Source: Chloroflexota bacterium (lineage in GTDB: Bacteria > Chloroflexota > Limnocylindria > Limnocylindrales > CSP1-4). Taken from it: a stretch of DNA of 64,000 nucleotides. Made by a program: the position numbers and the translations under genes. The DNA lies in NCBI GenBank assembly GCA_019637815.1, contig JAHBUZ010000019.1, forward strand, positions 1 to 64,000. The letters are read 5' to 3'. A model generated the notes under the pieces. It was given only the letters and a program-made list of their open reading frames with translations, made no database searches and was not told where the DNA came from. Positions 1-64,000 of the stretch are shown one piece after another. Each line of letters begins with the position of its first letter. Within the stretch, counting starts at the first letter, position 1.

Positions 1-555
1 CCGACGCTCGTCAACGTGACCACGGACAACCGCTACCTGGGCGAGGCGTCCGCGCAGGCGATCATCGACTCGGTCGAGGGGCCGGGCAAGGTGATCATGA
101 TCCACTTCGACCCGTTCGAGCCGGTCCGGCTGCGCGCCGAGGCCGCACGGGCCCTGTTCGAGACCAACGGCTGGGAGATCGTGGAGTACATCCAGGGCGA
201 CCCCGCCGATTCGACCGGCTTCGCCAAGACCAACACCCTCGATCTGCTGGTCAAGCACCCGCAGGGCCAGCTGAACGCGGTCTGGGCCGGCTGGGATGCC
301 TCCGCGCTGGGTGCCTACCAGGCGACCCAGGAGGCCGGCCGGACCGAGGTCGTGGTGACGGGTGTGGACGGCCAGGACTTCGCACGTGCCGAGGTGGCCA
401 AGGGCGGCAACTGGATCGCGACCGTGCGCCAGGACTGGCCGACCATCGGGGCGACGCTCGTGGGCATCATCGACGCGCACTTCGCGGGCATCGACCCGAC
501 GGAGCAGCTCGTGTACGTCCCGGCGGTCCTCATCACCAAGGACAACGCACAGTAG
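1..555 (+). CDS. Sugar ABC transporter substrate-binding protein, RbsB-type (5' end missing)
   Basis: This is the C-terminal part of a periplasmic-binding-protein family 4 (ribose/galactose type) receptor. The reading frame is open from base 1, so the real start and the lipoprotein or signal peptide lie outside the window. Visible family features are a helix following TTDNRYLGEASA, a strand containing VIMIHFDPFEPVRLRA, the stretch LNAVWAGWDASALGAYQA, and VVVTGVDGQDFARAEVAKGG near the hinge, all typical of the second lobe of RbsB-like receptors. The protein would bind a monosaccharide or polyol outside the membrane and hand it to an ABC permease. The next genes, a TrpA-like enzyme 53 bases downstream and an FGGY kinase, support sugar uptake followed by phosphorylation. 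The ligand cannot be told from the sequence. Confidence 0.85.
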   Translation, partial: PTLVNVTTDNRYLGEASAQAIIDSVEGPGKVIMIHFDPFEPVRLRAEAARALFETNGWEIVEYIQGDPADSTGFAKTNTLDLLVKHPQGQLNAVWAGWDASALGAYQATQEAGRTEVVVTGVDGQDFARAEVAKGGNWIATVRQDWPTIGATLVGIIDAHFAGIDPTEQLVYVPAVLITKDNAQ

Positions 556-608
556 ACCCGATCGGGGACACGTCGACGGGCGTCGGCGCGTCCTCCGGCA
601 TCTCGCGG

Positions 609-1451
609 TTGGCGGCCCGGTTCCGGCCGGGCCGACCTGCCGTCATCTGCTACGTCCCCCTGGGTGACCCGATCGCCCGGGGGGATGGTGCGTCCGGGAC
701 GGTGTCCACCGAGGCCGCCACCTACGCGCTGCTCGACGTCTACGCCGACGCCGGCGTCGACATCCTCGAGGTGGGCATCCCCACCAGGGACCCGTGGCTC
801 GACGGCGCCGAGGTCCGCGAGAGCATGGCGCGAGCGCTCGACGCGGGCTGGGATGCGTTCGCCAGTGCCCGGGTGCTCGGCGCGTGGCGTGACGAGCGCG
901 TTGGACGTGGCGCATCGGTCCCGGCGATCCTCTGGTTCAGCTACCCCGACCTGCCGCTCGACGCGCTCCGCGATGGTGCCGCGGCCGGCGCCGTGGACGC
1001 GCTGCTGATGCTGGCGGAGCATCGGCATGCCGTGGGTGCGGCACTCCCCGGGGAGCTGGCGCGGCTCGGCGTGGCGCGCTGTGCGTTCCTGCCCTGGGAC
1101 CCCGAGCCGAGCGACCTCGCTGCCGCAGCCGATGCGACGGGCTACGTCATGGTCCAGGCACGCCCCGGCGTCACGGGCGCGGACGGACCTGCCGCGGATC
1201 CCACGCCGCTCGTCCGGATGGCCCGAGCGGCTGCCCCCAGCCAGCCCGTCGTGACGGGCTTCGGCATCAGTGGGCCGGACGACGTGCGACGCATCCTCGC
1301 GAGTGGTATCGACGGTGTCATCAGCGGGAGCGCCTGCGTGCGGGCGCTGCGACTCGAAGGGATCGATGGGCTTCGGGCGCACCTCGGGAGCCTGGTCGAG
1401 GCGGCACATCGGTCGGCGCGGGTCGGCGCCACCCAACACGGCGCAGCATGA
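609..1451 (+). CDS. Tryptophan synthase alpha-chain-like TIM-barrel lyase, possible sugar-phosphate aldolase
   Basis: The 280-residue product has the TrpA fold. LEVGIPTRDPWLDG (residues 53-66) matches the TrpA active-site stretch and keeps both catalytic acids, Glu54 and Asp65. Later come the loop QARPGVTGA and the phosphate-binding GFGIS and SGSACV segments. TrpA cleaves indole-glycerol phosphate to indole and glyceraldehyde 3-phosphate. No trpB or other trp gene is present here. The gene sits between a sugar-binding protein and a sugar kinase, and its stop overlaps the kinase start (ATGA). I therefore infer a retro-aldol enzyme for a phosphorylated sugar rather than tryptophan synthesis. 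The start is uncertain: TTG at 609 is the best fit to the family N-terminus and no clear ATG or GTG lies upstream in frame. Confidence 0.75.
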   Translation: MAARFRPGRPAVICYVPLGDPIARGDGASGTVSTEAATYALLDVYADAGVDILEVGIPTRDPWLDGAEVRESMARALDAGWDAFASARVLGAWRDERVGRGASVPAILWFSYPDLPLDALRDGAAAGAVDALLMLAEHRHAVGAALPGELARLGVARCAFLPWDPEPSDLAAAADATGYVMVQARPGVTGADGPAADPTPLVRMARAAAPSQPVVTGFGISGPDDVRRILASGIDGVISGSACVRALRLEGIDGLRAHLGSLVEAAHRSARVGATQHGAA

Positions 1452-2941
1452 CCACCCGGCGTCCGGCTGCCCTCGGGGTCGATGTCGGCAGCACCTCGGT
1501 CAAGGCCGGTCTTGTCTGGCTCGACGACGAGGGCGGCGTCGAGGTCGTCGGTCGGCCGTACCCGACCCATCGTCCACGACCCGGCTGGGCGGAGCAGGAC
1601 CCGGCCGACTGGGTCGATGGCCTGGCGTGGTGCTGGACGGAGCTCGTGCACCGGGTCGGTCCGGTCGAACTTCGATCGGTCGGCGTGTGCTCCCAGGTGA
1701 ACACGCATGTGCTCACCGATCGAGCGCTGCGGCCACTGACCCCGGCCATCACGTGGCAGGACCTGCGGTGTGCGACGGAGGCCGCCGAGCTCGACGCCAT
1801 CGCCGATGCCCGACGCACCGAGCTGTGGGGCGGCCCGTTCACCATCGATGCGTCGTTCTCGCTGTCACGCGCGCTGTGGGTGGCGCGCCACGATCCGGAC
1901 GCCTTCGCGGCGGCGCGCTGGATCATGTCGCCGCGTGACTTCGTGGTCGCGGCGCTCACCGGGGACGTGGTCACGGACACCATGAGCCCCATCGGCGTGG
2001 TGGGGCCCGATGGCGACTACCTCCGCGGCGTCATCGACCTCGTGCCCGATGCGGCGCGTCTGCTGCCGCCGGTGCGACCCTTCGATGCGCTGGCGGGTGT
2101 GACCCGGGCCGGCGTGGCGGGACTGCCGGAAGGGGTCCCCGTCGCGGTCGGCTCGATGGACGCGTTCGGCAACGTGTACGGCTCGGGGCTCGTGGCGCCG
2201 GGTCGCGCCATGGAGGTCGCGGGGACGTCGGAGATCCTGGCGGTCGCCTCGGACCGCACCGTGCCGACCCCCGGGGTCATCTCGTTCGCACCCGTCGGCG
2301 GGCTGCACATCCATGCGGGACCCACCCAGGCCGGTGGCGATTCGCTCGCCTGGGCGGGCCGCGTGCTGGGTCTGGCACCTGGGGCGGTGATCGACCTGGC
2401 AGCCGAGGCGCTCCGCGACCCGCAGCCCATCGTGTTCCTGCCGTATCTCGCGGGCGAGCGCGCGCCGCTCTGGGACCCGGACGCGCGCGGCACGTTCCTG
2501 GGCATCACCACGTCCACCGAGTCACGGCACCTGGCGCTCGCGGTGCTGGAGGGCGTGGCGTTCTCCGCACGGCACCTCCTCGGCGAGTGTGAGCGAGCGG
2601 CCGGCGTGCCGGTCAATGACCTGCGGCTGTCCGGTGGCGGCGCGCGCAGCGAGGTATGGAATCGGATCAAGGCGTCCGTGCATGGGCGGCCCCTGTCCGT
2701 GCTCGCGACCCCGGACTCGGCGATGCTCGGTGCCGCGATCATGGGCCTCGTGGCGGCCGGACTGGAGCCTGATCTCACGGTCGCCGCCGAGCGCCACGCG
2801 CGGGTCATGGAGGTGGTCGAGCCCGATGTGGCGGCCCGTGCGCGGTTGGACGACCTGTACGGCGTCTATCGGGAAGCCTACGGAGCGCTGCGGCCGCTGT
2901 TCACACGGCTGGCTCGCGGATCGGTCATCTGCGTCGGGTGA
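1448..2941 (+). CDS. FGGY-family carbohydrate kinase (xylulokinase-like)
   Basis: The 497-residue product is a full-length FGGY sugar kinase, which uses ATP to phosphorylate a ketose or polyol in the cytoplasm. The N-terminal phosphate-1 loop reads LGVDVGSTSVKAGLVW and is followed by PRPGWAEQDPADW, the xylulokinase-type substrate loop. The C-terminal ATPase half carries SGGGARSEVWNRIKA and TPDSAMLGAAIMG, the usual adenosine and phosphate-2 motifs. The ATG overlaps the stop of the TrpA-like gene by 4 bases, so the two are probably translationally coupled. The pair suggests kinase plus aldolase steps on an imported sugar. Xylulose is only the closest family guess; the real substrate is unknown. 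Confidence 0.87.
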   Translation: MTTRRPAALGVDVGSTSVKAGLVWLDDEGGVEVVGRPYPTHRPRPGWAEQDPADWVDGLAWCWTELVHRVGPVELRSVGVCSQVNTHVLTDRALRPLTPAITWQDLRCATEAAELDAIADARRTELWGGPFTIDASFSLSRALWVARHDPDAFAAARWIMSPRDFVVAALTGDVVTDTMSPIGVVGPDGDYLRGVIDLVPDAARLLPPVRPFDALAGVTRAGVAGLPEGVPVAVGSMDAFGNVYGSGLVAPGRAMEVAGTSEILAVASDRTVPTPGVISFAPVGGLHIHAGPTQAGGDSLAWAGRVLGLAPGAVIDLAAEALRDPQPIVFLPYLAGERAPLWDPDARGTFLGITTSTESRHLALAVLEGVAFSARHLLGECERAAGVPVNDLRLSGGGARSEVWNRIKASVHGRPLSVLATPDSAMLGAAIMGLVAAGLEPDLTVAAERHARVMEVVEPDVAARARLDDLYGVYREAYGALRPLFTRLARGSVICVG

Positions 2942-3125
2942 TCCGATCTCGGCCGCCTATGGCGCGTCGACGACCGAGCTTGCTGGCGCCGATCTGCGTG
3001 AGATGCGGCGGATCGAGCGTGAGGACGAGGGTGATCGCCGAGCACGGATCGAGAGCATCCAGACGATCGCGCTGGCCGGCGAGGATCGACCTCACACCTA
3101 GGAGCCGCTGGCCGTGACCGCGAGG

Positions 3126-4145
3126 TCAGCGCCCGATCGTGTCGAGCATCCTGAGCGACCAGCGCTCGATGTGCTCCGACTCGGCGGCAAAGACGGGGTC
3201 CACCTGGGCGGTGCCGCTATGCCAGAGCTGGAAGGCGACCTGGCGGAGGGCGATGTAGTCGTCGAGATGTGTGACGTCGATGTCACGGACCGACCGGTAT
3301 CCCTCGACCAAAGCGTCGCGGTACCGGACATGGTCGTCGGCGTCGCGGAGCTCCCAGAGGGCCACGGCCAGGTCGTAGATACGCGGACCGATGCCACAGT
3401 CGTCGAAGTCGATCAGCTGCACCTGGACGCCCCGGAACACGGCATTGCCGAGGTGGGGGTCGGCGTGGATCAACCCCACATCCTCCTCCGCGTTCATGAT
3501 GTCGCGCATCCGGTCACGCACGACCCCGAACCGCTTCCGGAGCGCCGCGGGCAACAGGTCCCAGCAGTCCGCCGCGGGGATACCGCCGTAGACCAGCACG
3601 TCACCGAAGAACGTCTCGTGATCCCAGCGGATCCGCCGGAACCAGTCGGGCGGTGTCCAGGCGTCGGCATGGTCGTGCAGGGCCGCCATCGCCGCACCAA
3701 GCCGGAACAGGTGCACGGGCCGGGCGGAGTCCACGTGGATGCGTCCGTCCATCCACCTCAGCACCGAGCACATGCGCGCCACACCGGCCGCCTCGGCCTC
3801 GACCACCACGCGCTGGTCGGACGCCCGGAGCACCTCGGGGACGGCGAGGTCGGTATCGGTGCGGATCGCCCGCAACCAGGCGATCTCCGACGCGATCGCG
3901 ATCCCAGCGTCGGCGGCACGTCCGTGACGCTCTGGCCGGTGCACCCGGACGAGGGCGCGGCCTGCGGTGTCGTCGAAGCGGAACGTGGTGTTCTCACCGT
4001 GCGCCAGGAAGGTGAGCCGCCCCTCCGGCAGCGGGTACTGGCGCACCGCCTCGAGCGCCACCCTGCGCAGACGCATCACCTGGCTGCGACGCGATGGCGG
4101 CGCGCCCGATGCCATCCCCGTCGGGTCAGCAGCGTCCATCAGCAC
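3126..4145 (-). CDS. Aminoglycoside phosphotransferase (APH) family small-molecule kinase
   Basis: The 339-residue product has an APH/choline-kinase/homoserine-kinase fold. The catalytic loop is IHADPHLGN (Brenner motif HxDxxxxN), and the metal-binding aspartate lies in LIDFDDCGIG shortly after. The N-lobe contains LTFLAHGENTTFRFD, the nucleotide-binding strands. Members phosphorylate hydroxyls of small molecules such as homoserine, choline, sugars or antibiotics; the substrate here is unknown. It is the last gene of a three-gene coupled operon (AhpD-like, cupin, kinase) and overlaps the cupin gene by 20 bases. The start codon is GTG at 4145, with an in-frame ATG six bases inside it. Nothing in the neighbourhood points to antibiotic resistance in particular. 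Confidence 0.83.
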   Translation of the reverse strand: MLMDAADPTGMASGAPPSRRSQVMRLRRVALEAVRQYPLPEGRLTFLAHGENTTFRFDDTAGRALVRVHRPERHGRAADAGIAIASEIAWLRAIRTDTDLAVPEVLRASDQRVVVEAEAAGVARMCSVLRWMDGRIHVDSARPVHLFRLGAAMAALHDHADAWTPPDWFRRIRWDHETFFGDVLVYGGIPAADCWDLLPAALRKRFGVVRDRMRDIMNAEEDVGLIHADPHLGNAVFRGVQVQLIDFDDCGIGPRIYDLAVALWELRDADDHVRYRDALVEGYRSVRDIDVTHLDDYIALRQVAFQLWHSGTAQVDPVFAAESEHIERWSLRMLDTIGR

Positions 4146-4590
4146 ACGAGAGGTGCACGGTGAGGAGCATCCGGCTCGCGGTCACCGCGCGAACGTCGTG
4201 TCGGACGCCCGGCGCGAGGACCAGCAGCGACCCGGCCGGCATCACGTGCTCCTGGTCGGCGGCCCGCATCCGCAGCTCTCCCGAGAGGACCTGGACCGTG
4301 ACGTTGCCATCCGCGGCGTGATCGAGGAGGTGACCGCCCGCCTCGAAGTCGAACAGGACGATCGTGGTGGTGTCCCGGCGATGGAGCGTGATCTGGCGAT
4401 GGCCGTTCCGCTCGCCCATCGGCTCCTGCTCGAGCGCCTCTGCCTCGGCAGCGAGGTCGAACAGGATCGCGTCGCCCACGAATCGCTCTCGCGGTGGCCG
4501 GCGTCGCTGGGTGGGCGTCGCAGCGTCCGGCTGGTCGGCGGCCGGGTCGCTCGGCTGGTCGTTGGCCTGGTGGCTCGGTCGCTCGGTCAT
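4126..4590 (-). CDS. Small cupin-domain protein
   Basis: The start is set at the ATG that overlaps the upstream gene's stop (ATGA, 4587-4590), giving 154 residues beginning MTERPSHQAND. About 35 low-complexity residues precede a single conserved beta-barrel cupin: FDFEAGGHLLDHAADGNVTV, then a VLSGELRM strand and LLVLAPGVRHDV. The metal-binding pattern of cupin motif 1 is only partly kept (His in LLDHAADG), and motif 2 ends in PGVRHDV. Such proteins often act as small isomerases or ligand sensors in stress operons. Co-transcription with an AhpD-like gene suggests a link to oxidative or electrophile stress. The function is not established. Confidence 0.75.
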   Translation of the reverse strand: MTERPSHQANDQPSDPAADQPDAATPTQRRRPPRERFVGDAILFDLAAEAEALEQEPMGERNGHRQITLHRRDTTTIVLFDFEAGGHLLDHAADGNVTVQVLSGELRMRAADQEHVMPAGSLLVLAPGVRHDVRAVTASRMLLTVHLSCADGRC

Positions 4591-5081
4591 CTGGACGGAC
4601 TCCCTTCGAGGTGCCGGTGTGAGACGTACCCGCCCACTGGGTTGCGGAAGCCGACCGCCAGTCGGTTCCAGCCGTTGATGGCCACGATGGCAAGGGTCAG
4701 CGCGACCTGCTCGGCCGTGTCGAACTGCGAGGCCATCCACTCGTAGTCGTCCCGTGGCGCACTGGTCTCGGCGACGACCGTGAGCGATTCCGTCCAGGCG
4801 AGGGCTGCCCGCTCACGGGCATCGAACACGGGTGCCTCGCGCCACGCCGCCACCAGGTGCAGTCGCTGTGGGTCCTCGCCCATCGCGATGGCGTCCTTGG
4901 TATGCATGTCCAGGCAGTAGGCACAACCGTTGAGCTGCGACGCACGGATCTTGACCAGCTCGCGGAGCCTCGGCTCGAGGGTGCTCGCGTCGACGACGCG
5001 CTCGAGCCCCTGCATCGCGCGGACGGCCTCCGGCAACACCTCCGCATAGGCGAGCCTGGTGGGCTCGACGTCACGCTCCAT
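4587..5081 (-). CDS. Carboxymuconolactone decarboxylase / AhpD-family alkylhydroperoxidase-like protein
   Basis: The start is chosen at the ATG at 5081, preceded by GGAAAGGAGCG, giving 164 residues. An in-frame GTG six bases upstream is an alternative. The core shows LVKIRASQLNGCAYCLDMHTKDA, with the CxxC and downstream His of the AhpD active site. Further on, EQVALTLAIVAINGWNRLAV is a helix usual in the single-domain CMD family. AhpD-like proteins reduce peroxides with a thiol partner, while other CMD members are decarboxylases. The intact CxxC-xxxH pattern favours the peroxidase type. This is the first gene of a coupled operon with a cupin and an APH-family kinase. Confidence 0.87.
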   Translation of the reverse strand: MERDVEPTRLAYAEVLPEAVRAMQGLERVVDASTLEPRLRELVKIRASQLNGCAYCLDMHTKDAIAMGEDPQRLHLVAAWREAPVFDARERAALAWTESLTVVAETSAPRDDYEWMASQFDTAEQVALTLAIVAINGWNRLAVGFRNPVGGYVSHRHLEGSPSR

Positions 5082-5783
5082 CGTCACACGCTCCTTTCCG
5101 CTGGCATCCATCTTGCACGCTCGCGGGGGAGCGCATCGGCCGAGGGCGCCGGCGATGCCGGTCCGGGCGGTGGCCCGGAAAGCGGCGGCGTCCGAGAGTG
5201 GGGGTGTGTGCGTGCAGGCAGTGGGGCCCGGGAGCCGCATCGACAGCCCGTGTACTGCTGGATCGGCGATCCGGGCGACCGCAGGGTGGTCGTCGGGCAT
5301 GCGCCGGCCCTCGGCGACATCCGGGCAGCCGGTGTAGTGCTGGTCTGGCACGCGCGGGCGTTCACCGGACCCGACGACACGCTCGGCGTGCCTCTGATGG
5401 GGTGGCGGCGCATGGCAGAGGCCCCCTTCCGGTCCCTCGCAGCGCATCCGAGGCGCTCCACCGGCGACGAAGCTCCGCGGCAGGTCTCGAGCGGACCGCC
5501 CGACGGCACGTCGACGACTCCCTCCGGCATCCCGAGCACTTCACCGGCTCCCGGCGAGGACGACCGGCGCCGACATGCCGTCCGATGGCACGTCGAGTGC
5601 CTCTGTCGTGCACCTCGAGCACTTCACCGGCTCCCCGCACACGCGACCGAACCAGCACGACCAGCCGAGCGCGGCGCATCGTCCCGGTGCCCATCGAGCG
5701 TCAGGCGGCCACCGACGCGGCATCCGCGGCTCCCCGGCTATACTCCACGTCCCGCGCCGCGCTGAGCCGCGCGCGGACTCGGT
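5082..5783. other. 700-base stretch without a convincing gene
   Basis: Between the AhpD-like gene and the tRNA I see no reading frame with a recognisable product. It would contain the promoter for the AhpD-like operon on the minus strand. The segment 5500-5640 carries a near-direct repeat, described separately, and 5571-5595 is an imperfect palindrome with arms of about 12 bases. Open frames here are long only because the DNA is GC-rich, and their translations are Arg/Pro/Ser-rich. Confidence 0.6.
5501..5635. repeat. Pair of near-direct repeats, period about 83 bases
   Basis: The block CGAGCACTTCACCGGCTCCC occurs exactly at 5533-5552 and again at 5616-5635. About 20 bases before each copy is a second shared block, CGACGGCACGTCGA at 5501-5514 and CGATGGCACGTCGA at 5583-5596. 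The spacing between shared blocks differs by one base between the copies. The role is unknown. It lies just upstream of a tRNA gene and a decayed regulator, a common place for old insertions. Confidence 0.7.
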
Positions 5784-5861
<78 letters not shown>

Positions 5862-5899
5862 TACCGACCTATCGAGCACGAGACCGGCTTCGCGGCGCC

Positions 5900-6301
5900 C
5901 GTCTTCGCGCGATCGCGGTGGCCGTCGGGTGCACGCGGGCCCGGCTCACGCCCAGTACCTCGATGCGCTCGAACAGGGCCTGCGCGAGCATCCGCCTCCC
6001 CTGCCCCGGTCGGTCGTCGAGTGCTTGCCCAGGCGCGGGCAGGTCCTCGAAGAGAGCGACGCATCGCTCCCGCGGGGATCCGTGGTCCCTCCCGCTCCTG
6101 GCGCGCCCGCAGACCGGGGTGACCGAGGTCCCGGGCCGACGGCTGCGACGGCTCGCGGAGATCTACGGTTGGCCGCTGGCGATGCTCACGGAGCCGATGC
6201 CGACGGGCGAGGAGCTCGCCCAGGAACGCATCGCCCGGATCTCGGCGAGTGTGATCCGCCAAGGTCGGGAGCAGTCGACGCGATGTAGGCTGGCACGATG
6301 A
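5900..6301 (+). pseudogene. Decayed XRE-type helix-turn-helix regulator
   Basis: No single frame encodes a protein, but two frames together recall an XRE-family repressor. In the frame starting at 5900, RLRAIAVAVGCTRARLTP reads like helices 1-2. The next frame then gives AQYLDALEQGLREHPPPLP, a typical recognition-helix and tail segment. Back in the first frame come RRLRRLAEIYGWPLAMLTE and ELAQERIARISA, the usual XRE continuation, up to a stop at 6299-6301. At least two frameshifts are needed. The remnant lies directly behind tRNA-Pro, which fits a past insertion that decayed. It could instead be chance similarity in GC-rich DNA, but the order of segments is right. Confidence 0.45.
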
Positions 6302-6326
6302 CTTGGTGTGGGAGGTCCCCGAGGCG

Positions 6327-6407
6327 ATGCAGCTCCCCGACATCGGGCCGATCGAGCTCCTCGTGCTGCTCCTGCTGTTCCTCCTGCTCCGACCTGCGAC
6401 GGGCTAG
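6327..6407 (+). CDS. Possible 26-residue membrane peptide resembling the TatA N-terminus
   Basis: An ATG at 6327 is preceded by GGAGG at 6311-6315, 11 bases upstream, and the frame closes with TAG at 6405-6407. The peptide begins MQLPDIGPIELLVLLLLFLL and ends RPATG. The IGPIELL followed by a run of Leu is what TatA/B proteins show at their N-terminus, but the amphipathic helix and tail of TatA are absent. It may be a real small single-span membrane protein, the truncated remnant of a tatA gene, or chance. It is listed because both the ribosome binding site and the hydrophobic pattern are good. Confidence 0.35.
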   Translation: MQLPDIGPIELLVLLLLFLLLRPATG

Positions 6408-6476
6408 CATCCACACGTCCCTCCCGGGGCCGTCATCGGGGATGAACGGGCCGGCAGGGCATCCCAGGAGGAAGCC

Positions 6477-6860
6477 ATGAAGCGCATCCTGGCGCTGGCG
6501 AGCACGGTCGTGCTCTCGGGCGCTGCACAGCTGGCCACCGCGCCTCCGGCAGAGGCCGCATCGGTCGCCAAGATCACCGTGACGGTGAAGTGCAAGTCCA
6601 ACCCGGAGACGCTCACGATCACCAACAAGCGGTCGGGGAGCATCACCGTGACCAAGGTGGGCAGCACGTATCAGCCACGATCCGGCGAGCCGTACTTCGT
6701 CTACAAGACGCTCGCGCCCGGCAAGAGCATCACCTACAGGTTCGGGACGAAGCGCGGCGCCAACAAGCTCACGAACCAGTTCATCTTCAACGACACGTCC
6801 TCACGCGAGAAGGCGAAGGTCTGGATCTCCGGCCGAGGGACCATCACCAGGAAGTGCTGA
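6477..6860 (+). CDS. Small secreted protein of unknown function
   Basis: The 127-residue product has a strong ribosome binding site (AGGAGG at -10) and a classical signal peptide: MKR, then a hydrophobic core ILALASTVVLSGAAQLATA, with a likely cleavage after PAEA. The mature part of about 100 residues is rich in Thr, Ser, Lys and beta-strand patterns (TLTITNKRSGSITVTKVG, SITYRFGTKRG), with Cys near each end that could form a disulfide. This suggests a small beta-sandwich exported across the membrane. I recognise no family. It begins a run of secreted proteins on both strands up to about 11 kb. Confidence 0.75.
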   Translation: MKRILALASTVVLSGAAQLATAPPAEAASVAKITVTVKCKSNPETLTITNKRSGSITVTKVGSTYQPRSGEPYFVYKTLAPGKSITYRFGTKRGANKLTNQFIFNDTSSREKAKVWISGRGTITRKC

Positions 6861-6886
6861 GCGTCCGGAGGGCGTGGAGCCGTCGC

Positions 6887-7927
6887 TCAGGGGCGCGGGC
6901 GTCGGGGCCAATAGGGTGGCCTGTTCGTACGGCTCCCGCCTGACATGGTCCAGCCTGGCTCACCGTCCAGGCCCACCCAGACCGTCGTGGTGAGTGCGCC
7001 CGCCTTCCTGCCGGGTCCATCCGTCCAGGTCTGCGTGAGCGTCATGTGCCACAGCTCCAGGGGCATGCCCTCGATGGTCGTCGTGCACGTCATGGGGGCC
7101 GCTCGTCGGAGTCGTGAGTAGGACGGCACCTTCCGGACTCGTGCCTTCCGCGAGGTACCCGGCTCACGCGGGAAGCAGGCATAGGCTCGGTCACCGTCAG
7201 CCAGCTGATCGAGCGCCCGAGCGGCAGCCGCCGCCGCAGCAGCAGCGTCCATCGCCTCGGTCGGCCGCAGAGCGGGCTCGTAGTGGACGGAGTCGAGCAT
7301 CGCGCTGACCTGCTGCCACAGGACGTCGGCTCCGGGTCCCTGCACGCGGGCACGGAATCGGGTGCCGCCGATGATGGAGTCGCGGAAGGGCACCATCAGC
7401 TGCATCTCCGGAGCATCCGCGCCCGGAGCATGGTCGGGCCAGCCGGAACGGATCGCCGGCATGCCATCCACGAACACCACACGGGTGCCTGGCTCGGGAT
7501 CGGCGGCGCGGTCGAAGGGATGCCTGCGCGCCGGCGGACCATGGACCCACTCGATGGCGACGCTGACGGTCCCGGGCTGGAGCGCGAAGTCGGTCCCACA
7601 GGTCATCGTGTCGGGCGTCGTCGTACAGCCAGCCGAGCTGGGAGCGGTCCCGACGAACGCCAGCACCCGGATGTAGCGCATGTCCACATCACTCGGCCGA
7701 AGGGCCCACGCCGCAGGACGGTCGAACCCCAGGCCACCGACGACGTCATGCACGAGGCCGGCCGACTGGTCGAGCGACGGGCCAGCCGAGGCCTCCACCG
7801 GTGGCGCCGATGACGGGTCCGCGGCCGCCACATCGATCACCGACGTGAACGCCACGGTGAGACCAAGCACCCCGACACGCAAGGCTCGCCTGCCAGCGAC
7901 GACCCTGGATCCTGACCATCCGCGCAT
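6887..7927 (-). CDS. Secreted protein of unknown function
   Basis: The 346-residue product begins with basic residues followed by VGVLGLTVAFTSVIDVAAA, a likely Sec signal peptide or membrane anchor. The next 35 residues are rich in Ala, Pro and Ser (DPSSAPPVEASAGPSL). Two beta-rich segments follow, with paired cysteines (AGCTTTPDTMTCGTDF and, nearer the C-terminus, APMTCTTTIEGMPL), so it is probably a folded extracellular domain with disulfides. An Ala-run helix lies in the middle. It converges with the small secreted-protein gene at 6477-6860, with 26 bases between stops. No family was recognised. Confidence 0.65.
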   Translation of the reverse strand: MRGWSGSRVVAGRRALRVGVLGLTVAFTSVIDVAAADPSSAPPVEASAGPSLDQSAGLVHDVVGGLGFDRPAAWALRPSDVDMRYIRVLAFVGTAPSSAGCTTTPDTMTCGTDFALQPGTVSVAIEWVHGPPARRHPFDRAADPEPGTRVVFVDGMPAIRSGWPDHAPGADAPEMQLMVPFRDSIIGGTRFRARVQGPGADVLWQQVSAMLDSVHYEPALRPTEAMDAAAAAAAAARALDQLADGDRAYACFPREPGTSRKARVRKVPSYSRLRRAAPMTCTTTIEGMPLELWHMTLTQTWTDGPGRKAGALTTTVWVGLDGEPGWTMSGGSRTNRPPYWPRRPRP

Positions 7928-8074
7928 CCGCCATGCACCTCGTGCGTGGTCGGGGTCGACCCGATCCGGTGATCCCCCGACCGTGTCCTGACGCTCGAGC
8001 CATGGGAGACGTTACAGGGACCCGGCGCATCGTGGCATATCGAGGGAGTGAGTCGATCCACCGGGACGACCGGG

Positions 8075-8797
8075 TCAGACCCTGGGCGCCTCCAGCACGC
8101 GTCGGGCGGAGCGCACACCGTCATCCAGTCGGCGGAGACGGTCCTCCAGGTCGTCGGCGGCGGCCTCCGCTGCGGCGCGCGCCTCCGGACCCAGCGAGTC
8201 GATGATGAACAGCGCCCGGGTCGTGTCGGGTGAGAGTCGCGTCCGGAGGCACTGACGCCAGTTCCAGCGGCGACAGGTCACGCCCGCGTCGTCGACCCAG
8301 ACGACCTCGCCGACCTCCGGGCGCTCGATGACCGTCGCACCATCGGCGGTCGTCTCGAACGGCTCGTCCCCGATCGCGCGGATGAGTCGTGGCGGCCCGA
8401 CGTATCGGTCCAGATCCTCCCCGCCGAGCGGCAGCTCATGGATGATGGACACGGCGTTGTACAGGTCGGTCAGGCGATCGATCCGGGGCAGCCCATCGGG
8501 GACCCGCCGGAGCAGCGCCTCGAGGCTGTGACGCGTCCGCTGCGGCTTGGTGCCGAACGCCCGGTACGCCTCGCGCCAGACCTCGACGCCCGGTCGCGTC
8601 TCCGGTGGCCGTCCGGCCAGGCGTTCGGTGGCGATCGCCTCGGCCTCCCGCAGGGCAGCGTCCGATGCGTCATCGGTGGGCCCACCCGGCAGCCCGTCCG
8701 CGACGAGCAGCACGGCGACATAGTCAGGGCGCAGGGCGTGCACCGCCGGGTCGATGGAGGCGCCCGCGAGAGGCGCGTCGAGCGCGTGGGGATCCAT
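8075..8797 (-). CDS. B3/B4 tRNA-binding-domain protein (PheT-like editing fold)
   Basis: The start is placed at MDPHALDAP (8797), giving 240 residues; an in-frame ATG 45 bases upstream is possible. The protein shows DYVAVLLVADGLPGGPTDD, then GVEVWREAYRAFGTKPQRTR and a conserved helix SLEALLRRV, then RIDRLTDLYNAVSIIHELPLGGEDLDR, the standard signature of free-standing B3/4 proteins. These are related to the editing domain of phenylalanyl-tRNA synthetase beta, and some are thought to clear mischarged aminoacyl-tRNA. The C-terminus has WNWRQCLRTRLS and a coiled helix of Ala and Asp. It stands alone in the cytoplasm with no operon partner here. Confidence 0.82.
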   Translation of the reverse strand: MDPHALDAPLAGASIDPAVHALRPDYVAVLLVADGLPGGPTDDASDAALREAEAIATERLAGRPPETRPGVEVWREAYRAFGTKPQRTRHSLEALLRRVPDGLPRIDRLTDLYNAVSIIHELPLGGEDLDRYVGPPRLIRAIGDEPFETTADGATVIERPEVGEVVWVDDAGVTCRRWNWRQCLRTRLSPDTTRALFIIDSLGPEARAAAEAAADDLEDRLRRLDDGVRSARRVLEAPRV

Positions 8798-9096
8798 GTC
8801 ACGCCACGGTAGCGCGCGACGGACCGTCAGGTGCGCTGGCACGCGCCGGCGCCCGCTGATCCCGCGGCCGTCGGCACCCGGACGGCCACTCGCACCCGGA
8901 CCATCGGGTCACTGCACCAGACCACACCCGTCGATACCTTCCTGATCGCAGGGCCGCTGCGAACGGCGGTGCCCCGCCGAGGTGGACCACCCCCACGGTC
9001 TGCGTTCGCGCGCCCTGCGCCACCCCGCTCGGTCCGGGGCGACCCGGTACGACCGGCTGGCTGGCCACGACATCAGCCCGCTGGCACGCTCCGATC
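8798..9096. other. Divergent intergenic region between B3/4 gene and beta-helix gene
   Basis: About 300 bases hold the divergent promoters for the minus-strand B3/4 gene and the plus-strand beta-helix gene. The only local pattern I see is GCACCCGGAC repeated at about 8873 and 8890. No convincing -10/-35 pair, hairpin or small gene stands out. Confidence 0.5.
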
Positions 9097-10161
<1,065 letters not shown>

Positions 10162-10224
10162 CCTCCGCGGGGGCGCGGGACGCGAGGGCCATGGGTGTGA
10201 TGGCCCAGGCGTGATCCGCCGGCG

Positions 10225-10956
10225 TCAGCCGCCGGTCTGCTCCTCGAACGTGTCACGGGTGGTGGGCACGGCCGTCCCGAGCGCCGGCAGCCCGGAGATC
10301 GGCGAGCTCTGGCTCGAGACCTTCCAGACGTCGCCATATCGCAGCAGGGTGAACCCCAGGGCATAGGTCTGGCCATCGAGCTCGATGAGCGCCAGCTGCT
10401 CGGTCATCTCGTCCGCACCGTAGATGGCCGCCATGGCAGCACCGTTGGCGAGGTAGCGCTCGTTGGTCGCCATGTCCGGCACGGGGAAGCGGCTCGCCAG
10501 GACGGTCAGCCCGGCGAGTCGAGCCGGGTCCACGGCTGCCACGAAGGCTGCGATCCGGTCGGCGTCCACGGGCGCGATGATCCGTCCGTCGATCTCCTCA
10601 TCGGACAGGAGCCCGTAGGCCAGGTTGCGCACCTGGCCCAGGATCCAGCTCGCCTGCTGATAGCGGTTCATGTCCCCGAACACGGGGTACTGGCCGGGCG
10701 CGAGCGACTGCGTGAGCGCCAGCACCTGCATCCGCTCCGAGTACGCCTGGAAGTCGAAACCGGCGACCATCTCATCGGTCGCGGAGGCGGAGAGGATGGC
10801 GTCCACATCATTGGCCGCGATGGCGGCGACATAGGCGCTGACCGCATCCTCGGGCGTGCCCGCGCCCGGGGCGGGACTCCCCTGCGCGAGGACGGGGCCG
10901 GAGCCCATGGCGATCAGGCCGGCGGCCATGATCAGCGACAGGACGCGACGATGCAT
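10225..10956 (-). CDS. Secreted protein, possible SnoaL/NTF2-like stress domain
   Basis: The 243-residue product starts at the second of two adjacent ATGs, which is better spaced from GGAGG. It has a signal peptide (MHRRVLSLIMAAGLIAMGSG, cleavage after VLAQ). The mature protein begins with GTPEDAVSAYVAAIAANDVDAIL, a pattern common in NTF2-like proteins that measure ligand or act in secretion. A long helical middle and a C-terminal two-strand segment (LALIELDGQTYALGFTLLRY, DVWKV) follow. The assignment to NTF2-like is tentative. Its role is unknown. It faces the beta-helix gene convergently. Confidence 0.6.
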   Translation of the reverse strand: MHRRVLSLIMAAGLIAMGSGPVLAQGSPAPGAGTPEDAVSAYVAAIAANDVDAILSASATDEMVAGFDFQAYSERMQVLALTQSLAPGQYPVFGDMNRYQQASWILGQVRNLAYGLLSDEEIDGRIIAPVDADRIAAFVAAVDPARLAGLTVLASRFPVPDMATNERYLANGAAMAAIYGADEMTEQLALIELDGQTYALGFTLLRYGDVWKVSSQSSPISGLPALGTAVPTTRDTFEEQTGG

Positions 10957-11010
10957 CATCGACCTCCAGGTGCGAGCGGGTCGTCTGGACATCGGACGAC
11001 CGACATCAGC

Positions 11011-11574
11011 CTAGCTCAGCTGGTACGCGCGCAGGCTGGCGGCGTCCACGACATCGACCATGGATGGCTCGTCCGGGATGTGCTCCTGCCAACCGGGCAG
11101 CGGGGTGCCCAGGCGCCGCGCCAGGATGCCGAGGATGGACCGCGCCTTGAACGTGGAGATCCCCGGGAGCGCGCAGAGCCGTCGCTCCACCTCCGCAGCA
11201 TCCGCGGGCGGCGTCCAGATCCGCGCGGCGTCTCCCCCGTGGTCGCGGACCACGATGGCGCACATGGCCTGGACCCGCCTGGCCATCATGTTCGGGAATC
11301 GATGGAGCGCGGGCGGGGTCCGCGCAAGGGTCTCGAGGTCCGCGGTGGGCATCGATGCGATGACGCCGGCATCGAGTCGACCCCCGGTGCGGCTGGCCAG
11401 CAGCAGGCCACCCGAGAACGCCTTCGGGATGGTCACACGCTGGTCGAGGATGAAGCCGATGATGAGCGCGAGCGGCTCGCGTGCCAGCAACGCGTCGGCC
11501 TCCGCGTCGCCCGTGTAGGGCAACGAGGTCAGCGCGGGCGACGGATCCGTGGGCTCGGTCGTCTGCTCGGTCAT
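11011..11574 (-). CDS. Uncharacterised HhH-GPD base-excision-repair family protein
   Basis: The start is chosen at MTEQTTEPTD (11574), giving 187 residues; longer frames run into the divergent gene's leader. Characteristic segments are DAEADALLAREPLALIIGFI, LDQRVTIPKAFSGG, and the helix-hairpin-helix LCALPGISTFKARSILGIL. This matches the small HhH-GPD family known mainly from actinobacteria and relatives, related to DNA glycosylases such as AlkA and Nth. A catalytic Asp of the usual type after the hairpin is not evident, so glycosylase activity is uncertain. It is divergent from the enoyl reductase-like gene. The product is cytoplasmic and expected to bind DNA. Confidence 0.8.
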   Translation of the reverse strand: MTEQTTEPTDPSPALTSLPYTGDAEADALLAREPLALIIGFILDQRVTIPKAFSGGLLLASRTGGRLDAGVIASMPTADLETLARTPPALHRFPNMMARRVQAMCAIVVRDHGGDAARIWTPPADAAEVERRLCALPGISTFKARSILGILARRLGTPLPGWQEHIPDEPSMVDVVDAASLRAYQLS

Positions 11575-11717
11575 GTCGGTCGGGTGATGGTACAAGCGCT
11601 CGACCCGTGACGGCCCGCCACGACAGGACGCGGTGGGCGTCGTGCGGGTGGTCGACGGCCAGCCTCGGTAGACTCGTGTCGCCGATGGCCATATGGCCGT
11701 CACCGATCGAGGAGGCC

Positions 11718-12554
11718 ATGACACAGCAGGACGGTCGCGAGCGATGGGCGCTGGTGCTCGGCGCCAGCAGCGGGTTCGGTGCCGCCGTGAGCACCGCGTG
11801 GGCGCGTGCCGGGTTCCACATCCTGGGCGTCCATCTCGACCTGCGGGGCACCATCGCCGCAGCCGAGGCGGTGCGCGACGGGATCGCCGCGACGGGTGTC
11901 GAGGTCACGTTCTACAACGTCAACGCCGCGGACGACGAGAAGCGGGCGGGCGTGGTCGCGTCGATCGGCGAGCTGTTCGCGGAGCGGCGCGCCGCGGGAC
12001 ACGAGCCGTACATCGGCGCGTTCCTGCACTCGCTCGCGTTCGGCGCCACCCTGCCGTACATCACGACCGATGAGGCCAGCAAGGAGCTGTCCCGCAGGCA
12101 GCTCGAGATGACCGCCGACGTGATGGCCCACTCGATGCTCTACTGGGTGCGTGACCTGTTCCATGCAGGTCTGCTCGGGCGGGGCAGCCGGCTGTACGCG
12201 ATGACCAGCGAGGGGGCGACGCTCGCGGTGCCCACGTACGGTGCGGTGTCTGCGGCGAAGGCGGCGCTGGAGGCACACGTCCGGCAGCTGGCGCTCGAGC
12301 TGATGTCCCAGGGCATCACCGTGAACGCGATCCGGGCGGGTGTGACCGACACGCCGGCGCTCCACCGCATCCCGAACTGGGAGCACCTCCTCGCGGAGGC
12401 CGAGCGACGCAACCCCGGCAACCGGACGACGCGACCGGAGGACGTCGCCGACGCGCTGGTGGCCCTGGCACGACCGGAGACCCACTGGATGACCGGCAAC
12501 ATCATCGGTGTCGATGGCGGTGAGGTGATGGGCCAGCGCGACCCCAGCCGATAG
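11718..12554 (+). CDS. Enoyl-ACP reductase-like SDR protein (FabI/FabL-like)
   Basis: The start is ATG at 11718 with GGAGG seven bases upstream, giving 278 residues. The N-terminal NAD(P)-binding loop is LGASSGFGAAVSTAWARAG. The active site has Tyr and Lys spaced YGAVSAAK (Tyr-x6-Lys), the spacing that marks enoyl-ACP reductases rather than ordinary short-chain dehydrogenases. The C-terminal third (VNAIRAGVTDTPALHRIPN, then a helix, then IIGVDGG) resembles Bacillus FabL more than FabI. The expected role is the last reduction of fatty-acid elongation, but no other fab gene is nearby. Another carbonyl or enoyl reductase function remains possible. Confidence 0.75.
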   Translation: MTQQDGRERWALVLGASSGFGAAVSTAWARAGFHILGVHLDLRGTIAAAEAVRDGIAATGVEVTFYNVNAADDEKRAGVVASIGELFAERRAAGHEPYIGAFLHSLAFGATLPYITTDEASKELSRRQLEMTADVMAHSMLYWVRDLFHAGLLGRGSRLYAMTSEGATLAVPTYGAVSAAKAALEAHVRQLALELMSQGITVNAIRAGVTDTPALHRIPNWEHLLAEAERRNPGNRTTRPEDVADALVALARPETHWMTGNIIGVDGGEVMGQRDPSR

Positions 12555-12599
12555 CCGACGGGGCGTGGCCGCTCGGGGGGGGGCGACCCACGTGCGTGA

Positions 12600-13388
12600 C
12601 TACGTGGCGGTCGCGGTCTCCGCGTCGACGGTCGCCTGGCCATCGGCCAGGATGAGTCGCACCACCTCGGCCGGATCGTCGGTCACGGTCAGCAGGTCGA
12701 GGTCGGACGTGTCGATCGCGCGCAGCGCCAGCGGCTGGTCGCGCAGCCAGTCGAGCATCCCGCGCCAGTACTCGCTGCCCACCATGATCACGGGGAAGTG
12801 GCGGACCTTGGCGGTCTGGATGAGCGTCAGCGCCTCGAACAGCTCGTCGAGCGTGCCGAACCCGCCGGGCAGGATCACGAACGCATCGGCGTACTTGACG
12901 AACATCACCTTGCGCGCGAAGAAGTAGCGGAACTCGATGCCCAGGTCCACGTAGGGGTTGAGGCCCTGCTCGTGGGGCAGCTCGATGTTGCAGCCGACCG
13001 ACAGGCCGCCTGCCTCGCGACACCCGCGATTCGCCGCCTCCATGATCCCCGGACCGCCACCCGTGAGGACGGCATAGCCGGCCTGGGCGAGCTGGCGACC
13101 GATCTCGCGGGCGAGCTCGTAGTACGGCTCCCCTTCCCCGATCCGGGCGGAGCCGAACACGGTGACCGCCGGGCCCACCGCGGCCATGGCATCGAAGCCC
13201 TCGACGAACTCGGCGAGGATGCGCAGCGCCCGCCAGGGATCGGTGTCCAGGAACGACGATGAGGGGCGCCGCTGGAGGAGCTTCTCGTCCTCGGTGGAGA
13301 TGTCGCGCGAGATCCGCGCGGCGGCATCGGGGGTGACACGCACGCGCCCAGCGCGACGGGATTCGGCGGCAGCGACGTCTTCAGGCAT
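12600..13388 (-). CDS. LOG-family protein (TIGR00730 type)
   Basis: The start is placed at MPEDVAAAES (13388), giving 262 residues; the open frame continues upstream without family likeness. Key motifs are VTVFGSARIGEGEPYY, LTGGGPGIMEAANRG and PGGFGTLDE, the PGGxGTxxE motif that defines LOG proteins. These hydrolyse cytokinin-type or other nucleoside 5'-monophosphates to free the base and ribose 5-phosphate. Older annotations as lysine decarboxylase are wrong for the family. The N-terminal 60 residues (RRPSSSFLDTDPWRALRIL) match the longer bacterial subtype. It is convergent with the enoyl reductase-like gene; the stops are 45 bases apart. Confidence 0.88.
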   Translation of the reverse strand: MPEDVAAAESRRAGRVRVTPDAAARISRDISTEDEKLLQRRPSSSFLDTDPWRALRILAEFVEGFDAMAAVGPAVTVFGSARIGEGEPYYELAREIGRQLAQAGYAVLTGGGPGIMEAANRGCREAGGLSVGCNIELPHEQGLNPYVDLGIEFRYFFARKVMFVKYADAFVILPGGFGTLDELFEALTLIQTAKVRHFPVIMVGSEYWRGMLDWLRDQPLALRAIDTSDLDLLTVTDDPAEVVRLILADGQATVDAETATAT

Positions 13389-13522
13389 CCGCGCAGCATG
13401 ACGCATCGGATGGTGCCGACGTCGGACGGCGTCCGGGCCACCCTGCCTCATGACGCATCGACAGGCCCCCTGCCGTGGCATCCGGCCCCCTCCCGTCTCA
13501 TGACGTTCGGACGGCGCCGACG

Positions 13523-14821
13523 TCAGATCGCCGTCCGGGCCGCCTCCGCCTCCAGCTCGGCCGCGGTCGATGCTGCCTCCCGCAGGTCGAGTCGCCGCAG
13601 CTCCGGTGCCACGACCGTCACGATGCCGGTGACTCCGAGCGTGATGGCGCCGCCCAGCGCGACCGCCGGCACGGCTCCCAGGAAGTGCGCCGCAAGGCCA
13701 CTCTCGAAGGCGCCGATCTCGTTCGACGCCCCGATGAACAGGTGGCTGACGGACGCGATCCGGCCACGCATGTGCTCGGGCGAGTACATCCGGACGCTCA
13801 CGCTCCGGATGACCACGCTGACGGCATCCGTCGCCCCGAGCGTGAGCAGCGCGATGATGGAGAGCACGAAGTCCGTCGAGAGCGCGAACACGAGGATGGA
13901 CAGGCCGAAGCCGGCGACCGCTCCGATGAACAAGGGCCCCGCCCGACGACTCGGCGGCCAGCGGGTGGTGACGAGCAGGATGCCGAGCGCACCCACGGCG
14001 GGTGCCGTCCGCAACAGCCCGAGCCCGAACGGACCGACATGGAGCACATCCGCCGCGAACACCGGCAGCAGCGCCTCCACACCACCGAACAGGACGGCGA
14101 ACAGGTCGAGGGTCATCGCGCCCCACAGCACCTGCCGCCGGAACACGAACCGGAGGCCCTCCCGGATGCTCGCCAGCGTGGATCCGCCGGCCTCCGGGGG
14201 CGGCATCGGCTTGCGCGGGATGCGCCAGATCCCGATCGGCGAGCCGAGCAGCACGATGGCGATGAGCAGATACGTCATGGGCACGCCCACGACCGCCGCC
14301 GCGAGACCCCCCAGGGACGGACCGATGAGGTTGCCCGCGGTGCCGGTGCTGCTCACCCACGCGGTGCCCTGGGTCGCCCGGTCGAGCGGGATGACCTGTG
14401 CCTCGAACGCGGAGAGCGCGGGCCGTTCGAACCCGCTCGCGATCCCCGTCAGGAAGACCACCACGAAGATGGCGGGCAGGGTCGCGTCGGTCGCCTCGAA
14501 GGACACGAACGCGAGCAGGAACACGAGGGCCGCGAGACCGCTCGACGTGGCGAGGATGATGCGTCGTCGGTCGCGACGGTCCGCCATGTGACCGCCGAAC
14601 AGCCCCAGGGCGAGCGCGGGAAGACCCGCGACGAGCCCGAGGATGCCCAGCATCAGCGGATCCCCGGTGATGTCGTAGACCTGGTAGCCCAGCACGGTCA
14701 GCAGGGCGCTGCTGCCGATCGCGTTGGCGCCCCGAGCCAGCAGCAACTGGCGCAGCTCCGCGAGCCGAAGCACGCTCCCCGGGCCCGGGCCAAGGCGGTC
14801 CAGGCCCCGCCACACGCTCAC
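13523..14821 (-). CDS. MFS transporter (EntS-like exporter family)
   Basis: The 432-residue product starts with GTG. It has about 12 hydrophobic segments and the MFS motif A loop, GGHMADRRDRRRIILA, after the second span. The first span region, LLLARGANAIGSSALLTVLGYQVYDITGDP, is typical of the EntS/MFS_3 group that exports siderophores, macrolides or other small molecules. The C-terminus is a cytoplasmic helix rich in Ala and Glu (ASTAAELEAEAARTA). The next genes upstream are a peptidase S51 fusion and a hydrolase, so there is no clear clue to a substrate. Confidence 0.85.
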   Translation of the reverse strand: MSVWRGLDRLGPGPGSVLRLAELRQLLLARGANAIGSSALLTVLGYQVYDITGDPLMLGILGLVAGLPALALGLFGGHMADRRDRRRIILATSSGLAALVFLLAFVSFEATDATLPAIFVVVFLTGIASGFERPALSAFEAQVIPLDRATQGTAWVSSTGTAGNLIGPSLGGLAAAVVGVPMTYLLIAIVLLGSPIGIWRIPRKPMPPPEAGGSTLASIREGLRFVFRRQVLWGAMTLDLFAVLFGGVEALLPVFAADVLHVGPFGLGLLRTAPAVGALGILLVTTRWPPSRRAGPLFIGAVAGFGLSILVFALSTDFVLSIIALLTLGATDAVSVVIRSVSVRMYSPEHMRGRIASVSHLFIGASNEIGAFESGLAAHFLGAVPAVALGGAITLGVTGIVTVVAPELRRLDLREAASTAAELEAEAARTAI

Positions 14822-14902
14822 TGGTCCGACCTGCCGGCGTCCGTCCGTCGCCGACCGACCCTCACGCTCCGGATCCGAAGGCGTCCGGGCGCTGCCCGTC
14901 GC

Positions 14903-16201
14903 TCATCGAGCCTCCCGCTGGTCGACCCACGAGGTCGCCTCGTCGCCGTCGCGCACCTCGATGTCGAGGTCCGCGAGGGTCCGTCTGATCCAGTCCGCCT
15001 GGCGGAAGTCACGCGCGGCGCGCGCCCGGTCCCGCAGGTCGAGCAGCAGCTCCACGAGCGGTGCGAGCCGATCATCCGTGCCGCCACGCCCCGCCGCGTC
15101 ACCGAGACGGACGATGAGGGACCGGAACAGACCGCGGGCGCGATCCGGATCCTCGCTGCCGTCCGTGTCCGCGGTCCAGGCCTGGATCTCGTCGTCCAGC
15201 TCCAGCAATGCGCGCACGGCGTCCGGGACATCGCCCGTGGCGAGCGCGGCGTCGACACGCGCCCCGAGCGTGGCTGCCAGGTCGGCGAAGGGGCTCCCGT
15301 GACTCGTATCGATCCCGTCGCCCTCGTCATCGCTCGGAGGCGCGTCCTCGGCCAGGCGACCACCGCGGCCATCGCCACCGTCGGCGTCACCCTCAGCGGC
15401 CAGCGTCGCCGCGACCGCCCGGAGGTCAGCGACGGACAGCACGGTGCCCGCGGCCCAGCGCTGTGAGCGACCCGCGGCACGCACCGTGACGCCACCCAGC
15501 CCTTCGACACGTGCCGTGCCCGCGTCGAGGTCCAGCACCAGCGCCGTGTGCGAGTCGACGCCGAGCACGAAGGTGCCGGTCGGCAGCATCGCCTCCAGCA
15601 GCCGCAGCCGCCGCTCACCGAGATAGCAGAACCGGGTGTCGTGCGTGCCACCCTCCGCGTTGTCGTAGTGCGGGATGACCGCGACCGGCAACCCGAGGGG
15701 GCCCAGCAGGTCGAGTCCGGTCCGCCACGCCGGATCGAGACCCACCTTGTAGATCTCGTACACGGGCACGGTGTGCGAGCCGAGCGTCAGGGCGGCCGCC
15801 GATGCGAACACCACGACGCCACCCCGGGCCAGCCGCTCCGCCACGAGCCCGGGCAGCTCCGTGGCGCGCCAGACGTCCAGGGCATACGTGGGGCTGCCGG
15901 GACCCGCGAACAGGTAGCTCGCGCTGCGCACCCGGTCGAGCGTGGTCGTGCGCGTCAGGACATCGTCCGTGGGGCCACGCAACGTCGCGAGCCCCATCTC
16001 GACGCCGATGTGGTGCCGGAAGTAGCCGAGCGCCTTCGCAGTGAGCTCGTCGGCGTTCTCCTGGAAGCCATAGGGGGTGTCCAGGACCACGCCGCGCACC
16101 GGCTGCGGCAGCCGGGCCACGAGCTGTCGATGCACCTTGGCCATGGTCGGCGCCGTCTCGCCCGAGCCCATGATGGCGAGCACCCGCGGCAGCGCGCTCA
16201 C
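14903..16201 (-). CDS. Peptidase S51/cyanophycinase-like domain fused to a CysRS-type helical tail
   Basis: The 432-residue product starts with GTG that overlaps the upstream hydrolase stop (GTGA). Residues 1-250 resemble peptidase family S51 (cyanophycinase, dipeptidase E): GSGETAPTM near the start, FAGPGSPTYAL at 98-108, and VVFASAAALTLGSHTV with probable nucleophile Ser134, followed by HYDNAEGGTHDTRF. After a Gly/Asp-rich linker, residues about 315-425 are helical and end with LLDLRDRARAARDFRQADWI, close to the anticodon-side helical bundle at the end of cysteinyl-tRNA synthetase and MshC. The enzyme may cleave an Asp-linked peptide; what the tail binds is unknown. The fusion is noted as a finding. 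Confidence 0.7.
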   Translation of the reverse strand: MSALPRVLAIMGSGETAPTMAKVHRQLVARLPQPVRGVVLDTPYGFQENADELTAKALGYFRHHIGVEMGLATLRGPTDDVLTRTTTLDRVRSASYLFAGPGSPTYALDVWRATELPGLVAERLARGGVVVFASAAALTLGSHTVPVYEIYKVGLDPAWRTGLDLLGPLGLPVAVIPHYDNAEGGTHDTRFCYLGERRLRLLEAMLPTGTFVLGVDSHTALVLDLDAGTARVEGLGGVTVRAAGRSQRWAAGTVLSVADLRAVAATLAAEGDADGGDGRGGRLAEDAPPSDDEGDGIDTSHGSPFADLAATLGARVDAALATGDVPDAVRALLELDDEIQAWTADTDGSEDPDRARGLFRSLIVRLGDAAGRGGTDDRLAPLVELLLDLRDRARAARDFRQADWIRRTLADLDIEVRDGDEATSWVDQREAR

Positions 16202-17085
16202 GATCGGACCTCCGCCCCGTCGACGCCCAGGATCGCCGCGGCGACCTGTTCGGGGACCTGGGCGTGGAGGTCATGGTCGCCGGACCGGAACCACGTCACG
16301 CGCGCGGTCGGCGTGGATGCCTCGATCGCTGTGACGGCCGCCTCGCGAGCGACCCGGCGCGCAGGGTCCTCCGCTGCTGGCTCGGCGACCAGGAGCGTCA
16401 CCGGGACCCGAAGGGACGGATATCGCACCGAAGGACGATGCTCCCAGAGGTGCCGCAGGATGGCCATGTGCCGCTCACGCGTGAGCCACGGCGCGACCGT
16501 CCCGTCGTCGAGGACGCGGAAGTTGGCGAGCACGCCCTCGATGGCCGACTCGGACCAGTCCGGGTGGCTCGCGCGGATGCGCGTCTCGAGCGACACCCTC
16601 GGCGCGCCGAGCAGGACCGGTGGTGCGAGCAGCCGCTCGGCCGTCTCCCACGCGGGGAACCGGTCCACGAGATCGCCGATCGCGCCATCCACGCAGACCA
16701 CCGCGGCGACACGCTCCGGGTGACGGACGCCCAGCTCGAGGGCGACGTTCGCGCCCCACGACTGACCCGCCACGACCGGTCGCTCGAGACCGAGGGTGTC
16801 GATGACCGCCACGAGGTCCGCGACGAGCGTCTCGAAGTCATAGCCCGTGTCCGGCGTGTCGGAGCGTCCGTGGCCCCGCTGGTCCACGGCCACCGATGCA
16901 TGGCCCAGACGCGCGAGCTCCGTCGCGACCCCGTCCCACAGCCGCGCGTTGGAGGCGAGCCCATGGACCAGCAGGCATGATGGTCGGCGGCTCGTCACGC
17001 CACCTGCCGCTGCCCGCGTGACGACGGAAAGCGTCACATCCCCCGTGACGGGGACACGCAGGCGTTCGGGGTCAGGGTCGGGCAT
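16198..17085 (-). CDS. Alpha/beta hydrolase
   Basis: The 295-residue product shows the full fold: oxyanion segment LLVHGLASNARLWDGV, VAVDQRGHGRSDTPDTGYD, nucleophile elbow GQSWGAN, a cap region of about 90 residues, and a C-terminal catalytic His in WFRSGDHDLHAQVP. This is the haloperoxidase/epoxide-hydrolase-like class of cytoplasmic esterases and lactonases. It is coupled to the S51 fusion gene by a 4-base overlap. Its partner suggests a role in processing a small ester or amide, but the substrate cannot be read from the sequence. Confidence 0.85.
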   Translation of the reverse strand: MPDPDPERLRVPVTGDVTLSVVTRAAAGGVTSRRPSCLLVHGLASNARLWDGVATELARLGHASVAVDQRGHGRSDTPDTGYDFETLVADLVAVIDTLGLERPVVAGQSWGANVALELGVRHPERVAAVVCVDGAIGDLVDRFPAWETAERLLAPPVLLGAPRVSLETRIRASHPDWSESAIEGVLANFRVLDDGTVAPWLTRERHMAILRHLWEHRPSVRYPSLRVPVTLLVAEPAAEDPARRVAREAAVTAIEASTPTARVTWFRSGDHDLHAQVPEQVAAAILGVDGAEVRS

Positions 17086-17173
17086 GGACCCTCAAGAGTA
17101 GCGCGCCGAACGTTTCCCGCCGGGAGCGCGGATCGGGTGCGCGGTCGGCCGTCGTCAGCTGGCTCGGTCGTCG

Positions 17174-18388
17174 TCAGTCGGCTCGGTCTGCGCCTGCCTC
17201 CGGCTCGCTCTGCCGATCGGCGACCAGGGCCGCGACGACCCCCAGGGGGAGCAGCAGGATGAACGACCCGATGGCGGCCATCACGCCAGCGACGGCCGCG
17301 ATCGCACCGGCGATCGGCAGGAGGATCGGGCGCGTGCCGAGGTGGACCAGCGTGTGGACCGACATGACCCGCCCGCGGAGGCGATCGGGGACCATGGCCT
17401 GGATGACGGCGGTCGACGTCCCGAACACGAGCCCATACATCATGCCCAGGGCCGTGGTCGCGACCAGCATCATCGCGATGTCACCCGCGACGATGACACC
17501 CAGGGCCGTGAGCCCCATGCCCACCAGGCCGACCGGGAGCACTCGACCAGGGCCCACGGCATCGTATGCGCGCGTCGCCAGGAGCAGACCGAGCGCCGAC
17601 CCCAGCCCGAGGGATGCCGCCACGAGTGCCGCGGCGCCGTCGTCCTGGGCGCCGCGCTGGGCGGTCAGTGCCGGTGCCAGGGTCCTGATCACATCCAGGA
17701 CCGGGACCGTCACCGCGACGACGACCAGCATGGCCGCGACCCGATGATCGGCCCGGAGGTACCGCCCGGCATCCGCCAGGTCCGACGCCACCGACGCGCG
17801 CGCCTTCCGCTCGCCATCCGGCTCTCGGCTGCCGATCGCGACGACCGCGATCACGGCGACATAGCTCAGGCCGTTGAGCACGAAGCCGAGCGCCGGCGAG
17901 CCGACGGCGACACACAGTCCCGCGAGCAGTGGTCCGAACAGCTGCCCGAGCAGGAAGCTCAGGGAGTTGAGCGCGGTCGCCTGCGGGATCTCCGAGCGCG
18001 GCACCATCGCCGGGAACAGTGCCGAGAGGGCGGGCTTGGAGAACGCGTAGCAGGCGTACATGACGAACGCGCCGACCGCCACCGCCTCCGGAGCGCGCAC
18101 GTCCTGCTGGATGAGCAGGGCAAGGATCAGCGATCCGACCATCGCCACGACGTGCGTCACGACCACCATCCGGCGGCGGTCCCAGCGGTCGCTGATGACC
18201 CCTGCGGGGAGTGTGAACAGGAGCAGCGGCAGGAAGGAGGCCGCACCCAGCAGGCCCAGGACCGTCTCGGAGCCGGTCCATGCGTACACCACGATGGTCG
18301 AGAGCACGAACTGGAGCCACGTGCCCGTGCTGGAGACGACGCCCGCGGCCCAGAACGCCGCGAACCGCGGATGCCGCAGGGTGTTCAC
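17174..18388 (-). CDS. MFS transporter
   Basis: The 404-residue product (GTG start) begins MNTLRHPRFAAFWAAGVVSS, the usual first span of the MFS_3/EntS-type exporters, and carries motif A as GVISDRWDRRRMVVV. About 12 hydrophobic segments follow, with motif-like VPDRLRGRVMSVHTL in the second half. It lies 22 bases behind the alpha/beta hydrolase gene on the same strand and is probably co-transcribed with it, so it may export a product or import a substrate of the same pathway. There are paralogues at 13.5, 31.2 and 52.0 kb. Confidence 0.85.
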   Translation of the reverse strand: MNTLRHPRFAAFWAAGVVSSTGTWLQFVLSTIVVYAWTGSETVLGLLGAASFLPLLLFTLPAGVISDRWDRRRMVVVTHVVAMVGSLILALLIQQDVRAPEAVAVGAFVMYACYAFSKPALSALFPAMVPRSEIPQATALNSLSFLLGQLFGPLLAGLCVAVGSPALGFVLNGLSYVAVIAVVAIGSREPDGERKARASVASDLADAGRYLRADHRVAAMLVVVAVTVPVLDVIRTLAPALTAQRGAQDDGAAALVAASLGLGSALGLLLATRAYDAVGPGRVLPVGLVGMGLTALGVIVAGDIAMMLVATTALGMMYGLVFGTSTAVIQAMVPDRLRGRVMSVHTLVHLGTRPILLPIAGAIAAVAGVMAAIGSFILLLPLGVVAALVADRQSEPEAGADRAD

Positions 18389-18410
18389 GGGAGCCGGGGG
18401 CGCTGCTGGC

Positions 18411-19382
18411 TCAGCGGTCGGAGGCGATCGGCCCTGCCGCGACGAGATGCCTCCCGAACCACGCCAGGATCTCCTCGCGGATCACCGGCAGATGCTCGAC
18501 ATACGCCGCGTAGTGCGCGGTCCCGGGGAGGACGACGAGTCGCTTCGGTTCGGGTGCGAGGGCGAACATCGAGCGGGAGTGGTCGCTCGGGACGACGACG
18601 TCGCCCTCGACACAGATCCAGAGCATCCGTCGGGTCTCGGCAGCCAGCCGCCGCGGGACATAGTCGATGATCCGTTGCGCATCGAGGAGCGGGGTGCTCA
18701 CGACGGGTGCGTTCGACGCGGCCGGACCCTTGACGGTGGTCGTCCGTCGCTCGGGGGTCGGGATCTGGATGTCCTCATTGGGGTGGACACGACTCGGCTC
18801 GCCGCCCACGACCACCCGACGAGCCTCCTCGGCCAGACGGTCCTGGAACTCCTGCCACTCGTATCGACGGCGCATGCTCCGCAGGAAGTCCCTGCCATCG
18901 GCGACACCCGAGATGGACACCGCCGCGCGCACGCGCGGATCGATGCCATCGATGAAGGTCGCATGGCCACCCCCGAAGCTGACGCCCACGAGCCCGAGAC
19001 GCGTGGCGTCCACCTCCGGCCTGGTCTCCAGCCAGGTCAGGCCCGCGCGGAGGTCCTCGGTCTGCATCATCGGGTCGATGACGCCTCGCGGTCCTTCGCT
19101 GTCACCCCAACCGCGATAGTCGGAGAGGAGGACGCCGATGCCCGCGTCCACCAGGGCCTCGACATAGGGCTGGTAGAAGGCGGCCTGGCGCGTCCCGGAG
19201 TAACCAGGGCAGAACACCACGGCGGGTGCCGGCGCAGCGACCTGGGGGACGTAGAACCAGCCCTTGATCACCGACCCGCCGGAACGGTACTGGACGTCCT
19301 CGCGCGTGCTCAACACCCTCACCCCCGCTTCGTCCACCGGCCACCGCAGCCATGCATGCAAAGTCCGTCGGATCGTGTGCAC
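18411..19382 (-). CDS. Alpha/beta hydrolase of the acylaminoacyl-peptidase-like type (set A)
   Basis: The 323-residue product has AVVFCPGYSGTRQAAFYQPY, then LLSDYRGWGDSEGPRG, then the nucleophile elbow GVSFGGGHA, and a late catalytic His in GTAHYAAYVEHLP. Between them sits an inserted lid with EWQEFQDRLAEEARR and IPTPERRTTTVK. The same lid motifs occur in the paralogue at 58.2-59.2 kb. The pattern is the dipeptidyl-peptidase/esterase (X-Pro/BAAT-like) class. It is divergent from an LLM oxidoreductase and is followed by an MFS gene 22 bases on. The first about 20 residues lie over the divergent promoter, so translation may start at a later GTG. Confidence 0.82.
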   Translation of the reverse strand: MHTIRRTLHAWLRWPVDEAGVRVLSTREDVQYRSGGSVIKGWFYVPQVAAPAPAVVFCPGYSGTRQAAFYQPYVEALVDAGIGVLLSDYRGWGDSEGPRGVIDPMMQTEDLRAGLTWLETRPEVDATRLGLVGVSFGGGHATFIDGIDPRVRAAVSISGVADGRDFLRSMRRRYEWQEFQDRLAEEARRVVVGGEPSRVHPNEDIQIPTPERRTTTVKGPAASNAPVVSTPLLDAQRIIDYVPRRLAAETRRMLWICVEGDVVVPSDHSRSMFALAPEPKRLVVLPGTAHYAAYVEHLPVIREEILAWFGRHLVAAGPIASDR

Positions 19383-19446
19383 ATGCTATCGTCCTGGAAA
19401 CGAGTCGTGCGTGCTTGTTACCGAGATCGACCAGGAGGGACACGTC

Positions 19447-20397
19447 GTGCGCATCGGGATCCTGCTCCCACACTTCGGACCCCAGTGTGACTTCGATCGG
19501 CTGGTGGGCCTCGCGCCCCACCTCGAGACGCTCGGGTTCGACAGCGTGTGGGTCCGGGACAACGTGGGCTTCACGGGAGGCCATGCGTTCGAGGCGCGCG
19601 GCGATCTGTTCGTCGACCCGTACCTGACGCTCACGGCGATCGGGATGCGCACGCAGACCCTGGGGCTCGGCACGGCCACCATCATCCCGATCCGACCACA
19701 TGCCATCACGGCACAGCTCGTGGGCTCGCTCGCATGGCTGGCGCCGGGTCGGGTGACGATCGGCGTGGGCGCAGGGAACGTCCCCAAGGCGTTCGAGATC
19801 ACGGGCTTCCCCATGTCCGAGCGATATGACCTGGTGCGGGACATGGTGGGCGTCCTCCGAGCCACCGCGGTCCCGCATGCCGACTACACGGGGCCCACCA
19901 TCACCCTTCGGGATGCCACCATCGCGCCCCATCCACCGGCCGACCTGCCCATCTGGTACGGCGGCTCCACGAACCAGTCCGTCGACCGTGCCGTGGAGTA
20001 CTGCGACGGCTGGATGCCGGGCAGATGCCCGTTGCCGGTCTTCGATGACAAGCTCGCGCGGCTGCGTGACAAGGCCGGTGACCGACGGATGGCGGTGTCC
20101 ATCGTGCCGGTGGTCTCCATCGACCGCGATCGCGAGACCGCGATCGCGAAGGTGAACGTGGAGGGCCTGCTCGCGGAGGCCCGGGAGCGGCCGGCGTGGG
20201 TCAAGGCGGGACCGTTCGACTCCGCGGACAGCCTGGAAGGGATCCTGCTCGCCGGTACCGCCGACGACATCGTCGAGGGCCTGTCGCGGTTCAAGGAACG
20301 CGGCGTGGACGAGATCGTGCTCGACTTCCGCCTGCGGATGGACGCCTATGAAGAGGGCCTCGAGCAGCTGGCGGCGGACGTCCTGCCACGTGTCTGA
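19447..20397 (+). CDS. LLM-class flavin or F420-dependent oxidoreductase (set A)
   Basis: The start is GTG at 19447 with AGGAGG eight bases upstream, giving 316 residues. It is a bacterial-luciferase-like monooxygenase: VRIGILLPHFGPQCDFDRL, GFDSVWVRDNVGF, LGLGTATIIPIRPHAITAQL, and VTIGVGAGNVPKAFEITGFP. The segment IWYGGSTNQSVDRAVEYCDG is also typical. Family members use FMN plus oxygen (RutA, SsuD) or F420 as hydride carrier; which applies here is not clear. Its stop overlaps the start of an amidohydrolase gene, so the two are coupled. The paralogue at 55.8 kb is in the same company. Confidence 0.87.
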   Translation: MRIGILLPHFGPQCDFDRLVGLAPHLETLGFDSVWVRDNVGFTGGHAFEARGDLFVDPYLTLTAIGMRTQTLGLGTATIIPIRPHAITAQLVGSLAWLAPGRVTIGVGAGNVPKAFEITGFPMSERYDLVRDMVGVLRATAVPHADYTGPTITLRDATIAPHPPADLPIWYGGSTNQSVDRAVEYCDGWMPGRCPLPVFDDKLARLRDKAGDRRMAVSIVPVVSIDRDRETAIAKVNVEGLLAEARERPAWVKAGPFDSADSLEGILLAGTADDIVEGLSRFKERGVDEIVLDFRLRMDAYEEGLEQLAADVLPRV

Positions 20398-22027
20398 CAC
20401 ACAGGGGCCCCCGCCGCCCCTGGTCATCGAGAACGCACGCGTCCGGACCCTCGACGCAGCCGGCACCGTCGCGGACGCCATCGCCATCCGCGACGGTCGG
20501 ATCGTGGCGGTCGGCACCCGGGACGAAGCACGAGGCGCGGTCCCCGCAGGCGCACGGCGACTCGACCTCGCCGGCAACGCGGTCCTCCCCGGGTTCATCG
20601 ATGGTCACGTCCACTACCAGAAGGCGGCCATCGCGCGGCGGTTCACGATCGACTTCCTGGAGCTCGCGCCGCGGACCATCCAGGACGTGCTGACCCTGGT
20701 GGCCGAGGCCACCTCCGGCACGGCGGCCGGCGCATGGATCCGGGGGGATGCGCTCGACCAGCGACGGCTCGCGGAGCGGCGATATCCGACCCGCTGGGAG
20801 CTCGATGCGGTGGCTCCCGACCATGCGATCGTGCTCCTGGGGGTCGGCAACCACGCCATCGCCGCCAACTCCCTCGCGCTCGCGCGCGCGGGCATCGACC
20901 GCGAGACCCAGGACCCGCCGGGCGGACGCCTCGATCGCACCGAGGACGGCGAGATCACCGGCGTGCTGCGGGAGCTGGGCAAGCTGCGGCTCGACCCGAA
21001 TCGTCCCGACTCGGTGCTGCCGGGGGTCTCGGATGACCAGCGCCTCGAAGCCGTCGCGGCGGGCTTCGATCATCTGCTGGCCAATGGCATCACCTCGATC
21101 CACGACATCGTCATGGACCCCGGTGAGATCGGCGCGTATATGCGCCTGCACGCGGCAGGCCGCCTCCGCCAGCGTGTCCGGTTCATCGTCCGTGGGTACG
21201 AGGCGCGGACCTCCCTCGACGACATCATCGGACTCGGTCTGCGCCATGACTTCGGCGATGCCTGGCTCCGCTACAGCGGCGTCAAGCTGAGCATCGATGG
21301 CGCATGCGGTGAGCGGAACGCTGCCACGTACGATGCCTACCCGGGCGAGCCGTGGAACACGGGCCTGGTGCGCATCCCCCAGGACGTCCTGGACGAGCTC
21401 GTGGCGCGGGCACACGCCCACGGCGTCCGTCTCGCCGTCCACGCGATCGGGCCGCGAGCGGTGGACATGGCGCTGGATGCCTTCGAGCGGACGTTCGCAT
21501 CCCACGGACGCGGCGACCTTCGTCACCGGATCGAGCACGCCTATCTGCCGCCCGCTCCGCGCCAGCTGGAGCGACTCGCCGCAGCTGACCTCCTGGTCTC
21601 GACCCAGCCGGCCTTCTTCTGGGAAGGCGACGGCTGGACGAGCATCTGGGATCCCGGTGAGCTGACGGACGTGATGCCGCTGCGGTCGATGCGCGAGGCG
21701 GGCGTCCGCGTCATGGGCGGCACGGACTATCCCAATGTGCCGATCGCGCCACTCCCGGGGCTGGCGGCGATGGTCGATCGACGTCAGCGGGACGGCACGG
21801 TCCTGGGGCCTGGACAGTCGATCGGCATGGATGAGGCGCTGCGCCTCCAGACGACCGCAGCCGCGTGGGGCGCGTACGACGAGCACCTGCTGGGCTCCAT
21901 CGAGGTCGGCAAGCTGGCCGACCTCGTGGTGCTCTCGGAGGATCCCGTCGCCGTGCCGCCGGGCGTGGTGCGCGACACCCGGACCCTCATGACGATCCTC
22001 GACGGCGAGGTCGCGTACGAGGCCTGA
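20390..22027 (+). CDS. Amidohydrolase, YtcJ-like (amidohydrolase family 3)
   Basis: The start is GTG at 20390, inside the end of the LLM gene, giving 545 residues. The N-terminus has the usual composite sandwich domain (ENARVRTLDAAGTVADAIAI) and the metal motif FIDGHVHYQKA (HxH). Later come the carboxylated-lysine-type segment YSGVKLSIDGACGER, LAVHAIGPRAVD, RHRIEHAYLP and MGGTDYPNVPIAP with the conserved Asp. The C-terminus reads GSIEVGKLADLVVLSEDPVAVP. YtcJ-like enzymes hydrolyse amide or ester bonds in small organics, with a wide substrate range. The LLM gene upstream suggests oxidation followed by hydrolysis. Confidence 0.87.
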   Translation: MSDTQGPPPPLVIENARVRTLDAAGTVADAIAIRDGRIVAVGTRDEARGAVPAGARRLDLAGNAVLPGFIDGHVHYQKAAIARRFTIDFLELAPRTIQDVLTLVAEATSGTAAGAWIRGDALDQRRLAERRYPTRWELDAVAPDHAIVLLGVGNHAIAANSLALARAGIDRETQDPPGGRLDRTEDGEITGVLRELGKLRLDPNRPDSVLPGVSDDQRLEAVAAGFDHLLANGITSIHDIVMDPGEIGAYMRLHAAGRLRQRVRFIVRGYEARTSLDDIIGLGLRHDFGDAWLRYSGVKLSIDGACGERNAATYDAYPGEPWNTGLVRIPQDVLDELVARAHAHGVRLAVHAIGPRAVDMALDAFERTFASHGRGDLRHRIEHAYLPPAPRQLERLAAADLLVSTQPAFFWEGDGWTSIWDPGELTDVMPLRSMREAGVRVMGGTDYPNVPIAPLPGLAAMVDRRQRDGTVLGPGQSIGMDEALRLQTTAAAWGAYDEHLLGSIEVGKLADLVVLSEDPVAVPPGVVRDTRTLMTILDGEVAYEA

Positions 22028-22084
22028 TGGCCATCGACGGTCGGGTCGCGACGACGCCGACGGACGTGCTCCCTGCCGCCGGGA

Positions 22085-23536
22085 TCAGCCCCTGATCCGG
22101 ATGTTGATGGCCTTGATCTGGGAGTTCGCCGCCAGCTCATCCGCGGAGAACTCGGTGCTGGTGCCGCTGTCCTTGTGGCCCCCGAACGGGACCCCGATCC
22201 AGCGCTTCTCGACATCGTTCACCCAGACGTAGCCGGCCTCGATCGCCCGAGCCATGCGCAACGCGGCGTCCAGGTCGTGGGTGTAGATGGCTGCCGTGAG
22301 CCCGTAGGCGGGTGCATTGACCATCGACAGCAGCTCGTCCTCCGACTCCCAGGTCATGATCGAGAGGACCGGTCCGAACACCTCGGTCCGCAGGATGTCC
22401 GCACTCGCCGGCAGGTCCGCCAGGGCCGTCGGGAGGTAGTAGAACCCGTCGCCCAGGCTCGGCTCGCCTGGTCGCCTGCCGCCAGCGAGCACGGTCGCTC
22501 CCGCCTGGCGAGCCTCAGCGACCAGGCCCTCCACGCGGCTGCGATGGGCAGCCGTGACGAGCGCCCCGATGGTGGTCGTCTCGTCCTCCGGGTCGGCGGG
22601 CACCAACCCACCGAGACGCTCGGCCAGCGCTTCCCGGAACGCGGCGGCCATGGCCCTGGGGACGAACGCGACCGAGGTGGAGCCACAGGACTGGCCCATC
22701 ACCTTGTACAGGTTCATGCCCTCGACGGCTGCCTCCACCGCCTCCTCGACCGGCACGTCCGGCATGATCACCAGCGGGTTCTTGCCGCTCAGCTGGAAGC
22801 CCAGGCGCTTCAGTCGACCGCTGGCCGCCGCGTCGCCCTGGATCCGGAGCGCGGTGGCGGTGCTGCCCGTGAAGTTGATGCGTGGGACGTGGGGATGCTG
22901 CACCAGCGCCCGGCCCGTCTCGGCACGCCCGGGGACCACGGCGAAGACGCCTGGCGGCAGATGCTGCGCGGCGATCTCGGCGAGTCGCAGGGCCGACAGG
23001 GGCGTCTGCTCGGCGGGCTTGACCACGACCGCGTTGCCCGCGATGAGCGCCGCAGCGGTGCGGGCGGTGGCGAACATCGTCGGGTGGTTGAAGGCGGTGA
23101 TGACGCCCACCACGCCATACGGCTCGCGGACGGTCACATGGAGATGATCGGGGGTCGCCGGGATGCTCCGACCGCCGTTCTCCAGGCCGAGGCCGGCGAA
23201 ATACCGCAGCGTCTCCGCGCCCTTGTGGGCACCGAAGCGGGTCCATCGGATGGGGTGTCCGCCATTCCGTGCGTCGAGACGTGCCAGCTCGTCGGCCGCC
23301 GCATCCACGGCGTCGGCGAACGCATCGAGCAGGGCGGCTCGCTCCGTCACCGCCAGCGCTGCCCATGCCCTGCCCGCGCGCACGGCGTCCTCGATCACCA
23401 GGTCGAGCTCCTCGGCCGTGGTGTCCTGGACATCGGCCAGGACCTGCCCGTTCCCGGGCCGGAAGACCTGGTACGTGCGCGTCGGATGCTCCTGCCACGT
23501 CCGGCCGCCGGTGTGCATCCGCATCGACTCGACCAT
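22085..23536 (-). CDS. Aldehyde dehydrogenase with altered general-base residue
   Basis: The start is ATG at 23536, one base into the upstream stop (TGATG), giving 483 residues. The fold markers are AFNHPTMFAT with Asn150, VVKPAEQTPLSAL, NFTGSTATA and GQSCGSTSVAF with probable nucleophile Cys284. Where most aldehyde dehydrogenases have Glu in ELGGK, this one reads FQLSGKN, with Gln248 in the general-base position. That replacement may mean CoA-dependent acylating chemistry, as in methylmalonate-semialdehyde dehydrogenase where the Glu is also replaced. It is coupled to the class II aldolase-like gene upstream, so an aldehyde made there is a plausible substrate. Confidence 0.85.
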   Translation of the reverse strand: MVESMRMHTGGRTWQEHPTRTYQVFRPGNGQVLADVQDTTAEELDLVIEDAVRAGRAWAALAVTERAALLDAFADAVDAAADELARLDARNGGHPIRWTRFGAHKGAETLRYFAGLGLENGGRSIPATPDHLHVTVREPYGVVGVITAFNHPTMFATARTAAALIAGNAVVVKPAEQTPLSALRLAEIAAQHLPPGVFAVVPGRAETGRALVQHPHVPRINFTGSTATALRIQGDAAASGRLKRLGFQLSGKNPLVIMPDVPVEEAVEAAVEGMNLYKVMGQSCGSTSVAFVPRAMAAAFREALAERLGGLVPADPEDETTTIGALVTAAHRSRVEGLVAEARQAGATVLAGGRRPGEPSLGDGFYYLPTALADLPASADILRTEVFGPVLSIMTWESEDELLSMVNAPAYGLTAAIYTHDLDAALRMARAIEAGYVWVNDVEKRWIGVPFGGHKDSGTSTEFSADELAANSQIKAINIRIRG

Positions 23537-24993
23537 CACGACTCCCCTTCCAGGCGGCTGTCCAGCATGTCCTCGGCATCCAGCCACCAGGCGGTGGGTG
23601 ATGCCATCCGTCCGCCCAGGAGCGACAGCGCCTCGGCATCGAGCGGGCGTGGTCGGCCGAGGCTTCGCGCCAGGGCCGTGAACCGAAGGTGGCGATCCCA
23701 GCAGACGGCGCGCATGGTGGCGGTCGGCAGATCGCGTGCCACGAAGTCCGTTCCGTGCGCGAACGCGTGGACCCAGGGGCCGTCGCCCAGGAGCTCGACC
23801 ATCCGCTCGCGGTGCGCGGTGCTGAAGATCAGGCTCGATTCGGGGAACATGGGCGGCATCCCGGCGGGAGCAGCCGCCGCCAGCTTGTGGATGGGTGGCG
23901 CATCGACACCCGCGAGCAGGAAGGCGCGACCGGCCAGCTCGTGGGTATGCACGATCGCCTGCACGTCCGGGCGCGCCCGGAGCACATCCCGGTGATACCA
24001 GCGGAACGGCGCGGGTGGCAGCGGTCCGCTGATCGGCTCGCACTCCCCGTCGGTCGCGATGATGCCGATGTCATCGGGTGACATCCGGGCGAAGTCCGTC
24101 GCCGGGCTCATGGCGAACCGATCATCCTGACCCGGGATGCGGTGGCTCACGTGTTCGAAGAACGCCACCAGGTCGCCTGCGGCCGCCAGGATCCGGCAGG
24201 CGAGCGCCAGGTCACGCCGGACACTCCCGGTGTCGGTCGGCGCCTGCCATCGGTCGCCGGCCTCGCGCGTCCGGCCCGGGTCGAGCGACCGGTAGTACCG
24301 GCGGTAGTCACGGGACGGTGCCCGCTCCACGGGTCGCTGCGGCGGGATCCCGGCCGCCTGCTCGGGCGTCACGACCGTGGGGGACGGGGCCAGGCTGGTG
24401 GCCATGGCCGTCATCCGTGCGAGGTACTCCAGCGCATCCAGGCGACGCACGACGTCGAGGGCCTCGGTGCCCAGCGTGAGGAGCGCGATGCCGCTCACAT
24501 GCACGTATCCGCGGTCACCGATGTCCCGCGCCGCGTCATCCGCACCCACACCCGTCAGGTACCCACGGGCGTCCATCCAGGCCGCACCCTCGTGCGCGTA
24601 CTCCGCCCAGGTGTGGGTCAAGGGCAGGATATCCCGCTCCACGACCCCGAACGCCATCGCGGTCCAGGGCTGCCCGGCGGCGATCGCCCGCACGTCCGGT
24701 CGGGCGCGGAGGATCGCCAGGTCGACCGCGAGGCCCATCGGGGCCACGCCCGGATCGCCGCGCAGGATCTCGCCATCGAGGCCGACCTGGAGCACGTCCG
24801 ATCGGGCGACACGTGCCGTGGTCGCAGCGTCGGGTGCTGGTGTCACCAGCACGCTCAGGCCATCGGGATGCCGGACGGTGATGTGCCCGTCCACATCGAG
24901 CAGTGACAGACGCCGTCCGACCCGCAGCACCGCGAGCAGGTCGTCGGTGATGTCGTCGTCCATCGTGGACAAGGCGCCCATCGAGCGTTCCAT
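23536..24993 (-). CDS. Tandem class II aldolase-like protein with a degenerate N-terminal copy
   Basis: The 485-residue product contains two copies of the class II aldolase/adducin fold. The C-terminal copy (about 255-440) has FFEHVSHRIPGQDDRFAMS, the metal pair in AIVHTHELAGRAF (His349 and His351) and a third His in FAHGTD (His413). The usual catalytic Glu before the first His pair appears to be replaced (APFRWYH). The N-terminal copy (about 15-200) keeps the outline (HITVRHPDG, LRARPDVRAI, YVHVSGIALLTLGTEA), but AAGQPW stands where HTH is expected, so its zinc site is lost. The start could be ATG at 24993 or 24963. The gene is divergent from a ThDP-enzyme gene and coupled to an aldehyde dehydrogenase. 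Confidence 0.72.
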   Translation of the reverse strand: MERSMGALSTMDDDITDDLLAVLRVGRRLSLLDVDGHITVRHPDGLSVLVTPAPDAATTARVARSDVLQVGLDGEILRGDPGVAPMGLAVDLAILRARPDVRAIAAGQPWTAMAFGVVERDILPLTHTWAEYAHEGAAWMDARGYLTGVGADDAARDIGDRGYVHVSGIALLTLGTEALDVVRRLDALEYLARMTAMATSLAPSPTVVTPEQAAGIPPQRPVERAPSRDYRRYYRSLDPGRTREAGDRWQAPTDTGSVRRDLALACRILAAAGDLVAFFEHVSHRIPGQDDRFAMSPATDFARMSPDDIGIIATDGECEPISGPLPPAPFRWYHRDVLRARPDVQAIVHTHELAGRAFLLAGVDAPPIHKLAAAAPAGMPPMFPESSLIFSTAHRERMVELLGDGPWVHAFAHGTDFVARDLPTATMRAVCWDRHLRFTALARSLGRPRPLDAEALSLLGGRMASPTAWWLDAEDMLDSRLEGES

Positions 24994-25002
24994 CACGGCC
25001 CC

Positions 25003-25042
25003 CGTACACAGGGTCGGTATCCAACCCGCCGGGATCGTACAC
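25003..25042. promoter_or_regulatory. Candidate operator in the divergent aldolase/ThDP promoter
   Basis: Within the 55-base gap between divergent starts, CGTACACA (25003-25010), GGTATCC (25016-25022) and TCGTACAC (25035-25042) resemble the GTATAC/GGATACA motif found before other operons here. The gap is too short for two independent promoters, so shared control of both directions is likely. The match is weaker than at 42.6 or 49.1 kb. Confidence 0.35.
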
Positions 25043-25048
25043 TTTCCG

Positions 25049-26701
25049 ATGATGTTTGGCTCCGATCTCATCGTCCAGCAGCTCGCTCGCCTGGGCATCC
25101 GCCATGTGGCCCTGAACCCGGGAGCCACCCTGCGCGGGCTGCATGAATCGCTGCTCAGCGGGACCGACGGCGTCCAGCCGATCACCTGCCTGCATGAGGG
25201 TGTCGCGGTGGGCCTCGCCCACGGGTACGCGAAGGCGCTCCGATCGCCGATGGCGGTGGCGCTGCACGACACCGTCGGTGTGCTCAACGCGACGCTCGGC
25301 CTGTACAACGCGTGGCTGGACGAGGTGCCGATGATGGTCCTCGGCGGTGTGGGCCCCCTGGATGCCACCCTGCGTCGGCCGTGGATCGACTGGGTCCACA
25401 CGACCACCGATACCCCTCGGCCGATCCGCGACATGCTGACCTGGCTCGACCAGCCGTCGTCGATGGACGCCGCCCTCGAGTCACTGCGGCGGGGTCACGC
25501 ACGAGCGGTCAGCACCCCACCCGGACCCGCATGGTGGGGCCTGGACCAGGGCCTGCTGGATGCACGCATCGACCCCCCGCCCGCTGATGGCGGCCCGTCC
25601 GAGGCCCTCCGGACATGGCAGGTCGCGCCGGATGGCCGGACCGTGGACGAGGTCGCGGGCATCCTGCGCGGAGCTCGACGACCGGTCATCGTGTTCGATC
25701 GTCCCCTCTCCGACGCAGCGGCCGCCACGGCCGTGATGGTCGCCACGTGGCTGGGCGCAGCGATGGTGGAGCTGGAAGGGGCGGCGAACATCCCCTGGGG
25801 TCACCCGCTCGATGCGTCCGACGAGCTGCCCGGGACGATCGGGACGGCGGACGCCCTGCTGCTGCTCGACGTGCGCGATCCGGGAGCCGTGCTGGCGGGC
25901 ATCGCTGCTGCGGATCGCCCGGTCATCGACGCCAGCGCCTGGCCACTGCGCAACAGCACGTGGGTCGTCCCCGCGTCCTCCGGACCGGTCACGCACCGCC
26001 TGGTCGGTGACGTGGGTCGGTCCATCGACGCGCTCGCAGCTGCACTGGGTGCCGTCCCGGTGCCCAGGGCCGGCGGGACGGATCCCGGCCGGGCAGCCCC
26101 ACCCGCGGTGAGCGACCTGGCGGATGACGCGCCCCTCGACAAGCGGACCATCGCGGCCGCGGCGGCAGCGGTGCTGCCACACGAACGGGTCGTGGTGACG
26201 CACGGCAGCCTCGCGGGGCACGCGAGACGTGCCCTTCGACTGTCGCGGCCATCGCAGTATCTCGGCCGGTCGGGCGGCGAAGGCCTCGGGTACGCGTTGC
26301 CGGCCTCGGTCGGCGCAGCGCTCGCACTCCGGGGCTCGGAGCATGTCGCGATCGCGTTCCTGACCGATGGGGACACCCTCTACCTTCCCCAGGCCCTGTG
26401 GACGGCGGCTCACGAGCGGATCCCACTGCTGGCCGTCGTCGAGGACAACCGGTCCTACGGTCGCGATGCGCTCCATCAGCAGGCCGTGGCGCGGAGCAGG
26501 GGCCGCGACGAGGCTCGTGCCGTATCCGGCGTCCGCATCGACGACCCACCGGTCGATCTCGAGCTGATGGCGCGCGCGATGGGCGTGACGACGCATCCGA
26601 CCGTCAGGACGTTCGGCGAGCTTCGGTCGGCGCTCCGCGCGGGCCTCGAGGCGACCGCAGCCGGTGAGCCGTTCCTGATCCAGGCGTTGTCGGGTGTCTG
26701 A
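25049..26701 (+). CDS. Thiamine-diphosphate-dependent enzyme (acetolactate synthase/benzoylformate decarboxylase-like)
   Basis: The 550-residue product starts at the first of two adjacent ATGs. The pyrimidine-binding half begins HVALNPGATLRGLHESLL and contains CLHEGVAVGLAHGYAKAL, with the conserved Glu50 that activates the cofactor. The middle is a Rossmann domain (ARRPVIVFDRPLSD). The pyrophosphate-binding half has SGGEGLGYALPASVGAALAL and a GDG-N motif, here LTDGDTLYLPQ followed by VVEDNRSYG. Such enzymes decarboxylate 2-oxo acids or join aldehydes. It is divergent from the aldolase and aldehyde-dehydrogenase genes, and its stop overlaps the next hydrolase start. The substrate is unknown. 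Confidence 0.85.
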   Translation: MMFGSDLIVQQLARLGIRHVALNPGATLRGLHESLLSGTDGVQPITCLHEGVAVGLAHGYAKALRSPMAVALHDTVGVLNATLGLYNAWLDEVPMMVLGGVGPLDATLRRPWIDWVHTTTDTPRPIRDMLTWLDQPSSMDAALESLRRGHARAVSTPPGPAWWGLDQGLLDARIDPPPADGGPSEALRTWQVAPDGRTVDEVAGILRGARRPVIVFDRPLSDAAAATAVMVATWLGAAMVELEGAANIPWGHPLDASDELPGTIGTADALLLLDVRDPGAVLAGIAAADRPVIDASAWPLRNSTWVVPASSGPVTHRLVGDVGRSIDALAAALGAVPVPRAGGTDPGRAAPPAVSDLADDAPLDKRTIAAAAAAVLPHERVVVTHGSLAGHARRALRLSRPSQYLGRSGGEGLGYALPASVGAALALRGSEHVAIAFLTDGDTLYLPQALWTAAHERIPLLAVVEDNRSYGRDALHQQAVARSRGRDEARAVSGVRIDDPPVDLELMARAMGVTTHPTVRTFGELRSALRAGLEATAAGEPFLIQALSGV

Positions 26702-27479
26702 CGAGGGACCCATCGGCACGTTGCACCATGCGCTCCAGGGCGTCGGGGAGCCGCCCTTCGTGCTGCTGCATGCGAATCCCCTGGACAGCAGCATGTGGCT
26801 GTATCAGGCGGCCCACCTGGGCACGTGGCATCGGATCCTGACGATCGACCTGCCGGGCTATGGTCACTCCCGACCGTTGCGCGGGCCGACGACGATGGAG
26901 ATGCTCGCCGCGGCCATCTGGCGGATCGTGGACGAGGCCGGTCTGCGGCGGCCCATCATCGCCGGCGTCTCCATCGGCGGCAGCCTCGCACTCCACATGG
27001 CGCGACTCCGCTCGTCGGAGGTCCGGGCGCTGGTCCTCACCGGGACGAGCCACAGCCCCGACAAGGCGTTTGCCCGGCGGCGGATCGAGGGATACCGCCG
27101 TGACGGCCTCCGCTACCGCCAGACACACATCGATGATGGGCTGGCGGCGGGCTTCACGACGACCGACCAGGGTCGTGCGCTCGCAGCCATCCTGGCGGAC
27201 CGCGGGGCGCTGGTGGACATCCCATCGGTCATCCGCCTGTTCGAGGCACACGGGTCGCCCGATCCATCGGACCTGTACGAGGTCCAGGCCCCGGTCCTCA
27301 TCATCAACGGGGACCAGGACTACGCACTCGCCGGCTCACAGGAGCTGCACCGGCGGATCGCAGGCTCGGAGCACGTGGTCATCGAGGGCGCGGGCCATGC
27401 CTGCATGCTCGAGCGACCGGACGAGTGGGATCGGGTGGTCCTGGGGTCCCTGCGTCGGATGGGTGTCCTGGTCGACTAG
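26694..27479 (+). CDS. Alpha/beta hydrolase
   Basis: The 261-residue product (GTG start within the preceding gene's end) has FVLLHANPLDSSMWLY, TIDLPGYGHSRPLRGP, the nucleophile elbow GVSIGGSL, the acidic residue in LIINGDQDYALA, and the catalytic His in EGAGHACMLERP. This is the classic small hydrolase of the RutD/MhpC/enol-lactonase group. Co-translation with a ThDP enzyme suggests it acts on the same intermediate, for example cleaving a 1,3-dicarbonyl or carbamate. Its stop shares CTAG with the stop of the convergent permease gene. Confidence 0.85.
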   Translation: MSDEGPIGTLHHALQGVGEPPFVLLHANPLDSSMWLYQAAHLGTWHRILTIDLPGYGHSRPLRGPTTMEMLAAAIWRIVDEAGLRRPIIAGVSIGGSLALHMARLRSSEVRALVLTGTSHSPDKAFARRRIEGYRRDGLRYRQTHIDDGLAAGFTTTDQGRALAAILADRGALVDIPSVIRLFEAHGSPDPSDLYEVQAPVLIINGDQDYALAGSQELHRRIAGSEHVVIEGAGHACMLERPDEWDRVVLGSLRRMGVLVD

Positions 27480-28330
27480 GCGCGGTTCGTCTCCGGGAGC
27501 CACGCGGTCAGTCGCCGGTCGAGTCGCTCCACGAGCCATACGACCATGAACGCCAGGACGATGATGAGCGTCATCACCGCCAGCACCGTCTCCGCGTCGA
27601 AGTTCCTTCCCGCTGTCATGACCACGCCGCCCAGGCCGACCACCGCGACGAACATCTCCCCGTTGATCATGCCCTTGACGGCGCGGCCGGCGCCGAGCCG
27701 GACGCCCGCCATGATGAGCGGCGTCGCGGATGGCAGGATGACCCGCCGCAGCACGAACCGGTCGCCCGCGCCATAGCAGCGAGCCATCTCCACCAGGCTC
27801 CGAGGCGCGGTCTTGACCGCCTCCGCGGTGTTGAGGACGATGATGAACGTCGAATACAGGACGATGACGCCCACGATCGTGATCCGGTCCAGCCCGAAGA
27901 GCGTGAAGAAGATCGGGGCGAACACGAGTGACGGCGCCGTCAGCATGGCGCGGACATAGATATCCAGGGCCATCTCGACGCGCCGATAGACGCCCATGAG
28001 CACGCCCAGCGTCAGCCCGAACACCAGGGCGACGGCGAACCCGATCGCGAGGTTCGTGACGCTGGTCGCCAGGTATCCCAGGATCGTGCCGTCCGCGAGC
28101 AGCTCCCCGAGCCGACCGAGGACGGCCGAGAGCGGTGGGAAGACCGAGACATCCAGGGCTTGCCCGATCGCCTCCCAGGCGATGGCGCCGGCGAGCAACG
28201 AGACGGGTCCCACCGCTCGCTCCCAGCCGCGAAGGCGCGCACGACGCCGCACCGGCTGGGTGCCGGTGATCGCCTCCGTGGTCTGGACGACGGCCTTGGA
28301 GCCCCGTGACGTGGTCACCGGGCGGCCCAC
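27476..28330 (-). CDS. ABC transporter permease, TauC/SsuC type (second of pair)
   Basis: The 284-residue product starts with GTG at 28330; a second in-frame GTG is 12 bases on. It has about six spans and the EAA loop as FVLRRVILPSATPLIMAGVR, the site that contacts the ATPase. TGTQ-like and SsuC-like features include LGVLMGVYRRVEMALDIYVR. It belongs to the nitrate/sulfonate/taurine importer family. With the other permease at 29.2 kb it probably forms a heterodimeric channel. It lies 7 bases behind the ATPase gene and ends the operon at a stop shared as CTAG with the convergent hydrolase. Confidence 0.87.
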   Translation of the reverse strand: MGRPVTTSRGSKAVVQTTEAITGTQPVRRRARLRGWERAVGPVSLLAGAIAWEAIGQALDVSVFPPLSAVLGRLGELLADGTILGYLATSVTNLAIGFAVALVFGLTLGVLMGVYRRVEMALDIYVRAMLTAPSLVFAPIFFTLFGLDRITIVGVIVLYSTFIIVLNTAEAVKTAPRSLVEMARCYGAGDRFVLRRVILPSATPLIMAGVRLGAGRAVKGMINGEMFVAVVGLGGVVMTAGRNFDAETVLAVMTLIIVLAFMVVWLVERLDRRLTAWLPETNRA

Positions 28331-28337
28331 TGGACGG

Positions 28338-29117
28338 TCACGTGTTGAGCACCTGCATGGATCGCAGGCGGGTCCACAGGTGTGTCGTGATGCTGGCGAA
28401 CTCGGGTGACTCGCCGAGCTCGTTGATGTGCTGTGAACGTGGCCGGGCGAGCGGCACCTCGATGATGTCGTCCACCTGGCCGGGCCGCGCGCTCATGAGG
28501 ACGATCCGGTCGCCCAGGAGCACCGCCTCCTCCATGCTGTGGGTGATGAACACGACCGTCTTGGGCGTCTGCTCCCAGATCCGCAGCAGCTCCTCCTGGA
28601 GGAGTCGGCGCGTCTGTTCGTCGAGCGCGCCGAACGGCTCGTCCATCAGCAGGACCGACGGGTCCACGGCCAGCGCGCGCGCCAGGCCCACCCGTTGCTG
28701 CATGCCGCCCGACAGCTCGCCGGGCAGGCGGTCCTCGAACCCGCTCAGGCCGACCCGTTCGATCAGCTCACGTGCCTTCGCCTCGCGTGGTCCCCGTGGC
28801 TCGCCGCGGATCTCCAGGCCGATGGCGACGTTCGCCAGGACCGTCGACCACGGGAGCAACGCGAAGTTCTGGAACACCATGGCTCGCTCGGGCGACGGTC
28901 CGCGGACGGGCTGGGAGTCCACGAGGATCTCACCGGTGTCCCAGGGCACGAGGCCCGCGATGTTGCGAAGCAGCGTCGTCTTGCCACAGCCCGAGGGGCC
29001 AAGGATGGTCAGGAATTCGTTGTCGCGGATGGTCAGGTCCACGTCGCGGAGCGCCTGGACGGGTTCGCTGCGGCCTCGTCCAGGGAAGTACTTGTTGAGT
29101 CCCTTGATCTCGATCAC
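28338..29117 (-). CDS. ABC transporter ATP-binding protein, TauB/SsuB type
   Basis: The 259-residue product has Walker A LGPSGCGKTTLL, Q-loop VFQNFALLPWSTV, signature LSGGMQQRVGLARAL, Walker B VLLMDEPFGALDEQTR, and the switch His in VVFITHSMEEAV. These features and the length match the ATPases of nitrate/sulfonate/taurine importers, which power uptake from inside the membrane. It sits between the two permease genes on the minus strand. The C-terminal stretch EVPLARPRSQHINE is the usual family tail. Confidence 0.92.
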   Translation of the reverse strand: MIEIKGLNKYFPGRGRSEPVQALRDVDLTIRDNEFLTILGPSGCGKTTLLRNIAGLVPWDTGEILVDSQPVRGPSPERAMVFQNFALLPWSTVLANVAIGLEIRGEPRGPREAKARELIERVGLSGFEDRLPGELSGGMQQRVGLARALAVDPSVLLMDEPFGALDEQTRRLLQEELLRIWEQTPKTVVFITHSMEEAVLLGDRIVLMSARPGQVDDIIEVPLARPRSQHINELGESPEFASITTHLWTRLRSMQVLNT

Positions 29118-29166
29118 ACGATACCCCCGGACGATCGGCGAAAGCGGAGCAGAGCGGTCACGTGCG

Positions 29167-29967
29167 TCAGTCCCTGATGCTCGTCATCGACGCCCAGGGC
29201 GTCGCCTTGCGCTGGACCCAGTCCACGATCGCGAGCAGGATCAGGGCCTCCAGGATGATGAGGACCACCATGCCGTACAGCTCGGCGAAGCGGAAGAACG
29301 CCTGGTAGCGAAGGATCAGGCCGCCGATCCCGACCGAGACCATGACGAGCTCGACGATGACCATGCCCGTGACGGCACGTCCAAGGGCCACGCGGACCCC
29401 GGCCAGCACGGCGGGCAGCGACCCGGGCAGGATCACGCGTCGCCAGACGCCCAGCTCGCCGGCGCCGAACAGGCGGACCATGTCGATGAGGGACCGGTCC
29501 ACCTGCCGAACGCCCGCCCGCGTGTTCACGACGACCATGACGATGGCGAAGGACCAGACCACGATGACCCGCGAGGCCAGGCCGATACCCAGCGACATCA
29601 TGAGCAGCGGGATGATGCCCGCGAGTGGCGTCACCAGCAGGATGTTGAGATACGGGTTGATGGCGCGTTCGGCGAGTCGGAAGCGACCCATCAGGAAGCC
29701 GAGCGGGATCCCGATCACGACGGCCAGACCGAACCCCAGCACCATCGCGATGTTGCTGGTCGCGAACGCCTGCCAGACCTCGGGCGACGCCAGCTGCCTG
29801 CCGATCGCCGCGGCCGTCTCGGTGAAGGTCGGCACGAAGAAGCCACCAGCCGCGGTCGCGTACACCTGCCAGACGAGCGCGAACGCGGCGAACGCCAGTG
29901 CACGCAGGAACCAGCGGGAGTCGAGCAATCGGTCGATGTTCAGGGCCGGTCCCTCAGCGCTGGACAT
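29167..29967 (-). CDS. ABC transporter permease, TauC/SsuC type (first of pair)
   Basis: The 266-residue product has about six spans, beginning FLRALAFAAFALVWQVYATA, and the EAA loop LGVWRRVILPGSLPAVLAGVR. It is a relative of the permease encoded at 27.5 kb but clearly not identical, so a heterodimer is likely. Order in transcription is binding protein, this permease, ATPase, second permease, which gives a complete importer. The gap to the ATPase gene is 49 bases. The substrate follows from the binding protein and is not known. Confidence 0.88.
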   Translation of the reverse strand: MSSAEGPALNIDRLLDSRWFLRALAFAAFALVWQVYATAAGGFFVPTFTETAAAIGRQLASPEVWQAFATSNIAMVLGFGLAVVIGIPLGFLMGRFRLAERAINPYLNILLVTPLAGIIPLLMMSLGIGLASRVIVVWSFAIVMVVVNTRAGVRQVDRSLIDMVRLFGAGELGVWRRVILPGSLPAVLAGVRVALGRAVTGMVIVELVMVSVGIGGLILRYQAFFRFAELYGMVVLIILEALILLAIVDWVQRKATPWASMTSIRD

Positions 29968-30030
29968 CCGAGGACGCGCACGGTCGCCCGTGCACGTCCT
30001 CGGACACGTGGATCCGGGTCAGGGATCTCC

Positions 30031-31050
30031 CTACTGCCGACCGATGCGGTCGAGCGCGGCGTCCAGGTAGGTCCGGTCGAACGCCTGCTCCGGCGCCAGA
30101 CCGGGCTCGATGCCGCCCGCGTTCGTCACGAAGTCGATGGTGAACTGCTGCTGCTCGGGAGCGATGCCGCCGTTCGGATCGTACATCTCGAGCTCGCGGT
30201 AGGCCGCCACGGACGCATCCACGCGGGCCGGATCGGTCGCCGGCAACACCTCCAGCACCCGCGCCTTGAAGTACTCGGCGTCCGCGTTGAACTTGCGGTG
30301 CTGCTGGAGGAGCTCCTCGAGGAAGACGGACACCGTGTTGGGATTGGCCGCAGCCCAGTCGGAGTTGACGTAGATGGGCGTGAGCAGCAGATCCGGAAGG
30401 GTCTCCGCGAAGCTGGTCAGGCGACCGAACCGGTCACCGGCCTCCGCTTCGAGGGCGATGGCGTCCGGAAGCTCGATGGGGCTCGCGTCGATCTCGCCCG
30501 CCAGCAGCGCGGCGTACCGATTCTCCGAGCCCGGGAGGATGATGTAGTTGGGCGTGATGCCCGGGCAGTTCTGGGCGATCCAGTCGCGGACCATGAACGT
30601 GGCCGGACTGCCCTCGCTGTGGATGGCCAGCCGCGATCCGTCCAGCTGCGCGCACTCGGTGATCTCGCTCTTGGAGTAGAGCGTCCATTCGTTCTTGATG
30701 CGGGACATCGGGATCTTCACCGGCAGGCCCTGCTGGACAGCCAGCAGGACGCCAGGGCCCTGGCCGCTGGACATCTGGAACTGTCCGCTGGCGACGCCCT
30801 GCAGCTGGAGCTCACCCGCGCTGAGCTCCGGCGTCTCGATCTGCCACCCCTGCTGGTTGAGGTCCGCGACCGTCGCCAGGATCCCCACGGTGGACAGCCC
30901 TGGACCACCGATAGCCAACTGGAAGGACGTGGTCTCCGGTGTGACCGGCGCCGCGGGCGACTGGGCGGCGACCGGGGATCCGAGTGCCGCCACGAGCAGG
31001 GCGACTGCACCTGCCCTCGGCACGGACCAGGATGACGAACGACGGCTCAT
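30031..31050 (-). CDS. ABC transporter substrate-binding protein, NMT1/TauA-like
   Basis: The start is ATG at 31050, with GAGGAGG well placed upstream, giving 339 residues. A Sec signal peptide (RAGAVALLVAALGSPVAAQ) is followed by the two-lobe fold of the NMT1/THI5 and sulfonate-binding family: QLAIGGPGLSTVGILATVAD, a helix, QFQMSSGQGPGVLLAVQQGL, then AIHSEGSPATFMVRDWI. The C-terminal helices are of the usual spacing. It would capture a small organic, perhaps aromatic, N- or S-containing compound and deliver it to the importer encoded downstream. It is the first gene of the operon, which has candidate operators just upstream. Confidence 0.85.
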   Translation of the reverse strand: MSRRSSSWSVPRAGAVALLVAALGSPVAAQSPAAPVTPETTSFQLAIGGPGLSTVGILATVADLNQQGWQIETPELSAGELQLQGVASGQFQMSSGQGPGVLLAVQQGLPVKIPMSRIKNEWTLYSKSEITECAQLDGSRLAIHSEGSPATFMVRDWIAQNCPGITPNYIILPGSENRYAALLAGEIDASPIELPDAIALEAEAGDRFGRLTSFAETLPDLLLTPIYVNSDWAAANPNTVSVFLEELLQQHRKFNADAEYFKARVLEVLPATDPARVDASVAAYRELEMYDPNGGIAPEQQQFTIDFVTNAGGIEPGLAPEQAFDRTYLDAALDRIGRQ

Positions 31051-31121
31051 GCAGCACCTCCTCATCGCGCGTGGGCCGATGCATCCGGCGAGCGTCCGGC
31101 ACGAAGGCCGTCGTCCAGGAA

Positions 31122-31171
31122 CGGATACAAAGGCGTGAGTCGTGTACGCAGTCTATTGAGGAACGTATACG
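31122..31171. promoter_or_regulatory. Candidate operator sites upstream of the importer operon
   Basis: The gap between the MFS gene end and the binding-protein start contains CGGATACAA at 31122-31130, CGTGTACG at 31141-31148 and the perfect palindrome CGTATACG at 31164-31171. GTATAC-type palindromes are common binding sites of GntR-family repressors. Their clustering before a transporter and recurrence elsewhere suggest regulation; no regulator gene is adjacent. Confidence 0.45.
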
Positions 31172-31207
31172 AGTGTCAATGGAATCCTGCCACCTGGATC
31201 GATGCCA

Positions 31208-32449
31208 TCAGGGCCGCGCCTGGGCCGCGCCCGAGCCACCGTCGGGCGGTGTGACGGCGGCACGCGTGTGGCCCGCCAGCCTCGGCAATCCGATGCGGTT
31301 GGCCATGGCGGCCGTGAGGAGCACGAGCGTCGTCACCCAGATGGCGCCCGGTGCCCCCAGGTGCTCGAGGGACCACGCGAGGAGGATCGGCCCGATCAAG
31401 GCGCCGAGGTCGACCGAGAAACGGAAGCCTCCGAGGGCCCGGGACCGTTCCGCCGGCGTGGTGAGCTCCGCGACCGCGGCGGACTGGGAGCTCGCGAAGA
31501 AGTCGACCGCGCCGACGACGAGCGCTGCCAGCACGAAGGTCGTGGCATCGACGGTCCCCAGGAACGTGAGGTCCGCGAGTGCGAGGCACGTGAGGCCGAT
31601 CACGATCACGCGCCGGCGTCCATATCGGTCGCTGGCGACACCGCCGGGCATCGCGACGAGCAACCCGGCGAACGCCATGCCGGCGACAGCGAGCGCGATC
31701 GGCTGCGCATCAAGGCCGATCACCAGCGCTCCATAGAGCGGCACGAGGGTGTTCCGGAAGCCATGTCGATGGATGTGGTTCGCGACCACGCCCGCGTAGA
31801 GCACCGCCAGGGCACCAACGCGTCGCGTGCCGGCGACCGCCGGTGCCGCGGACCTGCGGGTCACGGTCATCACGCGCGAGCTGCGGTCCAGTGCTCGGAG
31901 CGAGGGGAGCAACGTCAGGGCACAGACCGCCGTGGTCACGCCGGTGACGATGAACGTGGCCCGCCAACCGAAGGCGACGCCGACCAGCGCGCCGATGACC
32001 GGGAAGAGCCCGATGCCGGTGTTGTTGGCGAGGTGCATCAGGCTCATGACACGTCCACGGTCGGCCGCGTCCGCGGCGTCGCTCATCGCGCTCAGGACCA
32101 CCATCGCGATGATGGCCACGCCGAAGCCGGCGACGGCCCGCGCTGCGATGAGCACCTCGATGTTCGGCGACCAGGCGCCGACCACGGATGAGATCGCCAG
32201 GGCGACGATGGCGATGACCGCGAGGCGCACCCGGCCCACTCGGTCGGCCAGGAACCCCGATGGCAGGTCCACCATGAGCCGGGTCAGCCCGAAGACCGCG
32301 ACGACCAGCCCGGCGGTCGTCAGGGGGATGCCGAACTCCTGCTGGAGCTGCGGCAGGAGCGGTGTGAGGATGTTGCCGGACGAGGTCGCCGCGAACATCG
32401 CGACGGCCAGCTGCCACGCCACCCACGGGATCCGCGCCTGGCCACGCAT
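31208..32449 (-). CDS. MFS transporter
   Basis: The 413-residue product begins IPWVAWQLAVAMFAATSSGN and has motif A as PSGFLADRVGRVRLAV after the second span. About 12 hydrophobic segments are present. The second half repeats the pattern with PGGVASDRYGRRRVIVIG. It is an exporter or proton-coupled transporter in the inner membrane. Upstream on the same strand is a rhodanese-like gene 78 bases away, and downstream lies the importer operon after 157 bases with operator-like sites, so it may end the preceding transcript. Confidence 0.85.
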   Translation of the reverse strand: MRGQARIPWVAWQLAVAMFAATSSGNILTPLLPQLQQEFGIPLTTAGLVVAVFGLTRLMVDLPSGFLADRVGRVRLAVIAIVALAISSVVGAWSPNIEVLIAARAVAGFGVAIIAMVVLSAMSDAADAADRGRVMSLMHLANNTGIGLFPVIGALVGVAFGWRATFIVTGVTTAVCALTLLPSLRALDRSSRVMTVTRRSAAPAVAGTRRVGALAVLYAGVVANHIHRHGFRNTLVPLYGALVIGLDAQPIALAVAGMAFAGLLVAMPGGVASDRYGRRRVIVIGLTCLALADLTFLGTVDATTFVLAALVVGAVDFFASSQSAAVAELTTPAERSRALGGFRFSVDLGALIGPILLAWSLEHLGAPGAIWVTTLVLLTAAMANRIGLPRLAGHTRAAVTPPDGGSGAAQARP

Positions 32450-32527
32450 GGGGCGACTATCCGTGGTCGACTCGGTGGGGTGGCAGGGACACGGTGGTGA
32501 TGGGGGTCCCGAGGCTCCGTGCCGGCG

Positions 32528-33409
32528 TCAGGGGCCTGGCGGCGGCACCACCTCGGGGTCGCGCTCGATCGGCAGCCCCACGGAGCTCCCCCATTCGGTC
32601 CACGACCCGTCGTAGACGCGGATGTGGTCCCAGCCCAGGACATGGCGCGCCGCGAACCGGATGCTCGACGCGCGATGCGAGAGGCGGCAATACGCGATCG
32701 CGTCGGTCGCCTGGTCGGGCGCCGCGCCGATGGCCCGGAACATCCGCTCGAGCTCCTCGCGTGGCTTCATCGTGAAGTCGTTCGGGTCGAGCAGGTCACG
32801 CGCGTGCAGGTTGCGGGCGCCCGGGATGTGGCCGTATCGCTCGGCGCCGTGGTCGAACGACGGCGCCGGCTTCACGCGGGTCCCCTGGTGCTCCTCGGGC
32901 GTCCGGGCATCGATGAGCACCCGTCCCTCGCGACCCAGACCGGCGAGGATCTCGTCCCGATAGGCGCGCGAGGAGTCGTCCCGGGCCCGGTCCGGCACCG
33001 GGTAGTCCACGGGCGTGATGACCGGGACATCGGTCGTGAGCGGCCGACCGTCCATGGTCCAGCGCTTCTTGGACCCATCGAGGACGCGCACGTCCGCGTG
33101 CCCACCGAGCTCCCGGATGATCCAGTAGCCGTACATCGCGTAGTGGTTGCGGCCGCTGTAGAGCACGAGCGTCGTGTGGGGACCGATGCCCAAGGCACCC
33201 AGCCGCTCCGCCAGCTGTGCCGGCGTCGCGAACTCCCGGTCGAACGTGTCCCAGAGGAGGTCCTTCCAGAACACCCGGATGGCGCCCCGGATATGGCCAT
33301 CGGTGTAGTCGTCGATATCGGGCTCGTGCATCAGCTGGATGATCCGGACGTTCGGGTCGTCCAGGTGCTCCTCCAGCCAGGCGCCGGTGGTCAGGGCGTT
33401 CGCATCCAT
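32528..33409 (-). CDS. Two-domain sulfurtransferase (rhodanese/SseA-like)
   Basis: The 293-residue product has two rhodanese domains, with 3-mercaptopyruvate or thiosulfate sulfurtransferase as the family role. The first, inactive domain reads DDYTDGHIRGAIRVFWKDLL and LYSGRNHYAMYGYWIIREL. The second has RVLIDARTPEEHQG, GHIPGARNLHARDL and the active-site loop AIAYCRLSHRAS, with Cys as probable nucleophile. The loop CRLSHR differs from CRxGxR of thiosulfate enzymes, so the sulfur donor is uncertain. It follows the alcohol dehydrogenase gene by 56 bases and may belong to the hydantoinase operon, which would hint at a sulfur-containing substrate. Confidence 0.85.
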   Translation of the reverse strand: MDANALTTGAWLEEHLDDPNVRIIQLMHEPDIDDYTDGHIRGAIRVFWKDLLWDTFDREFATPAQLAERLGALGIGPHTTLVLYSGRNHYAMYGYWIIRELGGHADVRVLDGSKKRWTMDGRPLTTDVPVITPVDYPVPDRARDDSSRAYRDEILAGLGREGRVLIDARTPEEHQGTRVKPAPSFDHGAERYGHIPGARNLHARDLLDPNDFTMKPREELERMFRAIGAAPDQATDAIAYCRLSHRASSIRFAARHVLGWDHIRVYDGSWTEWGSSVGLPIERDPEVVPPPGP

Positions 33410-33465
33410 GGCATCCTCCGTATCGGTCGGGCGGTCGATGGTGTCGAGCTGCGGTGTCGCTGGGA

Positions 33466-34524
33466 TCAGGTGGTGAGCGCGAGGTCGACGATGGTCTTGC
33501 CGTGGTGGTCCCGTCCCATGAGCCGTCGATAGGCCGCCGGCGCCTCCGTCAGCGAGACGACCTGGTCGATGGGCACGGTGAGACGGCCCTCCCCCAGGAG
33601 CTCCAGCGCATCACCGAACGCGGCCAGGTTGGAGCCCGAGCAACCGACGATCGAGGCACGCTGGCGGAACAGCCAGTTGAGGTCCAGCTGGACCACCGGG
33701 CCGGCGTGTGCGCCGATGACCGCCACGCGGCCCCGCCGTGCGAGACAGGCGAGCGATTCCGTCCAGAGCGCGGGGTCCGACGAGGTCTCCACGTGCACCG
33801 TCACGCCGCCCGGCACGAGCTCCCGGACGAGGGAGGAGAAGGTGGGTGTCTCGACGTAGTCGATGACCGCGAACGGATCGAGCTGCCCCACGATGTCCGC
33901 GTGGGCACGTCCACCGACGGCCGCCACGACGCGGGCCCCGATCACGGATGCGAGCTGCACGATCGCGGAGCCGACGCTCCCCGAGGCACCCGGCACGAGC
34001 AGCGTGTCCCGCTCCGTGACCCCGACCCGCCGGAGCAGCGTGAGCGCCACCGGGAACGAGTGCGCGAAGACGGTCGCCTCGCCGAACGTGACCCCGGCCG
34101 GGATGCGGAACACGTTCCGCTCCGGGACCGCGACGTACTCCGCGAGACCACCCTGGCGGTGGACGCCCACGCTCCGGAGATCGGGGCAGGCATCGTCCTC
34201 ACCGGCGAGGCACAGCTCGCACACGCCACAGCTGATGGGCGGCTTCACGACCACCCGGTCGCCCACCGCGACCCGGGTCACGTCCGCGCCGACATCCTCC
34301 ACGGACCCCGCCGGATCGATGCCCGGCACGTGCGGCAGGCGCAGGTGCGGGTTCGGGAAGCGACCCACCATGGTGATGAGGTCCTGGCGGTTGATGCCCA
34401 CGGTGGCGACCCGGATGAGCACCTCGTCGGCAGCCGGCTCGGGTCGCGGCAGCTCCCGGAGCGCCAGCCGGTCCACGCCGCCGAGCGCATCGACGGCCAT
34501 GGCGCGCATGACCTGGCCGCTCAT
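33466..34524 (-). CDS. Zinc-type alcohol dehydrogenase / quinone-oxidoreductase-like MDR protein
   Basis: The start is ATG at 34524, overlapping the E1 beta stop by 4 bases (ATGA), giving 352 residues. The GroES-like N-terminus has VGINRQDLITMVGRF and HVPGIDPAGSVEDVGADV. The structural-zinc loop is present as CGVCELCLAGEDDAC. The Rossmann part has VPGASGSVGSAIVQLAS. In place of the usual catalytic-zinc Cys-His the N-terminus reads GINRQD, so catalysis may follow the quinone-oxidoreductase route. It is the last gene of the coupled operon with two E1 pairs and likely reduces or oxidises an aldehyde, alcohol or enone of the same pathway. Confidence 0.85.
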   Translation of the reverse strand: MSGQVMRAMAVDALGGVDRLALRELPRPEPAADEVLIRVATVGINRQDLITMVGRFPNPHLRLPHVPGIDPAGSVEDVGADVTRVAVGDRVVVKPPISCGVCELCLAGEDDACPDLRSVGVHRQGGLAEYVAVPERNVFRIPAGVTFGEATVFAHSFPVALTLLRRVGVTERDTLLVPGASGSVGSAIVQLASVIGARVVAAVGGRAHADIVGQLDPFAVIDYVETPTFSSLVRELVPGGVTVHVETSSDPALWTESLACLARRGRVAVIGAHAGPVVQLDLNWLFRQRASIVGCSGSNLAAFGDALELLGEGRLTVPIDQVVSLTEAPAAYRRLMGRDHHGKTIVDLALTT

Positions 34525-35585
34525 CCGAGCAGCGAACGCACGGCTGTGACGACCTTCGCAGCGGATGGCTCGACGAGCTCCTCCATGGGGCGTCCGAACG
34601 GGATGGGCACGTCCGCCGTGGCGATCCGCCGGATGGGTGCCCGGAGCGCATCGAACGCGTGCTCCGCGACCCGCGCCGCGATCTCCGCGCCGACGCCGCA
34701 GCTCTGGTGGCACTCATCGACGATGACCAGGCGACCGGTGCGGCCGACCGACTCGAGGATCGTCTCGGTGTCGAAGGGCACGAGGGTGCGCGGGTCCACG
34801 ACCTCCGCGGAGATGCCATCCGCGGCCAGGATCTCGGCCGCCTCCAGCGCTCGTCGGACCATGAGCGAGGTGCCCACGATGGTCACGTCCGTGCCCGCAC
34901 GCTTGATCTCCGCGACACCGAACGGGATGCGCTCCTCGGCGTCCGGCACGTCATCGACGTAGTCGAACAGCTTCGCGTGGTCCGCCCAGAACACGGGGTT
35001 GTCGTCCTCGACGGCGGTCCGCAGGAGGCCCCGCACGTCCCGCGCGGAGCTGGGTGTCATGATCTTGATGCCGGGCGTGTTCCAGAGCATCGCCTGCGGG
35101 CTGTGGGAGTGCTGTGCCGCACCGCCGCCCCGGATGCCGTGGTTGACGTGGATGACCATGGGCACCCGGGTCTGGCCGCCGGTCATGTAGTGGATGTTGG
35201 CGGCCTCGTTCACCACCTGGCTGAAGGGCTGGAAGATGAAGCTCGCGGTCGCCACGTCCACGATGGGCCGAAGCCCGGAGATCGCGGCGCCGATGCCGGT
35301 CCCCACGTACCCGATCTCAGCGATGGGCGGATCCCAGACCCGGTCCGGGAAGCGCTCCCGGATGTCCACGGTCAGGCGCCGCCACGGCGTGAGACCGAAG
35401 AAGTACTGACCCATGAGGCGCACCGTCGGGTCGCTGGCGAGCGCCTCACGCAGACCGAGCGCCATGCCCTCCGCGTAGGACAGGCGGCTCCAGCCCGCCC
35501 GGGCGGGCGGATCCGACATCACCGACGGATCGGACGCGTCCGACGGATCCGCCCCGAGGGCGGCCGACGTCTCAGGCGAAGACAT
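34521..35585 (-). CDS. 2-oxo acid dehydrogenase E1 beta subunit, first pair
   Basis: The 354-residue product has the E1 beta transketolase-like fold: DPPIAEIGYVGTGIGAAISG with the conserved Glu that contacts thiamine, GGAAQHSHSPQAMLWNTPG with the active-site His, and TIVGTSLMVRRALEAAEILA with the C-terminal domain VIVDECHQSCGVGAEIA. About 30 Ser/Asp-rich residues precede the domain. It pairs with the alpha subunit encoded next (14-base overlap) to decarboxylate a 2-oxo acid (pyruvate, branched-chain or acetoin type). No E2 or E3 gene is nearby. It is noticeably different from the other E1 beta in the same operon. Confidence 0.9.
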   Translation of the reverse strand: MSSPETSAALGADPSDASDPSVMSDPPARAGWSRLSYAEGMALGLREALASDPTVRLMGQYFFGLTPWRRLTVDIRERFPDRVWDPPIAEIGYVGTGIGAAISGLRPIVDVATASFIFQPFSQVVNEAANIHYMTGGQTRVPMVIHVNHGIRGGGAAQHSHSPQAMLWNTPGIKIMTPSSARDVRGLLRTAVEDDNPVFWADHAKLFDYVDDVPDAEERIPFGVAEIKRAGTDVTIVGTSLMVRRALEAAEILAADGISAEVVDPRTLVPFDTETILESVGRTGRLVIVDECHQSCGVGAEIAARVAEHAFDALRAPIRRIATADVPIPFGRPMEELVEPSAAKVVTAVRSLLG

Positions 35586-36591
35586 GCTCGAACGCCTCCT
35601 CAGCCTCCGGATACGGGCTCTCCAGCGCGAACGTGACGGCGGCCGCCATCTCGTCGCGCGCCTCGGTGTCGATGGCGATGGCCTGCTCGCGGGTCACGTG
35701 CCCGGCATCCAGCAGCTCCCGCAGGAAGCGCAGCAGGCCGTCCTGCTGGCTCCACCACCGTTCGTGCTCGGCGGGGATGCCCGACGGATCCCACGCGAAC
35801 GTCACGTCCGTCTCACCGGTGAGCAGCTGCGGCCACAGGGGTCGGTTGCCCGGCCAGCGGACCGTGCGCGCCTCGATGAAGCTGGGGCCGCCACCGGTCC
35901 GGGCGCGCTGGACGGCCTCGGCCATCGCCTCGTGGACGGCCCGCGTGTCGGTGCCATCGATGGGGACCGCCGGGACCCCGAAGGGGTCGACCAGGTCGGT
36001 CAGGCGCACCGCGGCGAGCGTCGAGGACGGGTACTCGTTCGCCTTCTGACCGAGCGCCTCCAGCGAGTTGTTCTCGCACAGGAAGATGATGGGCGCCTTG
36101 CGCATGGCCGCGATGTTGATGGACTCGTGCCAGGCGCCCTCTTCCAGGGCGCCGTCACCGAACAGCGCCACGCTCACCCGATCGAGGCCCAGCTCCTGGA
36201 ACGCGAACGCGGAGCCGACCGCGATGGGCAGCGGCCCGCCGACGCTCGATGAGGTCGTCGGGAAGCCGTGGGCCGCGGATGCGAGATGGAGCGTGCCGCC
36301 CTTGCCCCGGTTGATGCCAGTGGCCTTGCCCAGGATCTCCGCCACCATGCCCGCCGGTGACACGCCGCGGGCGATGAGATGTCCGTGGTTGCGATGCGTG
36401 GTGTATGCGACATCCCCGTCGCCCAGCAGCGCGAGCGCCGGCACGCCGGTCGCCTCCTGCCCCACGTAGACATGGAAGTGACCGATGTCGTGGTCCGCGG
36501 CGAGGCGGATGAGCGCCTCCTCGAAGCGGCGGATGCGGAGCATCGTGCGCAGCTGCGCCACGAGCTCCTCGCCGGGCAGGTCAGGGAGCAT
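35572..36591 (-). CDS. 2-oxo acid dehydrogenase E1 alpha subunit, first pair
   Basis: The 339-residue product shows VYVGQEATGVPALALLGDGD, TTHRNHGHLIARGVSP, the phosphate-contact KGGTLHLASAAHGF, and the ThDP motif starting GDGALEEGAWHES at 145 and ending in CENN. This is the E1 alpha of pyruvate/acetoin/branched-chain 2-oxo acid dehydrogenases. It starts 3 bases after the second E1 beta stop and overlaps its own beta by 14 bases. The lack of E2/E3 leaves the acceptor open: the E1 may work with a dehydrogenase core encoded elsewhere or as a stand-alone decarboxylase or carboligase. Confidence 0.9.
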   Translation of the reverse strand: MLPDLPGEELVAQLRTMLRIRRFEEALIRLAADHDIGHFHVYVGQEATGVPALALLGDGDVAYTTHRNHGHLIARGVSPAGMVAEILGKATGINRGKGGTLHLASAAHGFPTTSSSVGGPLPIAVGSAFAFQELGLDRVSVALFGDGALEEGAWHESINIAAMRKAPIIFLCENNSLEALGQKANEYPSSTLAAVRLTDLVDPFGVPAVPIDGTDTRAVHEAMAEAVQRARTGGGPSFIEARTVRWPGNRPLWPQLLTGETDVTFAWDPSGIPAEHERWWSQQDGLLRFLRELLDAGHVTREQAIAIDTEARDEMAAAVTFALESPYPEAEEAFEHVFA

Positions 36592-36594
36592 GCG

Positions 36595-37614
36595 TCAGGC
36601 CTCCACGGACTGCGGGGATGGGCGTGCGGCTCGGGATGGGGTGTCCAGCACCCGTCGCGCGGCGGCGACGATGGCATCGACATCGGGCACGAACGCCCGC
36701 TCCAGCTCCGGTGCGAAGGGTGGCGGCACGAACGGCGCACCCACCCGTGCGATGGGAGCCGCAAGCTCCGCCCAGGCACGCTCCTGGACCTGCGCCGCGA
36801 TCTCCGCCCCCAGGCCACCCTGGGTCACCGCCTCGTGCGCGATCACCAGTCGGCCGGTGCGCCCGACCGAGCCGAGGAGCGCGTCGAGGTCCAGCGGCAG
36901 GAGGCTGCGCAGGTCGATGACCTCCGCCTCGATGCCATCTGCTGCAAGCTGGTCCGCGGCGGCGAGCGCGGCGCCCATCATGTGCGACCAGCTGGCGATG
37001 GTCACGTCCGAGCCTGCGCGGCGGACGATCGCCCGGCCGATGGGTACCAGCGCGGCGTCGTCACCATCGGGGACCTCGCCCTTCTGCCAGTAGAGCCCTC
37101 GATGCTCCAGGTACAGCACGGGGTCATCCGACCGGATGGCCGACTGGAGGAGGCCCTGCGCGTCCGCCGGCGTGGACGGTGCCACGACCGTCAGGCCCGG
37201 GACGTGGGCGAACCACGCCTCGAGGCTCTGGGAGTGGTGGGCACCCATCGAGCCCCGTGCACCACCCTGGGCCCGGATGACCATGGGCACCTGGAGCAGG
37301 CCGTCGGTCATGTAGCGCAGCTTGGCGCCGTGGTTGACCAGCTGGTCCATGGCGAGCGTGATGAAGTCGATGTACATGACCTCCATCACGGGCCGTAGCC
37401 CGGACAGGGCGGCGCCGACCGTGAGGCCCATCACGGTGGCCTCGCTGATGGGCGTGTCCTTGATGCGGGTGCCGTAGGTGTCCGCGAGGCCCTTGGTGGC
37501 ACCGAAGGGCCCACCGTAGGTGACGTCCTCACCGAGCGCCACGACGCTCGGATCGCGCCGCAGCTCGATGTCCAGGGCGGTGCGGATGGCGTCGATATAC
37601 CGAAGCGTGCTCAT
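36595..37614 (-). CDS. 2-oxo acid dehydrogenase E1 beta subunit, second pair
   Basis: The 339-residue product reads TLRYIDAIRTALDIELRRDP, GEDVTYGGPFGATKGLADTY, DTPISEATVMGLTVGAALSG with the conserved Glu, and MGAHHSQSLEAWFAHVPGL with the active-site His. The C-terminal half has RLVIAHEAVTQGGLGAEIAA. It is closer to textbook pyruvate or acetoin dehydrogenase E1 beta than the first copy. The start overlaps the stop of its alpha gene (ATGA). The presence of two full E1 heterodimers in one transcript suggests two different 2-oxo acid substrates. Confidence 0.9.
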   Translation of the reverse strand: MSTLRYIDAIRTALDIELRRDPSVVALGEDVTYGGPFGATKGLADTYGTRIKDTPISEATVMGLTVGAALSGLRPVMEVMYIDFITLAMDQLVNHGAKLRYMTDGLLQVPMVIRAQGGARGSMGAHHSQSLEAWFAHVPGLTVVAPSTPADAQGLLQSAIRSDDPVLYLEHRGLYWQKGEVPDGDDAALVPIGRAIVRRAGSDVTIASWSHMMGAALAAADQLAADGIEAEVIDLRSLLPLDLDALLGSVGRTGRLVIAHEAVTQGGLGAEIAAQVQERAWAELAAPIARVGAPFVPPPFAPELERAFVPDVDAIVAAARRVLDTPSRAARPSPQSVEA

Positions 37615-38564
37615 GCGACGGCCTCCGCGGTCACCTGGGTGCGCAGTTGGTCCACGGACGCGTGCGGCGCCGCGAGCGCGGCGTCGGTGGCCGCGTCCAC
37701 GATCGCACGGGCACGTGCCTCCGCCGCCGGGGACTCGGCCTCGAGCCCCTGGTCCGCGACGAAGCGCGCGATGGGGTCCTTCTGCTTCCAGTCGGCCAGC
37801 TCGGAGAGCTCCCGGTACTTGCCCGGGTCCCCCTCGTAGTGGCCCCGCAGCCGGTAGGTGAGCGCTTCGATGAACGTCGGGCCGCCACCAGCCCGAGCGC
37901 GGTCGACCCCGTCCCGGACAGCCGCGAGGACGGCCGCGGCGTCGTTGCCATCCACGGTCACCGCCGGGATGCCATACGTCTCCGCGTGGCGGGCCAGCCG
38001 CTCCACCTTGGTGTGCGCGGAGAGCGGCGAGAACTCGGCATAGCCGTTGTTCTCGCACACGAACAGTAGCGGCAGCCCCCAGAGCGCGGCGATGTTGAGC
38101 GATTCATGGAACGAGCCGGTCTGGCCGGCGCCGTCCCCGAACGCCACGACGCCGAGTGCGCCATCCCCGCTGACCGTGGACGCATACGCCGAGCCGAGCG
38201 CGAGCGGGATGTTGCCCGCCACGACACCGGTAGCCGTCACGAACCCGGTCTCGGGTGCCGCGATGTGCATCGTGCCGCCCTTGCCGCCGCAGTAGCCGGT
38301 GGCGCGACCCGCGATCTCCATCAGCAGCCGTGCCGGGTCGGCGCCGCGTGCGAGGGCATGCGCATGCGCGCGATGCCCGCCGAACAGCCGGTCCCGGGGC
38401 TCGAGACCCCAGGCCAGCCCGACCGCGACGCCTTCCTGGCCGATGCCCAGGTGGAGCAGGCCCGCGATCTGGTTGCGGGCATACAGCTCCGACACCCGCT
38501 CCTCGAAGGCGCGGATCAACCACATCCGCTCGAGCATGCCGAGCGGATCGGGGACGGAGGTCAC
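37611..38564 (-). CDS. 2-oxo acid dehydrogenase E1 alpha subunit, second pair
   Basis: The 317-residue product (GTG start overlapping the hyuB stop) has LERMWLIRAFEERVSELYAR, HLGIGQEGVAVGLAWGL, GHRAHAHALARGADP, GGKGGTMHIAAPETGF and a ThDP motif starting FGDGAGQTGSFHES (GDG at 143-145) and ending CENNGY. It resembles acetoin dehydrogenase E1 alpha in length. It links HyuAB to the E1 genes by translational coupling, so the hydrolysis product of HyuAB may become the 2-oxo acid handled here. Confidence 0.9.
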   Translation of the reverse strand: MTSVPDPLGMLERMWLIRAFEERVSELYARNQIAGLLHLGIGQEGVAVGLAWGLEPRDRLFGGHRAHAHALARGADPARLLMEIAGRATGYCGGKGGTMHIAAPETGFVTATGVVAGNIPLALGSAYASTVSGDGALGVVAFGDGAGQTGSFHESLNIAALWGLPLLFVCENNGYAEFSPLSAHTKVERLARHAETYGIPAVTVDGNDAAAVLAAVRDGVDRARAGGGPTFIEALTYRLRGHYEGDPGKYRELSELADWKQKDPIARFVADQGLEAESPAAEARARAIVDAATDAALAAPHASVDQLRTQVTAEAVA

Positions 38565-40357
38565 GCGGTCGCCCGGGTCGCCCGAAGCGCGCGGGTGGCC
38601 TCGGCATCGAGCGTCGGCGGATCGCCGTCGAGGATGACCACGCCATACACGTCCTTCGCGTACGGGATGGTGGTCATCTCGTCGATGACATCCTTGAGCA
38701 CCCGCTCGGGGTCCCGCTCGAAGGGATCGCCCACGCCGCCGCCGCCGCCGGACACCTTGCCCAGGATCTCGCCGGTCCTGATCTGGACCATGCGGTGGGT
38801 GCGTGCCGGGGTGACATCGTCGCCCTTGCGGATGTACATCCGGGACAGCGGCCCATCCTCGCCACCGAGCGCGCCCGGCGGCTGGGTCAGGTCACCATCC
38901 GAGGAGCCGGTCGCCGCGCCCACGTCCCCGCCGAGGTTCTCGACCTCCCAGAGCATGCCGCAGCCACCACGCCACTTGCCGGCACCGGACATGTCGGGCA
39001 CGAAGTGCCACTTGACCGTGCGCCACGGGAAACGGATCTCGATCTCCTCGACCGAGCCGCGGTTGATGGAGCCCAGGCCGGACATGCCCAGGGCGCCCTC
39101 GTAGCCGTCGAAGCCGAAGACCGCGCCGGCGCCACCGTCCGCGTCGGTGGTCGTCTGGACGTAGCGCTCACCGGTGCGCGGGTCGATGCCCGCGATGTAG
39201 TGACCGCGTCGGCGACCCCAGCCCGCGATGGCCTTGTCGGGCATCGCCTTGGACAGCGCGTTGACCGTCGCCTCCAGGACCTGGGTGCCCACGTTCACGG
39301 GCGAGCCACCCACCGTCGCGGGGTACGTGGCGTTGACCACGCTCCCCTCGGGTGCGATGACCGTGACGGCGCGCATCGAGCCCTCGTTGTGGAACTCGGC
39401 GAGCGCGGAGTCGAAGTACAGGAAGGAGCCCGCGACCGCGCGGCTGTAGGTGGAGGAGTAGGTGCAGTTGACGAAGCCCTTGCGCAGGCCGTCGCTGCGC
39501 GAGAAGTCGAGGATGAGCTCGTCACCCTTGATGGTCGCGTCACAGCGGACGGTCACCTGCTCGTCGAGCACGGTGCCGTCGTCATCGGTCGAGGACTCAC
39601 CGGACCAGGTGCCGTCGGGGACCGCCGCGAGCTGGGTGCGGACCGAGCGCTCCATGCGGTCCATCATCTCGTCGACGCACTCGAGGACCTCGTCCCGGCC
39701 GTACTTGTCGAGGAGCGCCACGATGCGGTCGTCGGCGACCTGGAGCGCGGCCATGAGCGCGTAGTTGTCGATCTTGACGCCTTCCGGCCAGCGGACGTTG
39801 TTCCAGATGAGCTCGAGCACATCGGTGCGCTCGACACCCTGGTCCACGACCTTGATGGGCGGGATCATGATCCCCTCGGCGTGGATGTCATAGCCGTTGG
39901 GGAAGTAGCCACCCGGGAACGCGCCACCGGTGTCCAGCTGGTGCCCACGCGTGAGCACGATGAACAGCAGCTCGCCCTGGTAGAACACGGGCCGGAAGAA
40001 GCCCCAGTCGGGCAGGTGGTTGCAGTACCCCTTGTAGGGGTCGTTGCACAGGATCACGTCCCCCGGCTTCAGGGTGTGACCCATGCGCTCCATGATGTAC
40101 TTCACCGTGAAGCCCTGGGACAGGAACATCGAGGTGGGGCCCTCGGGCACGGCGATGGTGTTGCCGTGCACGTCCCAGATCCCCGCGGCCATGTCGTGGA
40201 GCTGCGCGATGAGGTAGTTCTGCGCGGTCCGGTCGATGACGTGACGCATCTCCCGTCCGATGGACTGGAAGCCATGCCACACGGTCGACAGGGTGATCGG
40301 ATCGATGTCCCGGCCGGTGGAGACTGCCTCCGCGCCGGTGCGGTCAGCCTTGGTCAT
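38561..40357 (-). CDS. hyuB: Hydantoinase B / oxoprolinase beta-like subunit
   Basis: The 598-residue product is a full-length HyuB: DPITLSTVWHGFQSIGREMR, YLIAQLHDMAAGIWDVHGNT, DVILCNDPYKGYCNHLPDWG, RGHQLDTGGAFPGGYFP, and late GSPVNVGTQVLEATVNALSK. With HyuA it forms an ATP-dependent enzyme that opens five-membered cyclic amides (N-methylhydantoin, 5-oxoproline) or, in relatives, carboxylates acetone or acetophenone. Which of these applies is not clear. The C-terminal region contains SGGGGGVGDPFERDPERVL, standard for the family. The start overlaps the hyuA stop (ATGA). Confidence 0.92.
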   Translation of the reverse strand: MTKADRTGAEAVSTGRDIDPITLSTVWHGFQSIGREMRHVIDRTAQNYLIAQLHDMAAGIWDVHGNTIAVPEGPTSMFLSQGFTVKYIMERMGHTLKPGDVILCNDPYKGYCNHLPDWGFFRPVFYQGELLFIVLTRGHQLDTGGAFPGGYFPNGYDIHAEGIMIPPIKVVDQGVERTDVLELIWNNVRWPEGVKIDNYALMAALQVADDRIVALLDKYGRDEVLECVDEMMDRMERSVRTQLAAVPDGTWSGESSTDDDGTVLDEQVTVRCDATIKGDELILDFSRSDGLRKGFVNCTYSSTYSRAVAGSFLYFDSALAEFHNEGSMRAVTVIAPEGSVVNATYPATVGGSPVNVGTQVLEATVNALSKAMPDKAIAGWGRRRGHYIAGIDPRTGERYVQTTTDADGGAGAVFGFDGYEGALGMSGLGSINRGSVEEIEIRFPWRTVKWHFVPDMSGAGKWRGGCGMLWEVENLGGDVGAATGSSDGDLTQPPGALGGEDGPLSRMYIRKGDDVTPARTHRMVQIRTGEILGKVSGGGGGVGDPFERDPERVLKDVIDEMTTIPYAKDVYGVVILDGDPPTLDAEATRALRATRATA

Positions 40358-42480
40358 GCGGCACCTCCCACGAGCTGGGCGCCCGCGTCGCCGGTGCCGG
40401 TCCCGCGGACCTGGGCGCCATCGCGCGTGAGCACATAGTTCCGGACGTCATCCACGCGGCACGCGTAGCGCGGTGGGATGACGACGCTGGTGGTCGTCTC
40501 CTCCACGATGGCCGGGCCGTGGAACTCGTTGCCCGCGCGCAGCAGCGCGCCGTCGTAGACCGGCGTGTCCATGGGCTCGCCGTCGAACCACACGGTCCGG
40601 CGACGCTTGAGGGCCGCCGAGCTGTCCGGGCCGCCCGCTTCGATGCCGCGCATCGTGAAGGGCGCCTTGGGCGTCGTGGCACGCAGCCGGAAGGTGAGCA
40701 GCTCCACCTGCTGCCAGGGCATGTCGAACGTGTACAGCTGGCGGTGGCGCTTGTGGAAGTCCGCGAGCGCGGCGTCGATGGCGGCCTGGTCGATGGCGCC
40801 CGACGGGACGCTCACCTCCACCTCGTGGAACTGGCCCAGGTAGCGCACGTCCGCGGTCCGCGCGAACGTGACGTCCGAGGCGTCGACGCCCAGGGCCGCG
40901 AAACCCGCGATGGCCTCCGCCTCCATCCCCTGATAGAGCTCCTGGACGTGTGCCGGATCCAGGTCCTTGGCACGCGTGATATAGGACCGCGCGTAGTTGC
41001 GGCCCACGTCCATGGCGAACATGCCGAACGCGGAGTAGGTCGCCGCGATGGGCGGGATGACCACCTGGGGCATGTGCAGCAGGTCCGCGATGGCGGCCGC
41101 GTGCACCGGGCCCGCGCCACCACCCGCGACGAGCGCGAAGTCGCGCACATCGTGGCCACGCCGCGTGGCGACCTCGGTGATCTGGTCGGCCATGTAGGAG
41201 TTGACGGTCGTGAAGATGGCGCTCGCGGTGGCCTCGACCGAGAGGCCCAGCGGCTCGGCGACCGTGCTGACCGCGGCCCTGGCGGCATCCGCGTCGAGCG
41301 CGATCTCGCCGCCCAGGAAGTAGTCCGCGGGCACATAGCCCAGGACCAGGTCCGCGTCCGTGACGGTCGGCTCGGTGCCGCCCTTGCCGTAGCAGGCGGG
41401 TCCGGGATCGCCACCGGCGCTCTTGGGGCCGACACGCAGCAGACCCAGCTGGTCGATCCAGGCGATGGAGCCACCGCCCGCACCGCCCGACTGGATGTCC
41501 ACCATCTTGATGGCCACCCGCTCGTCCTGGACCCACGCTTCGGTGGTGGTCGGGATCTCCCCGTCCTGGACCATGCAGATGTCGAAGCTGGTGCCACCCA
41601 TGTCCACGGACAGGATGTTGCGGGTACCGATGGCGTCGCCGATGTGGAGCGCGCCGGACGGTGCCGCGGCCGGACCCGAGCCGATGAGATAGACCACACG
41701 CGGGATGCAGTAGTCGACGGTCTCCACGAGCCCGTCCGAGAGCATCATCAGGAGGTTGCCCCGGAAGCCCTCGTCCGCGAGCCGGGCGACGAGCGTCCGG
41801 AGGTACTTCTCGACGATGGGGCCCGTATAGGCGGAAACGACCGCGGTCGAGAAGCGCTCGTACTCGCGCCAGACCGGCAGGATCTCGTGGGATGCCGTGA
41901 CGTACGTGTCCGTCAGCACCTCCCGAGCGATGGCGCTGGCCTTCTGCTCGTTGGTGGGGTCCGCGTACGAGTGGAGGAAGCCGATGACCACAGCCTCCAC
42001 GCCCTTCTCCTTGAGACGCTCCGCGGCGGCGCGGGTCTCGGTCTCATCGAGCTCCGTGAGGGTCTCGCCGGAGTAGAGGGCGCGCTCGCTCGCCTCGAGG
42101 CGCAGGTGACGTGGCACCAGCGGCTCGTAGGGCGGCACGAACACGTCGTACATCGAGGTGCGCACGTTCTTGAAGCCGCGCCGGATCTCGATGATGTCCC
42201 GGAAGCCCTTGGTGGTGATCATGCCGGTGCGGGCGCCATTCCGGTTGATGAGCGTGTTGGTCGCGAGGGTCGTGCCGTGGATGATCAGCTCCACCTGGCC
42301 CAGGAACGCGCCCAGGTCCGGGTGGCCATAGCCCGCCGCCGCCTTGGTCAGCGCGTCCAGGAACCCCTGGGACGGGTCACGGGGCGTGGTGTAGGACTTG
42401 AACTGGCGGAGGGTGCCCTCGCCGTCCATGACCAGACAGTCGGTGAACGTCCCTCCGACGTCGATGGTGATGCGATACAT
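40354..42480 (-). CDS. hyuA: Hydantoinase A / oxoprolinase alpha-like subunit
   Basis: The 708-residue product has the ASKHA ATPase layout: MYRITIDVGGTFTDCLVMDG at the N-terminus, ELIIHGTTLATNTLINRNGA, PVWREYERFSTAVVSAYTGP, then a second nucleotide loop NILSVDMGGTSFDICMVQDG and GGDPGPACYGKGGTEPTVTD. These are diagnostic for HyuA/acetone-carboxylase beta/oxoprolinase. The subunit phosphorylates the substrate amide or enol with ATP. It is the first gene of a seven-gene coupled run ending in the alcohol dehydrogenase. Upstream, 110 bases before the start, is a GGATACAA operator-like site. Confidence 0.93.
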   Translation of the reverse strand: MYRITIDVGGTFTDCLVMDGEGTLRQFKSYTTPRDPSQGFLDALTKAAAGYGHPDLGAFLGQVELIIHGTTLATNTLINRNGARTGMITTKGFRDIIEIRRGFKNVRTSMYDVFVPPYEPLVPRHLRLEASERALYSGETLTELDETETRAAAERLKEKGVEAVVIGFLHSYADPTNEQKASAIAREVLTDTYVTASHEILPVWREYERFSTAVVSAYTGPIVEKYLRTLVARLADEGFRGNLLMMLSDGLVETVDYCIPRVVYLIGSGPAAAPSGALHIGDAIGTRNILSVDMGGTSFDICMVQDGEIPTTTEAWVQDERVAIKMVDIQSGGAGGGSIAWIDQLGLLRVGPKSAGGDPGPACYGKGGTEPTVTDADLVLGYVPADYFLGGEIALDADAARAAVSTVAEPLGLSVEATASAIFTTVNSYMADQITEVATRRGHDVRDFALVAGGGAGPVHAAAIADLLHMPQVVIPPIAATYSAFGMFAMDVGRNYARSYITRAKDLDPAHVQELYQGMEAEAIAGFAALGVDASDVTFARTADVRYLGQFHEVEVSVPSGAIDQAAIDAALADFHKRHRQLYTFDMPWQQVELLTFRLRATTPKAPFTMRGIEAGGPDSSAALKRRRTVWFDGEPMDTPVYDGALLRAGNEFHGPAIVEETTTSVVIPPRYACRVDDVRNYVLTRDGAQVRGTGTGDAGAQLVGGAA

Positions 42481-42591
42481 GCGACCTCGTCTCGTATGCG
42501 GGCGGGTGCCCGGGGGCGCGCCGAGTGCCGGCTGGCCGGTTGGCTGGGCGCGCCCAGTGTACCGCGCCTCGCTTCCGAGTGCGAGCGTTTT

Positions 42592-42599
42592 GGATACAA
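42592..42599. promoter_or_regulatory. Candidate operator upstream of hyuA
   Basis: GGATACAA on the plus strand (TTGTATCC on the strand of hyuA) lies 112 bases before the hyuA start in an otherwise GC-rich gap. The same octamer occurs before the importer at 31.1 kb and the amidohydrolase at 49.1 kb. It could also serve as part of the -35 region. Confidence 0.4.
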
Positions 42600-42677
42600 G
42601 ATCGCTGGAAGTGGCAACAGATCAGGACCCCTCGGCGCTCATCCGGGCACACAGCGCGCGGCGGTGCCCATGCCCGA

Positions 42678-43211
42678 TCAGCGCGGCCCGGGATCCTCCA
42701 CGATCACGATCCCGTACCGCTCGCGCAGTCGGTCATGCTCGGCGGGGTCCAGACCCGCGTAGTCGAGCCGCGCCCGCTCCGCCTCCGGCAGCCCGCGCGC
42801 ACGCACCCCGGCGTGGGCTCGCTCCCGGAAGTAGCCCTCCACGCCACCGGGAGCGAACAGGGTGAGCCAGCGCACGCGCGCATCGCCCTCGTTGAGATGC
42901 CCGTGGCTGACGCCGCGCGGCACCAGCACCATGTCGCCAGGCCCTGCCTCCACCTCGTCCAGGCCCACCTGCACGATGAGCCGCCCTTCCAGGAGGTAGA
43001 ACAGCTCGTCCGCGTCCCGGTGGATGTGGGGTGGCACCCGGACGTTCGGGCGACCCTCCATCTCGATGAGCGCGAAGCGACCCTCCGCGGACCTATCGCC
43101 GACGAGCAGCCGACCGAGCCCCACGTGCTCCCCGTCGCCGCTGCGCAGCACGATGGGCGAGCGCGGGCGATCCTCCTCCGGGGCGGCATCCGACGCGTCC
43201 GACTGGTCCAC
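42678..43211 (-). CDS. Cupin-domain protein
   Basis: The start is set at GTG 43211 (VDQSDASDAAPEEDRPRS), giving 177 residues. The longer frame would run through the divergent promoter and the Rid gene. The conserved barrel has motif 1 as RVPPHIHRDADELFYLLEG with two His and a Glu, and motif 2 as MVLVPRGVSHGHLNEGD, so the metal site is intact. The C-terminal helix is rich in Arg and Glu. Such single cupins act as small dioxygenases, isomerases or sensors. It is divergent from the Rid gene and upstream of hyuA on the same strand, with 197 bases between. Confidence 0.8.
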   Translation of the reverse strand: MDQSDASDAAPEEDRPRSPIVLRSGDGEHVGLGRLLVGDRSAEGRFALIEMEGRPNVRVPPHIHRDADELFYLLEGRLIVQVGLDEVEAGPGDMVLVPRGVSHGHLNEGDARVRWLTLFAPGGVEGYFRERAHAGVRARGLPEAERARLDYAGLDPAEHDRLRERYGIVIVEDPGPR

Positions 43212-43235
43212 GACCGGACGATAGCACCGACCGAA

Positions 43236-43264
43236 CGTGTACGAACCGGCCCAGATGGGATACA
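43236..43264. promoter_or_regulatory. Candidate operator between cupin and Rid genes
   Basis: The palindrome CGTGTACG (43236-43243) and GGATACA (43258-43264) lie in the divergent gap, 15 bases apart. Both match motif variants seen upstream of the importer at 31.1 kb, in the same two-site layout. This is a plausible control point for both genes. Confidence 0.4.
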
Positions 43265-43359
43265 TTTCGCGGGACTTCGCATACGCCCTGGTGCCATCGA
43301 CCGCCATCCGGTGCGTCGCGATGAGGCCCAGGACCACGCCCCCAGGGAGGATCGGCGCC

Positions 43360-43767
43360 GTGGAGAAGACCTTCATCAACCCGCCCGACGTGTACAAGGC
43401 TCCCTGGCGATTCAACCAGGCCATCAAGGTCACCGGAGGCGGGTCGCTCGTCTTCCTGAGTGGCATCGTGGGGTACGATCTGGACGGGTCGCTTCCCAAG
43501 GACATCCTCACGCAGGCCGAGAACTGCTACGCCAGCATCCAGCGCATCGTGGAGGCGGCTGGCGGCACCCTCCACGATGTGGTGAAGACCAACGTGTACG
43601 TCGGCGAGGAGTACCAGATCCACAAGGACGAGCTCCGGGACATCCGTGCTCGATACTTCGACGGCGAGGACGTCCCCGCGACCACGCTGCTCCGGGTCGC
43701 CGGCTTCGCCCAGACCGGCTACCTCATCGAGATCGAGGCCATCGCGGTCCTCCCGGACCAGGCCTGA
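43360..43767 (+). CDS. Rid-family (RidA/YjgF-like) protein lacking the deaminase arginine
   Basis: The start is GTG at 43360 with GGGAGG ten bases upstream, giving 135 residues. It has the trimeric chorismate-mutase-like Rid pattern: VFLSGIVGYDLDGSLPKDIL, QAENCYASIQRIVEAAGGTL, DVVKTNVYVG, and the end YLIEIEAIAVLPDQA. In RidA an Arg in PARS binds the imine substrate; here the stretch is DVPATTLLRV, with Thr in that place. It may therefore belong to a Rid subgroup with another task, such as RutC-like help in pyrimidine breakdown. It is 120 bases ahead of the second importer operon. Confidence 0.85.
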   Translation: MEKTFINPPDVYKAPWRFNQAIKVTGGGSLVFLSGIVGYDLDGSLPKDILTQAENCYASIQRIVEAAGGTLHDVVKTNVYVGEEYQIHKDELRDIRARYFDGEDVPATTLLRVAGFAQTGYLIEIEAIAVLPDQA

Positions 43768-43890
43768 CGAGGGATCGCACGATGACGCGCACGGACCCTC
43801 GTCGCGTCATCGCCCAGCGCATCGCCATCGAGCCCCGCCGACCCCGCTGACCCCGACCGACCCACGGGTCGGGCGCCTACGGAGACCGAC

Positions 43891-44691
43891 ATGGCCCATA
43901 TCGAGATCCAGGACCTGACGGTCGAATACGAGCTGAGCGACCACCGCAACATGCTCATCGCCCTCTGGCAGGTCAACCTCGCCATCGAGCAGGGTGAGTT
44001 CATCGTCGTGGTCGGCCCCAGTGGCTGTGGCAAGACGACGCTCATCAACGCCGTCGCCGGCCTGCTCCAGCCCACGTCCGGCCGCATCCTCATCGACGGC
44101 ACACCCGTCAGCAAGCCGGGACCCGACCGGGCGATGGTGTTCCAGGACTACGCCCTCCTGCCCTGGCGCACGGTCGTGGGCAACATCGGCTTCGGCGTCG
44201 AGATGCAGCGCGGACGCGCGCACGTCGGCGACGCGGAGATCCAGCAGGCCATCGAGCTGGTCGGCCTCAAGGGCTTCGAGCAGAGCTACCCGCACCAGCT
44301 GTCGGGTGGCATGCGTCAGCGCGTGGGCCTCGCCCGGGCGATCGTGGCGCAGCCCAAGGTGCTGCTCATGGACGAGCCGTTCGCCGCGCTCGATGCCATG
44401 ACCCGCGAGGTGATGCAGGGCGAGCTGGAGCAGATCATCTCCACCGCCAAGCAGACGGTCATCTTCATCACCCATTCCATCGACGAGGCGATCGCGCTCG
44501 CCGACCGGATCGTGGTCGCGTCCGCGCGTCCCGGCCGGATCCGGGAGATCATCCCCGTGGACCTACCACGGCCGCGCCGCGAGTACGACGTGAAATCCCA
44601 CTCCGGGTTCGGCGCGCTGCGCGAGCACCTGTGGACGCTGCTCCGCGAGGAGGCCATCATCCACGCACATCGCGCCAACGCGGATGGCTGA
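43891..44691 (+). CDS. ABC transporter ATP-binding protein, TauB/SsuB type
   Basis: The 266-residue product has Walker A VGPSGCGKTTLI, Q-loop VFQDYALLPWRTVVGN, signature QLSGGMRQRVGLARAI, Walker B VLLMDEPFAALDAMTR and switch FITHSIDEAI. It is the nitrate/sulfonate/taurine type. The gene leads an operon of ATPase, two permeases and, after a gap, two binding proteins. It is clearly homologous to the ATPase at 28.3 kb but serves a different importer. Confidence 0.92.
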   Translation: MAHIEIQDLTVEYELSDHRNMLIALWQVNLAIEQGEFIVVVGPSGCGKTTLINAVAGLLQPTSGRILIDGTPVSKPGPDRAMVFQDYALLPWRTVVGNIGFGVEMQRGRAHVGDAEIQQAIELVGLKGFEQSYPHQLSGGMRQRVGLARAIVAQPKVLLMDEPFAALDAMTREVMQGELEQIISTAKQTVIFITHSIDEAIALADRIVVASARPGRIREIIPVDLPRPRREYDVKSHSGFGALREHLWTLLREEAIIHAHRANADG

Positions 44692-45610
44692 GGCGCTGCT
44701 GCCCATGACCAGCGACCGGATCCTGGCGACGACTCCGGCCGGGACGGGCGCCACCCACCCGGGTCACACCGGTGCACCACCACCGACCTCGCCGACCGCC
44801 TCGGCTGGCCCCCTGCCGCCGCCCATCCGGGCGCGCACGGACCGGCGGCTACCCAAGGCGCAGCTGCTGCTCATCGCCGAGTTCGTGATCATCATCGCGG
44901 TCTGGGAGTTCGTCCAGGGCTACCTGAAGGTGGTCAACCCGGTCTTCCTGCCGCCACCCAGCAAGGTCTGGGATGCGCTGTGGCGCATGATCGGCAACGG
45001 CACCCTCGTGGAAGCGGCCGCTGCGAGCTTCCAGAACTTCCTCATCGGGTACTCGCTGGCAGCCGTCATGGGCGTCCTCCTGGGCCTCCTCATCGGCTCC
45101 TGGCGGCCAGGCATCAAGCTCATCGCGCCCATCGTCTGGGCGCTCTACGCGATGCCCCTGGTCGCGATCCGGCCGATGACCACCATCTGGTTCGGTTTCG
45201 GTGACGCACCCATCATCTTCCTGGTGTTCCTCAGCTCGATGCTGCCGATCATCCTCAACACGATGGCGGGCGTGAGCACCGTCGACCCATCGCTCAAGCG
45301 AGCCGCCGCGGTGTTCGGCGCGGACCGCATCCAGACCTATCGCAAGGTCATCCTCCCGGCGATGGTGCCGTTCGTCCTGACCGGCCTCCGCCTGGGCGTC
45401 GTGGTCGGCTGGATCCTGCTGCTCGTCTCGGAGATCCACGGCGGCTCTCGCGGGTTCGGCGCGCTGATGTCGGTCGCTCAGAGCCGGTTCCGGGTGGACC
45501 AGGCGTTCGCCATCCTCCTGGTCATCGTGGTCGCATCGGTCCTCTCCGTGCGTCTGATCGGCCTGCTGGAACGCCGCGTCTCGTCCTGGCGCTCCACGGT
45601 GCGATCATGA
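44684..45610 (+). CDS. ABC transporter permease, TauC/SsuC type (first of pair)
   Basis: The 308-residue product starts 8 bases before the ATPase stop. The N-terminal 60 residues are Pro/Thr-rich and cytoplasmic. About six spans follow, from LLLIAEFVIIIAVWEFVQGY. The EAA loop is IQTYRKVILPAMVPFVLTGL. With the next gene, whose start overlaps its stop (ATGA), it would form a heterodimeric channel in the inner membrane. Confidence 0.88.
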   Translation: MAEALLPMTSDRILATTPAGTGATHPGHTGAPPPTSPTASAGPLPPPIRARTDRRLPKAQLLLIAEFVIIIAVWEFVQGYLKVVNPVFLPPPSKVWDALWRMIGNGTLVEAAAASFQNFLIGYSLAAVMGVLLGLLIGSWRPGIKLIAPIVWALYAMPLVAIRPMTTIWFGFGDAPIIFLVFLSSMLPIILNTMAGVSTVDPSLKRAAAVFGADRIQTYRKVILPAMVPFVLTGLRLGVVVGWILLLVSEIHGGSRGFGALMSVAQSRFRVDQAFAILLVIVVASVLSVRLIGLLERRVSSWRSTVRS

Positions 45611-46488
45611 CCAGCCCGGCCGTCCCCATGATCCCCGCATCACCGCCGTCACACCTGCGGCCCATCCCGCCGCGCTCGCTGCCGCGGCGTGTCTGGGACC
45701 GCATCGGCTGGAACGTCGCGCTGCTCCTCGAGATCGTCGCGATCATCGTGATCGCCCAGATCCTGGCGGGCGGGCTCACGATCGACGGCGTCGTCATCAT
45801 CCAGCCGCTGCTCAACCCACAGTTCACGCCGCCACCGACCCAGATCTGGGACGCCTTCAGCCGCCTGGCGGACCGGAACCTGCTCTTCGACAACATCTGG
45901 TTCAGCCTGTCCAACTTCGCCATCGGATTCGTGCTCGCGGCGATCGTGGGCATCATGCTGGGCCTCATGCTGGGCACCATCAGCACCGTGCGCACCCTGC
46001 TGGGTCCGGTGGTCTGGGTCGCCTATGCCACCCCACGCGTCGCCATCGCGCCACTCATCGTGATGTGGCTGGGCTTCGGCGCCGAGTCCAAGATCGTGGT
46101 CATCTTCCTGATGGCGGTGTTCCCGATCATCATCAACGTGTGGGTGGGCGCCAGCTCCGTGGACCAGACGCTCCTGCGCGCTGGCCGGGTGTTCGGTGCC
46201 TCCAACGTGCAGCTCTACCGCAAGGTCACCCTGCCCTACATCCTGCCGTACACCCTGACGGGGTTACGGCTGGGCATCGCACGGGGACTCATCGGCGTGG
46301 TCATCGCGGAGTTCATCGGCAGCGCGGCAGGCATCGGCTACATGATCCGGCTGCTCTCGTCCGAGTTCGACCTCGCGGGCGCGCTCGCCCTGACGCTCGT
46401 GCTCATGGTCACCGCGAACGTGGCGATGATCCTCCTGGATCTCATCCGTCGCCGACTCGCACCGTGGTATCGGGAAGGGGCCATCTGA
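45607..46488 (+). CDS. ABC transporter permease, TauC/SsuC type (second of pair)
   Basis: The 293-residue product has about six spans, beginning with VALLLEIVAIIVIAQILAGG. It contains FTPPPTQIWDAFSRLADRN near its start and the EAA loop VQLYRKVTLPYILPYTLTGL, which contacts the ATPase. The translational overlap with the first permease supports equal amounts. The gap of 209 bases to the binding-protein gene contains a perfect inverted repeat, so the binding proteins may have their own promoter. Confidence 0.88.
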   Translation: MTSPAVPMIPASPPSHLRPIPPRSLPRRVWDRIGWNVALLLEIVAIIVIAQILAGGLTIDGVVIIQPLLNPQFTPPPTQIWDAFSRLADRNLLFDNIWFSLSNFAIGFVLAAIVGIMLGLMLGTISTVRTLLGPVVWVAYATPRVAIAPLIVMWLGFGAESKIVVIFLMAVFPIIINVWVGASSVDQTLLRAGRVFGASNVQLYRKVTLPYILPYTLTGLRLGIARGLIGVVIAEFIGSAAGIGYMIRLLSSEFDLAGALALTLVLMVTANVAMILLDLIRRRLAPWYREGAI

Positions 46489-46595
46489 CACCGATCCGAA
46501 CCTTGACGCATGGCTGATACTCGGGCCGGGGCAGGATCGTCCACACAAATGCCGATCCTGCATCCGATCCGGTCGGCCAGAGCGCCGTCCGCAGT

Positions 46596-46618
46596 TTGTC
46601 CATATATCATGTGGACAA
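46596..46618. promoter_or_regulatory. Inverted repeat, likely operator, upstream of binding-protein genes
   Basis: TTGTCCA (46596-46602) and TGGACAA (46612-46618) form a perfect 7-base inverted repeat around the AT-rich 9-base spacer TATATCATG, and the arms extend to nearly 10 bases with one mismatch. It is one of the few AT-rich spots in the window and lies 80 bases before the first binding-protein start. Two-fold symmetry with two-turn spacing suits a dimeric regulator. Confidence 0.6.
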
Positions 46619-46697
46619 TGCATCCCGGCCGACCGATCGGGGTGCGGCGATAGTCGAGAGCCGGTCGACCGACCGGCCGAGCAACAGAGGAGGCGTG

Positions 46698-47768
46698 ATG
46701 CAGATCCGTGGTCATCAGGGCGCCCGACGTCGGTCGCCCGCTCTCGCAGCGATGCTGGCGGTCGGCACCGCCCTCGCATCGTTCGGCGTCGTCGGTGCGC
46801 AGTCGCCGTCGTTCGCACCCACACCGGCCCCCGTGGGCTCGCTCGGCACGCCGGAGGTCGGCACCGTCACCCTCGGATATCGCCTGCCGTCGCTCAACTC
46901 CGTCGCGGCGCTCCTCGTCGCGCAGGACCGGGGCTTCTGGCAGGAGTGCGGCCTCGACGAGGTCCAGCTCATCCAGACCGAGCAGGTGACCGCGGGCGTC
47001 GCCTCCGGCAGCCTGAACTTCGGCCTCGTGGAGACGGTGGACACCGGCCAGGCCCAGCTGGACGGTCTGCCCATCAAGGTCGTGGCGGGCTACCGGCCGT
47101 ACAGCCGGAACGTCATCGCCGTGCGACCCGAGATCGCGACGCCAGCCGACCTCGCGGGCAAGGACATCCTGCTCGGTGGCACGCCCGGCACGCGTGACTT
47201 CGACGTCCGGTTCGAGCTGCTCAAGGAGAACGGCTTCGACCTGACCGGCGTGCCCTTCAACGCGGTCGCCGTGGACGGCGGCTCGGACGCCTGGGTGGCG
47301 CTGCTGCTCGAGGGCAAGCTGGCCATGACGCCCATCTTCAACCGCCACTACGACAACCTGAAGGCCGAGGGCATGCAGTTCTGGGTCGACCAGCAGGACT
47401 TCGGCTCCGACCACGTCACCGGCTACGCGGACTTCGTGGCCGCCAACCCGAACACCACCGCGGCCTTCCTGTGCGGCCTCATCAAGGGCATCCAGGTGTG
47501 GTCCGACCCGGCGAACAAGGAGTACATCCTGGGTCTGGGCGCCGCGACCGGCATCGAGATCACCGATGGCATCCGCAACGCCTATGAGCTGGACATCGTG
47601 AACTACAAGCCGTTCGACGGTGGCTGGCCGCTGGACCTGATGGTGGAGCTGTTCGCCACCAATCTCGATGACGGCACCGTGGACCTGGATGAGCTCCTGG
47701 CCCTCGATCCGCTGTACGCAGCACAGGCCTACCTGGGCCTGCCGCTGGATCCCGCCCCCGCACAGTGA
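46698..47768 (+). CDS. ABC transporter substrate-binding protein, NMT1/TauA-like (copy 1)
   Basis: The ATG at 46698 is preceded by AGAGGAGG, giving 356 residues. A signal peptide (RRRSPALAAMLAVGTALASF, cleavage near VGAQ) and a Pro/Ser linker are followed by the receptor fold: VTLGYRLPSLNSVAALLVAQ, DRGFWQECGLDEVQLIQTEQ, ATPADLAGKDILLGGTPGTR and VDGGSDAWVALLLEGKLAMT. It is a clear paralogue of the next gene, sharing GYRLP-LNS and the AGKDILLGGTPG block. The two likely feed one permease/ATPase set with different ligands. The ligand is unknown. Confidence 0.87.
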   Translation: MQIRGHQGARRRSPALAAMLAVGTALASFGVVGAQSPSFAPTPAPVGSLGTPEVGTVTLGYRLPSLNSVAALLVAQDRGFWQECGLDEVQLIQTEQVTAGVASGSLNFGLVETVDTGQAQLDGLPIKVVAGYRPYSRNVIAVRPEIATPADLAGKDILLGGTPGTRDFDVRFELLKENGFDLTGVPFNAVAVDGGSDAWVALLLEGKLAMTPIFNRHYDNLKAEGMQFWVDQQDFGSDHVTGYADFVAANPNTTAAFLCGLIKGIQVWSDPANKEYILGLGAATGIEITDGIRNAYELDIVNYKPFDGGWPLDLMVELFATNLDDGTVDLDELLALDPLYAAQAYLGLPLDPAPAQ

Positions 47769-47772
47769 CCTC

Positions 47773-47800
47773 GCGGCCCGGGACGCCCCTCCCGGGCCGC
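47773..47800 (+). terminator. Strong hairpin between the two binding-protein genes
   Basis: GCGGCCCGGGA (47773-47783) pairs perfectly with TCCCGGGCCGC (47790-47800) around a 6-base loop, followed by GCCTTCTCCT. The T content after the stem is moderate. It probably ends or reduces transcription after the first binding-protein gene and may protect the upstream mRNA end. Confidence 0.75.
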
Positions 47801-47867
47801 GCCTTCTCCTGATGGCGTCGCCGAGCGACGGCGCCGGACCGGCATCCCAGAGTCCTTGGAGGGACCC

Positions 47868-48989
47868 GTGACCCAGACCCGTACCCACCGGACGCGCCAC
47901 ATCGGCGTTGCCGCCGTGGGCAGCCTCGTGCTCACCACCTCGATGCTCGGCAGCGCGGTCGCCCAGGACGCGTCGCCCAGCATCACGCCGGCGCCCAGCG
48001 TGGCCCCGGCCCAGCCACCCGCGCTGGCCAAGGCCGATCTGCCGGCTCCCGAGCAGACGTCCATCACCATCGGCTACCGGCTGCCCAACCTCAACAGCCG
48101 CGCACCGTTCCTCATCGCCCTGGATCGCGGCTACTACGCGGACGCCGGCTTCACGGATGTGCAGCTCATCCAGACCGAGGAGGTCGCGCCCGGCCTCATC
48201 GGCGGCAGCCTCCAGATCGGCATCCCCGAGACCCTCGACACCGCGAACAGCTTCGCGGAGGGACTGCCGCTCCAGGCCGTCGCGGGGTACCAGAACTTCA
48301 CCGCGAACACCATCGCGGTGCGCCCCGAGATCCAGACCCCGGCGGACCTCGCCGGCAAGGACATCCTGCTCGGTGGCACGCCGGGATCGCTCGACTTCGA
48401 CCTCCGCGCAGGCATGCTCCAGGAGGCCGGGTTCGACATCACGGGCGTGCCCTACAACGCCGTGTCGGTGGATGGTGGCTCGAACGCCTGGGTCGCGCTG
48501 TTCCTCGACGGGAAGCTGTTCATGACGCCCGTCTTCAGCCGCCAGCGCCAGGCAGTGCTGGACGGGGGCGGTCGGTTCGTCGTCGACCGGTTCGACTACG
48601 GCTCGGACCTGATGGCGGTGAACCGTGACTGGGCCGCTGCCAACCCGAACACGCTGGCGGCCTTCCTGAGCGCCCATATCCGGGCCCTCGCGGACATCCA
48701 GGACCCGGCGAACGCGGACTACATCTTCAGCCTCGGCGAGCGTGCCGGCATCACCATCAACGATGGCATCCGGAGCGGCTGGCCGATCGACCTGACCTAC
48801 TACACGCCGTGGGACGGCGGACTGGGCGAGGCGGACCAGGGAGCCGGCCTCGGCCAGCTCGAGGAGTACCTCACCGCGAACCTGCCGGAGGGCGTGACCG
48901 TCGACCTCGCGGAGTTCGTGAACACGGGACCGCTCAACGCGGCCCAGGCTGCGCTCGGCCTCGCGCCGAACCCGGCACCCGCCGAGTGA
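47868..48989 (+). CDS. ABC transporter substrate-binding protein, NMT1/TauA-like (copy 2)
   Basis: The start is GTG at 47868 behind GGAGGG, giving 373 residues. A signal peptide (GVAAVGSLVLTTSMLGSAVAQ) and a Pro/Ala linker precede ITIGYRLPNLNSRAPFLIAL, YYADAGFTDVQLIQTEEVAP, GKDILLGGTPGSLDFDLRAG and VDGGSNAWVALFLDGKLFMT. It is closely related to copy 1 over the whole length, but the C-terminal 60 residues and several pocket segments differ. Duplication after gene doubling is the simple explanation. The retained hinge but changed pocket suggests a different ligand range. Confidence 0.87.
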   Translation: MTQTRTHRTRHIGVAAVGSLVLTTSMLGSAVAQDASPSITPAPSVAPAQPPALAKADLPAPEQTSITIGYRLPNLNSRAPFLIALDRGYYADAGFTDVQLIQTEEVAPGLIGGSLQIGIPETLDTANSFAEGLPLQAVAGYQNFTANTIAVRPEIQTPADLAGKDILLGGTPGSLDFDLRAGMLQEAGFDITGVPYNAVSVDGGSNAWVALFLDGKLFMTPVFSRQRQAVLDGGGRFVVDRFDYGSDLMAVNRDWAAANPNTLAAFLSAHIRALADIQDPANADYIFSLGERAGITINDGIRSGWPIDLTYYTPWDGGLGEADQGAGLGQLEEYLTANLPEGVTVDLAEFVNTGPLNAAQAALGLAPNPAPAE

Positions 48990-48995
48990 CCGACC

Positions 48996-49056
48996 GCGGG
49001 CGCTGAGCCCGCACGAGTGCGATGATCGAGGCCCGGGGCATGACGCTCCGGGCCTC
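48996..49056 (+). terminator. Double hairpin after the binding-protein genes
   Basis: A short stem GCGGGC/GCCCGC (48996-49001 and 49007-49012) is followed by GAGGCCCGG/CCGGGCCTC (49028-49036 and 49048-49056). Neither has a run of T behind it. Together they probably mark the end of the importer transcript before the amidohydrolase promoter. Confidence 0.6.
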
Positions 49057-49085
49057 GGTACGTCCGAGTCCGATCGCACGACTCT

Positions 49086-49114
49086 TGTATCCGATCAGCC
49101 AGCGAACGGATACA
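49086..49114. promoter_or_regulatory. Inverted repeat operator upstream of amidohydrolase
   Basis: TGTATCCG (49086-49093) and CGGATACA (49107-49114) form a perfect 8-base inverted repeat with a 13-base spacer. The left arm sits in TTGTAT and the right in GGATACACT, at about -35/-10 distance, so a bound repressor would cover a promoter. This is the clearest copy of the shared motif. The start codon is 60 bases downstream. Confidence 0.6.
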
Positions 49115-49174
49115 CTCCGGGAGTATCACCGGACGCGGCCACGGCCGGCCGCGCCATCCGATCACGGAGGCAGC

Positions 49175-50623
49175 ATGACCGACCTCGTCGCGCCACTCCC
49201 CGCCCGCGGCCACGTCGTCATCCGGGACGCGATCATCCTCTCCCAGGACGACACCATCGGCGAGCCACGTGGCGACATCGAGATCCGCGATGGCGTGATC
49301 GTGGCGGTCGGCCGTGCCCTGGAGGCTCCCGGTGCGCAGGTCATCGACGGCACGGGCACGGTCGCCATCCCCGGGTTCGTGGACACCCACTGGCATCTCT
49401 GGGGCACGCTCCTCCGGGGCGCCATCGGCGACGGGCACGAGGCTGGCTGGTTCGCTCGCAAGGCGCTCCTGGCACCGCACCTGGATCCCGAGGACACCGC
49501 CACGGGCGTCCTGCTCGGCGCCACCGAAGGGCTCCTTGCGGGCATCACGACGGTCCACGACTGGGCGCACAACGTGCTCAGCCGTGCGGACGCGGACGCG
49601 GACCTCGGAGCGCTGCGCGACCTGGGCGTGCGTGCCCGCTTCTCGTACGGCGCACCGTCCGCGAGCCCGCTCATGAACATGGAGCAGATGCGCGCCGTGA
49701 TGGCGCAGGTCGGGGTCTCCCCGGATGACCCCATGGACTTCCCGGAGATCGGTCGCATCCGCGACGACTGGGAGCCCATCTCGGACGGGCTGCTCCAGGT
49801 CGGCTGCGCGGTCCGTGGCCCGTCGCGTTCCTCGGCCGCCGTCTACCGCGAGGAGTGGCGGCTGGCCCGGGAGCTGGGCCTGCCCATCGCGATGCACTGT
49901 GCGGGCACGAAGCAGGAGGTCGCCCGCATCCGCCAGGTGGAGGTGCTGGACGCGGACGGCCTGCTGGGCCCGGACCTGCTGCTGGCACATGCCAACTGGA
50001 TCTCCCAGGGTGAGATGGAGCGACTCGCAGCCCACGACATCCCGGTGAGCGCCAGCCCGGTCACGGAGCTGCGGCTCGCCATGGGCTTCCCGCAGCTGCG
50101 CGAGATGCGGGATGCCGGCGTGCGTGTGAGTCTCTCGCTGGATACCACGGCCATCGCCGCGAGCGCGGACCCGTTCCAGGCGATGCGCGTGGCGCTGGGC
50201 CTGGAAGTGACCCGTGTCGGCGACGCGACGGCGATGACGCCACGGGACATCCTGCGCATCGCGACCCTCGAGGGCGCGCGGTCCCTGGGCCTGGGTGATC
50301 GCATCGGCTCCATCACGCCCGGCAAGCGCGCGGACATCGTGCTGGTGCGCGTGGATGGGCTGGATACGGCGCCCATGGTCGATCCCGCGATCGCGGTGGT
50401 CCACAGCGCGGCCCCATCGGACGTGGACACGGTGCTGGTCGATGGCCGGGTGCTGGTGTCGGGTGGGCGCCCGGTGCACCTCGACCCGGCGGCCCTCGTC
50501 GCGGAGGCGGGCAGGCGGCTCCGACAGGTGGCGGACCGGGCGAGCTTCGATCTCGCCACGGTCTGGTCGCCGACACCCGGTGCGCGCAGCGGCGACGCCA
50601 CGGGATCCACGACGCACGCCTGA
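49175..50623 (+). CDS. Amidohydrolase of the cytosine-deaminase/chlorohydrolase (AtzB/TrzN/SsnA) type
   Basis: The start is ATG at 49175 with GGAGG eight bases upstream, giving 482 residues. Metal and active-site features are IPGFVDTHWHLWGTLLRG (HxH), MHCAGT, LLLAHANWIS and SLDTTAIAAS with the late Asp. The C-terminal composite sheet has GSITPGKRADIVLVR. The group hydrolytically deaminates or dechlorinates heterocycles such as cytosine, guanine and triazines. It is probably cytoplasmic and is transcribed with the metallo-hydrolase 24 bases downstream. The preceding importer and this enzyme suggest uptake and then deamination of an N-heterocycle. Confidence 0.87.
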   Translation: MTDLVAPLPARGHVVIRDAIILSQDDTIGEPRGDIEIRDGVIVAVGRALEAPGAQVIDGTGTVAIPGFVDTHWHLWGTLLRGAIGDGHEAGWFARKALLAPHLDPEDTATGVLLGATEGLLAGITTVHDWAHNVLSRADADADLGALRDLGVRARFSYGAPSASPLMNMEQMRAVMAQVGVSPDDPMDFPEIGRIRDDWEPISDGLLQVGCAVRGPSRSSAAVYREEWRLARELGLPIAMHCAGTKQEVARIRQVEVLDADGLLGPDLLLAHANWISQGEMERLAAHDIPVSASPVTELRLAMGFPQLREMRDAGVRVSLSLDTTAIAASADPFQAMRVALGLEVTRVGDATAMTPRDILRIATLEGARSLGLGDRIGSITPGKRADIVLVRVDGLDTAPMVDPAIAVVHSAAPSDVDTVLVDGRVLVSGGRPVHLDPAALVAEAGRRLRQVADRASFDLATVWSPTPGARSGDATGSTTHA

Positions 50624-50647
50624 CGTTCCGGGGAGGGAGACACGACG

Positions 50648-51511
50648 ATGGCCGTTCGACTGCGCATCGGGAACGCCGAGATCACGGGCATGGTGGATCG
50701 GCGACACGCCATCGACCCGGCCTGGCACTACCCGGACGTGCCCGCGGAGGCATGGGAGCCCTACCAGGAGCTGCTCCTCGATGACGTCTGGTCGCTGCTG
50801 AACTTCCGGGCGTTCCTCGTCCGTGCGGACGACCGGACCATCCTCATCGATACCGGCTGGGGTCCGGTCCATGCACCGCCCGGTGCCCCTGCCACGCCGG
50901 CAGCGCTGCTCGACGAGATGGCCGAGGTGGGCGCCACGCCCGATGACATCGACCAGGTCGTGTTCACCCACCTCCATGCCGACCACGTGGGCTGGAACCT
51001 CATCCGCGACGAGATCGGCATCCGGCCCCGGTTCCCGCGCGCCCGCTACCTGGTGCCCGCGAACGACTGGGCGCACTACAACCGCATCCCGGAGATGCAC
51101 CCCAACATCCGGGAGCAGGCGCTGCCGCTCGGCGACCTGGGGGTCCTCGACACGTACGAGGGCGAGTTCCAGGTCCTCCCCTCGCTGCGAGCGCTGCCGA
51201 CGCATGGCCACTCGCCCGGCCACTCCAGCTTCGTGCTGAGCAACGGTGGCGAGCACTGCTTCATCCTGGGCGACCTCGCCCACCATCCGATCATCGCGTA
51301 CGAGCCGGACTGGCACCACCGCTTCGACTACGACCCGCCACGCGCCGCCGAGCAGCGCAAGCGCGTCCTCGAGCAGCTGGAGCAGGACGGGATGCTGGTG
51401 GCGTCGAGCCACTTCCCGCAACCTGGCTTCGGGCGGTTCGTGCGGGTCGACGGCCGACGCCGCTGGCGGCCCATCGAGCTGCCGGGCGATCCGGACCCCG
51501 GGCACGGGTGA
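50648..51511 (+). CDS. Metallo-beta-lactamase-fold hydrolase (AHL-lactonase-like)
   Basis: The 287-residue product has the zinc motif FTHLHADHVGWNL (HxHxDH), with ILIDTGWGPVHAP before it, THGHSPGHSSFVL and ILGDLAHHPII after it, and a late metal-binding His in MLVASSHFPQPGF. The arrangement is that of lactonases and glyoxalase-like MBL enzymes. It is likely cytoplasmic with no signal peptide. Placed 24 bases after an amidohydrolase and 4 before a small membrane-protein gene, it probably cleaves a lactone or ester in the same pathway. Confidence 0.87.
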   Translation: MAVRLRIGNAEITGMVDRRHAIDPAWHYPDVPAEAWEPYQELLLDDVWSLLNFRAFLVRADDRTILIDTGWGPVHAPPGAPATPAALLDEMAEVGATPDDIDQVVFTHLHADHVGWNLIRDEIGIRPRFPRARYLVPANDWAHYNRIPEMHPNIREQALPLGDLGVLDTYEGEFQVLPSLRALPTHGHSPGHSSFVLSNGGEHCFILGDLAHHPIIAYEPDWHHRFDYDPPRAAEQRKRVLEQLEQDGMLVASSHFPQPGFGRFVRVDGRRRWRPIELPGDPDPGHG

Positions 51512-51515
51512 CACG

Positions 51516-52001
51516 ATGCTGACCTCCGCCTACGGCTGGTTGCTGCTGCTGCATATCGGGGCCGGCATCATCGGCCTCGGGCCGAGCTTCGTGTACGGCC
51601 GGATCACCCAGGCGGCGGCCCAGGCGGGCCCCGGGCAGATCCCGTTCGCCGTCCGGCTGACCCGGGAGCTGTCGACGCGCTGGACGCATCCCCTCGCCGC
51701 GATCGTGCTGCTCAGCGGGTTCGGGCTCGTCTGGACCATGCACTACGACATCCTGGCCACGCCCTGGCTCCTGACCTCGATCGTGCTGTTCATCGCGTCG
51801 TTCCTGTATGCCACGTTCATCCAGAACCGCGACACCATGCGTTCGCTGGAGCTCGTCATGCAGGGCCTGCCCAACCTGTCCGACGCGGAGAAGGCGGAGG
51901 CGGCGCGGCTCCGCAGCCGGATCCGGTGGGGCGGCCTGTTCATGCGGGTCATCGTCGTGGTGGTGCTGTTCCTGATGGTCATGAAGCCGAAGCTCTGGTG
52001 A
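51516..52001 (+). CDS. Small four-span membrane protein (DUF2269-like)
   Basis: The 161-residue product has hydrophobic segments at about 5-25, 60-82, 86-106 and 138-158, and begins MLTSAYGWLLLLHIGAGIIG. The pattern LLHIGAGIIGLGPSFVYGRI, a charged helix (TRELSTRWTHP) and a C-terminal span ending FLMVMKPKLW resembles the DUF2269 group, whose role is unknown. Its start is 4 bases behind the MBL-fold gene stop, and its own stop overlaps the following MFS start (GTGA), so it is translated with both. Confidence 0.7.
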   Translation: MLTSAYGWLLLLHIGAGIIGLGPSFVYGRITQAAAQAGPGQIPFAVRLTRELSTRWTHPLAAIVLLSGFGLVWTMHYDILATPWLLTSIVLFIASFLYATFIQNRDTMRSLELVMQGLPNLSDAEKAEAARLRSRIRWGGLFMRVIVVVVLFLMVMKPKLW

Positions 52002-53254
52002 GCACGGACCCAGCGGCGAAGGTGGCACGGGAACCAGTCGAACCGGCCGCACCGGCGACCACGGGCGTGCCACCCGGACCCCGGGCATCGCTCTACACCC
52101 GACCGTTCGTGGCGCTGTGCGCCCTCGTGCTCCTGGGCTTCTGCTCCTTCAGCGTGGTCAACCCGGTCATCCCGGTCATCGTCATCGACGCCGGCGGTGA
52201 TGCGGCCCTCGCGGGCATCATCGTGGCCGTGTTCAGCGTGCCCAGCGTGCTGCTGCGGCCGTTCTTCGGCCGCCTCGTCGACGAGTGGAGCAAGCGCCGG
52301 GTGCTCACCCTGGGTATCGGCGGGCTCACCCTGAGCAGCCTGCTGTATCTGGTGCCGGGTATCGGTCCCATGGTCGGTGTGCGCCTGCTCCACGGCACGG
52401 CGTGGGGTGCCTTCAACACGGGTGGCAACTCGACGCTCGCCGAGATCGCGCCGCCCGAGCGACGCGGGGAGGCGTCGGGCATCTACGGCCTGATGCCCGG
52501 TGTGGCGCAGATGGTGATGCCCGCGCTCGGCCTTGCCCTGCTGGGCATGTGGGGTCCGCCGGCGCCATTCCTGTTCGCGGCGATGCTCGGCCTGGTGGGC
52601 CTGGGGATCGCGATCTTCGGACCCGGGCTCGCGTGGCGTCCGGCCACTCGCCCGGCGACGCCCCGTGCCTCGGGTGTCGGGTCGCTGATCGAGCGACGGG
52701 TCGTGCTGCCGATGACCCTCGAGTTCCTGTGGATGAGCACCAACTGCCTGTTCTTCATCTTCCCACCCGTGTGGGCCCGGGAGCACGGCATCCCCATCGA
52801 GGCGCTGGCGCTCTACTACCCCGCGATGGGCTTCGCGATGGTGGCGGCGCGCATCGTCATCGGGCCGCGGCTCGATCGGGTGGCCCGGGGATGGCCGGTC
52901 ATCATGGGCGCAGGGCTGGGTGTCGTGGGTCTGGTCGTCGCCGTGGTGGCGCAGGATGTCGCGATGCTGACGGTGGGGGGCGTGCTGTACGCGATCGCTG
53001 CTGCGCTCACCTCCCCGATCCACCTCGCGATCGCCATGGACCGCGCCTCAGCGGGCCGCGTCGGTGCCGCCATGGCGACGTACTCGCTGGGCTACCAGCT
53101 CGGGCTGGGGATCGGCTCCGCGGCGTACGGCGTCGTCATCAGCATGGCCGGGTTCCCGGCCCCGTTCGTCATCGGCATGGGGGCGATGGGGCTCATGATG
53201 GCGGCCATCGTCGGTGGTCGCGGAGAGCTGCTCCGACCGAGGGTCGCCACCTGA
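51998..53254 (+). CDS. MFS transporter
   Basis: The 418-residue product (GTG start) has a 35-residue Pro/Ala-rich cytoplasmic lead, then about 12 spans from PFVALCALVLLGFCSFSVVN. MFS motif A is FFGRLVDEWSKRRVLTLGIG. The middle segment LAEIAPPERRGEASGIYGLM and GPRLDRVARGWPVIMG are normal for MFS_1 drug/metabolite transporters. It ends an amidohydrolase, MBL, DUF2269, MFS transcript and may export a product of that pathway. Confidence 0.85.
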   Translation: MSTDPAAKVAREPVEPAAPATTGVPPGPRASLYTRPFVALCALVLLGFCSFSVVNPVIPVIVIDAGGDAALAGIIVAVFSVPSVLLRPFFGRLVDEWSKRRVLTLGIGGLTLSSLLYLVPGIGPMVGVRLLHGTAWGAFNTGGNSTLAEIAPPERRGEASGIYGLMPGVAQMVMPALGLALLGMWGPPAPFLFAAMLGLVGLGIAIFGPGLAWRPATRPATPRASGVGSLIERRVVLPMTLEFLWMSTNCLFFIFPPVWAREHGIPIEALALYYPAMGFAMVAARIVIGPRLDRVARGWPVIMGAGLGVVGLVVAVVAQDVAMLTVGGVLYAIAAALTSPIHLAIAMDRASAGRVGAAMATYSLGYQLGLGIGSAAYGVVISMAGFPAPFVIGMGAMGLMMAAIVGGRGELLRPRVAT

Positions 53255-53258
53255 TCGT

Positions 53259-53278
53259 GGGCCCGGTGCGACGGGCCC
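53259..53278 (+). terminator. Hairpin behind the MFS gene
   Basis: GGGCCCG (53259-53265) pairs with CGGGCCC (53272-53278) around a 6-base loop, just after the MFS stop and between convergent genes. There is no T-run, so it is a weak terminator call. Confidence 0.45.
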
Positions 53279-53337
53279 GGTGACGCGACCCGGGTGGACC
53301 ATCCGCGGACGGCCTGCGAACGGCCAGCGTCAGGTGC

Positions 53338-55527
53338 TCACGCCGGGGCGGCCGCCACAGGATCCGTGGCCGTGGTCGCAGCGACATCCCCGGGCATGAT
53401 CCCGGGTGCCTCCGTGCCGGTCCCTCCGAGGAGGGCCATCACCGGCCGCCACGACACGGCGACCACGCCGAGCGCCGGCACCACCATGAACATGCCCACG
53501 ATGCCGGCCACCGCGCCGGCGGCAGGGATGGCGAGCAACACCACCGCCGGATGGAGCGACACGGTCCGGCCGTAGACCAGCGGGCTCACGATGTTGCCCT
53601 GGACGATGTTGAACACGATGGTCCAGATGCCCATGATCAGGACATCGAGGGGCGACCCGTAGGCGATGGCGAGCAGGAAGGCGATGCCCGTCGACAGGAA
53701 CCCGCCGAGATACGGGATGAAGCACAGGATGAAGGACAGCACCGCCACCGGCAGAGCCAGCGGGATGCCCAGGATGACCATGATCAGCCACTGGCTGGCG
53801 GCGCCCACGCCGGAGACCGCCGCGGTCCCGACCATGTAGCCACCCAGCACGCCCACCGCGCGCGAGCCCGCCGCATCGACCGCCGACCGGTGCACGTCGG
53901 GCGTCCGGCCCACGATCCGCGCCCACAGTCGGCCACCATCACGAAGCAGGAAGATCGCGAGCAGCAGACCCAGGAGCAGCACGGCGCCGACGCTGCCGAG
54001 TGCACCCGCGAACGAGAGCACCACGCGGACCTCATGGACGAGTCTGGTCGCGCCCTGGACGGCCGCCGCCACACCGAGACCCAGGCTGCCGCCGGCCGAG
54101 CCATCGGCCGACCGTGCTCCCGCCTCGATGCCGGCGCCGATCGCACCGGCCTCCGTCACGAGCGACACCGTGGCGAGCGCCAGCAGCACCATGACGAGCA
54201 GGGCGCTGCCACCCACCGCCACGACGCTCGCGCGCGTCCGGCCCCATCCCCGACGCACCAGCGCGGCGACCAGCGGGTCGAGCGTCGCCGCCACGACCAG
54301 GGCGACGACCACGGGCGTCACGACCAGGGGCATGAGGACCGCCACGAGGACCGCTACCCCGACGAGTGCCAGCACCACGAGGATGCGCCAGCCCCACTGG
54401 GCGAACCGGTCGAGCCAGGGTGGCACGATCCCCGGTAGCGGCGGTGGCGGGTCCGGCGCCACGATCGCCACGACCGCGGACGCGACCGCGATGACGACCG
54501 CGGTCACGGGCACCGCGGCCACGAGACCGACGACCCCGGCCAGCTCGTAGCCCGCGGGCAGCACGATGAGCACCAGCGCCGGATGGATGCTCACGGTCCG
54601 GCCATACACGGACGGACGGACGAGCGAGCCCATGACCGCGCCGCGGACCCCGAACAGGACGAGCAGCACCAGCGTCGTGCCCAGGCCACCGGTGGCGAAC
54701 GCGACGATGAGCACGGCTGCGGTGGACACGATGCCACCCACCACGGGCACGTACCCCGCCACGAACACGAGCAGCGACAGGGCCCCCGCGAGCGGCACGC
54801 CCAGCAGGACCAGGAACAGGTACGTGGTGGCGCCCATGAGGGCCGCGAGGATGGTGGTGCCGCGGAGATACCCGCCGATGCGCATGAGCGCGTCACTGCC
54901 CGCGCTCGTGATACGCGCCCGCTTGGGATCGCCCAGGGACTGGAACGCCCAGAGCCAGCCGCGGTCGCCATCCCGGAGCAGGAAGAAGATGAGGAACACG
55001 GAGAGGATGACGGCCGTCACGACGCTCGCGGCGGATGCGACGAGCTCGCCGATCACGTCACCCAGCAGCCTGCCGCCCAGGTCGAACGCCTCGTGCCACA
55101 GCACCCCCACGGCCGGTGGCAGGTCATGGGCCTCGATCTCCGCCTCGATGGCCGCGGCGCCCGCGCGGAGGTCATGGACCAGCGTCGCCAGATGCGGTGC
55201 GAAGGCGACCGCCAGCAGCACCAGCAACGCTGCGCCGACGAGCATCCCCACCGCCCAGACGATGAGCGCGGCTGCGGTGCGCGAGCGTCCGCGAGCACGC
55301 AGGCGGAGCACCGCAGGCGCCAGCACCGCAGCGACGACGATCGAAAGGACGATGGTCGCGCTCACGACCCACAGCTGGCGAGCACCCACGGCCAGGACCA
55401 CCAGCAACGCGACGACGACCAGGATCCGCCAGCCGAGGGCCGCCATGTTGCCGAGCCACGGCGGCACGACGGACAGGGTGTCGACGGTCCGGGGTCGCTG
55501 TGCGCCTGCGCCCCTGCTGGTCGTCAT
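53338..55527 (-). CDS. Double AI-2E-family (PerM/UPF0118) membrane transporter, two fused copies
   Basis: The start is placed at MTTSRGAGAQRP (55527), giving 729 residues, twice the usual 350. Both halves are complete AI-2E transporter domains. VPPWLGNMAALGWRILVVVA opens copy 1 at about residue 21, and VPPWLDRFAQWGWRILVVLA opens copy 2 at 368. Each half has an FFLLRDGDRGW or IFLLRDGGRLW turn, a VPVVGG or IPYLGG segment, and an ending with YGRTVSIHPALVL or YGRTVSLHPAVVL. The family exports autoinducer-2 or acts as Na+/H+ antiporter and is otherwise poorly known. It stands alone on the minus strand. Confidence 0.82.
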   Translation of the reverse strand: MTTSRGAGAQRPRTVDTLSVVPPWLGNMAALGWRILVVVALLVVLAVGARQLWVVSATIVLSIVVAAVLAPAVLRLRARGRSRTAAALIVWAVGMLVGAALLVLLAVAFAPHLATLVHDLRAGAAAIEAEIEAHDLPPAVGVLWHEAFDLGGRLLGDVIGELVASAASVVTAVILSVFLIFFLLRDGDRGWLWAFQSLGDPKRARITSAGSDALMRIGGYLRGTTILAALMGATTYLFLVLLGVPLAGALSLLVFVAGYVPVVGGIVSTAAVLIVAFATGGLGTTLVLLVLFGVRGAVMGSLVRPSVYGRTVSIHPALVLIVLPAGYELAGVVGLVAAVPVTAVVIAVASAVVAIVAPDPPPPLPGIVPPWLDRFAQWGWRILVVLALVGVAVLVAVLMPLVVTPVVVALVVAATLDPLVAALVRRGWGRTRASVVAVGGSALLVMVLLALATVSLVTEAGAIGAGIEAGARSADGSAGGSLGLGVAAAVQGATRLVHEVRVVLSFAGALGSVGAVLLLGLLLAIFLLRDGGRLWARIVGRTPDVHRSAVDAAGSRAVGVLGGYMVGTAAVSGVGAASQWLIMVILGIPLALPVAVLSFILCFIPYLGGFLSTGIAFLLAIAYGSPLDVLIMGIWTIVFNIVQGNIVSPLVYGRTVSLHPAVVLLAIPAAGAVAGIVGMFMVVPALGVVAVSWRPVMALLGGTGTEAPGIMPGDVAATTATDPVAAAPA

Positions 55528-55780
55528 GCGTGCGTCCAGTCCCCTCGCATCGGTCCGGTCGTGCCATCGCCGGTCGGGCGGTGGCCGGTCACCCACGGTG
55601 ACCCGCCGATGCTAGTGCCTTGGTCGGGCTCCGTGCCGATGAGGTCCGCAGGGATGACGACGCCACGAGCCTGCTGGCCCGTGGCGTGGATGGCTGTCAG
55701 GAGAGCACCGCACAAGACCGCGCGGGCCGATGCGAGCGGCGCTGGTGCCGGCCGCCCGTGGGCCACCGGCACTGCGGCGG

Positions 55781-56785
55781 TCAGCCGGCGGCGACCGGCG
55801 TGGGGGTGGCTCCGGAGACCTTCGGCAGCACGTCCTGCGCGAGGGTCTGGATCTGCTCCAGCCAGTCGGGGAAGCGCATCCGGAAGTCGAAGATGAGGAG
55901 GTCGGCGCCCAGCTCCGCGTAGCGCGCCACACCCGCCGCGACGTCATCGGCGGTGCCCGCGAGGATGGAGCCGTCGATCTGCTCGATGCTCGTGAACTCG
56001 CCGCCCTCCGGTCGCAGCCAGAACTTCTGGGCGTTCGCGTTCTTGATGAGGCCCGGCACGTTGAGCCCCGCGAGCGCCTGCTCCCGGGTGGACGCGATGC
56101 TGGTGACCGGCACGGCGCCCGTCATGATCATGGGCTTGCCCTGCTCGGCGGTCATCTCGCGGATCTTGGCGACCCGCGCCTCGAACGTGGGGAACGTGAT
56201 GCGGCCGGGCAGCCAGCCCTCGCAGAAGTCGACCGCGAGACGCGCCGAGGCGGGCGTCGCGCCGCCCCACCACACGGGCACCGGGTACAGCGGCTGGGGC
56301 TTGAGGTCCACGTCGTCGAAGTCGTAGAGGTCGCTGTGCCACTCGACGCTCTCGCCGGTCCACAGGCGCCGCGCGATCTGGACCTGCTCCTTCATCATCT
56401 CGGGCCGCTTGATGTCACCCTGACCGATGACGTCGAACTCGTGCTGGAAGTTGCCGGCACCGATGCCCAGGTCGAAGCGCCGACGGGTCATCCAGGACAT
56501 CGAGGCCACGGTGTAGGCCATCAGGATGGGATGACGGAACGGGATGATGGTCGCCGCACCGAGACCGATCGAGTCGGTCACGCCCGCGAGGTACGTGAGC
56601 GTCACGAAGGGCTCGATGAAGGTCCGGTCGGTGCCCTCCATCCCGTGCGGATGGAACACCAGGTGGTCGCGGACCCAGATGGAGTCGAAGCCCAGGCGCT
56701 CGGCGAGACGCACGCCCTCGATGAGCAGGTCCTGATCGGCTTCCTCGCCGAAGTGCGGCAGCAGCAACCCGTATCGCATGCCCAT
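55781..56785 (-). CDS. LLM-class flavin or F420-dependent oxidoreductase (set B)
   Basis: The start is MGMRYGLLLPHFG (56785), behind GGAGG, giving 334 residues; a start 6 bases later is possible. Family segments are GFDSIWVRDHLVFHPHGMEG, GLGAATIIPFRHPILMAYTV, FDLGIGAGNFQHEFDVIGQG and VWWGGATPASARLAVDFCEG. It shares order and many residues with the LLM gene at 19.4 kb. It likely uses FMN or F420 to oxidise an organic substrate, possibly opening a ring as RutA does with uracil. A dihydroorotase-like gene lies 52 bases upstream and a hydrolase gene before that, all on one strand. Confidence 0.87.
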   Translation of the reverse strand: MGMRYGLLLPHFGEEADQDLLIEGVRLAERLGFDSIWVRDHLVFHPHGMEGTDRTFIEPFVTLTYLAGVTDSIGLGAATIIPFRHPILMAYTVASMSWMTRRRFDLGIGAGNFQHEFDVIGQGDIKRPEMMKEQVQIARRLWTGESVEWHSDLYDFDDVDLKPQPLYPVPVWWGGATPASARLAVDFCEGWLPGRITFPTFEARVAKIREMTAEQGKPMIMTGAVPVTSIASTREQALAGLNVPGLIKNANAQKFWLRPEGGEFTSIEQIDGSILAGTADDVAAGVARYAELGADLLIFDFRMRFPDWLEQIQTLAQDVLPKVSGATPTPVAAG

Positions 56786-56837
56786 GTGCGCCTGTCCTCC
56801 GTGTGTCGCCCGCGTGGGTGTCGTCGTATGGAGCGGG

Positions 56838-58211
56838 TCAGCGCTCGGGGACGGCCTGGCGGCCCCAGCCCTGTGACCCGGTGACCTGGCCGTCCTCGTA
56901 GACCACCGCACCCCGGACGAGCGTCCGGTCGATGGCGCCACGCACGGTGCGACCCGCGTACGGGGTCCAGCCGATGCGTGACAGGACGACGTCGTCGGTG
57001 ATGGTCCATTCGCGGTCCAGGTCCGCGATCGCGATGTCCGCGTCATAGCCGACCTCGATACGGCCCTTGTGGCGCAGCGCGAACACGCGCGCCGGGTCGG
57101 TCGCGGTGGCACCCACGACCCGCTCGAGGCTGATATGGCCGTGATGTGCCGCATCGAGCAGCATCGGCACGTAGAACTGTGCGGCCGGCGTGCCCGTGTG
57201 GGCCTTCCAGCCGTCCGTCCAGCCGGGCTCCTTCTCCTCGCGCGTGTGCGGACCGTGGTCCGTCGAGACGAGGTCGATGGTGCCGTCGCGGAGGGCCTGC
57301 CACAGCGGCTCGGTGTTCTCCTCGGGCACCCAGTAGGACAGCGCGTAGGAGCCCAGGCGCTCGATGTTCGCCCAGTCGTTGCCGAGGAGCACCGCCCACG
57401 GGTTCATCTCCGCGGAAACGTGCTGACCGCGGTCCTTGGCAGCGCGCAGCTGGTCCACGACCCCCTTCGTCTGGGTGTGCAGCAGATGGAGCTGGGTGCC
57501 CGTGGCCTGCTGGAGCCGCAGCAGCAGCGCCGCCGCGGTGTCCCAGATGATGCCGTCGTAGGCAGCATAGGCCTTGGCATAGGCGCGGAAGTCGCGCTCG
57601 CCACGGTCCCAGAAGCCGTGCTCGATGTGGTCCATCAGCTCCTGGTCGTGGGGATGGACCATGAGCGGCACGCCGGTCGGCGCGACCGTCTCGAAGATCT
57701 CCAGCAGCTTGCCGTGATGGTGCACGCCGATGCCCGGCATGTGGGGGTACGAGCGGCCCGTGTCCACGACCATGAACACCTTGAACGCCGCGATGCCCAT
57801 GGTGGCGAGCTCCGGGATCGTCTCGGGCACCGTGCCCGCCGGGTTGACGTTCCAGTCGACGATGGCCTTGGCGCGATACAGCTCGAACATGGCGGCGAGC
57901 CGCTCGGGCGTGTTGGGAGGCGGGTCCACGTTGGGCATCGCGAAGGACGTGGTCACACCACCCGCGGCGCACGCGGCGGTGGCCGTGACGATGTCCTCCT
58001 TGTGGGTGTAGCCCGGCTCGCGATGGTGCGAGTGGACATCGATGGCGCCCGGCAGCAGGTGACGGCCCGTGGCGTCGATGGTGCGGCTCGCCTGGAGCTC
58101 CGTGCCCGGCGTCACGACCGCCGCGATCCGGCCGTCCGTGATCGCGACATCCGCCGCCACGCGTCCCTCGGGCGACACCACGGTGCCGCCACGGATGACC
58201 AGATCGAACAT
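56838..58211 (-). CDS. Dihydroorotase/allantoinase/hydantoinase-like cyclic amidohydrolase
   Basis: The start is taken as ATG 58211, giving 457 residues; a GTG six bases upstream overlapping the previous stop is an alternative. It has the cyclic-amidase layout: LVIRGGTVVSPEGRVAADVA, PGAIDVHSHHREPGYTHKED (HxH), GIAAFKVFMVVD with the probable carboxylated Lys, VPLMVHPHDQEL, TQLHLLHTQT and LVSTDHGPHTREEKEPGW with the catalytic Asp. These enzymes open dihydroorotate, allantoin, hydantoins or dihydropyrimidines. The neighbours (LLM oxidoreductase, alpha/beta hydrolase) suggest a ring-opening route for an N-heterocycle. Confidence 0.87.
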   Translation of the reverse strand: MFDLVIRGGTVVSPEGRVAADVAITDGRIAAVVTPGTELQASRTIDATGRHLLPGAIDVHSHHREPGYTHKEDIVTATAACAAGGVTTSFAMPNVDPPPNTPERLAAMFELYRAKAIVDWNVNPAGTVPETIPELATMGIAAFKVFMVVDTGRSYPHMPGIGVHHHGKLLEIFETVAPTGVPLMVHPHDQELMDHIEHGFWDRGERDFRAYAKAYAAYDGIIWDTAAALLLRLQQATGTQLHLLHTQTKGVVDQLRAAKDRGQHVSAEMNPWAVLLGNDWANIERLGSYALSYWVPEENTEPLWQALRDGTIDLVSTDHGPHTREEKEPGWTDGWKAHTGTPAAQFYVPMLLDAAHHGHISLERVVGATATDPARVFALRHKGRIEVGYDADIAIADLDREWTITDDVVLSRIGWTPYAGRTVRGAIDRTLVRGAVVYEDGQVTGSQGWGRQAVPER

Positions 58212-58213
58212 GC

Positions 58214-59176
58214 TCACGCTGCTCCCCCCTGTGCCTCGGCCGGCCGGCTCAGGTAGCTGACGCCGGTGTCGAGCGCGGTCTCCTCGAGCACCACCTCGCC
58301 ACCCACGAGATACCGCTGGAACCACTCCACGATGCGCGGGTTGACGATATCCCGGTACTGGGCGTAGGCCGCATAGTGGGTGGTGCCGGTCTGGACCAGC
58401 AGCCGGCGGGGGCCGGTCGCGCGGTCGTACAGGGCGCGCGCGTGGTCCTCCGGCGTGACCGCGTCCCCCTCGACCGAGATGAGCATGAGCGCGCGTGCCC
58501 GGTCCACGACATCGATGGGTCGATACGCCATGATCGCGTCCGCCGAGTGGAGCGCCACCTGTGCAGGGACGCGACCGTCCACGTCGCTCTTGACGCTGGT
58601 CGTCTTGCGCTCCGGGGTCGGCACCATGATGCCGTCGCGGGGCGATACCAGGGTGGGCTCGCCGGTCGCGGCATAGCGCTCGCGCGCTTCGCGTACCGCA
58701 GCGAGGAACTCCAGCCACTCATGCTCGCGACGCATCCGATGCAGCCAGTCGCGACCATCCGAGACGGGCACCTGGGCGACCGTGACGAGCACCCGCTCAT
58801 CGAGCCCCGCGACCATGACCGCGTTGCCGCCACCCGTCCCACCGGAGCCGAACAGACCCAACCGACGGGGGTCGACCTCGGGGCGGGTCTGGAGGTAGTC
58901 GAGGCCCGCTCGGATGTCCGAGACCTGGGCCATCGGGTCGAGGAACGTCGCGTCACCCTCGGAGTCACCGAAGCCGCGATAATCGAGCGTCAGCACGACG
59001 AATCCGGCCGCCGTGAGCGCTTCCTGATACGGCTGGTACAGCTTCGCGTCGCGGAGGCCCAGCCAGCCAGGCCCCTGGACGATGCCGGGTGCCGCCCGCA
59101 CCTCGGGATCCGGGAGGAGGACGGTCCCGGCGAGGCGACACCCGGCGTTGAAGACAGAGACCTGTTCGGTACGCAT
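58214..59176 (-). CDS. Alpha/beta hydrolase of the acylaminoacyl-peptidase-like type (set B), unusual nucleophile elbow
   Basis: The 320-residue product is a paralogue of the hydrolase at 18.4 kb. They share TLDYRGFGDSEGDATFLDPM, the lid EWLEFLAAVREARE and VPTPERKTTSVK, and the late His in GTTHYAAYAQYRDI. The nucleophile elbow, GVSFGGGHA in the relative, reads GSGGTGGGNA here, with one inserted residue and no Ser in the usual spot, so the nucleophile may be a shifted Ser or Thr, or activity may be lost. Its stop overlaps the next amidase's upstream GTG. The promoter region has a TTGTATAC motif. Confidence 0.8.
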   Translation of the reverse strand: MRTEQVSVFNAGCRLAGTVLLPDPEVRAAPGIVQGPGWLGLRDAKLYQPYQEALTAAGFVVLTLDYRGFGDSEGDATFLDPMAQVSDIRAGLDYLQTRPEVDPRRLGLFGSGGTGGGNAVMVAGLDERVLVTVAQVPVSDGRDWLHRMRREHEWLEFLAAVREARERYAATGEPTLVSPRDGIMVPTPERKTTSVKSDVDGRVPAQVALHSADAIMAYRPIDVVDRARALMLISVEGDAVTPEDHARALYDRATGPRRLLVQTGTTHYAAYAQYRDIVNPRIVEWFQRYLVGGEVVLEETALDTGVSYLSRPAEAQGGAA

Positions 59177-59205
59177 CGCCGGAACTGTAGCCTATCTGGA
59201 CGGTT

Positions 59206-59213
59206 TTGTATAC
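59206..59213. promoter_or_regulatory. Candidate operator upstream of set B hydrolase
   Basis: TTGTATAC at 59206-59213, with palindromic core GTATAC at 59208-59213, lies 30 bases before the hydrolase start and 70 bases from the end of the ABC ATPase gene. It fits the shared motif best in its GTATAC form, like CGTATACG at 31.16 kb. Confidence 0.4.
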
Positions 59214-59271
59214 GAGAATCTGGGTCGTGGCACCGATCCGGCAGCCTCGTCCAGCGCCATCGATGCCCGGT

Positions 59272-60462
59272 TCAGGCGGCTGCCGCGCCCGCCGCGGGAC
59301 CGCCATCCGCGCCAGCGGCGCTGCGCATGCCGAACCGCTCGTGGATGACCGAGAGGTCCTCCCGCCGGAGCTCGACGAGCACCCGGTCACCCTGGCTGGG
59401 CGGCGCTGACGGGTGCATCCGGGCGGACACGACGCCCTCGACGAGCCGGACGCGGACCTCCACCGTGTCGCCCATGTACACGACCTCGTCGACATGCCCG
59501 GTCACGGAACCGGCGGGCGGTGCCGCCTCCACGGCGATGGGCCGGAGCCAGACGTTCTCGGGCCGGACGGAGAGCGTCGCGGCCTCGCCCTCCGCCATCC
59601 CGTCGGGGACGTCCGCCTCCACGACACCGTCGGCGAGGCGCAGCCGCATCGCACCCGTCTCGGCCAGCCCGACGGCCACGACGTCGAGGAAGTTCGCGGT
59701 GCCCACGAACCCGGCCACGAACCGCGTCGCGGGGTGGGCGTAGATCGACCGCGCATCCCCCTCCTGGACGATGCGGCCGCCATCCATGACCGCGATGCGG
59801 TCGGACATCGAGAGGGCCTCCACCTGGTCGTGGGTCACGTACAGGGTGGTGATGCCGACCTGGCGCTGGAGATCCCGGATCTCGGCACGCATCCGGTCGC
59901 GGAGCCGCGCGTCGAGGTTCGACAGCGGTTCGTCCAGCAGCAGCACGCGTGGCCGACGGATGAGCGCCCTCGCGAGCGCGAGCCGCTGTTGCTGCCCGCC
60001 CGACAGCTGGGTCGCCGACCGGCCCGCGTAGTCGGAGAGACCGACGATGGCGAGCACCTCGTCCACCCGCCGACGGAGCTCATCCCGACCCACCTTCGCA
60101 CCGCCCACGCGGAGCGGGAAGGCCGCGTTCTCGAAGACGGTCATGTGGGGCCAGATGGCGTAGCTCTGGAAGACCATGCCGATATCGCGGCGCTCCGGCG
60201 GCAGGGCCTGCGAGCCATCGGCGACGACCGTGCCACCGAGCGAGATGCTGCCCTGGTCGGGCCGCTCGAGCCCCGCGACGCAGCGCAGGGTCGTGGTCTT
60301 GCCGCAGCCCGACGGGCCCAGCAGCGAGTAGAAATGGCCCTCGGTCACCTGGAACGACACGCCGTCCACGGCGCGATGCAGGCCCGTTGCGACCGGATAG
60401 TCCTTGACGAGACCCTCGACGACCAGCCCTGGTCGCGGGCCCGCAGCTGTGGATGTCTGCAC
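59272..60462 (-). CDS. ABC transporter ATP-binding protein, Fe3+/polyamine (FbpC/PotA) type
   Basis: The 396-residue product has Walker A LLGPSGCGKTTTL, Q-loop MVFQSYAIWPHMTVFEN, signature TQLSGGQQQRLALARAL, Walker B VLLLDEPLSNLDARLR and switch VTHDQVEALSM. After residue 240 there is a TOBE regulatory domain (LSVRPENVWLRPI, GHVDEVVYMGDTVEVRVRL). Length and TOBE domain fit ferric, spermidine or phosphonate importers. It is divergent from a binding-protein gene and completes an importer with the fused permease at 61.9 kb. Confidence 0.9.
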   Translation of the reverse strand: MQTSTAAGPRPGLVVEGLVKDYPVATGLHRAVDGVSFQVTEGHFYSLLGPSGCGKTTTLRCVAGLERPDQGSISLGGTVVADGSQALPPERRDIGMVFQSYAIWPHMTVFENAAFPLRVGGAKVGRDELRRRVDEVLAIVGLSDYAGRSATQLSGGQQQRLALARALIRRPRVLLLDEPLSNLDARLRDRMRAEIRDLQRQVGITTLYVTHDQVEALSMSDRIAVMDGGRIVQEGDARSIYAHPATRFVAGFVGTANFLDVVAVGLAETGAMRLRLADGVVEADVPDGMAEGEAATLSVRPENVWLRPIAVEAAPPAGSVTGHVDEVVYMGDTVEVRVRLVEGVVSARMHPSAPPSQGDRVLVELRREDLSVIHERFGMRSAAGADGGPAAGAAAA

Positions 60463-60473
60463 GACGCCCTCTC

Positions 60474-60481
60474 TTGTACCC
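60474..60481. promoter_or_regulatory. Candidate operator in the divergent promoter of the third importer
   Basis: TTGTACCC at 60474-60481 is followed by GATCAC. It matches TTGTATCCGATCA at 49.09 kb in 12 of 13 bases, counting the following bases. It lies 12 bases upstream of the ATPase start, suggesting control of that gene and perhaps of the divergent binding-protein gene. Confidence 0.4.
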
Positions 60482-60498
60482 GATCACTCGGAAACTGC

Positions 60499-60527
60499 TT
60501 GACAGTAGCCTAGCCAGCGCATACCGT
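60499..60527 (+). promoter_or_regulatory. Probable promoter for the third importer's binding protein
   Basis: TTGACA at 60499-60504 is a perfect -35 box. Seventeen bases later TACCGT (60522-60527) shares only three positions with TATAAT. The start codon is 110 bases downstream. The -35 match is strong evidence in such GC-rich DNA, but the -10 is weak. Confidence 0.45.
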
Positions 60528-60637
60528 CCGCGGCAAGCGGCAACATCGTTGCAGTGATCGCAATCGATCGCAAGAGGCGTTGGTACTCGCCGACGCCAGC
60601 CGCGGAGACGTCCAGGGTCGACACCGGAGGAGGTTCG

Positions 60638-61783
60638 ATGGGTCACCGAACAGCACGCCTCGGCGCGGGTCTCGTCAGCACGGCCGCGCTCGTGCTCGCC
60701 AGCGCAGGGCTGGTCACGGCACAGTCCGCAGCCGATGCCACGGAGGCGCCCGTGTGCGACGCCGTCCCGGTCGGCATCGTCACGCGCTGCGAGAACTTCT
60801 ACACCGACTACTGGCCCGCGGTGAACGCGGCCCTCGACCAGCTCCACCAGGAGGCGCTCGCCACCAACGGTGGCCAGGTCGTCATCTGGGACTGGTACGA
60901 GCTGAGCCCCGACGTCATCAACGCCTTCACGACGCGGTTCCCGGGTCTCACCATCAAGACCCAGGGCTTCCAGCAGAACCTGTCCTCCTCGATCATCACC
61001 GCCCAGCAGACCGGCACCGAGAACACGGACTACCTGTCGGGGTCGCTCACGAGCGCCACGCCGCTGTACGACTCGGGCCTGTTCGAGCAGGTGGACTGGA
61101 CCCAGTACGGCATCCCCGCGGAGTGGCTCACGGTGGGCCCCGCGGAGCTCCTGCCGGACAGCCTCAACAGCTGGCTGCTCAACTACAACACGAGCAAGGT
61201 CACCGAGGTCCCGTCCGCGCTGACGGACTTCCTGGACGCCTCGTTCAAGGATCAGCTCGCGATGGCCAGCTGGAACGGCCAGTTCTTCACGGGCTATGGC
61301 ATGGCCAACGGCAAGGACGCGATGCAGCAGCTCATCGCTGACCTCAAGGGCGGCAACCTGACGCTCACCGACAACCCGGGTGACCTGTTGTCCACGGGTG
61401 ACAAGCCGATCACCTTCGCCGGGCAGCTGTTCAACCCCAATCCGGACCTGGCCGTCGCCCCGATCACCGATGGCGGCGTCTGGATCCAGTTCGGCGGTGT
61501 CAACGCCGAGGGCAAGAACAAGCCGGGTGCCACGCTCTACGCGATCTGGAACGCCTACGATCCGGACTGGATCACGGCACGCCTGACCACCGAGGACCTC
61601 AACACGTCCGCGGTCCCCTTCCCGGGTCTGCCGACCGACGTGCTCGGCCAGGCGACGGGTCTCGCGAAGGTCAACGCGGACGCGATGTACGAGCAGGCGA
61701 CCATCGGTCAGTGGGAGACGCAGGACACCCGCGACCAGTGGAACGAGATGATCTCGGCCGCTGACGAGATCATGTACCAGTAA
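60638..61783 (+). CDS. ABC transporter substrate-binding protein, Fe3+/polyamine type
   Basis: The start is ATG at 60638 behind GGAGGAGG, giving 381 residues. A Sec signal peptide (LGAGLVSTAALVLASAGLVTA) leads into an extracellular solute-binding family 1/8 fold: QVVIWDWYELSPDVINAFTT, FPGLTIKTQGFQQNLSSSII, TDYLSGSLTSATPLYDSGLF, LLNYNTSKVTEVPSALTDFL and GGVNAEGKNKPGATLYAIWN. Aromatic-rich segments suggest an organic ligand rather than free iron. It is transcribed toward the fused permease, separated by a strong hairpin. Confidence 0.85.
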   Translation: MGHRTARLGAGLVSTAALVLASAGLVTAQSAADATEAPVCDAVPVGIVTRCENFYTDYWPAVNAALDQLHQEALATNGGQVVIWDWYELSPDVINAFTTRFPGLTIKTQGFQQNLSSSIITAQQTGTENTDYLSGSLTSATPLYDSGLFEQVDWTQYGIPAEWLTVGPAELLPDSLNSWLLNYNTSKVTEVPSALTDFLDASFKDQLAMASWNGQFFTGYGMANGKDAMQQLIADLKGGNLTLTDNPGDLLSTGDKPITFAGQLFNPNPDLAVAPITDGGVWIQFGGVNAEGKNKPGATLYAIWNAYDPDWITARLTTEDLNTSAVPFPGLPTDVLGQATGLAKVNADAMYEQATIGQWETQDTRDQWNEMISAADEIMYQ

Positions 61784-61805
61784 GGTCCGATCGGACGATC
61801 GGCTC

Positions 61806-61836
61806 GACGGGCGTCGGCGACCAGCCGGCGCCCGTC
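61806..61836 (+). terminator. Hairpin between binding-protein and permease genes
   Basis: ACGGGCGTCGGC (61807-61818) pairs with GCCGGCGCCCGT (61824-61835), 11 of 12 Watson-Crick with one G-T pair, loop of 5, extended by one G-C. No T-run follows. As in other importers this hairpin would lower permease output relative to the binding protein or protect the upstream mRNA. Confidence 0.6.
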
Positions 61837-61859
61837 CCTGGTTCCGGAGGAGCGACTCG

Positions 61860-63695
61860 GTGCGACGACCCACGGGGATGACGGTGCTGACCGGCGTGGT
61901 CATCGCCGTCATCGGCTACCTGCTGGTGATCCCGTTGATCACCCAGGTGCTGGCGTCGTTCCGGGGTCCCTATCTGCCCATCGGGGTGCCCACCGCGCAG
62001 TGGTCCCTCGACAACTACCACACGCTCTTCAGCGGCGCGGGCGACCTCGCGAACGTGCTCCTGACCACGGGGGCCTACGTGGGCGGGGCCGCGGTCATCT
62101 CCACGCTCATCGCGTGGACGCTCGCCTGGATCGTGGTGCGCACGGACGTACCCGGCCGGACCGTGATCTCGGTGCTCGTGCTGCTGCCGTTCATCATCCC
62201 GCCCATCGTGCGTGCCCAGTCGTGGGTGCTCATGCTGGCGCCGCAGAGCGGCCTGCTCAACCAGCTGTTGCGTGCCCTGCCCTTCGTGGGCGGGGAGTCG
62301 GGACCCATCGACCCCTTCGCGTTCTCGACCATCGTGGTGGTCCAGGGGTTGGTGTCGGTGACGTTCCCGTTCCTGCTCCTGGTGCCCATCATGCAGAACA
62401 TGGACGGCGCGCTGGAGGAGGCCAGCCGGACATCCGGCGCCACCGCGTGGCAGACCCTCCGTCGGGTCACCCTGCCGGTGCTCTTCCCGGCCTCCCTCGC
62501 GGTCGTGCTGCTGTCCACGATCCTGCTCCTGGGCAGCCTGGAGATCCCGCTCCTGTTCGGGCAGCAGGAGGGCAGGGACATCTTCGCGCTGCGCATGTGG
62601 ACCCTCCTGCGCGGCAACGCGAGCGAGCTGCCCAAGTACGGCATGGCCGCGACCTACGGCGTGGTGTTCCTCATCGCCACGCTCGCCATCTTCCGGGTGT
62701 ACCTGTGGGTGACCCGGGACGCCGGTCGGCGGGCGTCGATCACGGGCAAGGGCTTCCGACCGACTCGGCTCGCGCTCGGCCGACGCCGGTGGCTGGTGCT
62801 GGCGATCCTGGTGGCGTACCTCGTGCCGACCTCGATCCTGCCCGCGGTCGCCCTGCTGTGGTCATCGCTGACCCCGTTCGCGATGCCCATCAGCCTCGAC
62901 AACCTCCAGCGGTTCGCGCGCATCGACGCGTATATCGCGGTGCTCCAGGATCCGGAGTTCTATGCCTCGTTCGCGCGCACCATCCTCATCGCGGGTGTCT
63001 CCTCGACCATCGCGGTGCTGCTCGCCATGGTCGCCGCGTGGGTCGTGGCGCGCGGCCGCACGAGCTGGGGGACGCGCATCCTGGACATGCTCGCGTCCTC
63101 GTCGGTGGCCATCCCGGCGGTCATCGTGGGCTTCAGCACGTTCCTGTTCTACCTCGTCATCAACCGCACGATCCCGCTCATCGGCACCATCTGGATCCTC
63201 ATCTTCGCGTACTCGTATCGCATCTCGGTGTCCTATCGCGTCGGCCATGCGGCGGTGCTCCAGATCGACCGGTCGCTCGAGGAGTCCGCGGCGGCCTCGG
63301 GCGCCAGCCGTCTCGCGACCTTCCGACGGGTGGTGATCCCACTGCTGCTGCCCGCCATGGCCGCGGTCTGGATCCAGCTGTTCATCCTCGGCTCGCACGA
63401 GTTCACGCTGCCCGCCTTCCTGGCCACGCCCGACACCCGTCCCCTCGCGTGGTACCTCTACTCACGCATCAACCCGGGCGCAGCACAGCTGTACGACCCG
63501 TCCCAGGGCGCCGCGATGGCGCTCCTGTTCACGGTCGTCGTGTTCGCGCTCGCGTTCCTCCTGCGGTCCCTGGTGAACCGCCGACAGGTGGCGCGCACCA
63601 CCGTCGGCGCGACGGGTGCCCGGGCGGCCACTGATCCGGCCGGGTCCGGGTCCACGGGGACATCCGGTGCACGTGGTGCCGGCTCTGGCCGATGA
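61860..63695 (+). CDS. ABC transporter permease with two fused membrane domains (FbpB type)
   Basis: The 611-residue product (GTG start with GGAGGAG upstream) has about 12 spans in two halves. Each half carries an EAA loop: ATAWQTLRRVTLPVLFPASL in the first and SRLATFRRVVIPLLLPAMAA in the second. The join lies near residue 300, RLALGRRRWLVLAILVAYLV. The fused layout is typical of ferric/thiosulfate/polyamine-type importers such as FbpB. The C-terminal 35 residues are Gly/Ala/Thr-rich. It pairs with the ATPase encoded divergently at 59.3 kb. Confidence 0.9.
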   Translation: MRRPTGMTVLTGVVIAVIGYLLVIPLITQVLASFRGPYLPIGVPTAQWSLDNYHTLFSGAGDLANVLLTTGAYVGGAAVISTLIAWTLAWIVVRTDVPGRTVISVLVLLPFIIPPIVRAQSWVLMLAPQSGLLNQLLRALPFVGGESGPIDPFAFSTIVVVQGLVSVTFPFLLLVPIMQNMDGALEEASRTSGATAWQTLRRVTLPVLFPASLAVVLLSTILLLGSLEIPLLFGQQEGRDIFALRMWTLLRGNASELPKYGMAATYGVVFLIATLAIFRVYLWVTRDAGRRASITGKGFRPTRLALGRRRWLVLAILVAYLVPTSILPAVALLWSSLTPFAMPISLDNLQRFARIDAYIAVLQDPEFYASFARTILIAGVSSTIAVLLAMVAAWVVARGRTSWGTRILDMLASSSVAIPAVIVGFSTFLFYLVINRTIPLIGTIWILIFAYSYRISVSYRVGHAAVLQIDRSLEESAAASGASRLATFRRVVIPLLLPAMAAVWIQLFILGSHEFTLPAFLATPDTRPLAWYLYSRINPGAAQLYDPSQGAAMALLFTVVVFALAFLLRSLVNRRQVARTTVGATGARAATDPAGSGSTGTSGARGAGSGR

Positions 63696-63702
63696 TGGCT
63701 CG

Positions 63703-64000
63703 ATGACGACCGGCAGAGGGATCCGCCTGCGGGACGTGGCCCGCGAGGCTGGCGTGCACATCGCGACCGCGTCGCGGGCGCTCAACCCGCGGACCCGCGA
63801 CCGGGTCCATCCGCGCACCGCGGCGAAGGTGGACGAGGCGGCGGCCCGCCTCGGCTACGAGGTCAACCTCGCGGCGCGCACCCTCCGGACCCAGCGCTCG
63901 GAGATGGTCGGCGTGCTCATCCCGGACATCTCGCGACCGCTCTACCCACCGATGATGCGGGGCATCGTGGACGTGCTGGAGCAGCATGGCTACAGCGCCC
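63703..64000 (+). CDS. LacI-family transcriptional regulator (3' end missing)
   Basis: The frame is open to the window end. The N-terminus reads IRLRDVAREAGVHIATASRA, the LacI recognition helices, then the hinge-like DEAAARLGYEVNLAARTLRT and the start of the ligand domain MVGVLIPDISRPLYPPMMRG. At least 99 residues are visible. It lies 7 bases behind the permease gene and is probably the local regulator of the third importer. LacI regulators bind palindromes with a central CG, which differ from the GTATAC-like motif elsewhere. Confidence 0.9.
   Translation, partial: MTTGRGIRLRDVAREAGVHIATASRALNPRTRDRVHPRTAAKVDEAAARLGYEVNLAARTLRTQRSEMVGVLIPDISRPLYPPMMRGIVDVLEQHGYSA

Follow-up and report, generated by a model that had tools for sequence, protein, structure and literature searches.

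A divergent TrpA-like protein encoded with an FGGY sugar kinase and a CUT2-type importer in Chloroflexota, a candidate sugar-phosphate lyase

TrpA, which forms the alpha subunit of tryptophan synthase, is a textbook enzyme. To our knowledge, its described relatives all act on indole-3-glycerol phosphate, and in TrpA itself it is the indole that serves as electron sink. The plant enzyme BX1 is a lyase that works without a beta subunit. In the E. coli D-allose operon, where a phosphate-binding barrel enzyme is encoded beside a sugar importer, that enzyme is AlsE, an epimerase of a barrel family other than the one considered here. Our literature search over open-licence PMC papers returned no report of a TrpA-fold enzyme in sugar catabolism. 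Passages of one account of TrpA (PMC11574760) describe Glu49 as both proton donor and proton acceptor and have Asp60 acting on indole N1, and part of another (PMC7008512) counts Tyr175 among the active-site residues. As for the kinases discussed below, sections of PMC3245297 describe five specificity positions in FGGY kinases.

The window analysed here is a stretch of 64,000 nucleotides from a Chloroflexota genome (G000; 4.07 Mb in 61 contigs, with an estimated completeness of 87%), and its start is the edge of contig C11 (G000:C11:1). Positions 1..555 of the plus strand encode the C-terminal part of a periplasmic, CUT2-type (ribose/allose-like) sugar-binding protein that is cut by the contig edge (Peripla_BP_4, 67.9 bits). 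It is followed on the same strand by a gene with a TTG start at 609..1451, encoding a 280-aa protein with a Pfam Trp_syntA match, hereafter TAL (TrpA-like protein), and by an FGGY carbohydrate kinase gene with an ATG start at 1448..2941, encoding 497 aa with the Pfam domains FGGY_N and FGGY_C. The TAL stop and the kinase start share four bases (ATGA), which bears out an earlier note on this DNA that had described a TrpA-like frame coupled to an FGGY kinase. The sugar-uptake setting proposed there stands as well, with the binding protein upstream of TAL and the kinase downstream, an order that recurs in two more genomes. The claim that no trp gene lies at the locus holds for trpA, trpB and trpC, the three genes taken in by our search: the canonical copies are all on contig C8 and none is in the window. 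There, trpA (C8:39294-40001; 240.9 bits) adjoins trpB, and trpC (C8:36346-37092) lies just upstream of this pair. A trpB query found no match in the window or at any of the three TAL loci. The other two TAL genomes likewise carry canonical trpC and trpB-trpA elsewhere, and the retention of these genes in all three argues that TAL is not the tryptophan enzyme.

The two further TAL are encoded at G001:C34 (locus L042; 52-54% identical to the window TAL) and G020:C342 (locus L043; 46-47%). Against a profile built from the three rows, the TAL scored 443-501 bits and the next best match among 177 genomes of the class, many of them incomplete, 97 bits; the nine further matches of this search all scored as true TrpA with the TrpA profile. 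A search of 400 genomes of the phylum at E 1e-22, with six candidates scored per genome, returned only G000 and G001. The TAL set thus comprises three sequences only, all from one bacterial family. Neighbourhoods of relatives, which the earlier note had put forward as a check, revealed the order binding protein-TAL-FGGY in all three genomes: L043 reads ABC ATPase, permease, binding protein, TAL, FGGY kinase and GntR/UTRA regulator, and L042 reads ATPase end, permease, binding protein, TAL and FGGY kinase. The four-base overlap of TAL and kinase is found in two of the three loci. Compared between loci, the permeases are 77-79% identical, the binding proteins 69-78%, the kinases 61-68% and the TAL 46-52%, so that TAL, having the lowest value, is the fastest-changing member of the operon. 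A kinase profile applied at E 1e-90 found an orthologue in the same three TAL genomes and in no other of the 177, and the additional FGGY kinases of each of the three reached at most 272 bits, as against 890-907 for the operon kinases. Since the three genomes are related and the genes linked, this co-occurrence supports a common pathway, not three independent events.

Several other matches were set aside. A search of genome contigs with TAL yielded four loci (L038-L041), of which L038 was taken to be the same contig as G001:C34, and the remaining three score as true TrpA, two of them within visible trp clusters. A tblastn search of plasmids with TAL gave 23 records, with best E-values of 3e-9 to 8e-4, mostly annotated as trpA. 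As a separate observation, two plasmids carry an orphan trpA with no annotated trpB beside it, L076:8875-9672 (Paracoccus aminovorans) and L078:5923-6768 (Streptomyces), which are candidate stand-alone indole-glycerol-phosphate lyases.

With 81.9 bits (E 4.6e-23) against a gathering score of 27 for Pfam Trp_syntA (PF00290), TAL is, as judged from sequence, related to TrpA far beyond chance. Against the NCBIfam trpA equivalog model (TIGR00262) it reached 86.3 bits, below the cut-off of 102.35, and its E-value was the best of the three TAL; all ten comparison TrpA scored 193-375 bits. We built a tree of 49 rows, three TAL and 46 TrpA/IGL, the latter including maize BX1 and the orphan plasmid TrpA. 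In this unrooted tree, which has no outgroup and in which the program flagged several long branches, the TAL formed their own group on a branch of length 6.18 with support of 100/100, a clear split. The counter-case named by the earlier note, a protein grouping inside true TrpA in a genome with no other trpA, therefore fails on both halves: TAL form a separate, fully supported group in the unrooted tree, and a canonical trpA sits next to trpB at G000:C8. An AlphaFold2 model of TAL (20 sequences) had a mean pLDDT of 90.5 and a pTM of 0.91, and its nearest structures were BX1 (1tjr; Z 30.4, rmsd 2.1, 246 aligned) and then TrpA chains, although the likeness in fold stems in part from the input alignment, which held 17 TrpA rows besides TAL.

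We compared the active sites of the three TAL and the 46 TrpA/IGL rows in a joint alignment, and made a second alignment against a profile built without TAL. Both catalytic acids recognised in the earlier note are in place: Glu54 (codon 768..770, plus strand) and Asp65 (codon 801..803, plus strand) align with E. coli TrpA Glu49 and Asp60 in both alignments, and the equivalents of these residues occur in 3/3 TAL and 46/46 TrpA/IGL. The phosphate-binding segments that it had also reported are there too, with equivalents of TrpA Thr183, Gly184, Gly213 and Ser235 kept in all three TAL, the first two within the loop Gly187-Val188-Thr189-Gly190 (codons 1167..1178, plus strand). The codons for Met181-Val182-Gln183 (1149..1157, plus strand) replace Tyr175-x-Val/Leu177 of TrpA: Tyr175 is Tyr in 46/46 TrpA/IGL and Met in 3/3 TAL, and position 177 is Val or Leu in 45/46 and Gln in 3/3 TAL. 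Other TrpA positions diverge among the TAL themselves, namely position 54 (Tyr/Phe in 45/46; Thr, Asp and Thr in TAL), Ser55 (45/46; Arg, Pro and Arg), Ala59 (44/46; Leu, Met and Leu), Asn104 (43/46; Asp, Arg and Gly) and Asp130 (46/46; Ala, Asp and Asp), and the beta-subunit contact positions of TrpA are replaced. The acid-base pair and the phosphate grip have thus been retained, whereas the indole side of the pocket has been rebuilt and looks more polar. Sequence comparison of the three TAL found no invariant Lys, which argues against Schiff-base (class I) aldolase chemistry, and no invariant His, which argues against class II chemistry at His-metal sites, though not at purely carboxylate ones.

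The importer genes are of CUT2 type (RbsB/AlsB-fold binding protein, ABC ATPase and permease), whole in L043 and present in part in L042, and the window binding protein shares 78% identity with its full-length counterpart in L042 and 73% with that in L043. In G000, the matching ATPase and permease genes are found on a different contig, at C18:51951-54570, and are followed by convergent genes, so that the importer is split in this genome. These convergent genes (L093:10578-12547, on C18) encode an aldo/keto reductase and an Amidohydro_2 protein, and may hint at a nearby sugar oxidation route. Structural matches of the binding protein were generic ribose/allose/glucose-type proteins. Among the RbsB ligand positions Phe15/Phe16, Asp89, Arg90, Arg141, Asn190, Asp215 and Gln235, the two full-length operon binding proteins keep Asp89, Arg141, Asp215 and Gln235 and do not keep Phe15/Phe16, Arg90 and Asn190, and so they point to no particular sugar. 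Neither has the aromatic clamp found in RbsB and AlsB. In structural alignment the binding protein is 29% identical to 4wt7, an allitol-binding protein of Agrobacterium vitis; an A. vitis binding protein with allitol is described in PMC10318746.

XylB is the best family model for the window kinase, yet the score of 252.6 bits falls below the cut-off of 380.25 (TIGR01312). Placed via the residues of GlpK from E. coli, the five specificity positions are V-N-S-D-I/V in the operon kinases and M-H-G-D-V in E. coli XylB, the Met-His pair of XylB being replaced by Val-Asn. The letters of E. coli GlpK, AraB, RhaB and LsrK differ from those of the operon kinases as well, and no kinase among these E. 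coli proteins matched them. In Rhizobium, a kinase with 41% identity has the letters V-N-S-D-V; the importer next to it is also related (37-41% identical), and there is no TAL nearby. Its cassette (L047:558-9461, Rhizobium sp. BG6; the same in L046, R. grahamii) has an amidohydrolase and a gamma-glutamyltranspeptidase-like gene beyond a GntR-like gene. Related kinases from a different family of Chloroflexota, with 41-43% identity, have no importer beside them and carry different specificity letters. Another kinase-plus-barrel pair is seen on a Thermus thermophilus plasmid (L048:6195-8467), where a BtpA/SgcQ barrel gene is immediately followed by the gene of an FGGY kinase that shares 36% identity with the one in the window.

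Collectively, a role of TAL outside tryptophan synthesis is well supported. The earlier note had suggested a new sugar-phosphate aldolase role for this fold; the new role is well backed by genome context, tree and pocket changes, and the aldolase function is plausible. We tentatively favour, at somewhat less than even confidence, a neofunctionalised TrpA paralogue in a sugar-type catabolic operon that would cleave the kinase product by TrpA-type acid-base chemistry and release glyceraldehyde 3-phosphate. In view of the retained and changed residues, import, phosphorylation and cleavage is the simplest reading. The CUT2 ABC importer would take up a polyhydroxylated compound, the FGGY kinase would phosphorylate its terminal hydroxyl, and TAL would hold the R-CH(OH)-CH(OH)-CH2-OPO3 end in the glyceraldehyde-3-phosphate site that it has kept, breaking the bond to R through push-pull acid-base catalysis of the TrpA type. 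Glu54 would act as base on the hydroxyl and as acid on the leaving carbon, and Asp65 would be the acid at the electron-sink side of R, yielding D-glyceraldehyde 3-phosphate and a small R-H. Were R a dihydroxyacetone unit, the substrate would be a ketohexose 6-phosphate, and the products dihydroxyacetone and glyceraldehyde 3-phosphate. We infer three points here, namely action of TAL on the kinase product, lyase activity and the nature of R. We consider doubtful the most specific version, in which TAL would be the first enzyme with the TrpA fold to serve in sugar catabolism. It would then be an aldolase without metal or lysine that uses a Glu/Asp pair alone to split a ketohexose 6-phosphate made by the kinase, or a deoxy analogue of it, giving a three-carbon ketone and D-glyceraldehyde 3-phosphate, the TrpA reaction with an enediol in place of the indole.

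Several points count against the favoured model. Ketose-phosphate cleavage with neither Schiff base nor metal has no obvious enolate stabiliser, and a carboxyl group would have to fill this part by itself. A dihydroxyacetone product would call for a dihydroxyacetone kinase (Dak1), which was found in one of the three TAL genomes (the two without it being an estimated 87% and 75% complete). Lastly, the Rhizobium kinase has the same specificity letters and a related importer but no TAL nearby. This cassette, with no adjacent lyase gene, would also fit a sugar-phosphate isomerase or epimerase, through which the kinase product would enter central metabolism without C-C cleavage, as with AlsE in the E. 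coli D-allose operon. We regard this alternative as possible, though rather unlikely. Known systems, such as the D-allose importer with alsE next to it, get by with an importer, a kinase and a single phosphate-binding barrel as a complete route, and in a genome of the same bacterial family (G002) one region, L082:4003-8345, holds genes for a TIM-like isomerase and a DeoC/LacD-type aldolase. In that region, possibly a sugar operon, a kinase-like sequence apparently lies between these two genes. TAL, however, has the carboxylate pair and the glyceraldehyde-3-phosphate site of a lyase, and neither Lys nor His, on which triosephosphate isomerase and ribulose-phosphate epimerase rely, is invariant across the three TAL.

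In another alternative, R would be aromatic, and TAL would be a lyase acting on an aryl- or heteroaryl-glycerol phosphate that arises by import and phosphorylation by the kinase, be it from a pterin, an arylglycerol of lignin type or an analogue of indole-glycerol. We judge this improbable, even though it demands the least change in mechanism, with chemistry very near that of TrpA and the aromatic R as electron sink, and agrees with a binding protein lacking the aromatic clamp of RbsB/AlsB and their Asn190. The loss of Tyr175 and the Gln at 177 make the aglycone side look more polar, and CUT2 importers mostly carry monosaccharides. In Nitratireductor plasmids (L072:3964-13013, sp. OM-1; L075 and L069, N. 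rhodophyticola), trpB-trpA has as neighbours the gene of an AraC regulator, a LysE-type gene and a cassette of FGGY-CUT2-GntR make-up; on one such plasmid the pair lies about 1.4 kb from the cassette with the AraC gene between. We count this arrangement as weak support for an indole-glycerol substrate, because its TrpA is canonical and its kinase shares no more than 28-32% identity with those of the operon; the neighbourhood may be coincidence. It is highly improbable that TAL is catalytically dead and senses or binds a phosphorylated intermediate: it does diverge faster than its operon partners, but its catalytic acids and phosphate residues are invariant, and L043 already has a GntR/UTRA regulator. 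Least probable of all is that TAL is simply TrpA, or a lyase of BX1/IGL type that cleaves indole-3-glycerol phosphate on its own, placed in a sugar operon by chance; this would account for the fold, the best structural match (BX1, Z 30.4) and both catalytic acids, but not the tree position outside TrpA and BX1, the score below the equivalog cut-off, the Met at Tyr175 (kept in BX1 and 46/46) or the link to kinase and importer in three genomes; identity as ordinary trpA was itself rejected on account of the separate canonical trpA, the tree position, the sub-cut-off score and the lack of trpB at the TAL loci.

Linkage of a conserved, trp-independent group to a sugar kinase would mean that carbon catabolism has recruited the TrpA fold, and TAL would be a natural example of TrpA retro-aldol chemistry retargeted. 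Annotation calls for caution, since TAL-type genes may be called trpA.

Compared with TrpA (TIGR00262, PF00290), TAL has the same fold, Glu/Asp catalytic pair and glyceraldehyde-3-phosphate phosphate loops, but differs in its sub-cut-off score, Met for Tyr175, Gln at 177, replacements at positions 55, 59 and 104, lack of a nearby trpB and separate grouping. Plant BX1 (indole-3-glycerol-phosphate lyase), the best structural match, is, as TAL appears to be, a stand-alone TrpA paralogue working in another pathway, yet unlike TAL it keeps Tyr175 and falls with TrpA in the tree, and its setting is plant defence rather than sugar uptake. The E. coli D-allose operon (alsB, alsA, alsC, alsE) shares with the TAL operon a CUT2 importer and a phosphate-binding barrel enzyme, which in E. 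coli handles the phosphorylated sugar, whereas the window kinase is of FGGY type and the binding-protein residues differ. Finally, the window kinase resembles XylB and other FGGY kinases in having both FGGY domains, with XylB as its best model, and departs from them in score and specificity letters.
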